This document shows, in pieces, positions 1 through 33,743 of a stretch of 33,743 nt of DNA. A program made the translations under genes and the position numbers. The DNA lies in NCBI GenBank assembly GCA_031273305.1, contig JAISSC010000202.1:1-33743 (forward strand). The letters run 5' to 3'. The stretch is from Flavobacteriaceae bacterium. GTDB lineage: Bacteria; Bacteroidota; Bacteroidia; Flavobacteriales; Weeksellaceae. The notes beneath the pieces are model-generated. The model saw only the letters and a program-made list of their open reading frames with translations, did not search any database and was not told the origin of the DNA. The first letter of the stretch is position 1, and each line of letters starts with the position of its first letter.

Positions 1-36
1 AAAGCGTTCAATATTGGGTTAAGAAATAATATTCAT

Positions 37-366
37 TACCTGTTTTTCACCTGACTTTGACACTTTCAAGAGCCTTGTTTTGTAACTATATAATAGTCAA
101 TATTTTATAATTTTTATGAACTAAAATGGGTGTTGCAGGCAGAAGCCTGAAAGGCTTGATTTTCATAACCGCAGGTCGGCGACCTGCGGGAAACGACAAC
201 CAATTACACCGCCTGAAAGGCGGGACTAGTCCTGCCTTTCAGGCATAGAGTGGGGGTGGGTATTCTCCGCAGGTCGGCGACCTGAGGTTATGAATATTCC
301 GCCCTCCGGGCTTTCAAAAAATCATTTAGGGTGACGCATAGTCAAAGTCAGGAGAATTTCGGTAAT
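37..366. repeat. MITE-like / nested palindromic intergenic element with terminal inverted repeats
   Basis: CCTGACTTTGAC (50-61) and GTCAAAGTCAGG (341-352) are perfect 12-bp inverted repeats, extending with mismatches to TTCaCC.../...GGaGAA (46-61/341-356). Inside are nested palindromes: CCGCAGGTCGGCGACCTGCGG (169-189), CGCCTGAAAGGCGGGACTAGTCCTGCCTTTCAGGCA (210-245), CCGCAGGTCGGCGACCTGAGG (267-287). No ORF. Confidence 0.7.
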
Positions 367-376
367 AAATGATTTA

Positions 377-1183
377 CTAGAAAATATTCAGCACTTTCAG
401 ATTTATATTAGTTCCAAAAAATTTCTTTGCTAATTTGGCAAAAGTAGGAGTGAGGTCGGAGACATAAAATTCATAAGCAGGTTTTGCATTGTAAGATGTC
501 CGCCTTTTCTTTTCCAAATCCTGTTTGATATAGTTGGCAACGATCAGAGGAGAATCAATTACCTGAATTTTATTCTGGTAAAAATGTTTTACCTCATTTA
601 GAATCAGGGGGTAATGAGTGCATCCTAAGATAAGAGAATCTATATTTTGCAGTTTTTTATTGTTAAGATAGGTTTTAAGAACAACATCCGAAATGTCGTG
701 ATTGTTAAATCCTTCCTCAATAACCGGTACCAGAAGAGGAGTTGCCAGTTCCTGAACTTCGATATGACGGTTTAACTTCCGGATACTTTTTTTGTAAATA
801 TGAGAGGCTATGGTCGATTTGGTTCCGATGACTCCCACATTTTGATTGAAAGTAAAAGCCATCTTTTCCGCTACGGGAGAAATAACATCATAAACCGGAA
901 CATTTTTTTCTTTGGCTAAGGATTTTACCTCATTCAAAGCATTAGATGTTGCCGTATTACAGGCAATAACAATGGCTTTACATCCTTTTTCCAATAAGAA
1001 CCGGGTAATATGGTTGGAGTATTCTATAATTACCTCTTTAGATTTATCCCCATAAGGAAGATGTTTGGAATCTCCAAAATAAATAAGGCTTTCATTAGGT
1101 AAAAGTCTTTTTATCTCTCTGGCAATAGTAAGTCCTCCCATTCCGGAGTCAAAAATACCTATAGGTTGATCTTCTTCTTTCAT
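377..1183 (-). CDS. murI: Glutamate racemase
   Basis: PIGIFDSGMGGLTIAREI, YFGDSKHLPYGDKS, VIACNTATSNAL and LGCTHYPLI motifs of the Asp/Glu racemase family. Confidence 0.95.
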   Translation of the reverse strand: MKEEDQPIGIFDSGMGGLTIAREIKRLLPNESLIYFGDSKHLPYGDKSKEVIIEYSNHITRFLLEKGCKAIVIACNTATSNALNEVKSLAKEKNVPVYDVISPVAEKMAFTFNQNVGVIGTKSTIASHIYKKSIRKLNRHIEVQELATPLLVPVIEEGFNNHDISDVVLKTYLNNKKLQNIDSLILGCTHYPLILNEVKHFYQNKIQVIDSPLIVANYIKQDLEKKRRTSYNAKPAYEFYVSDLTPTFAKLAKKFFGTNINLKVLNIF

Positions 1184-1211
1184 TGATGCAAAAATAGAAG
1201 TTTCTTAGTAA

Positions 1212-2348
1212 TTAATCAACGAAAAAGAATTGAGAGATAATTCCATCCGTTAAAAATAAAAATTCAGGGTTGATGGTTAGTATATGGTCGGTTATCTTTA
1301 TCTTGTTTTTAACTTCAGGATTAGCCAGTTCCCTATGAAAATGGTTGATAATAGGATGGGAAAATTCTTTTTCCAGTTCACGGATGTCGATTCCCCACAG
1401 GGTACGTAATCCGAGCATTATTCGTTCATTAAAACGGTCTTTTTCGCTTATTGTTTCTTCTTCCGCAGGAAGAATATCTTTTTCTAACGATCTTAAATAA
1501 TTCATGTTATGAGAGACGTTCCAGCTCCGTTTGTTTTTCCCGTCGTATGAATGAGCAGAAGGGCCTATACCCATGTAGGTTTTATTCTTCCAATAAGAGG
1601 TGTTGTGTCGGGAAAAAAAGCCTTTCTTCCCGAAATTTGAAAACTCATATTGGATATAGCCATTTTCCGATAATATCTTCCTAAGTAGTTCAAAATGACG
1701 AAATTGTTTGTCTTCTTCCACAGGAGGAATTTTTCCTTTTCTTATCTGAAATTCAAAAGCAGTTTTAGGCTCTACGGTTAATGCATAAGAAGAAATATGA
1801 GGAATTTCCAGAGTTAATGCTTTATCCAGATTGGTCAGCCACCTTTCATCCGTAGTAGTTTGTCCTCCATATATCAGATCAATAGTAATATTTTCAAAAC
1901 CCTTATCTTGTGCATTTTTGATACAGCTTTCTGCCTGTTTGGAATTATGTGTCCGATTCATGAATTTCAAATCCTCATCAAAAAAAGACTGGATTCCGAT
2001 GCTTAAACGGTTTATGGGGGTTTTTTCCTTAAGGAAAGTAAGATATTCATCAGATAAATTTTCGGGGTTGGCTTCCAGAGTGATTTCAGTAGTCTGGGAA
2101 ATATCGTAATTTTCTTCTATCTTACGGAATAAAAAATCCAGTTCCTGTGGAGAAAGCAGGGAAGGAGTTCCGCCACCGAAATAGAGGGTTTCTATATGTA
2201 TGGCATTCATTTCCTCTTTCCTCATGAATAGTTCCTTTCCTATGGATTCAATCAGTTTTGACTTAAGCTCCAGTCGGGTAGAAAAATGAAAATTGCAGTA
2301 ATTGCATTTCTTTGTACAAAAAGGAATATGGATATAAAGCCCTGCCAT
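1212..2348 (-). CDS. hemW: Radical SAM family heme chaperone HemW (coproporphyrinogen III oxidase-like)
   Basis: N-terminal GLYIHIPFCTKKCNYCNF (CxxxCxxC-type motif), YFGGGTPSLL, NRLSIGIQSF, IDLIYGGQTTTDE. Confidence 0.92.
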   Translation of the reverse strand: MAGLYIHIPFCTKKCNYCNFHFSTRLELKSKLIESIGKELFMRKEEMNAIHIETLYFGGGTPSLLSPQELDFLFRKIEENYDISQTTEITLEANPENLSDEYLTFLKEKTPINRLSIGIQSFFDEDLKFMNRTHNSKQAESCIKNAQDKGFENITIDLIYGGQTTTDERWLTNLDKALTLEIPHISSYALTVEPKTAFEFQIRKGKIPPVEEDKQFRHFELLRKILSENGYIQYEFSNFGKKGFFSRHNTSYWKNKTYMGIGPSAHSYDGKNKRSWNVSHNMNYLRSLEKDILPAEEETISEKDRFNERIMLGLRTLWGIDIRELEKEFSHPIINHFHRELANPEVKNKIKITDHILTINPEFLFLTDGIISQFFFVD

Positions 2349-2384
2349 AGCAAATTAAAATCAGGTAAAGTTTATACGTTCGTA

Positions 2385-2392
2385 CAAAAGTA
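2385..2392 (-). promoter_or_regulatory. Putative Bacteroidota -7 promoter element (TACTTTTG) upstream of hemW-murI
   Basis: TAnnTTTG consensus on the minus strand, about 37 nt upstream of the hemW ATG; embedded in GTACTTTTGTAC. Confidence 0.45.
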
Positions 2393-2454
2393 CAACAAGT
2401 AAAAATAGTTTTAGGCTTATTTAATCGCAGATTCAACTAACGAATGCAACATTT

Positions 2455-2483
2455 GGGTAGGGACGTCCCTGTGTGGGCGTCTC
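2455..2483. repeat. Possible dispersed intergenic repeat with GGGACGTCCC palindrome
   Basis: GGGTAGGGACGTCCCTGTGTGGGCGTCTCC, GC-rich in an AT-rich intergenic region; contains a 10-bp perfect palindrome. Confidence 0.35.
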
Positions 2484-2511
2484 CTTGAACCTACAAATTG
2501 AACTTACGCAG

Positions 2512-3906
2512 TTAGTTGGTTAGAGCAAAACAGTTAAACACCGGTTCGGGATATATACCCAGAACAATAATTAAAACAACTATAACCACAGCTATAATAT
2601 TATAAACCAAAGGAGCCTTTCGGGCGTTTTGAAGTTCCGGATATTCAGGTTTGAAATACATGGCTATGATCAGTTTTAGATAGTAAGCAATACTTATAGC
2701 CGAGCCAATAATACCGATAAACACCAAAGTAGGCTGAGTAGGGAAAGTCTGGATAAATAAAGTCAGTTTAGCGATAAAACCGGAAGTTAAAGGGATTCCT
2801 GCCATAGATAAGAGGGAAACGGAGGTAGTCAGAGCGAGAACCGGTTGTTTTTTAGCCAGTCCGTTGAATATGCTAATGTCTGAAATTCCGTGTGATACCC
2901 TTTCCACGTAGATAAGACTGATAAAAGCCCCTACGGTAGCTAAGGAATACGCAAGCAGATAAAACGCAAGAGTATATACCGAATTGACATCCGTATTAAA
3001 ATAAATTAACAGCAGGTATCCGGCATGGGATATACTGGAATACGCCAGCATCCTTTTTGCGTTTTTTTGTAAAACGCCTACAATATTTGCAGTTAGCAGG
3101 GTTAAGATAGCAAGATAGAAAATAATATATTGCCATTCATTAAGTTGACCCACAAAAGCAGTTTCAACCAGTTTATATAAAGCTACAAACCCGGATATTT
3201 TTACTACGGAAGCCATAAAAGCTGTTATCAGTGAAGGAGCACCCTCGTATACGTCCGGAGCCCAAAAATGAAATGGTGCTATGGATATTTTGAATAATAA
3301 ACCTACTAATAACAAAATAATTCCGGTCATATAAATAGTGGGATAATGGGCAGTCCCTATGCTGTATTGCCTGATACTGTTCAAATCAAATGAACCCGTA
3401 GTTCCGTAAATTAAAGCAATCCCGAATAATAAAAATCCGGTGGCAAAAGCTCCCAGTAAAAAATATTTAATAGATGCCTCATTGGAACGCAGGTCATTTT
3501 TATTACTTCCCGCCAAAACATAAAGAGGTATGGATAAAATCTCAATACCTAAGAATAAACTCACCAGATTCTGATAAGAAAAAAGTACAATTCCTCCGCA
3601 AAGAGCAAAGAGCAACAGGCTGTAAACTTCTGCCTGATGATGGTCGATAAGGCGGAATGCATATCTTCCTAAAAGGAATATTAATAAGGTGGTAACACAG
3701 GATATTTGAGTAAAGATTTTAGCTGTTTGGTCGAAGATAAACATAGAAGCATAACGGGAGAAGAAAGTACAGTCGCCATAGAAGGAAGCCGCAAGAGCTA
3801 TAATTAGTCCTGCAACTGCAACTGGCTGTGAATATTTTCCGGAACCTAAAACTCCGGAATACAGACTTAAAATAGCCGCTATGAAAATGATGATAATGAT
3901 GCTCAT
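2512..3906 (-). CDS. nuoN: NADH-quinone oxidoreductase subunit N
   Basis: Multi-TM protein with proton-antiporter family motifs (FKISIAPFHFWAPDVYEGAPSLITAFMASVVK, KRMLAYSSISHAGYLLL, SMAGIPLTSGFIAKL). Confidence 0.93.
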   Translation of the reverse strand: MSIIIIIFIAAILSLYSGVLGSGKYSQPVAVAGLIIALAASFYGDCTFFSRYASMFIFDQTAKIFTQISCVTTLLIFLLGRYAFRLIDHHQAEVYSLLLFALCGGIVLFSYQNLVSLFLGIEILSIPLYVLAGSNKNDLRSNEASIKYFLLGAFATGFLLFGIALIYGTTGSFDLNSIRQYSIGTAHYPTIYMTGIILLLVGLLFKISIAPFHFWAPDVYEGAPSLITAFMASVVKISGFVALYKLVETAFVGQLNEWQYIIFYLAILTLLTANIVGVLQKNAKRMLAYSSISHAGYLLLIYFNTDVNSVYTLAFYLLAYSLATVGAFISLIYVERVSHGISDISIFNGLAKKQPVLALTTSVSLLSMAGIPLTSGFIAKLTLFIQTFPTQPTLVFIGIIGSAISIAYYLKLIIAMYFKPEYPELQNARKAPLVYNIIAVVIVVLIIVLGIYPEPVFNCFALTN

Positions 3907-4029
3907 TATAACTTATAATTTTGTTTTATTCAATTTTGCAGCCAAAGTTACTGTTTTTGGATTAAACTAAGAAATTAAAAAAGTAAAAGAATCTGTCGCA
4001 GATTCAGCTAATGATTACGATTAATTGTG

Positions 4030-4037
4030 TACTTTTG
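4030..4037 (+). promoter_or_regulatory. Putative -7 element TACTTTTG upstream of the 4144 gene
   Basis: TAnnTTTG consensus inside GTACTTTTGTAC (4029-4040). Confidence 0.35.
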
Positions 4038-4143
4038 TACCCGACCTATGAGATTTTTAATTTCATTGTAACTATATGAATATTAGTCATAAAGGTACTA
4101 AAACTCAAAGTTTTTTCAAAGTTAAAGATATAAAACTACTTTC

Positions 4144-5400
4144 ATGAAAACCACTACATTATTTTATTTTGTATTTATATTTTGTTCAATTCAGGCACAG
4201 GTTAATTGGGTAAAACACGGACAAAATCCGGTGTTAGTTCCTTCTAATAATCTGTATGAGCAATATATAGGAGGACCAAGTGTCATAAAAGATGAAGGAG
4301 TGTTTAAAATGTACTATGCTTCAACCGGATTGGATAAAAAGGGGAGAATAATGATGGCTACTTCTACGGATGGAGTGAATTGGGATAAAAAGGCTCAGCC
4401 TGTTTTAGATGTAAATCCCGTTGCAGGCTCGTGGGATGGTTTTTTTCTGGATTGTCCGGAGGTGATTAAAGACAATACAGGTTATAAAATGTATTATTTT
4501 GCACAACCGGGTGATGATCCCTTACAAAGTGCTATCGGATTAGCAACTTCTACTGATGGAATTAATTGGGTAAGACATCCTTCAAATCCTGTTTTGGTTT
4601 CCGGAGAAAATCCTGATGATATAGATTATTATTATATCGAATCTCCGGCTGTCACATATATGGATGGTAAATATTACATGTCGTATACGGCAGTGGATGC
4701 TTTATATTTAACCAGAACAGCTTTAGCTTTTTCTGATGATGGGATCAATTGGCAGAAGCATTCCGATAATCCGATATTTGATATTTATAAAGACCCTGAT
4801 GCCTCTAATTTATACATATGGGATGGTGGAGCCTCAAGAATGCCTACCATGCTGTCAAGAAATGAAAAGCTCGAAGTTTGGTATACCGGTATTTCAGTTT
4901 ATAATAGGTATTATCTCGATGAAACGGCATTACATATAGGTTATGCACATTCTCCGGATAAAGGAGCAACATGGATTAAATATAATAATAACCCGGTTTT
5001 GAGTACAACCTCTCCTCCTTTTACCGAATTTGAAACAAGAGGACCTGTAGCCTCCGACGTAATTTATGATGAAGATGATAAAATATATAAAATGTGGTAT
5101 GAAACAAAATATGGTTTTGGAATGGCTATCGGTATAGATGAAGCCTTACAATCGGAGGCTTATCTTACGGATGATTTACAAATATCTGTTTATCCTAATC
5201 CGGTCGAGGGAGCTTTTTTTATAAATTTAAATAATTCCCTTACCGATTATAATATCCGTATAACAGATATTTACGGCAACATTCTTTTAAGAGAAAAGAA
5301 TAAGAATTATATAGATATTTCGGGGTATGAATCAGGAGTATATATAGTAACGATAGAAACAGGAAGTAAAGAAACATCGGTTAAGATTATAAAGAAGTAA
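4144..5400 (+). CDS. Secreted glycosidase-like five-bladed propeller protein (GH43/GH32/GH130-like repeats) with T9SS type A C-terminal sorting domain
   Basis: Signal peptide MKTTTLFYFVFIFCSIQAQ; repeated 'STDGVNWDKK..PVL', 'STDGINWVRHPSNPVL', 'SDDGINWQKHSDNPIF' blades; C-terminal VYPNPVEGAFFINLN...GVYIVTIETGSKETSVKIIKK. Confidence 0.75.
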   Translation: MKTTTLFYFVFIFCSIQAQVNWVKHGQNPVLVPSNNLYEQYIGGPSVIKDEGVFKMYYASTGLDKKGRIMMATSTDGVNWDKKAQPVLDVNPVAGSWDGFFLDCPEVIKDNTGYKMYYFAQPGDDPLQSAIGLATSTDGINWVRHPSNPVLVSGENPDDIDYYYIESPAVTYMDGKYYMSYTAVDALYLTRTALAFSDDGINWQKHSDNPIFDIYKDPDASNLYIWDGGASRMPTMLSRNEKLEVWYTGISVYNRYYLDETALHIGYAHSPDKGATWIKYNNNPVLSTTSPPFTEFETRGPVASDVIYDEDDKIYKMWYETKYGFGMAIGIDEALQSEAYLTDDLQISVYPNPVEGAFFINLNNSLTDYNIRITDIYGNILLREKNKNYIDISGYESGVYIVTIETGSKETSVKIIKK

Positions 5401-5460
5401 GCTAATTAACCTGAGTTAGGGATAAGAACGGAGCACGGTTTTGAGGGGAATCATTATAAA

Positions 5461-5490
5461 AGAGGCTGCCCGGTTTCCCGAACAGCCTCT
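5461..5490 (-). terminator. Rho-independent terminator downstream of the thioesterase gene
   Basis: AGAGGCTG...CAGCCTCT stem; on the minus strand followed by TTTTATAAT. Confidence 0.65.
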
Positions 5491-5524
5491 GTAAAACCAC
5501 AAAATGAAACGTTGTTCAATTACT

Positions 5525-5908
5525 TTATACCACAGAAACAGGTCTCTTATTTTCATCGATCGCCACGAAGGTAAATTCTCCGTTTACGGCTTTTTCGCGT
5601 TTATCCGAGTACATCTGTTCTATAAAAATCTCCACATTTACCTTTAAACTAGTATTGCCTATATAGGTTACTCTGCCTATGAGTTCCACGATAGTTCCTC
5701 CGGGTATGGGTTTCTTAAAATCAATCCTGTCGCTGCTTACCGTTACTACCTGTTTATGACAAAAACGGGTGGCAGTGATAAAAGCGACCTCATCCATCCA
5801 CTGCATGGATTGTCCCCCGAATAAGGTGTCATAATGATTAGTTGTATTAGGAAATACAGCTTTAAAGATTCTGGATTCAGAATTTTTCTTTCGTTCTTCT
5901 ACGGTCAT
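5525..5908 (-). CDS. Acyl-CoA thioesterase (hotdog fold, YciA/BACH-like)
   Basis: VFPNTTNHYDTLFGGQSMQWMDEVAFITATRFCHKQVVTVSSDRIDFKKPIPGG typical of hotdog acyl-CoA thioesterases. Confidence 0.88.
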   Translation of the reverse strand: MTVEERKKNSESRIFKAVFPNTTNHYDTLFGGQSMQWMDEVAFITATRFCHKQVVTVSSDRIDFKKPIPGGTIVELIGRVTYIGNTSLKVNVEIFIEQMYSDKREKAVNGEFTFVAIDENKRPVSVV

Positions 5909-5969
5909 ATTTTTATTAGTTTGTATGTTATTAATTATCTATAATCTTGAATCAAAAAACTCAAAAATT

Positions 5970-5997
5970 GAGGTGCCTAATTTCTTAGGCAACCTCC
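5970..5997 (-). terminator. Rho-independent terminator at the end of the cobalamin-riboswitch operon
   Basis: Minus strand GGAGGTTGCCTAAGAAATTAGGCACCTCAATTTTT: long stem then T-rich tract, just downstream of the 6027 stop. Confidence 0.75.
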
Positions 5998-6026
5998 TTT
6001 TAAGTGTTAATTGTGAAAGTAATGGG

Positions 6027-8312
6027 TTATCTTTTTATAATCTTATACGTCTTATTGTCGACTTTTATTATATAAATTCCTGAATTAAGATTAGGTACAT
6101 TTATCCGGTTCTTTCCGTTGCTTAGAGCCTGTTCGTGTACTTTGGCTCCGGTTACGGAATAAATAGATAAAGTACTTGCCTTATCCGCTTCAACAAAGAA
6201 ATATTCAGTAAATGGATTAGGATATAGTTGCAGAGACAAGGTAGTTTTTATATCGTCTGTTCCCATTAGAGAGGTCACATTTACCGTAAGTTCATGTTTA
6301 ACGATCTTACCGTTGGAATTAAAAATAATTTCAAGAATGGCAGTTCCGACCTTTACTGGGGTTATAACCAACCGGTCTTGTTCATCAATTACCGCACTAA
6401 TAACTCCGTCATTATCAGTTTCCTTAAGACTTTTTACAATTGCCAATGCAAAGTTATCATCATCGGTTACTTTGTCTTTAAGGTCAATATCGGTTACAGA
6501 ATTAATATCTATGGAAGAAGCTAATTTGGTAGAAGCTGTTTCGGATAATTTAGGCGTGGAATTATCCGGGAAAACAGGCAAAGCAGTGAACCAGTAATAA
6601 TCGTTTAATTGATAAGTATTAGATAAAACTCCCTCGTTGGTTACAATATGAACCCAGTTTTTCTGATAATGAGAGCCGTATCCGTTTTCTGTTGTGGTAA
6701 TTACCAGATTATCAGTTACCGGGTCTATTCGCAAACCGGCTCCGTAAAAGACCTGATTGTAGGAGCCTTCCTGTCCGGGAATTTGATAAAAGGATGTATT
6801 TAAAGTATCGGTATCAATATCATATTTGATTACGGTGTTTCCACCACCTATAAATCCGCCACCGCTAGTCCAATAGAGCACGTTGTTTTGTGTACTTGAA
6901 CAGAATCCTCCGGCATTCCATGCTCCCCATGAGCCTGAAATGGAAGCAGATACTGTTATTTCTTCTGTCTCTAAAGTTAGAGGATTGACCTTTATCAATT
7001 TGCTGCCGGCTCCAATCCATACGTTTCCGTCTTTGGACTGGGTGATGGTGTTAACAGATGTATTGGCTATGGTTTGTATTATTGTATGGGATATAGGGTC
7101 AATAACAAAAACGCCCGTACTTTGTTTTGTGGCAAAAACATATTTGGAAGTACGGATCATATTCCCGATTTGGTAGTTATTTCCTCCGGTTCCTTCAATA
7201 AGATTTCCGACCGTAAGGTTTTTAATGTCGAACAAGTAAATTCCTTTGGAAGTTCCTATATATCCGGTATTTTCATCCACTCCGATGAAAGTTCTTCCAT
7301 CGCCTCCGCCTATGTCGTCAAATGAGGCTTTCTTTTTTAAGGTTTTTGCATCCGCTATTACCAGTCTTCCTCCTTTTTTAGCTTCAGTTCCTTTCTGTTT
7401 GGATACCAGATAAAAATTGTCTCCGTAAATGGTGCCATATTGAGTAGTAACCCCAAGAGTATGTCCGTCATTTTCCTTTCTGTAAGCATTATAAATAAAA
7501 TCTCCATTCTCGGTTAAGAAATTAACGGAACCATCGGCATGTCCAAACCAGTCTTCATTAACAAAGAAAATTCCCTTAGTATAATCATATTCAGTTTCCT
7601 GATAAGTAGAAACGCCCGTAAAGGTTTCGCTTAATGGTTGGGAGACAAGTCCGGGGGCAAAAGACCAAGCATCCCAAGAGCCATCTTTCAATTTTCGACT
7701 GGAGGCTCCCAAGCCGGAATATCCAAAACTACCTCCTTCTTCTTTAACCCAATAAGACCAGTATGCTGAGTTCCACCCTGATTGCCAATGGTCGTTAGTG
7801 TCGGAGCTTGTCCAATTATCAAAATTATAGGAGTAAGTAGCCACTATTCCATCGACAGGATAGTCAGGATACGTAGTGTCTCCGCTCAAAATAAGGGCTA
7901 TGGTATTTTTCTGATCCAAATCAAATCCAAATCCTCCTATGGCACTTCCAAGACCGGCTCCGGTATAATATTCTAAAATGTAAAAACGAGGGTCTGCTTT
8001 GGCAATAGCATTTATCATATCGATTCCGTAAGCATCTCCGTCCCATTTATATCCCCATACCAGAGCATCTTGGGTTTTTCCGTCATTCCATTGAACCACT
8101 AAAGCGGCTTTGTTACTTCCTTCTCCTACCCAATATTCAATATCATCGAAAGAGAAAGTCTCATCTGCCGCAGATTTTAACTTTTTGGCAGATTTTAAGG
8201 TTCCTGTTTGTTCCTGATTCAGGTCATTTCTCGGAAATCCCTGAATACTGATTTGCGCTGTTATTCCCCACGATAAAAGCAGGGAAATGAACAATAAATA
8301 AACTTTTTTCAT
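6027..8312 (-). CDS. T9SS-exported DUF5074/YncE-like beta-propeller protein with an N-terminal domain seen in BtuB-associated surface proteins
   Basis: Signal peptide MKKVYLLFISLLLSWGITAQ without lipobox Cys; SFDDIEYWVGEGSNKAALVVQWNDGKTQDALVWGYKWDG domain; propeller-like region; C-terminal LQLYPNPFTEYFFVEA...GIYIIKVDNKTYKIIKR (T9SS type A). Confidence 0.75.
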   Translation of the reverse strand: MKKVYLLFISLLLSWGITAQISIQGFPRNDLNQEQTGTLKSAKKLKSAADETFSFDDIEYWVGEGSNKAALVVQWNDGKTQDALVWGYKWDGDAYGIDMINAIAKADPRFYILEYYTGAGLGSAIGGFGFDLDQKNTIALILSGDTTYPDYPVDGIVATYSYNFDNWTSSDTNDHWQSGWNSAYWSYWVKEEGGSFGYSGLGASSRKLKDGSWDAWSFAPGLVSQPLSETFTGVSTYQETEYDYTKGIFFVNEDWFGHADGSVNFLTENGDFIYNAYRKENDGHTLGVTTQYGTIYGDNFYLVSKQKGTEAKKGGRLVIADAKTLKKKASFDDIGGGDGRTFIGVDENTGYIGTSKGIYLFDIKNLTVGNLIEGTGGNNYQIGNMIRTSKYVFATKQSTGVFVIDPISHTIIQTIANTSVNTITQSKDGNVWIGAGSKLIKVNPLTLETEEITVSASISGSWGAWNAGGFCSSTQNNVLYWTSGGGFIGGGNTVIKYDIDTDTLNTSFYQIPGQEGSYNQVFYGAGLRIDPVTDNLVITTTENGYGSHYQKNWVHIVTNEGVLSNTYQLNDYYWFTALPVFPDNSTPKLSETASTKLASSIDINSVTDIDLKDKVTDDDNFALAIVKSLKETDNDGVISAVIDEQDRLVITPVKVGTAILEIIFNSNGKIVKHELTVNVTSLMGTDDIKTTLSLQLYPNPFTEYFFVEADKASTLSIYSVTGAKVHEQALSNGKNRINVPNLNSGIYIIKVDNKTYKIIKR

Positions 8313-8340
8313 GCTATGTTGATTTTAAATTTATGTGTTA

Positions 8341-9561
8341 TCAATTTATTATATGCAGGTCATAGCCTCCATTTACTTCGGTGGAAACCTCACCCAGCCA
8401 TCCTGCTTCCTGATTAGTTCCTGTATAAACTTTGACGAAATCTATCCCCGCAAGTTTTACAGGAGTTCCGTTTTTATCTACTGCCCAGCTAATGTCTATA
8501 TTGGAGGCTTCATCATTATTCGGGGCGTTATCTGCATATCCGTATTCGTAGGATTTTCCTGTCCAGTAAGTGCCGTTGCCGCTTTGGTCTATATAATTAT
8601 CTGCCAGTTTTGTGCCTGTGAAGCTCAAAGTGGGAGAGGAGACCCATTCAGGATAATAACTTTGCTTATGGTATGAATTTTTGGTTTTATAACCGGTATT
8701 TCCCTGATTGTCCGTCCATCTTATATATTGAATGTCGGTTTGCCACCCCTCTGCTCCCGGCACAGGAGTAGCGTTCGGGTCGGGTTTGTGATAAATAAGT
8801 TCATAGTTTTTAATGGTTTCGCTTTTGTGATACTCGCTTCCGGCTATTTCATACCATTCGTCATCCGGGATACCATTTTTGTTTTTATCATAAGAAACCA
8901 GAATAATTCCCGGTTCGCAATTACCTGCTTTTTGACCGGGCGTGGCGTCAGCCCAAAAAGCATTCCCGCGTATTTTAAAATCTCTTTCTCCCTGTATGTT
9001 GATAATGCTATGGTCAAATCCGAAAACGACATATCCGCCGTATCCTCCCAAACTTATCGTTCCGGGAGATGAACCTGTGATAACGCTTGCTTTGGCAATC
9101 ATACTTTCCCGCGTATCGCCCTCTGCCCATTTTGGCAGATCATTCGTAAACTGTCCGATGGCAGGGAGAAAATCGTATACCTTCGCTATGTAAGGGCTAT
9201 AAGAACCGGTTTCTTTTTCTACGGTGATGTAGGTTTGTTTCTCGATGGTTTCCCCTCCGTTTTTGACTTTTAAGGTTACCGAATAGGTTCCCGAATATAG
9301 TGAGATAAAGGAGAAATCCTTGCCTGTGGATGTAAGCGAATCTTCTTGTGTAGTCTTGCTTTTTATCGTCCATTCAAATTCGGCATTTGGGTAGGAAACC
9401 GTGTTAAGGTCAATATCCAGAATACGCAGGCGATCAACGGTATACTCTGATTTTAATCCGAGATCTTCCGGAGTTTGGGTTACATTGTCGTCATCGTCTG
9501 AACAGGAAGCTAAGAATAGCAAGCCTGTCAGGCTCCATGTTAGAATTAGTACTTTTTTCAT
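8341..9561 (-). CDS. PKD-like cell-surface lipoprotein of the cobalamin operon
   Basis: Track ORF starts at 9582; the likely start is the internal Met at 9561 (MKKVLILTWSLTGLLFLASCSDDDD), giving a clean lipoprotein signal; FEWTI...GTYSVTLKVKNGG PKD-like region. Confidence 0.72.
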   Translation of the reverse strand: MKKVLILTWSLTGLLFLASCSDDDDNVTQTPEDLGLKSEYTVDRLRILDIDLNTVSYPNAEFEWTIKSKTTQEDSLTSTGKDFSFISLYSGTYSVTLKVKNGGETIEKQTYITVEKETGSYSPYIAKVYDFLPAIGQFTNDLPKWAEGDTRESMIAKASVITGSSPGTISLGGYGGYVVFGFDHSIINIQGERDFKIRGNAFWADATPGQKAGNCEPGIILVSYDKNKNGIPDDEWYEIAGSEYHKSETIKNYELIYHKPDPNATPVPGAEGWQTDIQYIRWTDNQGNTGYKTKNSYHKQSYYPEWVSSPTLSFTGTKLADNYIDQSGNGTYWTGKSYEYGYADNAPNNDEASNIDISWAVDKNGTPVKLAGIDFVKVYTGTNQEAGWLGEVSTEVNGGYDLHIIN

Positions 9562-9604
9562 TTCTATTAAATTTAAATTCATGTATATTTATTTTTAGTT
9601 TGTT

Positions 9605-10744
9605 CTATTTCCACAGGAAAGTAAAATGTCCGGGAATGTCTCCGGTGGTTGCTTTCCATTTAAAATATCCGTCTTTGTCGAAACAGTGTAATCTTCCGGA
9701 GGTTACATAATTGGTTGCATCGGCAATAAAAATGTCTCCGTTCACAGGGTTGACGGTAATGGCATAAGGAATTACAATGTCTTTTTCAATACCGTTCTTA
9801 ATAAATTGGTCGGAAACTACTTCCTGATCGTTTATATCAATAATGCCGTAATGGGTAGTTGCTCCCTGTGCAGTCCATGCATAGCCGTAATAATACATTT
9901 TATCGTCAAAAAAACTCATATCGGAAACAACGGCATTTACCTCTTTTTCAACCGTATCGGTATCCGGGTTCAGGATAAAGGTTCTGGGCGGGTTCTTTCC
10001 ATAATCTCCTCGTGAGGTCACCCACAGCTTGTTATTTTTATCTTTTCGTATCCTCCACAGGTTGATGGCTACCTCAATTTTTTTAATCTCTTTAAAGGTA
10101 TTCAGGTCAATTACCGAAACTGTGTTATCGTAATTTGGAACCCGATAACCTCCGGAGTTGGCAACATAGAGCTTGTTATTGGCAACAACCAGTTCATCCG
10201 GTTGATAACCTACCACTTCCTTGTTTACGATTTGCAGGGTTGCCGTGTCGACTTTTACTACATATCCCGGAGGGGCATTAGGGTCAATCGAGACAGGTCC
10301 GGCATAAGAGGTAACATAGGCGTAGCCTTTATCAAATGCGATATACCGACAATTGGGGATTTGAATTTCACCTAAATGTTTGGCTGTTTTGGCATCCATT
10401 ACTTCAATGTAGTTGGATACATTGATAACCGCATACATCTTAGAGCCATAGATTTGAATGTCATTACCCACATCACCGAGACTATAAGTCACGGTAGAGT
10501 TAACTTTTGAGTAAATATTGTTGGAGAATACCCCTGTGGAATAATCAAAATAATCCAGAGAGGCTTTATTGCTTCCCATATTCCCCTCATTGAGAACATA
10601 TAGCCCCTGTATGTCTATGTTTTCCGGCGAAGTAATTGTTTCTTCGGGAGAATAGGTTGAAGGGAGGGAATCATCCTCGTTGCATGAGAGCATAAAAATG
10701 GCTATAAAAACCGGAAATACCAGTTTTTTTATCGTATTTTTCAT
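9605..10744 (-). CDS. btuG: BtuG-like surface lipoprotein, YncE/DUF5074 beta-propeller (copy 1)
   Basis: Lipobox FMLSCNEDD; GLYVLNEGNMGSNKASLDYFDYSTG, LGDVGNDIQIYGSKMYAVINVSNYIEVMDAKTAKHLGEIQIPNCR, YVANSGGYRVPNYDNTVSVIDL, LWVTSRGDY as in Bacteroides BtuG-type proteins. Confidence 0.78.
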   Translation of the reverse strand: MKNTIKKLVFPVFIAIFMLSCNEDDSLPSTYSPEETITSPENIDIQGLYVLNEGNMGSNKASLDYFDYSTGVFSNNIYSKVNSTVTYSLGDVGNDIQIYGSKMYAVINVSNYIEVMDAKTAKHLGEIQIPNCRYIAFDKGYAYVTSYAGPVSIDPNAPPGYVVKVDTATLQIVNKEVVGYQPDELVVANNKLYVANSGGYRVPNYDNTVSVIDLNTFKEIKKIEVAINLWRIRKDKNNKLWVTSRGDYGKNPPRTFILNPDTDTVEKEVNAVVSDMSFFDDKMYYYGYAWTAQGATTHYGIIDINDQEVVSDQFIKNGIEKDIVIPYAITVNPVNGDIFIADATNYVTSGRLHCFDKDGYFKWKATTGDIPGHFTFLWK

Positions 10745-10759
10745 GGTTAATATGTTAAG

Positions 10760-11884
10760 TTATTTCTTTGTCAGAAAGGTAAAATGACCGGGCGATACTC
10801 CGGCGTTCCTTACCCATTTTAAAATTCCGTTTTTGTTTATACAAAATATTTTTCCGGATATTTGGTAATCTCTTGCGTCGGCAATAAAAATGTCTCCGTT
10901 GTCGGGATTGATAATTATTCCGTATGGTACCACAATTTGGGATTCCGTATTCTCATTCATAATATGTGACGAAATCTTGTTTTGGGTATTAATGTCTATT
11001 ATCCCATAGCTGTTAACCGTTTTGTTGGCACTGTCGTAATCGGTTCCATAATAATATAGGTTATTTTCATAAAAGTCAAACCCGGTGATTGTGGCTGTGA
11101 TGGTTTTTATGACAGTATCCGTATTGGGATCAATAATGGATATGAAAGGTTTTATGTCGTTATAATTTCCTCTTGAGGTTACCCAGATATTGTTGTTCTT
11201 ATCGGCTTTTATCTTCCATAAGTTAGCCCCGACATCTATTTTTTTGACTTCCTGAAAGGAAGATAAATCTATAACAGATACGGTTGTGTCATAACTTTCG
11301 GGAGTGTATCCTCCGGAATTGGCAACATAAAGTTTATCATTAACTACGGTCATTTCTTCGGGTTGATACCCTACGGATACATTATTTACAATGGATAAAT
11401 TGGTTGTATCAATTTTAACAATAGTTCCCAACTGCGAATTGTTGGATTGCGGAGTGCCTGCAAAAGAGGAAACATAGGCATAACCTTTGTCAAAGGTAAC
11501 AGACCTGCAATTCGGAATCTGGATTTTTCCTAAATGTTTGGCTGTTTTGGCTTCCATTACCTCTACGTAATTGGAATTATTAATAACGGCATACATTTTG
11601 GAGCCGTAGATATTAATATCGTTCCCGACATCTCCCAGCACTCCCTCATTAGGGTTTACCCATCCGAAATAGTCATTCGTGTAGTTTCCGCTGTCATAGT
11701 CGTAATAAGTAAGTGAGGCTTCATTGCGCCCCCAGCCTCCCTCGCTAAGAATATATAATCCTCTGGAAGCTCCGGGTTCGGGGGTGATGATGTCATCTCC
11801 GGAGTTTTCATACTTGTCGTCATCGCTACAGGATAGCAACCCAAGTAAGATAAAATAAATAAATAAAAAATTTCTTAATCTCAT
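10760..11884 (-). CDS. btuG: BtuG-like surface lipoprotein, YncE/DUF5074 beta-propeller (copy 2)
   Basis: Paralogue of the 9605 gene: lipobox LLSCSDDDK; GLYILSEGGWGRNEASLTYYDYDSG, LGDVGNDINIYGSKMYAVINNSNYVEVMEAKTAKHLGKIQIPNCR, YVANSGGYTPESYDTTVSVIDL. Confidence 0.77.
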   Translation of the reverse strand: MRLRNFLFIYFILLGLLSCSDDDKYENSGDDIITPEPGASRGLYILSEGGWGRNEASLTYYDYDSGNYTNDYFGWVNPNEGVLGDVGNDINIYGSKMYAVINNSNYVEVMEAKTAKHLGKIQIPNCRSVTFDKGYAYVSSFAGTPQSNNSQLGTIVKIDTTNLSIVNNVSVGYQPEEMTVVNDKLYVANSGGYTPESYDTTVSVIDLSSFQEVKKIDVGANLWKIKADKNNNIWVTSRGNYNDIKPFISIIDPNTDTVIKTITATITGFDFYENNLYYYGTDYDSANKTVNSYGIIDINTQNKISSHIMNENTESQIVVPYGIIINPDNGDIFIADARDYQISGKIFCINKNGILKWVRNAGVSPGHFTFLTKK

Positions 11885-11903
11885 AATTAATAATTTGTGT
11901 TCG

Positions 11904-13937
11904 TTATATGTTCATTTGTACTGAAATTCTGTAATTCCGTCCGGGCATAGGATAATTCAATACTATATCATAGTTCCGGTTAAGAATATTATTGACCTCT
12001 AAAGCAACTTTTAATTTTAGTTTATCCAGAGGTATTTCTTTAGATATAAGCAAATCATGGCTAAACCATGCTTTTACATAATTATTCGGGCTGTTCTCAG
12101 GCGAATTATATCGTTCTCCGGTATAGATAAAGCTATAATTCAGATTCCAGTCTTTGTATGCCGTGTTGATGAGAAAACTACCGCTGTGCCACGGAATATA
12201 GGGAATCTGGTCTTTGTATTCCATAGTTAAATTTTGAGCTTTTTCATATGTATAAGAAAGCCTTGTGTTGAGCGAAAGGTTTTTGGAAAGAGACCATGAA
12301 GACCGTGCGGAAACATCAATCCCTCTGATAAGTACTTCTCCCATGTTTATCATAGTCCAGCGGAATTGTTGCCCTTTGGGATACGCAATGATCTTATCTT
12401 TCACCTCGTTGTAATAAGCATCAAGCACCAGATTGATATTCCTCAATGATCCGGATTTAAAATCTTTGTTATATTCAATTCCTATATCGTATTGAGCCGT
12501 GTATTCAGGTTTTAAAAGAGAGTTGCCCAAGTCTGTATAATACAGGTCATTAAAGGTAGGCATACGGAAAATACGTTTATAAAAGGCATGTATATTAAGT
12601 TCTCTGTTTTTGAAAAGTTCGTAATTTAAGAAAACGGTAGGGGTAAATTCTTGTTTATCAGGAGACGGAGCCGCACGTTCGTCATTTTTAACATCTTCCT
12701 GAACGAAGGTTCCTAAAATACTGGTTTGAAATTTGAACCTGTTAAAACGAATATTGGAAGCTAGTGCGACCAATTCCGTATTCCTTTCGGGATAAACAAA
12801 AAGTTTTAAATTGGCATCCATAGTGTTGTACTGATAGTCTGCGGAAAGTGCAATATCCCAAAAGGAGAACAGTGAGTATTGCTGGGCGGTGGAAATATAA
12901 AATTCTTCCTGTTTAAAGGTGTTATCCAGAAAATCCGACTGCACGAGAGAGCCTTGTATGTAGTCAAGGACAAGACGGTAAAAATGGGTATAGTCGTTGG
13001 CATATTTGGCATTGACCAAAATTTTATATTTGTGTGTTATCTCTTTTTCAAATGAACCTTGAAGGAAGAAATTACGATCCCATTGTTTGGAACTACTATT
13101 AAACACATTTTTGACAATAGCTCCCGGAATTCCCCGCTCGGAATCATAATAATATCCTTTTAAATTCCAGGTTCCTTTGTTGAGTTTCCCAAACAACCCG
13201 ACCTCTACACGGAAAGCACTGATATTCCCGTTTTGCCTGATTCCAATAGTATCCCAATGGTCTTTTCTATGTCGGAATTTGTATTTTCCGTTAGAGTTTA
13301 TGTATTCTGTATTTAGGGAAAGGTTAATGTTTTCGGAAAGTTTCTGTTCCCATAAAACCGACGGATTTATCAGGGCAAAGGAACCGGAACGGTAGTTTGC
13401 ACTAAGATTTGTTCTTTTATCGTTTTCAAATTTCGGTTTTTTAGTAGTCATATAAATGCTTCCGGCAGAACCAAAGTCTTTAGCGGATTGAAATATCTGG
13501 CTTTTTTGTCCGTTATATAAAGAAACGGACTCCATATTGTCCAGAGAAAATTTACCCAGATCAACGGTTCCGTTCTGGGCATTTCCCAACTGTATCCCAT
13601 CGTAAAAAACGCCTACGTGCTGACTTCCCATTCCCCGAATATTTACGGTTTTCATTCCTCCGACTCCTCCATAATCCTTTAGTTGTATTCCCGAAAAATA
13701 ACGTAGGGCATCTGATACCGACGAAGCACCGGTTAGGTTTTGCAGTTCTTTTCCTGAAAGTTCCTGATATGAAATGATACCTTTGTTCTCCCTCTTTCCG
13801 ATAGTAATGATCTCCTGAAGTTCGGTAATTTTAGTGCTGTCCTTTCGTTCTTTTTGTTCTTGTGAAAAAAGAATGAGAGTGAGAATACTAAAAATCTGGG
13901 TTAGTAAAAGTTTGATATTTTTATGTTTGTGTATCAT
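11904..13937 (-). CDS. btuB: TonB-dependent outer-membrane receptor, BtuB-like (cobalamin/corrinoid)
   Basis: Plug domain (LQEIITIGKRE..., GMKTVNIRGMGSQHVGVFYDGIQLGNAQNGTVDLGKFSLDNMESVSLYNG), beta-barrel C-terminus; directly downstream of a cobalamin riboswitch. Confidence 0.85.
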   Translation of the reverse strand: MIHKHKNIKLLLTQIFSILTLILFSQEQKERKDSTKITELQEIITIGKRENKGIISYQELSGKELQNLTGASSVSDALRYFSGIQLKDYGGVGGMKTVNIRGMGSQHVGVFYDGIQLGNAQNGTVDLGKFSLDNMESVSLYNGQKSQIFQSAKDFGSAGSIYMTTKKPKFENDKRTNLSANYRSGSFALINPSVLWEQKLSENINLSLNTEYINSNGKYKFRHRKDHWDTIGIRQNGNISAFRVEVGLFGKLNKGTWNLKGYYYDSERGIPGAIVKNVFNSSSKQWDRNFFLQGSFEKEITHKYKILVNAKYANDYTHFYRLVLDYIQGSLVQSDFLDNTFKQEEFYISTAQQYSLFSFWDIALSADYQYNTMDANLKLFVYPERNTELVALASNIRFNRFKFQTSILGTFVQEDVKNDERAAPSPDKQEFTPTVFLNYELFKNRELNIHAFYKRIFRMPTFNDLYYTDLGNSLLKPEYTAQYDIGIEYNKDFKSGSLRNINLVLDAYYNEVKDKIIAYPKGQQFRWTMINMGEVLIRGIDVSARSSWSLSKNLSLNTRLSYTYEKAQNLTMEYKDQIPYIPWHSGSFLINTAYKDWNLNYSFIYTGERYNSPENSPNNYVKAWFSHDLLISKEIPLDKLKLKVALEVNNILNRNYDIVLNYPMPGRNYRISVQMNI

Positions 13938-14064
13938 TTTCGCTCATTAATTATATTTAAAACATAATTAATCGCTTCATGAAAAATAAACATGAAAAGT
14001 AGAGATGAAATACTTTTGATGTTTTTAGCCTTGTTCCACGAAAGCTATTAACTATGTAATAATG

Positions 14065-14290
14065 TTTGGCAGGTTTTCTGACTTACTCCATTTTAAGAAG
14101 CCTTCCCAAGAATATTTCTCAGTGGCAGTTAAATCTTAAAATGCTGTTATGAGATTACAGCAGCGGGCCTGTTCCGGATTCTCACCGGATTCCCTTTTAA
14201 ATTTGCAATTTTTTTAGTTAATGAATCAGCATAGATAAAAAACAGTAACTATTTAGCTCATTCATTATTCACTATAAATTGCAAATACCA
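14065..14290 (-). ncRNA. Cobalamin riboswitch (AdoCbl-type B12 element)
   Basis: Minus strand GGTATTTGCAAT...ATTGCAAATTTAAAAGGGAATCCGGTGAGAATCCGGAACAGGCCCGCTGCTGTAATC...TGCCACTGAG...TGGGAAGGCTTC...GTAAGTCAGAAAACCTGCCA: conserved B12-box and core elements. Confidence 0.93.
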
Positions 14291-14369
14291 AAGCAAAGGC
14301 AAATATAGAAATTAAATTTACTTTTCCAAATATTTTTAATAAATAAATAAAATATCATAGATTTGAATC

Positions 14370-14729
14370 ATGAATATTCAACTTCCGGAAAAATTATATT
14401 ATTCGATTGGAGAGGTGGCACAGGCTTTTAATGTAAATGCTTCTCTTATAAGGTTCTGGGAGAAAGAATTTGATAGTATTGCTCCTAAGAAGAATAAAAA
14501 AGGCGACCGTTTTTTCACTTCAAAAGATATAGAAAACCTGAAAATTATTTACCATTTGGTGAAGGAAAGAGGGTATACGTTGGACGGAGCAAGGAGTGTA
14601 CTGGTTACTCAACCCAAAATTTCAAAAAGAATAGAGATTATTTCACGTTTGGAATTGGTAAAGGCAGAGTTAGTAAAATTAAAGGAATTGCTTGATGGGG
14701 AAGAAAATAATTTGCATAACGAAATTTAA
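14370..14729 (+). CDS. MerR family transcriptional regulator
   Basis: YYSIGEVAQAFNVNASLIRFWEKEFDSIAPKKNKKGDRFFTSKDIENLKIIYHLVKERGYTLDGAR helix-turn-helix. Confidence 0.9.
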   Translation: MNIQLPEKLYYSIGEVAQAFNVNASLIRFWEKEFDSIAPKKNKKGDRFFTSKDIENLKIIYHLVKERGYTLDGARSVLVTQPKISKRIEIISRLELVKAELVKLKELLDGEENNLHNEI

Positions 14730-14734
14730 AAGTT

Positions 14735-14742
14735 ATCTTTGC
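14735..14742 (+). promoter_or_regulatory. Putative promoter -7 TATCTTTG (with TTTG at 14712-14715) for the 14769 gene
   Basis: TTTG-N19-TATCTTTG matches the Bacteroidota consensus TTG/TAnnTTTG spacing. Confidence 0.55.
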
Positions 14743-14768
14743 CAACGATAATCTAAAATTTTAATTTT

Positions 14769-15023
14769 ATGAAACTACCTAAGTTTTTAATGGCAGACAA
14801 TTCTGATTTTCCTGACGATTTATACGTGGTGCATACGGAATATCCTCGTTTTATACTGAATGTGGAAGAGGAGGAAGTGGAATGGTTGGATGAACCGGAA
14901 GGAGGAGAAGAGGAAATTACTAACGAAGTAAATTCTTTGATAGAGCAGGCTTTTGATTTCTGTGATTCGGAGATTAGTAAATATGAAGTTGAGGATGAGG
15001 AGGAAGAAAAGGAAGAAGAATAA
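14769..15023 (+). CDS. Hypothetical small acidic protein
   Basis: 84 aa; strongly acidic C-terminus (EVEDEEEEKEEE); consensus promoter upstream. Confidence 0.65.
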   Translation: MKLPKFLMADNSDFPDDLYVVHTEYPRFILNVEEEEVEWLDEPEGGEEEITNEVNSLIEQAFDFCDSEISKYEVEDEEEEKEEE

Positions 15024-15110
15024 ATAAGTTATGATTTTTTAATAAAAGATGAGCAGGATATTTATTCTGCTTATTTTTTATATATTTACCTCAGTCAAAT
15101 AATCAAGAAA

Positions 15111-15986
15111 ATGAAGTATACACAGGGTATGCTATCTCCGGATAGTTTAAAAGATAAAGTTATAGTCGTAACAGGAGGAGGAAGCGGGTTAGGAAAGTCC
15201 ATGACCAAATATTTTTTAGAATTGGGAGCAAAGGCTGCAATTGTTTCCAGAAATTTAGAAAAGCTGGAATCGGCGGCAAAAGAACTGAAAGAACAGACAG
15301 GAGGCGAAATATTTACTTATGCTCTGGATGTAAGAGATTATGAAGCAGTAGAGAAAATGAGAAATGCGGTAGTGTCTCATTACGGCAAGATAGATATACT
15401 GCTTAATAATGCTGCCGGGAATTTTATCTCTCCAACGGAAAGGCTCTCTGCTAATGCTTTTGATTCCGTGATTGATATAGTCCTGAAAGGAACCAAGAAT
15501 TGTACGCTGGCTTTAGGGAAATATTGGATAGAAAATAAATTGCCTGCAACGGTATTGAATATAGTAACGACCTATTCATGGACAGGCTCGGCTTACGTGG
15601 TTCCGTCGGCTATGGCTAAGGCCGGAGTTTTGGCAATGACCCGTTCTTTAGCGGTGGAGTGGGCAAAATATAATATCCGGTTCAATGCGATTGCTCCGGG
15701 ACCTTTTCCTACCAAAGGAGCTTGGGACAGACTGCTTCCGGGAGATTTAAAAGATAAATTTGACCTGGCTAAAAAAGTTCCGCTGAAAAGGGTAGGAGAG
15801 CATCAGGAATTGGCTAATCTTGCGGCTTATCTGGTTTCTGATTATTCGTCTTATATTAACGGAGAAGTGGTTACCATTGATGGAGGAGAATGGTTGTTGG
15901 GAGCAGGAGAATTTAATATGCTGGAGCAGGTTCCGAAAGATATGTGGGATATGTTGGAGGCTATGATTAAGGCTAAGAAAAGTTAG
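15111..15986 (+). CDS. SDR family oxidoreductase (2,4-dienoyl-CoA reductase-like)
   Basis: VIVVTGGGSGLGKSMTKYF (TGxxxGxG), NNAAGNF, RFNAIAPGPFPTKGAWDRL, INGEVVTIDGGEWL. Confidence 0.9.
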   Translation: MKYTQGMLSPDSLKDKVIVVTGGGSGLGKSMTKYFLELGAKAAIVSRNLEKLESAAKELKEQTGGEIFTYALDVRDYEAVEKMRNAVVSHYGKIDILLNNAAGNFISPTERLSANAFDSVIDIVLKGTKNCTLALGKYWIENKLPATVLNIVTTYSWTGSAYVVPSAMAKAGVLAMTRSLAVEWAKYNIRFNAIAPGPFPTKGAWDRLLPGDLKDKFDLAKKVPLKRVGEHQELANLAAYLVSDYSSYINGEVVTIDGGEWLLGAGEFNMLEQVPKDMWDMLEAMIKAKKS

Positions 15987-15993
15987 ATAAGAT

Positions 15994-16587
15994 ATGAAAA
16001 GAATAATTACAATAACGCTTACATTTATAGTTACTCTATATTATTGTCAGGATATTAATCTTTATAATCGTAAAGAAGTAGAATCCATGCAAAGAAAGCT
16101 GGAAGATTCATTGGCTTATAGGTTAAAAGAATCTGATTTGGAAAAATTAGAGGGATATTGGAAGTTAAGCCAAATATTTACTGATAAGAAAAAGCCGTTT
16201 AATAATAAGATTGCTATGTTTATTTCTTTTGGGGATGTCTATACTCAGGATACCATCTCTTTTTCTTACGCAAAATATGATTACGAGATTATAAAAGGCA
16301 GAAAGTTAATAGAGAGAAGAATAGATGAAGGTAGTATAGGCAAATTACATTATAAATGGAGAGAGGATAGAGGTAGAATTGTATATAGTCTTGAAGATGT
16401 GCCTGAAAATTCAGATTTTATAGGAAAATTACCTAAAGATTTGGAAATAAGAAGTATTTATTTTAGCGATCAAATATTGAGAATTTATAAATTAACGGAT
16501 GATGAAATGATTTTATACGAAGTTCCGCCACTAAATTTTTATAAAGTTAAATATTTACTCTTTCATTATAAGAAATATTCTGATTAA
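15994..16587 (+). CDS. Hypothetical secreted protein
   Basis: 197 aa ORF with N-terminal hydrophobic segment (MKRIITITLTFIVTLYYCQ); no family recognised. Confidence 0.6.
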   Translation: MKRIITITLTFIVTLYYCQDINLYNRKEVESMQRKLEDSLAYRLKESDLEKLEGYWKLSQIFTDKKKPFNNKIAMFISFGDVYTQDTISFSYAKYDYEIIKGRKLIERRIDEGSIGKLHYKWREDRGRIVYSLEDVPENSDFIGKLPKDLEIRSIYFSDQILRIYKLTDDEMILYEVPPLNFYKVKYLLFHYKKYSD

Positions 16588-17615
16588 TCATCATCTATTA
16601 AACAACCCTGATTCCTATACTGGGATTTAAATTTTTCCGTAAATTTTTTCCATTCGGAAGAAGTTGCCCGTTCATTTTTTACCTCATCAAGAAAAAAGGA
16701 AATATATTTTTGTGAAAAATCTTTAGGGAAATTTTCTAATGGGTCAAATTCGTTATTGTACCATTTTTCATTGATAATATGGTTGAATTGATTCATATCG
16801 AAGTTATCTTCAAAGGAATGATACGAATTGGTGGCAGAAGAAATAAAGGAAGTTTTCATCGCTTCTGTATTTAATTGGGCTATCAGGTTTTTATCTTTTT
16901 TATGTTTTCTGTAATATAGGGAAGCGTTGAGAAGCTGACGTTTTTCATCTACCTTTCCATCGGCATTTTTCCATATTTCCAACCAATATTCTTTTTTATA
17001 CATTCCCATTAATATGGAATTTAATACCCAATATTTACCTTTTGTATGATTGGTAACCAAGCCCAATCTGTATAGCAGGCTGAAAAATTTGAACGTGTTA
17101 AAAAAGAACCAACTCATAACGAAACGAGGAGCTGTAAATAACTTCGGATAAACGACAGTAATATCCGACGTTATTCTATGATGTTCAAAATCACCAAATG
17201 GTGATGTATTTCCCAACCATCCTAATTTAACCAGAGAGATGTTTTCTTCGTTCATTGTTTTTTCCAGTTTGGTCACATTAATTCTTTCTGTAAACCAGAC
17301 ATCGTCTTCCGTTATGATGAAATAAGGGGAAGCCTCCTTTACGGATTGAATCCACAGTTGGGTAGGAATTTTAAACCCGTTGATTTCTTTTCCGTTTTGC
17401 AGATTTTCTTCAATAGCGTTCCTTTTTTCGTTGTAATTTTCAGACCTTGTAATTATAACTTTCGGATATTTTTCCTGAATTTTGGTCAGGTATCTTTCGG
17501 GAGTGCCATCATCCATGACCTTAATGGTATATATCCCCTCCACAAATTGATAAATACTGGAAATACATCTGTCCAGATAAAAAGGACGGTTAAATGATTT
17601 GATAAGGATGTCCAT
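16584..17615 (-). CDS. Glycosyltransferase (GT-A-like)
   Basis: ILIKSFNRPFYLDRCISSIYQ...IKVMDDGTPERY...PYFIITEDDVWFTER; in a glycan cluster. Confidence 0.75.
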   Translation of the reverse strand: MDILIKSFNRPFYLDRCISSIYQFVEGIYTIKVMDDGTPERYLTKIQEKYPKVIITRSENYNEKRNAIEENLQNGKEINGFKIPTQLWIQSVKEASPYFIITEDDVWFTERINVTKLEKTMNEENISLVKLGWLGNTSPFGDFEHHRITSDITVVYPKLFTAPRFVMSWFFFNTFKFFSLLYRLGLVTNHTKGKYWVLNSILMGMYKKEYWLEIWKNADGKVDEKRQLLNASLYYRKHKKDKNLIAQLNTEAMKTSFISSATNSYHSFEDNFDMNQFNHIINEKWYNNEFDPLENFPKDFSQKYISFFLDEVKNERATSSEWKKFTEKFKSQYRNQGCLIDDD

Positions 17616-18511
17616 TACAGGTTCTTTTTTAATAAAAATTTCAATAAAATATATAATTTATCCATTAAAGGAACATTTTTGAATAGTTTATCTTTGAATA
17701 AGATGGATAAAGCTGATTGTTTTTTGCCGGTAGTATCTTTTAAATAGGCATACAGATAAAATTTTTGTTGCTGGCGCAAATTATGGTATACAACTTTATT
17801 ATTTTTATAATAATCACTTATTAAAAATAATGATAGTAACATTTTTTTGTTTCGTATTGAGTTAATTTCAGAGCTCCATACTCCCACACCTTTTCTATAT
17901 ATTCCCATAATTTCAGGAATAAATTTTATTTTTCCCTTTTCAGCATTGTATAAGTGTAAAGGATAATCTCCAATGAAAGAATCTTTAATATAGGAAGGGT
18001 AAGTATGCGAATTTTTATATAATACCGAGAGAGTAGGGATATAATTGTTTTTAGATAAATCTTCTATAGTTGAAATATCTTTTACATTTTTAGCTAAAGG
18101 ATAGGTTTCATTAGTTAGAATATCATTTTCTAATACTTGTACTTGATGAAAAATAATAGAAAAATCAGGATTATTTTCCATAAAGTCTACTTGTTTCTGC
18201 AATTTAAGAGGGTCTGTCCAGTAATCATCTCCTTCACAGATAGCTATATATTTTCCATTTGCCTGATTTAAAGCAAATAAGAAGTTTGGAATTACACCTA
18301 AATTTTTTTCATGAGAAAAGTATTTAATGCTGTTATTTCCAGACAAATATCCTTGTATTATTTTATGAGTATTATCCGGAGAACAGTCATTAGAAATTAT
18401 TAATTCATATTCAAAAGTACATTCTTGCATTAGTATACTTTCTATTGCTTGTTGTATATATTTTTCATGATTATAAGTAATCATAACAACACTTACCATA
18501 TATTGTTGCAT
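17615..18511 (-). CDS. Glycosyltransferase family 2
   Basis: VSVVMITYNHEKYIQQAIESILMQECTFEYELIISNDCSPDNT...YIAICEGDDYWTDPLKLQKQVDFM. Confidence 0.92.
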   Translation of the reverse strand: MQQYMVSVVMITYNHEKYIQQAIESILMQECTFEYELIISNDCSPDNTHKIIQGYLSGNNSIKYFSHEKNLGVIPNFLFALNQANGKYIAICEGDDYWTDPLKLQKQVDFMENNPDFSIIFHQVQVLENDILTNETYPLAKNVKDISTIEDLSKNNYIPTLSVLYKNSHTYPSYIKDSFIGDYPLHLYNAEKGKIKFIPEIMGIYRKGVGVWSSEINSIRNKKMLLSLFLISDYYKNNKVVYHNLRQQQKFYLYAYLKDTTGKKQSALSILFKDKLFKNVPLMDKLYILLKFLLKKNL

Positions 18512-18515
18512 ACGG

Positions 18516-19160
18516 TTATGTATCTAAAGGTTTTACTTCCTTAATTATTTTTGCGGGTATTCCTGCAACAATACAGTTATCAGGAACATCTTTGGTTACT
18601 ACAGCACCAGCACCTATAGTAACATTTGAACCTATTTTTGTATCTGGTAAAATAGTAACATTTGCGCCGATATGTGAAAATTTTTTTATTGTACATCTTC
18701 CCAGTAGAGTTGCATTAGGCGAAATTTCGACAAAATCTCCAATTTGGCAATCGTGAGTAATAATAGAATTATAATATATCATAGTTCCTGTACCAATTTT
18801 CACGGAGTTGGAAATCATTACTCCGGGAAAAATAATGCAACCGGTTCCTATTTTGATGTCAAAAGATCCTATTTGAGTTTTAGAACTAATCACAGAGGTG
18901 AAATTTCCCCCTAGTTTTTTTATTTTGGAATATAGATTTTTCCTTAAAAAGGGATTACCTATTCCTAGTGTAAAATCAAAATCATATTTTTTAAAATAAC
19001 TAAGGATTTGTTCAGAATTTTTTAATATAGGAAATTTATCAAAAAGTAGTGTAGGAGAGTTTTTATTTACATCATCATAAAAAGCTATGTTTGGAATTTT
19101 GTTTTGAATACAAATTTCCAGAACCTCTTTAGCAAATCCCTTAGCTCCTATTATGACCAT
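18516..19160 (-). CDS. NeuD/PglD-like sugar O-/N-acyltransferase (left-handed beta-helix hexapeptide)
   Basis: MVIIGAKGFAKEVLEI N-terminus and hexapeptide repeats ending IGAGAVVTKDVPDNCIVAGIPAKIIK. Confidence 0.88.
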   Translation of the reverse strand: MVIIGAKGFAKEVLEICIQNKIPNIAFYDDVNKNSPTLLFDKFPILKNSEQILSYFKKYDFDFTLGIGNPFLRKNLYSKIKKLGGNFTSVISSKTQIGSFDIKIGTGCIIFPGVMISNSVKIGTGTMIYYNSIITHDCQIGDFVEISPNATLLGRCTIKKFSHIGANVTILPDTKIGSNVTIGAGAVVTKDVPDNCIVAGIPAKIIKEVKPLDT

Positions 19161-20254
19161 TGTTTTACAAAATTACAAATTTTTTCAACATCACTTAAAC
19201 TTAGTTCAGAGTACATAGGTAAGCAGAGTACTTTCTCGGCTATTTTGTTTGCTACAGGTAAATTTGATTCGGATGCAGAAGGTAATCCTCTGTATGTCGG
19301 CAAATTACTAATTAGCGGGTAAAAATATCTTCTTCCGTAAATATTTTTGGTTTTTAAAAGTTCATATAATTCATCCCTTGTTTTTCCATACTGTTCCTTG
19401 TCAATAAGGATTGGGAAATAAGAGTGAGGGGTCTCCGAATTTTCAGCTTCGGGTAATAATCGTATTCCCTTTATATCTTTTAGTAATTCTCTGTATAGAG
19501 AGTTTATTGATCTTCTTTTGACTAACATTTCATCAATGTATTTCAGTTGTACTAAGCCATATGCAGCCTGAATTTCATTTAATTTAGCATTTATTCCCGG
19601 AGCTACTACCGTTACTTCATCTGCAAAACCGAAATTTTTAAGTTTATCAATACGGTCTTTTGTTTTTTTATCATGAGAAATAATAGCCCCACCTTCAATA
19701 GTACTATACACTTTAGTAGCGTGAAAACTTAAAATAGATAGATCTCCGTAATTTAAAATAGAGTTTCCATTTATTTTAGTACCGAATGCATGAGCTGAAT
19801 CATATAATACCTTTAAACCATAAGTATCTGCAATTTTTTGAATTTTATCTATATCGCAAGGATTACCATAAACATGTACAGGGAGTATAGCGGTTGTTTG
19901 TGGAGTAATTGCAGCCTCTATTTTTTCAGGATCTATGTTCATAAAATCAGGTTCTATATCAACAAAAACAGGTTTTATATTATTCCACCATAAAGAATGA
20001 GTAGTGGCAACAAAACTATAAGGAGTAGTTATTACTTCTCCGGAAAGCTTTAAGGACTGAATAGCTGTTATTAGGGCTAAGGTACCATTAGAAAATAAAC
20101 TGATATATTTTATTCCTAAATAATCGCAAAGTGCCTGTTCCAATTCCTGATGAAGAGGTCCGTTATTAGTAAGCCACTGGTTCTCCCAAATTTTTTTCAA
20201 GTAGCTGTTAAATTCATCTAGAGGAGGCAGTTGAGGTTTCGTTACAGGAATCAT
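19151..20254 (-). CDS. DegT/DnrJ/EryC1/StrS family sugar aminotransferase
   Basis: MIPVTKPQLPPLDEF, ISLFSNGTLAL, DSAHAFGTKINGNSILNYGDLSILSFHATKVYSTIEGGAI (PLP Lys motif). Confidence 0.92.
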   Translation of the reverse strand: MIPVTKPQLPPLDEFNSYLKKIWENQWLTNNGPLHQELEQALCDYLGIKYISLFSNGTLALITAIQSLKLSGEVITTPYSFVATTHSLWWNNIKPVFVDIEPDFMNIDPEKIEAAITPQTTAILPVHVYGNPCDIDKIQKIADTYGLKVLYDSAHAFGTKINGNSILNYGDLSILSFHATKVYSTIEGGAIISHDKKTKDRIDKLKNFGFADEVTVVAPGINAKLNEIQAAYGLVQLKYIDEMLVKRRSINSLYRELLKDIKGIRLLPEAENSETPHSYFPILIDKEQYGKTRDELYELLKTKNIYGRRYFYPLISNLPTYRGLPSASESNLPVANKIAEKVLCLPMYSELSLSDVEKICNFVKQWS

Positions 20255-20332
20255 AAAAACATTTTTGTTAATAAACTACAAATATAATGTTTTTGGTCAA
20301 ATCAAAATTATTAAAAAATACACTACTTTGTA

Positions 20333-20364
20333 TTGCATAATACTATATATTATTTATATATTTG
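20333..20364 (+). promoter_or_regulatory. Putative promoter (TTG / TATATTTG) for padR-pspC
   Basis: TTG at 20333-20335 and TATATTTG at 20357-20364, 27 nt before the PadR ATG. Confidence 0.5.
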
Positions 20365-20390
20365 CAGTACCATTTAGCGGGTAAAATAAA

Positions 20391-20735
20391 ATGAATACGG
20401 AAAATATTAAAGCTCAAATGCGAAAAGGTGTATTAGAATATTGTATTTTGAGCATTATAAAAAGAGGGGATGCTTATGTATCCGATTTAATAGACGAGTT
20501 AAAAAAAGGACAGCTCATTGTAGTGGAGGGGACTTTATATCCTCTTCTGACGAGGCTTAAGAATGCAGAATTTTTAACGTATAGGTGGGAAGAATCAACT
20601 TCCGGACCACCCAGAAAATATTATGCAATTACTTCCAATGGCGAAAATTTTTTAAGAGAATTAGCCCAAACTTGGGGAGAACTTACTAAATCTGTAAATA
20701 TAATAACGAATTTAAATAACCACATCCATGAATAG
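20391..20735 (+). CDS. PadR family transcriptional regulator
   Basis: MRKGVLEYCILSIIKRGDAYVSDLIDELK...VVEGTLYPLLTRLKNAEFLTYRWEESTSGPPRKYYAIT. Confidence 0.92.
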   Translation: MNTENIKAQMRKGVLEYCILSIIKRGDAYVSDLIDELKKGQLIVVEGTLYPLLTRLKNAEFLTYRWEESTSGPPRKYYAITSNGENFLRELAQTWGELTKSVNIITNLNNHIHE

Positions 20736-22407
20736 ATCAGTATCCATAAGTTTAGGAGGATTATCTTTTTTTATAGAAGAAGATGCCTTTTACGAATTAC
20801 AGAAGTATTTAGAAGAGGTAAAGGCTTCTCTTGAAACAGGAGAAGACGACACCAACGAAATTATCAGAGACGTAGAAGCCCGTATAGCGGAATTATTTAA
20901 AGAATGGTTAGGAAATTATCGTCAGGTAGTAGACATAAAAGATATTGATAAAGTGATAAGTATTATGGGTGCTCCGGAACAATATCACTCAGAAGGAATA
21001 GAAGAAGATTCCATAAAAACTTCGGGAACTTATAAAGAAAAAGAAGATAAGTTTTATCAACGTCAGATGTATCGGGATATGGATGATAAAATGATTGCAG
21101 GAGTTTGTAGCGGGGTGGCACATTTTTTTGGGATTCAGCCCATATGGCTTAGATTGGGGATGATATTGTTATTTATTTTTTACGGATGGTTTTTAGATGG
21201 ATTGATACCTGCGTTTTTCTTTGCTTATATTATTCTTTGGATAGTAATGCCCAAAGCTGTTACGACCTCAGATAAATTAAAAATGAAGGGAAAACCGGTA
21301 AATTTTGATTCTATAAAAGAGTATATCAATAAGGACGAAGTATCTGAACAAGCCGGAAAAATAAAAAAGAACCTGTCAAAGGCAAGCAACGGAATAGGAG
21401 ATTTCCTTGAGACTTTTTTCAAAATAGTGGCTAAAGTTACGGTGCTATTCATGGGAATTATCTTTGTGGTGATTGCTGTTTCATTTATTGTGTCATATTT
21501 TGTTTGTTCCTTTTCATTATCCTTTCCCGGTGGCAGTTCCTCACAGTATATCAATTTGGTTTTTGATTCCTCATGGCAACTGTATCTCTTGGTTATTTTA
21601 TCCGGAATAGTGGTTTTAATCCCGTCTTTATTTCTTTTGTTGATTGGTTTACGGCTTATAACCAAGAAAAAAATTGTTAAAATAACAGTGACGGCTGTGA
21701 TTAGTTTACTTGTAACATGGTTAATTTCAGCAGTAGTTATTACTATAATGAGTATTACTTTGGTTGCATCTCATTTTGGAGATACGATGGAAAAAACAAG
21801 CAAATTTGTAGTTAATACCTCTTCCGATACGTTAAATATCTCCATGAATGATTATGATAAAAATTCAAATTTATTATATAGAAAAAGATTTGGAATAAAC
21901 CCAGATGAGATAAAATTCACCAAAGACAGCATTATAAAGAAGATTGATAGAAAGATAAAAGTGAAGCAAAGTCAGGATTCTAATTTTTATTTGGAAATAA
22001 AAACCAGTGCAACCGGGAAAGATGAACAAATAGCGCAAAAGAATATTTCTAATATTGTTTACACCTATAAAGTAGATGAAAACAATTTGACCCTTAATTC
22101 ATACATTTCCCTGCCTAAAAATGCTAAGTTTAGGAACCAGAGAATAGAACTGACACTTTATGTCCCCAAAGGAAAATATATTAAAACCCGTAATATAAAG
22201 AAAGTTTCCTATAGGGAGAATGGAAATATAAATATTTATTATGATGATGAGGGTAATTCAAATAAAATATTTAAATTTGTAGATAATCATTTGAGATGTT
22301 TAACTTGTGAAGATTCTGATAGTTTTTCCGATGGAGATGATTCAGAAGAAAGTGTAAGCATTGAAAGAGGGAATAAAATAAAAAATCATGGTACAGATTC
22401 TCTTTAA
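20728..22407 (+). CDS. PspC domain-containing membrane protein
   Basis: FYQRQMYRDMDDKMIAGVCSGVAHFFGIQPIWLRLGMILLFIFYG... PspC signature; overlaps the padR stop by 8 bp. Confidence 0.88.
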   Translation: MNRSVSISLGGLSFFIEEDAFYELQKYLEEVKASLETGEDDTNEIIRDVEARIAELFKEWLGNYRQVVDIKDIDKVISIMGAPEQYHSEGIEEDSIKTSGTYKEKEDKFYQRQMYRDMDDKMIAGVCSGVAHFFGIQPIWLRLGMILLFIFYGWFLDGLIPAFFFAYIILWIVMPKAVTTSDKLKMKGKPVNFDSIKEYINKDEVSEQAGKIKKNLSKASNGIGDFLETFFKIVAKVTVLFMGIIFVVIAVSFIVSYFVCSFSLSFPGGSSSQYINLVFDSSWQLYLLVILSGIVVLIPSLFLLLIGLRLITKKKIVKITVTAVISLLVTWLISAVVITIMSITLVASHFGDTMEKTSKFVVNTSSDTLNISMNDYDKNSNLLYRKRFGINPDEIKFTKDSIIKKIDRKIKVKQSQDSNFYLEIKTSATGKDEQIAQKNISNIVYTYKVDENNLTLNSYISLPKNAKFRNQRIELTLYVPKGKYIKTRNIKKVSYRENGNINIYYDDEGNSNKIFKFVDNHLRCLTCEDSDSFSDGDDSEESVSIERGNKIKNHGTDSL

Positions 22408-22479
22408 AATAGTTCTTGTCATTATGGATTGGATAATGGCGTTCTTCAGTTAGTGTAGTTAAATAAAATTTAAAATACA

Positions 22480-22487
22480 TATATTTG
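22480..22487 (+). promoter_or_regulatory. Putative promoter -7 element TATATTTG for the acyltransferase gene
   Basis: TAnnTTTG consensus about 64 nt upstream of the ATG at 22551. Confidence 0.45.
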
Positions 22488-22550
22488 TAGAGTTCAGTTG
22501 AGTAGTAAAATACTTGGCTGGGCTTTTTTTTGATTAATTAACAGAAATAA

Positions 22551-23111
22551 ATGAAAAAAATATTAGGTAAATTCATGTTGTCCCTTAAAGGTTGGAAGTT
22601 TATATCAGACATTCCGATGGAAAATTATAAAAAGAGTGTACTGATTTGTGCTCCCCATACCTCCAACTGGGATTTTTATTATTGTTTAGCCTGTTTTTGG
22701 GTATTGGGAATACCATATAGAATTATGATTAAAGATTCATACACAAAACCCTGGTATGGATTTATATTCAAAGCATTAGGATGTATCGGGGTGAACAGGG
22801 GGCAGCGTAATAATCTAGTAGAATACTCAGCAAGCCTTATTAAAAAATCCGATTCTATGGCGTTGATAAATACCCCTGAAGGAACCCGCTCTCGGGCTTC
22901 CGAATGGAAAAAGGGCTTTTATTTTATAGCAAAAAGAGCAGATGTGCCTCTAATATTAGCTTATGCAGACTATAAAAATAAGATAGCCGGCATAGCTAAG
23001 ATCATACATATAGGAGATAAGGATGCCAATCAGGTATTGGATGAAATTCAGGATTTCTATAAACCGGAAATGGCAAAATATCCCGAAAAATACAATCCTA
23101 AAATTAAATGA
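22551..23111 (+). CDS. 1-acyl-sn-glycerol-3-phosphate acyltransferase-like (PlsC family)
   Basis: ICAPHTSNWDFYY (HxxxxD-like), IGVNRGQR, LINTPEGTRSRASEWKKGFYFIA. Confidence 0.85.
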   Translation: MKKILGKFMLSLKGWKFISDIPMENYKKSVLICAPHTSNWDFYYCLACFWVLGIPYRIMIKDSYTKPWYGFIFKALGCIGVNRGQRNNLVEYSASLIKKSDSMALINTPEGTRSRASEWKKGFYFIAKRADVPLILAYADYKNKIAGIAKIIHIGDKDANQVLDEIQDFYKPEMAKYPEKYNPKIK

Positions 23112-23160
23112 ATATAGATATTTCGGCTTTTCAAAGGATTGATTAAAATATAAAAAGAAA

Positions 23161-23188
23161 AAACCTTGCATTATGCAAGGTTTTTTTT
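23161..23188. terminator. Bidirectional Rho-independent terminator
   Basis: AAAAAACCTTGCATTATGCAAGGTTTTTTTT between convergent genes 22551 (+) and 23231 (-). Confidence 0.85.
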
Positions 23189-23230
23189 CATTGTTAAAAT
23201 ATTGTTTATTAAATCTTAGCTAATAAAAAT

Positions 23231-23896
23231 TTAGAATAAGAATTTAACACCAACTTGTAAAGCACCAACAGTTCTATCATCCATAGATTTAAATGGATTA
23301 GCACTAACATTTACTTCGCTAGAAGCTTTTGCATCTTTTACATCTTCTTTTGAACTATGGTAGTTAAAGCTAAAGATAGTAAAAGAAGTTTCAATGGTTA
23401 ACCATTTGTTGATTACATAGTCAAATCCCGGGGATACTTCCAATCCAATGTCAGAGGTATTAGTTTTGTTTTCATTTTTCACTTCCTTACCGGTATTAAT
23501 ATCAACCGTATAAGTATACTTTGTATCAGTACCAATAATCACGGGAGCAGCGATTTGTCCATAGAAGAATAACCCTCCGGTAATATTCCAGTATTTTCTT
23601 ACTAAAGGCTTAATAACAATCTTACTGCTTTTGTCTTGGTCGTAGTCACCTACTTTACTAGAGCCACCTAAGTATCCTATACCTAAACCAACAGCTACAG
23701 ATGGAGAAACGAAAGTACCAACGATAGGTACAGCAGATATGGAACTAGTTTTTTCACTATACTTCTTCCCGTCATCGGTACTACCAAAACCTAATTGACC
23801 ACCTACGAACCAAGTTCCTTTTAGGCCTTCACTTTCCTGAGCTGTTGCAAATAATCCTGTTAATGCTAAAGCTCCTACTAAAAATAATTTTTTCAT
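23231..23896 (-). CDS. Outer-membrane beta-barrel protein (porin-like)
   Basis: Signal MKKLFLVGALALTGLFATAQ; alternating amphipathic strands, C-terminal VGALQVGVKFLF. Confidence 0.8.
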   Translation of the reverse strand: MKKLFLVGALALTGLFATAQESEGLKGTWFVGGQLGFGSTDDGKKYSEKTSSISAVPIVGTFVSPSVAVGLGIGYLGGSSKVGDYDQDKSSKIVIKPLVRKYWNITGGLFFYGQIAAPVIIGTDTKYTYTVDINTGKEVKNENKTNTSDIGLEVSPGFDYVINKWLTIETSFTIFSFNYHSSKEDVKDAKASSEVNVSANPFKSMDDRTVGALQVGVKFLF

Positions 23897-24037
23897 TTTT
23901 TCAAGTTTTAAATTACTGCGACAAATATATAAATAAATATAAGAAAGACAAAAAAAGATTAACGTTTTTTTAACAGCGCAATGAATTATTCATAATATTT
24001 CCCTTATTGATTGAGTGTTAGGTAAATGAATGAGAAT

Positions 24038-24075
24038 GAAAAACATGATTTTTATCATAAAAAATCATGTTTTTC
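24038..24075 (-). terminator. Putative terminator hairpin downstream of the 24103 gene
   Basis: GAAAAACATGATTTTT-atcat-AAAAAATCATGTTTTTC inverted repeat. Confidence 0.6.
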
Positions 24076-24102
24076 AATATAGTATAAAACAATGACGACT
24101 TT

Positions 24103-24792
24103 TTATAAGCAAGTTTGCTCTCCCGAACAGACCTTATATAACTCAAAGTTTAAAATAAAGGTAACATCAGCCAGTCCCAGATAGTTGGAATTTCTGGCAT
24201 ATGCTAAACGAGAAGGAACGATAATTACGCCTTGTAGCTTATCATAAGGATCATTTTTTCCTTTCCCGGTAGGTTTGAAATTTTTTAATCCGTTCACTAT
24301 ACCTTTAATAGTATAGTAATTGTCATCATAGGTAGAATTTTCAGGTTTTTTGTAGAAAAAAGGATTTTCCTGAGCAACTCCTATATTGTCAATCGAGCTG
24401 GAAGCCGTGTATAAGTAAGTATATCCGTTTCCACCCTCAGTGGCGGTAAAATATTTGAGGGTGTAATGAATAAGGATGTTATTTTCTCCATCAGGATTTT
24501 CTCCATCTCCCGCCGAAGCCTCAGCGTTTACAACATACCAGAATCCGGAGGGGTCTTTCTTTGCATTTTTACTTAGAGGGTCTTTATCATCGGAAGTAAC
24601 AGTATCCGAGAATTTCGTTACTTTTCCCAGATCATCAAAATAATAATTATCCAGAAAGTTTATGATGGCAGCATCGTCGGCTGCGTTCTGTTCTTCAATT
24701 GATAAAGTTTTCACCTCATCATCATCGCTTTTGCAGGAAGAAAAGAAAGCCAGAGAAATTATGCAGCCTGCCAGAAGAATTTTTTTAATCAT
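24103..24792 (-). CDS. FKBP-type peptidyl-prolyl isomerase-like lipoprotein
   Basis: Lipobox LAFFSSCKSDDD; C-terminal LQGVIIVPSRLAYARNSNYLGLADVTFILNFELYKV resembles the FKBP end (IPSxLAYG...I..N..L.F...L). Confidence 0.68.
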   Translation of the reverse strand: MIKKILLAGCIISLAFFSSCKSDDDEVKTLSIEEQNAADDAAIINFLDNYYFDDLGKVTKFSDTVTSDDKDPLSKNAKKDPSGFWYVVNAEASAGDGENPDGENNILIHYTLKYFTATEGGNGYTYLYTASSSIDNIGVAQENPFFYKKPENSTYDDNYYTIKGIVNGLKNFKPTGKGKNDPYDKLQGVIIVPSRLAYARNSNYLGLADVTFILNFELYKVCSGEQTCL

Positions 24793-24854
24793 GTGAATAA
24801 ATATATTAAATTTAGGTGCTAAATTACGATTTAATTTAAAATTGCTAAATTTTA

Positions 24855-25241
24855 TTGTGCATGAGGATAGATAAATTTTTATGGTGTATTCGTTTTTATA
24901 AAACCAGAGCTATTGCTACCGAAGAATGTAAAAAGAATAGGGTATTATCGGAAGATATACCATTGAAGCCTTCCAGAGAAGTAATTGTAGGGTCGATATA
25001 TACCGTTAGAAAAAATCAGATAAATTATAGAATTCAGGTAATTCAACTTCCTGCCGGTCGGGTAGGAGCAAAATGCGTTTCCTTATATATTAAGGATTTA
25101 ACGGAGCCTGAACAGATAGAAATTATGAAAACCCGAATGCAGGCTCAAAATTATTACAGACAAAAAGGATTGGGACGCCCCACCAAGAAAGACAGGCGAA
25201 ATCTGGAAGATTATATACCGGATTGGGATGATGATGAGTAG
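24855..25241 (+). CDS. RNA-binding S4 domain protein (Hsp15-like)
   Basis: MRIDKFLWCIRFYKTRAIATEECKKNRV...KPSREVIVGSIYTVRKN S4 domain. Confidence 0.9.
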   Translation: MCMRIDKFLWCIRFYKTRAIATEECKKNRVLSEDIPLKPSREVIVGSIYTVRKNQINYRIQVIQLPAGRVGAKCVSLYIKDLTEPEQIEIMKTRMQAQNYYRQKGLGRPTKKDRRNLEDYIPDWDDDE

Positions 25242-25249
25242 AGGATTAA

Positions 25250-25768
25250 TTACCCTGATATTTTTAAAAGAGCAATAATTTCATTGCAGGTCTCTTCTAC
25301 GGATCTATGATTAATGTTGATCTTATATTTAGCTTTTTCGTAGTAAGGAGAACGCTCAAATAGATGCTTGGCTATAAATTCCTCTATATTTTCATCATTT
25401 AAATGGGAAATAAGCGGACGGTGTTCTTTTTCGGGAATCAATCTTTTAGCTAGTTCTAAAGGATTCATTTTTAAGTAAAAAGAAATGCTTTTATCATTAA
25501 TCAAATCCATGTTATCATGATAAACCGGAGTGCCTCCGCCTAAACTTAGTACTATATTATCTTTATTTAAAATCTCCCTTAAACAGGAATTTTCCACTTT
25601 GCGGAAATAAATTTCACCTTTTCCTGAAAAGAGTTCCGTAATTGACCTTTTTTCGTTGGAAATAATATAATCATCCAGGTCAATGAAAACAAAATTCAGA
25701 TATTTGGCTAATAGTTTTCCAACGGTAGTTTTACCACTTCCCATGTAACCGGTCAGAGAAATAATCAT
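25250..25768 (-). CDS. aroK: Shikimate kinase (start corrected from 25945)
   Basis: MIISLTGYMGSGKTTVGKLLAKYLNFVFIDLDDYI (Walker A), LSLGGGTPVY. The upstream track extension (MAGARTQDPNIKS...) is antisense to tRNA-Lys and is rejected. Confidence 0.93.
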   Translation of the reverse strand: MIISLTGYMGSGKTTVGKLLAKYLNFVFIDLDDYIISNEKRSITELFSGKGEIYFRKVENSCLREILNKDNIVLSLGGGTPVYHDNMDLINDKSISFYLKMNPLELAKRLIPEKEHRPLISHLNDENIEEFIAKHLFERSPYYEKAKYKININHRSVEETCNEIIALLKISG

Positions 25769-25811
25769 AACATGAAATATTTCCGCAAATATGAGATTTT
25801 TTTTCAGATTA

Positions 25812-25842
25812 TTTGGATAGCCAAAAAAAGTAATTATATTTG
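25812..25842 (+). promoter_or_regulatory. Promoter of the tRNA-Lys array
   Basis: TTTG at 25812 and TATATTTG at 25835-25842, followed by leader CACTCGCTAAAAATTTTGGCG, 35 nt before the first tRNA. Confidence 0.65.
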
Positions 25843-25876
25843 CACTCGCTAAAAATTTTGGCGAACATTGAGTAAA

Positions 25877-25949
25877 GACTTGGTAGCTCAGTTGGTAGAG
25901 CACAACACTTTTAATGTTGGGGTCCTGGGTTCGAGCCCCAGCCAAGTCA
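25877..25949 (+). tRNA. tRNA-Lys (anticodon TTT), copy 1
   Basis: Cloverleaf: acceptor GACTTGG/CCAAGTC, anticodon stem-loop CAACA-CTTTTAA-TGTTG, T-loop GGTTCGAGCCC. Confidence 0.96.
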
Positions 25950-25984
25950 CTTTAGATAAAAAAACGTAATCGAGGTTAAAGAAA

Positions 25985-26032
25985 GATTTGGTAGAGCAAC
26001 TGACTCTTAATCAGTGGGTCTTTTCGGAGTCA
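25985..26032 (+). pseudogene. Chimeric, internally deleted tRNA-Lys relic (48 nt; CTT anticodon stem-loop, T-arm and most of D-arm missing)
   Basis: GATTTGGTAGAGCAACTGACTCTTAATCAGTGGGTCTTTTCGGAGTCA; 5' resembles tRNA-Lys(TTT) collapsed at TTGGTAG, 3' matches tRNA-Lys(CTT) minus AAGGGTTCGACCCCC. Confidence 0.85.
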
Positions 26033-26066
26033 CTTTAGATAAAAAACATAATCGAGGTTAAAGAAA

Positions 26067-26139
26067 GACCTGGTAGCTCAGTTGGTAGAGCACAACACTT
26101 TTAATGTTGGGGTCCTGGGTTCGAGCCCCAGCCAGGTCA
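26067..26139 (+). tRNA. tRNA-Lys (anticodon TTT), copy 2
   Basis: Same as copy 1 except acceptor GACCTGG/CCAGGTC. Confidence 0.96.
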
Positions 26140-26181
26140 CAAAGAGTTGCTTGAGTGTAATCTCAGGCTTTTCTTGTTTTA

Positions 26182-26254
26182 GGCTCCGTAGCTCAGTTGG
26201 TAGAGCAACTGACTCTTAATCAGTGGGTCAAGGGTTCGACCCCCTTCGGAGTCA
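26182..26254 (+). tRNA. tRNA-Lys (anticodon CTT)
   Basis: Acceptor GGCTCCG/CGGAGTC, anticodon stem-loop ACTGA-CTCTTAA-TCAGT, T-arm AGGGTTCGACCCCCT. Confidence 0.95.
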
Positions 26255-26257
26255 CTA

Positions 26258-26296
26258 CCCCTGAAACCTAATTCTAGCAAGGGTTTCAGGGTTTTT
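26258..26296 (+). terminator. Rho-independent terminator of the tRNA array
   Basis: CCCCTGAAACC-taattctagcaa-GGGTTTCAGGG-TTTTT. Confidence 0.85.
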
Positions 26297-26366
26297 AAAG
26301 ATAACTTCACGGCGTGTAATTACTTGGAAAGGACATCAGAAACGGCATCCAAAAAGTAATAGACCT

Positions 26367-27365
26367 TTATTTTTTTGTTGAATATGCCTGTTCAGGATGA
26401 TTGATCATTTCAGGATATTTATATTTTAACAGGTTATCTTCTAATAATGGCTTTATAAAATTCCGAGCAATATACTTTTCAGTTCTACCTAATAATTCTG
26501 CAAGTTCTCTTTTTTTGAAATCTCTAATCGAACATATTTCTAAAATTATATTTGATATTTCATTTTTATCATTAGCTCTATGACCCAAATTATTAATCTT
26601 TTCTTGTAAATCTTTAGGTATAGGTTGTGCACTAAGGTCGGTAGGTTGTGCACTAAGGTTAGTAGGTTGTGCACTAAGGTCAGTAGGTTGGGCACTAAGG
26701 TCGGTAGGTTGGGCACTAAGGTCAGTAGGTTGGGCACTAAGGTTGGTAGGTTGGGCACTAAGGTCGGTAGGTTGGGCACTAAGGTTGGTAGGTTGGGCAC
26801 TAAGGTCAGTAGGTTGGGCACTAAGGTTGGTAGGTTGGGCACTAAGGTATTTTTCATTATTTATCAATGATATTAATGATTGGGAAGGAACGTAATAGGT
26901 AAACTTATTTTTACCTCTTTGTTCCAATAATTTCAATTCTTTCAATTTTCTTAAGTCTTTGTTTGATATTATAGACTTAGTACCATTTATTTGACGAGCA
27001 GCAGAATTATCAATAGCTCTTACTTCTCTAATAAAAATTAATATTCTTTTTTGATTATCATTTAATCGAAATGTATCAAATAATTTAAGCCATTCCAAAT
27101 CCTCTTCATTCAATAAGTGATGTAAAAGTAATCGTACAGTGAATCTATTATCTTCTCTGTTGCTTTCAAAAGTAGGAGGCAACATACCAAAGTTCTCCAT
27201 TAATTTTCTCATTGTTCTTATACCACTTCCTTTTGTTTCAGCTAAATTTGTTTCATGGAAAATGGCTGCTATAAACGGGTTTCTGTTTATAGATCCGGGT
27301 TCGCCTAATTTATCTTCTGTTTTTAAGGAAAAACCGGGATTGCTGATTTCAATTCTCTCTGGTAC
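26367..27365 (-). pseudogene. 5'-truncated AlbA_2/HATPase_c_4-type ATP-binding (transcriptional regulator-like) protein with C-terminal winged-helix segments
   Basis: Track ORF starts at Met 27212, but the frame is open to an in-frame TAA at 27366-27368 and encodes VPERIEISNPGFSLKTEDKLGEPGSINRNPFIAAIFHETNLAETKGSGIRTMRKLMENFG upstream: the tail of the HATPase domain (EI.NPG ... RNP.IA ... GSGI) with no N-terminal part. Confidence 0.7.
26625..26855. repeat. 21-bp in-frame tandem repeat, about 11 units, encoding LSAQPT[N/D]
   Basis: Consensus GTAGGTTGGGCACTAAGGTCG; protein (SAQPT[ND]L)n within the 26367 ORF. Confidence 0.93.
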
Positions 27366-27402
27366 TTAGTCCATCGAATTTTCCCATGTCTATCAGCTTT
27401 TT

Positions 27403-27651
27403 CTATTTTTCAAGTTCTAACCCCTGATCCTTAAGCCTTTCTTTAAGTCTTTCACCGTACTCTATCAAGCTACTAGCAACAGTCTTGTAATTTTTTTCGT
27501 TAAAAAAAGAAGCTGCTGAGGTAATAGTCTTACCTTTCTTTCTAGCATAATTAAAGTAATTTATTTTCATTAATTTTGCCATAGCCTTATCAGTTAAGGA
27601 TAATTCATCTGCTATCCTTAATATCTGTTGTTCAATCTCCTGTCGTGTCAT
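27403..27651 (-). CDS. Hypothetical small helical protein
   Basis: 82 aa ORF MTRQEIEQQILRIADELSLTDKAMAKLMKINYFNYARKKGKT...; no family confidently recognised. Confidence 0.55.
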   Translation of the reverse strand: MTRQEIEQQILRIADELSLTDKAMAKLMKINYFNYARKKGKTITSAASFFNEKNYKTVASSLIEYGERLKERLKDQGLELEK

Positions 27652-27771
27652 TTTTTTCTGTTTTTTAAAGATTCCATAATTATATAAATTATCTCAAAAT
27701 TGAACTACAAAAGTAACAGGAAAAATGTAATAATCCAAAATCCAAAGTTTCTGTGCAGAATCTCAGGATGA

Positions 27772-28194
27772 TTATTTTTGAGTTTTTAATACTCTGTTTT
27801 GTAGCCATTCCACTATTCTCGCTCCTAACCATGAGAAGGGGAAAAAGATAAAAAACATGCTGATTTTATACCATGTAGGGTGTCCTTTGAAAATAGATAC
27901 TTCGGCGATGGCTATTAATAGTAAAAGGAAGCCTATCAGCATTGCATAGGCTTTGGGGGCTTTTTTTACGATTAGGGCGCAAATTACGCCTCCTAAGAGA
28001 GAACCCACTCCGGAGGAGATCAACAGGGCTATAAAAAATTCTCCCTTTGCCGTCCTGACGATGGATGTCCAGTATTCTATGGGCAGTCCTTTGTAGTCAT
28101 AAGGAATCCAGTAAGAATTTATCATAACGGAAAAGGTGATAAGGGTAATAGCTACCAGGATTCCCAGTAAAACTGCAAGCGTATTTCTAATCAT
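27772..28194 (-). CDS. Hypothetical integral membrane protein
   Basis: About four hydrophobic TM segments (NTLAVLLGILVAITLITFSVMI, FFIALLISSGVGSLLGGVICALIV, AMLIGFLLLLIAIAEV, ISMFFIFFPFSWLGARIV). Confidence 0.72.
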   Translation of the reverse strand: MIRNTLAVLLGILVAITLITFSVMINSYWIPYDYKGLPIEYWTSIVRTAKGEFFIALLISSGVGSLLGGVICALIVKKAPKAYAMLIGFLLLLIAIAEVSIFKGHPTWYKISMFFIFFPFSWLGARIVEWLQNRVLKTQK

Positions 28195-28207
28195 TTTTTT
28201 ACTTTTT

Positions 28208-28585
28208 TTATTCGGAAGCGATTACTGATATTTCAATGGAAACATTTTTAGGCAGGGCGGAAACTTGTACGCATTCTCTTGCCGGGAAGTTTTCGGAAAA
28301 GTATGAGGCATAGATTTCATTTACTTTGGCGAAGTCGTTCATATCGGTCAGGAAGATAGTGGTTTTACATACCTGATTCCATGAAAGTTCTGCTTCGGTG
28401 AGCAGGGCTTCAATGTTCTTCATTACCTGTCGGGTTTGTTCTTCTATGGTAACCGGGATTTGCCTTGTTTCAGGGTCAACGGGGATTTGTCCTGAAACGA
28501 AAAGGAAATTATGAGTTTTAACGGCTTGGGAATAAGGCCCTATGGCTGCCGGAGCCTTGTCTGTGTTTATATTCTTTCGAGTCAT
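28208..28585 (-). CDS. RidA family (enamine/imine deaminase) protein
   Basis: APAAIGPYSQAVKTHNFLFVSGQIPVDPETRQI...TTIFLTDMNDFAKVNEIYASYF...PARECVQVSALPKN. Confidence 0.94.
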   Translation of the reverse strand: MTRKNINTDKAPAAIGPYSQAVKTHNFLFVSGQIPVDPETRQIPVTIEEQTRQVMKNIEALLTEAELSWNQVCKTTIFLTDMNDFAKVNEIYASYFSENFPARECVQVSALPKNVSIEISVIASE

Positions 28586-28626
28586 GGTTTTTATATTTTG
28601 TTTGAATTTGCAAAGGTACGGATTTT

Positions 28627-31245
28627 TTAAAAACCACTTTGATCATTAAAGTTTTTTGCTTCATATTTTAGGGCATCTCTTAATATTGATGCTTTGATTC
28701 CTATGTAGAAGTTCCATGTTCTGTTGTAACTGGATGAGATCGGTGCCCAGTCAAAGTTGATATTGAAACTTCTCAGGTCTCTCATGAGACTTAGCCGTGT
28801 GTATCCGAGCTTTTTGGTATCCATATCATAATTGGTGGATGCCGTAATTTTCCAGTAGGGAGAAGGAGAGATTTCTCCGCTCAGGTTGACGGTGGCGGAA
28901 ACACGGGCATCCCGGTTATATTCACGAGTTGATGTATAGTTAACTCCTATGTCCAGCCTCCACGGGATGTTAAAACGGGCATAGTCGTTGTCATCGAAAT
29001 AATATTTTTCATATCGTATGGTTCCCTGTTTTTTATAGGTACGGTTTTTCTTTTCTCCGAAAAGGGAAGGCTCCAGAGAGAAATTTAGCCCCATAGTATA
29101 GCTGGCTATTGAAAAATGCCCGAACTCGTCTACTTCATGTCCGGTAACGGATTCAGGGGTGTCGAACACAATCTTATAAGGATTGATCCTCATGGCATAG
29201 TTTACTCTTAGCTTAGAGTTGAACAGAGAGGTGGAACCGGTTGCATAGATAGGGCTCCAGTTCAGAGAATCTGCGGCAAAGTTATATGAAGTGTTGATAT
29301 TTAAAGATTCGAGCAGTTTTATCTTTTTTACTCCGCTGGTTTCCTTTTTGCTTCGTACTTTCATTTCGAGGTTGTTGGCGAATGACAGGTTAACGGAGCT
29401 GCTCTCATAACTGGAAGGTGCACCCATTACACCTCTTTCAAAGTAGGAATATTTTATTTCTTTCCCGTCTTTATCTGTATACGTTCCGTAGTATCCCCAT
29501 GAATCTTTGGAGAAATCGGGCATATAGTTATAGCTTATGGTAGGGGAGATCATGTGTCGGATAGCCTGAATCATTCCTCCCTTTTTGAAATTAGCCATTC
29601 CGTACAGGGTAGTGGTCAAATTAAGCGAACCGTCGAAAGTTCTGTATGTTTTGAATCCGTTTTTATCTATTGTCAGCGTTTGGTTCGTAAGAGAGTCATA
29701 CTCTTTCCTGATGGTTTTTGTAGTCCAGATTTCTTTGTAATTCCCGGTTACCCCTAATTGAAAGTAGGAAAACAGGGTCGTGGTGGTACCTAAACTGGTA
29801 GAGTTCCTCATACCGTTTCTGGAATCGTCAAACATTCGGGAAGAGAACATGTCTTCCGTAGTGGTTGTTACGGAGTTCTGCAGGTTCATTTTGTAATCCA
29901 TATACAGGTTATGGAGTATGTTTCTTTTTGGTCCGGATTTAGGTTTAAAAGGATATATCTGAGGCATGGTCACGGACAGGTTGGGAAGTGTCATCGAGAC
30001 CTGCCCTGATGAGATATTTTGTGAGGCAGAGGTGTTCAATGAAACCGTTAAAGGGTTGTTGTTGAACCTTTTGACCAGAGAGATGGAAGAAGAGGTCTGA
30101 TTATTGTTCACGTTTCCATATAGGGCATTTTGATTATATATGCTGTTGTTGTAATAATTTTGGCTCATAAAGTTAACTGAGGCATTGAAAGACAGATTGG
30201 GATTGGCTTTGGGGTCTTGGGAATGTGTCCAGAGTGCTCTGTAATTTTTGACTTCGGAATAGTCGCTTAATCCTTTAGTACTGTTAATGTTTTTCTCATA
30301 AATTAGGTTAAGGTTTCCTGAATATTTATATCTTTTGAGGTATCTGATGCGGTTATCGACCATCCAGCTCCCTTTGGTATATACTCCAAACCGGGTTTCC
30401 AAATCCAGATATTCTCCCATCGGGATATAAATTCCCCATCTTTCCAGATAAAACCCTTTGGACTGTCGCTCTCCGAAAGTACCTATCAGTATGCCGGCTT
30501 CGCGGTTCTTTCCTGAGGAGGGCAGATACAGGAAAGGGAGCATAAAAGGAGTAGGCACTTGTTCTATGTACATGGTCGTAGGCCCGGCAACTATGGTTTT
30601 CTTGTTTTTTCCGGTGATTAGTTTTAGTTTATTGGTGGAAAGGTGATAGTCGGGGAGGGAATCTTTTTTTGCTTTAAAATATTCATCGGTGGTCATAATA
30701 CTCCTCCTCATGTAATAGTCCTGATCGTTCATTCTTTTAGCCTTTTCTGCAAGTATAGCCATTTCGTCTTCTTCCGTCCTCACGTGAAAGGCTGTTCCTT
30801 GTTTGGTGTTCATGTTGAGCATTGCCTCTGTGTATTCAAAGTTCTTTCCGCCTTGTGTAAATTTGATATGATCGATGATTCTTCCCAAGCTGTCTACTTT
30901 TCCTCTGGCAAATACGTCTCCCGTGTTCCAGTCCATAACGATATAATCGGCATCAATAGACATATCCTGATAGGTTACCTTTGCATTGTGAATGAGATAA
31001 GTTAATTTTTTTGAGAAGATATTTCTGATTTCATCTCCCTGAGTATTTATCACGTCTTCCAATTTTTCTTTTTGTATTTTTATTGTGTCAGCAGATATTT
31101 GGGAAGAATCGGGAACATTTTTCCCATCATCCTGTGCTAACAGAATGTTAAAAATTAGAAAGAATTGACAAAGTATATTATATTTGAGTTTTGAATTCGT
31201 CAAAGTAAGTAAATTCAGAAAAATTTTAGTGTCAAAATTAATCAA
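28627..31245 (-). CDS. lptD: LPS-assembly protein LptD/OstA-like outer-membrane protein
   Basis: N-terminal LptA/OstA-like region (LTYLIHNAKVTYQDMSIDADYIVMDWNTGDVFARGKVDS), large C-terminal beta-barrel. The start codon may be internal (TTG at 31203). Confidence 0.8.
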   Translation of the reverse strand: MINFDTKIFLNLLTLTNSKLKYNILCQFFLIFNILLAQDDGKNVPDSSQISADTIKIQKEKLEDVINTQGDEIRNIFSKKLTYLIHNAKVTYQDMSIDADYIVMDWNTGDVFARGKVDSLGRIIDHIKFTQGGKNFEYTEAMLNMNTKQGTAFHVRTEEDEMAILAEKAKRMNDQDYYMRRSIMTTDEYFKAKKDSLPDYHLSTNKLKLITGKNKKTIVAGPTTMYIEQVPTPFMLPFLYLPSSGKNREAGILIGTFGERQSKGFYLERWGIYIPMGEYLDLETRFGVYTKGSWMVDNRIRYLKRYKYSGNLNLIYEKNINSTKGLSDYSEVKNYRALWTHSQDPKANPNLSFNASVNFMSQNYYNNSIYNQNALYGNVNNNQTSSSISLVKRFNNNPLTVSLNTSASQNISSGQVSMTLPNLSVTMPQIYPFKPKSGPKRNILHNLYMDYKMNLQNSVTTTTEDMFSSRMFDDSRNGMRNSTSLGTTTTLFSYFQLGVTGNYKEIWTTKTIRKEYDSLTNQTLTIDKNGFKTYRTFDGSLNLTTTLYGMANFKKGGMIQAIRHMISPTISYNYMPDFSKDSWGYYGTYTDKDGKEIKYSYFERGVMGAPSSYESSSVNLSFANNLEMKVRSKKETSGVKKIKLLESLNINTSYNFAADSLNWSPIYATGSTSLFNSKLRVNYAMRINPYKIVFDTPESVTGHEVDEFGHFSIASYTMGLNFSLEPSLFGEKKNRTYKKQGTIRYEKYYFDDNDYARFNIPWRLDIGVNYTSTREYNRDARVSATVNLSGEISPSPYWKITASTNYDMDTKKLGYTRLSLMRDLRSFNINFDWAPISSSYNRTWNFYIGIKASILRDALKYEAKNFNDQSGF

Positions 31246-31257
31246 AAAAAAGAACTA

Positions 31258-32541
31258 ATGAGAGTTTTAACAATATTTAACTCAAAAAATATAATAGTAA
31301 TAGTATCGTTTTTCCTTATCAATTTCTCATATTCTCAAAAGAAAGATTTTACTCTGGTTTTGGATGCAGGGCACGGAGGGCATGATTTTGGGGCAAGGGG
31401 ACCGTATGCTCATGAAAAAAATGTAAATCTTTCTTTAGTTTTAAAGGTTGGGAGTTTGATTGAAAAAAATAATAAGGAGGTGGAGGTTATTTATACGCGT
31501 AAAACGGATGAGTTTATTCCATTAATAATGCGCGCAGATATAGCTAACAGGAATAAGGCGGATCTATTTGTCTCCATTCATTGTAATGCCGGCACCAAAA
31601 GTGCATATGGAACGGAAACCTTTGTTTTGGGAGCTAGTAGAAATCAGGATAATTTTGATGTGGCGAAAAGGGAAAATGAGGTAATTTATCTGGAAAAGGA
31701 TTATGAAACCAAGTATGAGGGATTTAATCCGTCATCTCCTGAATCCGTTATAGGTCTTACTTTGATGCAGAATATTTATCTGGAAAACAGTCTGAAAATG
31801 GCGGCACATGTTGAAGAAAATTTTAAAAAGGAAGACAGGTTTTCGAGAGGAGTTAAACAGGCCGGTTTTGTGGTTTTGGTACAAACTGCCATGCCTTCCG
31901 TTTTGATAGAAACAGGATTTATCTCCAATTATCAGGAGGGAGAATATCTTGCCTCAGAAGATGGGCAAAATACCATAGCAAAAAATATTTATGACGCTTT
32001 TATCAGTTATAAGAAAGAATATGATAAGAAATCGGGCAAAGAAGAGGTTAAGGAAGTAGTAGTAGTTAAGGAAAAGGAAAAACCTATAGAGAATGTCTTA
32101 AAGGTACAGTTTTTGGCTTCTTTTAATAAATATGGATTAAATGCCTCCCAGCTTAGAGGATTAAAAAATATAGAGATCATTAAATCTAACGGTCGATATA
32201 TTTATTATAGTGGAAGCACAAATATGAGGTCTGAAAGTGAAACTAATTTGAAAGTGGCTAAGGAAGCCGGGTTTACTGATGCAATGGTAGTGGAATTTAA
32301 GGAAAAGGAAGCCTTGAAGAACGAATATTATACCATTGAACTTTTATTGTCTCCAAAGAAATATAGGGAAACGGATGCTATTTTTAAAGGATTGAACAAA
32401 GTCACTCGGGAAAAGAATAACAATGTATACATTTATACGAGTGGAAAGGTGATTAATTATGAATCAGCCAAACGATTATTGGAAAATATCAAAAAATTAG
32501 GATTTTCGGATGCGGTAATATCTAAAATTCCTGCGGGTTAA
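31258..32541 (+). CDS. N-acetylmuramoyl-L-alanine amidase (Amidase_3)
   Basis: FTLVLDAGHGGHDFGARGPYAHEKNVNLSLVLKVG, DLFVSIHCNAG, AMPSVLIETGFISNYQEG. Confidence 0.94.
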   Translation: MRVLTIFNSKNIIVIVSFFLINFSYSQKKDFTLVLDAGHGGHDFGARGPYAHEKNVNLSLVLKVGSLIEKNNKEVEVIYTRKTDEFIPLIMRADIANRNKADLFVSIHCNAGTKSAYGTETFVLGASRNQDNFDVAKRENEVIYLEKDYETKYEGFNPSSPESVIGLTLMQNIYLENSLKMAAHVEENFKKEDRFSRGVKQAGFVVLVQTAMPSVLIETGFISNYQEGEYLASEDGQNTIAKNIYDAFISYKKEYDKKSGKEEVKEVVVVKEKEKPIENVLKVQFLASFNKYGLNASQLRGLKNIEIIKSNGRYIYYSGSTNMRSESETNLKVAKEAGFTDAMVVEFKEKEALKNEYYTIELLLSPKKYRETDAIFKGLNKVTREKNNNVYIYTSGKVINYESAKRLLENIKKLGFSDAVISKIPAG

Positions 32542-32791
32542 TGCTCAGTTCCAATTTTTTTCCAATTTTCTCTATTTCTATCAGTAATGTCAGGTCTAAG
32601 TCATTAATCCTCTCCCTGACCAGATTCAGCTTTCCAAGCCCTAAATAATAGTTGATTAAAAACTCAATATATTTTCGAGATTCTTTGATATATATCTGTA
32701 ACTGAATGTCATTTTCTACTTTCCCTGCAAATTCCAGAATTGCTTTTTTAAAAATATCAAATTCTTTATCAGGGTTCTTCTTGTTTTCCAT
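32522..32791 (-). CDS. Hypothetical small helical protein
   Basis: 89 aa ORF, helical; convergent with and overlapping the amidase 3' end by 20 bp. Confidence 0.55.
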   Translation of the reverse strand: MENKKNPDKEFDIFKKAILEFAGKVENDIQLQIYIKESRKYIEFLINYYLGLGKLNLVRERINDLDLTLLIEIEKIGKKLELSINPQEF

Positions 32792-33035
32792 TGTAATTTA
32801 GTTGCGATTTAATTGCTATAATAAATAGTTATGTAAAATTTAATTCATTCACACACGCAATAATTATACCGTTCCAAGTATATTTTTGTATAAGATAGTA
32901 TAGGAGGGAGATATATTTTTTGGTTTTTAATAAAAAATTAATCCATAAATACCAGGCAATAAATTTAGAATCAGGTATAAAGAAAAATGTCAGGATAAAG
33001 TTCGGTCAACTTTTTCCAGTTTTATAAAAATATAG

Positions 33036-33043
33036 TACTTTTG
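33036..33043 (+). promoter_or_regulatory. Putative promoter -7 TACTTTTG upstream of the export gene
   Basis: TAnnTTTG consensus about 258 nt upstream of the ATG at 33302. Confidence 0.4.
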
Positions 33044-33301
33044 TCCAGTTGTTGTGTTTTTTGTTTAGATAGGATTTTATTTAGATGACTAAAATAATAA
33101 AGATGTATGTTGATTCCGATTTGGCGGTTGGTGTTTTTGTTATAATTTGTATAATGGGAAATACCTTTCCTATGTTTAGATATAATTGTATTTACAAAAA
33201 ACGAAGCCTTTACCAATTTATATTTTGATTCAAATTAAAATTCACAAAAATTGAAATTTATAAAAAAATTATTTCCGGTAATTTCAGATTTAAAAATTAA
33301 T

Positions 33302-33743
33302 ATGAGAAAACGTAATTTATATATTGTTTTTGCATTGTTTTTACTATTATTAGGTATAAGTTCCTGCGCTCCAAAGAAAAGCATGTATTATTTTCAGGGC
33401 AATGAGGATACCTTAAATGAAGTATATAAATATACACCTACGCTAAAACCCGATGATTTATTAGTAATAACAGTTTCAGCCCTTGATTTGGAATCCACAC
33501 TTCCATTTAACCAGCAAGACCCTTATAATGTAGGAGGTACATCAACCGCCTCTACTAATAATCCAAGATTAAAAACATATTTAATAGATGAAAACGGTGA
33601 AATAGATTTTCCTGTGTTGGGGAAATTGAAATTAGGAGGATTAACCCGTTCACAGGCGATGGATTTTATGAGGGAAAAACTTACCGTATATATAAAAGAC
33701 CCGTCTGTCAATATAAATATTTCAAATTTCAGGGTTACGGTTT
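33302..33743 (+). CDS. Polysaccharide biosynthesis/export protein (Wza-like outer-membrane lipoprotein), 3' end outside window
   Basis: Not in the ORF track (no stop within the window). MRKRNLYIVFALFLLLLGISSCAPKKSMYYFQGN...LKPDDLLVITVSALD...TYLIDENGEIDFPVLGKLKLGGLTRSQAMDFMREKLTVYIKDPSVNINISNFRVTV. Confidence 0.88.
   Translation, partial: MRKRNLYIVFALFLLLLGISSCAPKKSMYYFQGNEDTLNEVYKYTPTLKPDDLLVITVSALDLESTLPFNQQDPYNVGGTSTASTNNPRLKTYLIDENGEIDFPVLGKLKLGGLTRSQAMDFMREKLTVYIKDPSVNINISNFRVTV

Follow-up and report, generated by a model that had tools for sequence, protein, structure and literature searches.

We propose that the last gene of a cobalamin-riboswitch operon in a Flavobacteriaceae bacterium encodes a cobamide capture protein, delivered by the T9SS and displayed on the cell surface, with two candidate ligand-binding modules and hand-over to BtuH, BtuG and BtuB; we consider this account likely. 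The gene occupies positions 6027..8312 on the minus strand of the 33,743-nucleotide stretch of DNA that was analyzed (hereafter, the window), and its 761-aa ORF combines a transcobalamin-beta-like domain, a BtuK propeller, an Ig-like linker and a sorting tail. An earlier interpretation made from the DNA letters (hereafter, the sequence-only reading) had suggested B12 scavenging at the cell surface, which is now strongly supported by the riboswitch operon, its retention in 72 of 80 relatives, homology to BtuK1 and the presence of the transcobalamin-like domain downstream of cobalamin riboswitches.

Computational annotation established an operon, entirely on the minus strand, with the order cobalamin riboswitch, btuB, btuG, btuG, btuH, the gene for the 761-aa protein (last) and terminator. 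The riboswitch at the operon head (14051..14248) matches RF00174 over its full length (93.2 bits, E = 3.9e-22) and is the only match to this family in the whole host genome, a 2.14-Mb draft that is 84% complete. Behind it lie a 677-aa BtuB-type TonB-dependent B12 transporter (11904..13937; PDB 8blw_A, BtuB1, E = 1.1e-130), whose match to TIGR01779 (3e-34) falls under the curated cut-off of that model, and two BtuG-like surface lipoproteins. The first of these (374 aa; 10760..11884; lipobox LLSCSDDD) is a YncE-like propeller with a weak DUF5074 match (3e-10), and the second (379 aa; 9605..10744; lipobox MLSCNEDD) matches PDB 8blw_B (BtuG1) at 3.2e-45. The next gene encodes a putative BtuH-like B12-binding lipoprotein (413 aa; 8341..9582; lipobox LASCSDDDD) with an N-terminal PKD-like domain; 8blw_B matches its C-terminal half (2.8e-72), and it also matches 7biz (BtuH2; 1.5e-44). 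Gaps between the operon genes measure 15–28 nt. An intrinsic terminator, consisting of a hairpin and a T-run (5955..5998, minus strand), closes the operon, and the region 5945–6030 folds at −23.1 kcal/mol (z = −4.5 relative to shuffles). The claim that the operon neighbours are lipoproteins was confirmed by the lipoboxes and by the acidic residues that follow them in both BtuG proteins and in BtuH. The BtuG-type lipoproteins upstream of the subject gene number two in the window, not one; most relatives have one where the window has this tandem (9605–11884), and a genome of the same genus, G067, also has two (L118).

Several other features of the window and its host genome were recorded. The genome carries the cobalamin-dependent methionine synthase domain (MetH), an indication of B12 use. 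Just past the operon end, the plus strand encodes a T9SS-tailed glycoside hydrolase-like protein with a GH32/GH130-type propeller (4144–5400), and at 26367–27212 a 281-aa ORF with ~12 tandem LSAQPT(D/N) repeats in mid-protein adjoins a cluster of three tRNAs (25877–26254).

The export signals of the 761-aa protein differ from those of its neighbours, as the sequence-only reading had held in describing a plain signal peptide and a type A T9SS tail. The N-terminus, MKKVYLLFISLLLSWGITAQ, forms a type I signal peptide (residues 1–20; 8253..8312) without a lipobox, and residues 1–40 contain no cysteine. The extreme C-terminus (residues 696–761; 6030..6227) is a T9SS type A sorting domain that matches Por_Secre_tail (PF18962, E = 1.9e-12) in Pfam, TIGR04183 (E = 1.2e-11) in NCBIfam and the solved T9SS tails 8glj and 8glk in the PDB. 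Between these signals lie the 'YWVGEGSNKAALVVQWNDGK' domain (hereafter, the N-domain; about residues 50–240; 7593..8165), which matched no family in a Pfam scan, a DUF5074/BtuK-type beta-propeller (residues 246–582; 6567..7577; PF16819, E = 3.8e-113) and a beta-sandwich linker (residues ~590–683; 6264..6545) that has no Pfam match and is modelled by AF2 with strands at 600–679 (pLDDT 82–92). The fusion of an unnamed N-terminal domain to a DUF5074 propeller, also part of the sequence-only reading, is thereby borne out; that reading recognised neither a BtuK in the propeller nor a resemblance of the N-domain to transcobalamin. Since the lipoprotein signal peptide that characterizes BtuK is absent here and a T9SS tail stands in its place, with no cysteine in the first 40 residues, we term the protein BtuK-like with a different export route.

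A whole-genome scan recovered 80 named loci matching the 761-aa protein, in genera that include Chryseobacterium, Flavobacterium, Epilithonimonas, Empedobacter and Soonwooa. The T9SS tail is present in all 80 relatives and the N-domain in 79, indicating that the 761-aa ORF did not arise by chance. The full arrangement, in which B12 box, btuB, btuG and btuH precede a gene that encodes N-domain, propeller and tail, is found in the same order in 72 of the 80. A covariance model detected the riboswitch in three further relatives; among the other five, contig ends cut off four, and one (L049) has no recognisable riboswitch or btuB. The closest relative (L103/L013; 68–71% identical) has lost the N-domain, so this domain is dispensable in some lineages. 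A plasmid search with the whole protein returned one distant Bacteroides DUF5074 match, a PKD and DUF5074 lipoprotein behind a TonB receptor, and a second match limited to the tail. Separately, a genome of the Flavobacterium family encodes a lone PKD and BtuK lipoprotein (L164:5892-7211), for which there is a dedicated cobalamin riboswitch (7722-7530).

The best PDB sequence match of the propeller is 9s6c (7e-16 with the single sequence; 1.2e-19 with the family profile). When the AF2 model of the 761-aa protein (mean pLDDT 81) was used in a fold search, 9s6c chains, labelled 'B12 Binding protein - BtuK1', again ranked first (TMt 0.80), followed by BT1487; the BT1487 structure 4r5o (BtuK2) gave no sequence match to the window family at E ≤ 10. 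By these best sequence and predicted-fold matches to BtuK1, the propeller is assigned to BtuK, at about 23% identity. Like BtuK1 and BtuK2 (BT_1486 and BT_1487), the 761-aa protein is exported, has a DUF5074-type beta-propeller and belongs to a cobalamin-riboswitch-controlled uptake operon, a feature by which BtuK proteins are recognized; unlike these lipoproteins, it begins with a plain signal peptide, ends in a T9SS tail and in addition includes a transcobalamin-like domain.

BtuK1 of Bacteroides thetaiotaomicron binds cobalamin with an affinity from nM to pM depending on the method, while its paralogue BtuK2 (PDB 4r5o) showed no cobalamin binding (PMC12751083). The sequence match to BtuK1, and not to BT1487, thus favours cobalamin binding by the propeller of the window protein without proving it. 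By analogy with BtuK2, a BtuK-type propeller need not bind cobalamin, and this counts against our preferred explanation. It also leaves room for an accessory surface protein that does not bind B12 and instead, when B12 is limiting, helps with adhesion, the assembly of complexes or the release of vesicles. Such a role would fit the observations that neither BtuK2 nor BtuL bound cobalamin and that BtuL promoted early vesicle release (PMC12751083), as well as the grouping of a DUF5074 protein with YncE-family and cell-surface proteins in vesicles of Elizabethkingia anophelis (PMC9431301). However, the window propeller is closer in sequence to the binding paralogue than to BtuK2, and the N-domain resembles a B12-binding domain and sits downstream of cobalamin riboswitches, making an accessory role quite improbable.

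The N-domain was modelled alone by AF2 with 52 relatives (pLDDT 92, pTM 0.90). Resemblance of its C-terminal motif to the DUF4430/transcobalamin pattern had been noted before any fold search. In a Foldseek search of the model against 350,542 PDB chains, transcobalamin, intrinsic factor and haptocorrin made up 17 of the 18 top matches, with probabilities up to 0.99 and weak single E-values (best 0.045); against the isolated human transcobalamin beta-domain, TMt was 0.63–0.65. Because the 17 chains belong to one family, we counted them as one family-level match, which in the predicted model is to the B12-carrier family and concerns a domain encoded inside a B12 operon. Like the transcobalamin-like SLBB clade, the predicted model has a beta-grasp core in which a beta-hairpin is inserted behind the helix. 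It shares with the beta-domains of transcobalamin, intrinsic factor and haptocorrin the overall fold, this two-strand insert and a conserved glycine after strand 2, but the N-domain is bacterial and does not match the solved proteins by sequence. Searched by sequence, neither the PDB nor Pfam yielded any match to the domain.

Distant sequence links may point in the same direction. Marginal tblastn matches were found in Streptomyces and Embleya, and in Streptomyces proteins the N-domain-like region is joined to a Prenyltrans alpha/alpha toroid, which is the transcobalamin architecture; the 761-aa protein differs from transcobalamin, and from these actinobacterial proteins that share its N-domain, in having a propeller and no toroid. 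HHalign aligned the window family with the actinobacterial (Streptomyces/Embleya) domain at E = 1.5e-11 over 40 columns, and a broad N-domain alignment with DUF4430 sequences at E = 1.7e-4 over 36 columns in a single pairwise run; reversed controls gave E of about 0.6. These significant links concern mainly the last two strands (about 40 residues), which are also the part that aligns with the bacterial transcobalamin-like domains of DUF4430 (PF14478), whereas Pfam scans of N-domain members gave no match to PF14478. Narrow alignments (A3 and A4) gave no meaningful HHalign match to one DUF4430 sequence; the broader N-domain alignment alone gave one. DUF4430 itself was found in one of 396 genomes of the phylum, and a search of viral contigs with a DUF4430 query returned nothing. 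One actinobacterial protein, from Streptomyces sp. SAT1 (L218:4668-7403), combines the N-domain-like region with an alpha/alpha toroid, has a cobalamin riboswitch match (41.8 bits) upstream and adjoins ECF transporter genes; it looks like a full bacterial transcobalamin. Bacteroidota do not appear in the list given for the transcobalamin-like clade when the SLBB superfamily was described by Burroughs et al. in 2007 (PMC1796856).

The genomic setting of the N-domain was analyzed with a profile search of 247 genomes of the order to which genome G380 belongs, which found the domain in 27. We examined 20 loci picked solely by their match to the N-domain profile. Of these, 19 have a cobalamin riboswitch upstream of the gene and on its strand, and in the twentieth (L209) the contig begins 243 nt before the gene; all four further N-domain loci (L115, L116, L131 and L133) are likewise preceded by a cobalamin riboswitch. 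In 18 cases no other gene intervenes between the riboswitch and the N-domain gene. Architectures include a T9SS tail on one N-domain or on tandem N-domains, N-domain and BtuK with Big_2 repeats, and the N-domain as a lipoprotein. The N-domain recurs across Bacteroidota and marks the B12 regulon. At five loci (L203:6198-7190, L204:9779-10777, L208:10078-11052, L211:10080-11069 and L213:7911-8939) a gene behind that of the N-domain, governed by the same cobalamin riboswitch, encodes another T9SS-tailed protein (about 330 aa) for which Pfam offers no further convincing match; it often lies directly before btuB. Counterparts at L207 and L212 show a very weak BtuH match (E ~1e-3), and the protein may be a divergent T9SS-exported BtuH.

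A different ligand for the N-domain has to be weighed against these findings. The domain could bind something else that matters when B12 is scarce, such as a polysaccharide, a host B12 carrier or another surface protein, and merely target the BtuK propeller. Members of the SLBB superfamily bind varied ligands (PMC1796856), and the N-domain is found by itself, in tandem copies and joined to Big_2/Ig-like modules. Yet its resemblance is to the transcobalamin clade in particular, and its actinobacterial version is joined to an alpha/alpha toroid, with an ECF transporter close by; we therefore regard another ligand as unlikely.

The predicted anchoring of the protein varies among relatives. In one genus (g20) the same operon position is occupied by a 464-aa lipoprotein without tail and without N-domain; SprA was not found in a genome of this genus (G042), and the four g20 genomes with the operon gene had no other T9SS-tail matches. 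An apparent '3 TAA inside' the g20 gene was rejected as recoding, the alignment having overrun the natural stop. In G380 a btuB-btuG-btuH operon encodes the N-domain and BtuK as separate lipoproteins side by side, whereas in the window they are fused and tailed; G091 has the N-domain as a gene of its own, under its own riboswitch. Exposure beyond the outer membrane is thus kept by T9SS tail or lipid anchor according to lineage, and the route changes. BtuH with a T9SS tail and no lipobox was also observed in several genomes of the order Bacteroidales (L195:9600-10763, L196:7556-8752 and L199:7569-9077).

These anchor swaps bear on the proposal of the sequence-only reading that the protein is a secreted corrinophore. 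In that account the T9SS frees the protein from the cell, and it binds cobamides in the medium before returning to BtuG/BtuB as a hemophore does with heme. The plain signal peptide and type A tail would allow release, and an N-domain protein with a signal peptide and neither tail nor lipobox exists (L115:10652-11587). B. theta vesicles with BtuJ deliver B12, and the C-terminal targeting motif IPR026444 occurs in 229 of 824 DUF4465 B12-binder sequences (PMC12751083). However, the same modules are lipid-attached in G380 and in lineages where no T9SS was detected, so that tethering is the common feature, which suggests that the shared function lies in attachment to the surface; no domain that might act as receptor for a returning carrier was recognised. 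The absence of T9SS components from the genome had been named as grounds for abandoning the earlier proposal altogether; since the host genome carries SprA, as a C-terminal fragment at a contig end (TIGR04189), and a C25/PorU-type peptidase, this objection fails. The peptidase also argues against release, as enzymes of the C25/PorU type couple type A cargo to A-LPS in other species. With a T9SS tail in some lineages and a lipid anchor in others, display on the surface is more probable than a corrinophore that diffuses freely, and the comparison with a hemophore, unsupported in view of the g20 lipoprotein and the paired lipoproteins of G380, is decidedly unlikely to hold.

Under the surface-capture model that we prefer, low intracellular cobalamin would relieve the riboswitch, so that the 761-aa protein is made; it would then pass through Sec and be carried by the T9SS across the outer membrane for display on the cell surface. 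There, the N-domain and/or the BtuK-type propeller would catch scarce cobamides outside the cell and hand them to the neighbouring lipoproteins BtuH and BtuG, from which they would travel through BtuB into the periplasm. Computation establishes the operon with its riboswitch and terminator, the homologies of the domains, the T9SS tail, the presence of T9SS components in the host genome and the conservation of the locus; we infer cobamide binding by either module, anchoring to A-LPS in preference to release, and hand-over to BtuG/BtuB. A more far-reaching version is conceivable, although rather unlikely: the T9SS might deploy a Bacteroidota family of riboswitch-controlled, transcobalamin-like B12 carriers that Pfam does not label as such; in the window protein the BtuK propeller would stand in for the toroid and both domains would clamp one cobamide, with some members of the family possibly shed as diffusible corrinophores.

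BtuK, BtuJ, BtuG and BtuH are already known (PMC12751083, PMC13398666, PMC10404256, PMC8941943). BtuG and BtuH are partners of the 761-aa protein in the same operon and capture B12 at the surface (PMC10404256, PMC8941943), but they are lipid-anchored, and the BtuG propeller matches DUF5074 weakly. BtuJ (DUF4465) is likewise an extracellular B12 capture protein of the same kind of operon, and C-terminal targeting motifs on B12 binders were previously noted for DUF4465 (PMC12751083); it is, however, a beta-jellyroll of an unrelated family. The Pfam scan of the 761-aa protein gave no match to PF14717 (DUF4465/BtuJ), and no DUF4465/BtuJ was found in the host genome. Our literature search, whose coverage lay largely outside subscription journals, returned no account of a T9SS-tailed BtuK or of the N-domain.

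With these results, two components of B12 uptake operons that had been uncharacterised in environmental and host-associated Bacteroidota gain a testable identity, one as a T9SS-delivered BtuK and the other as a domain, linked to riboswitches, with a resemblance to the half of transcobalamin and intrinsic factor that binds B12. The findings suggest that many Bacteroidota carry B12 catchers of an animal-like kind on the cell surface. Should the N-domain bind cobamides, the capture of B12 by Bacteroidota would reach beyond lipoproteins, and a bacterial group would be added to the question of the origin of animal transcobalamin raised by Burroughs et al.
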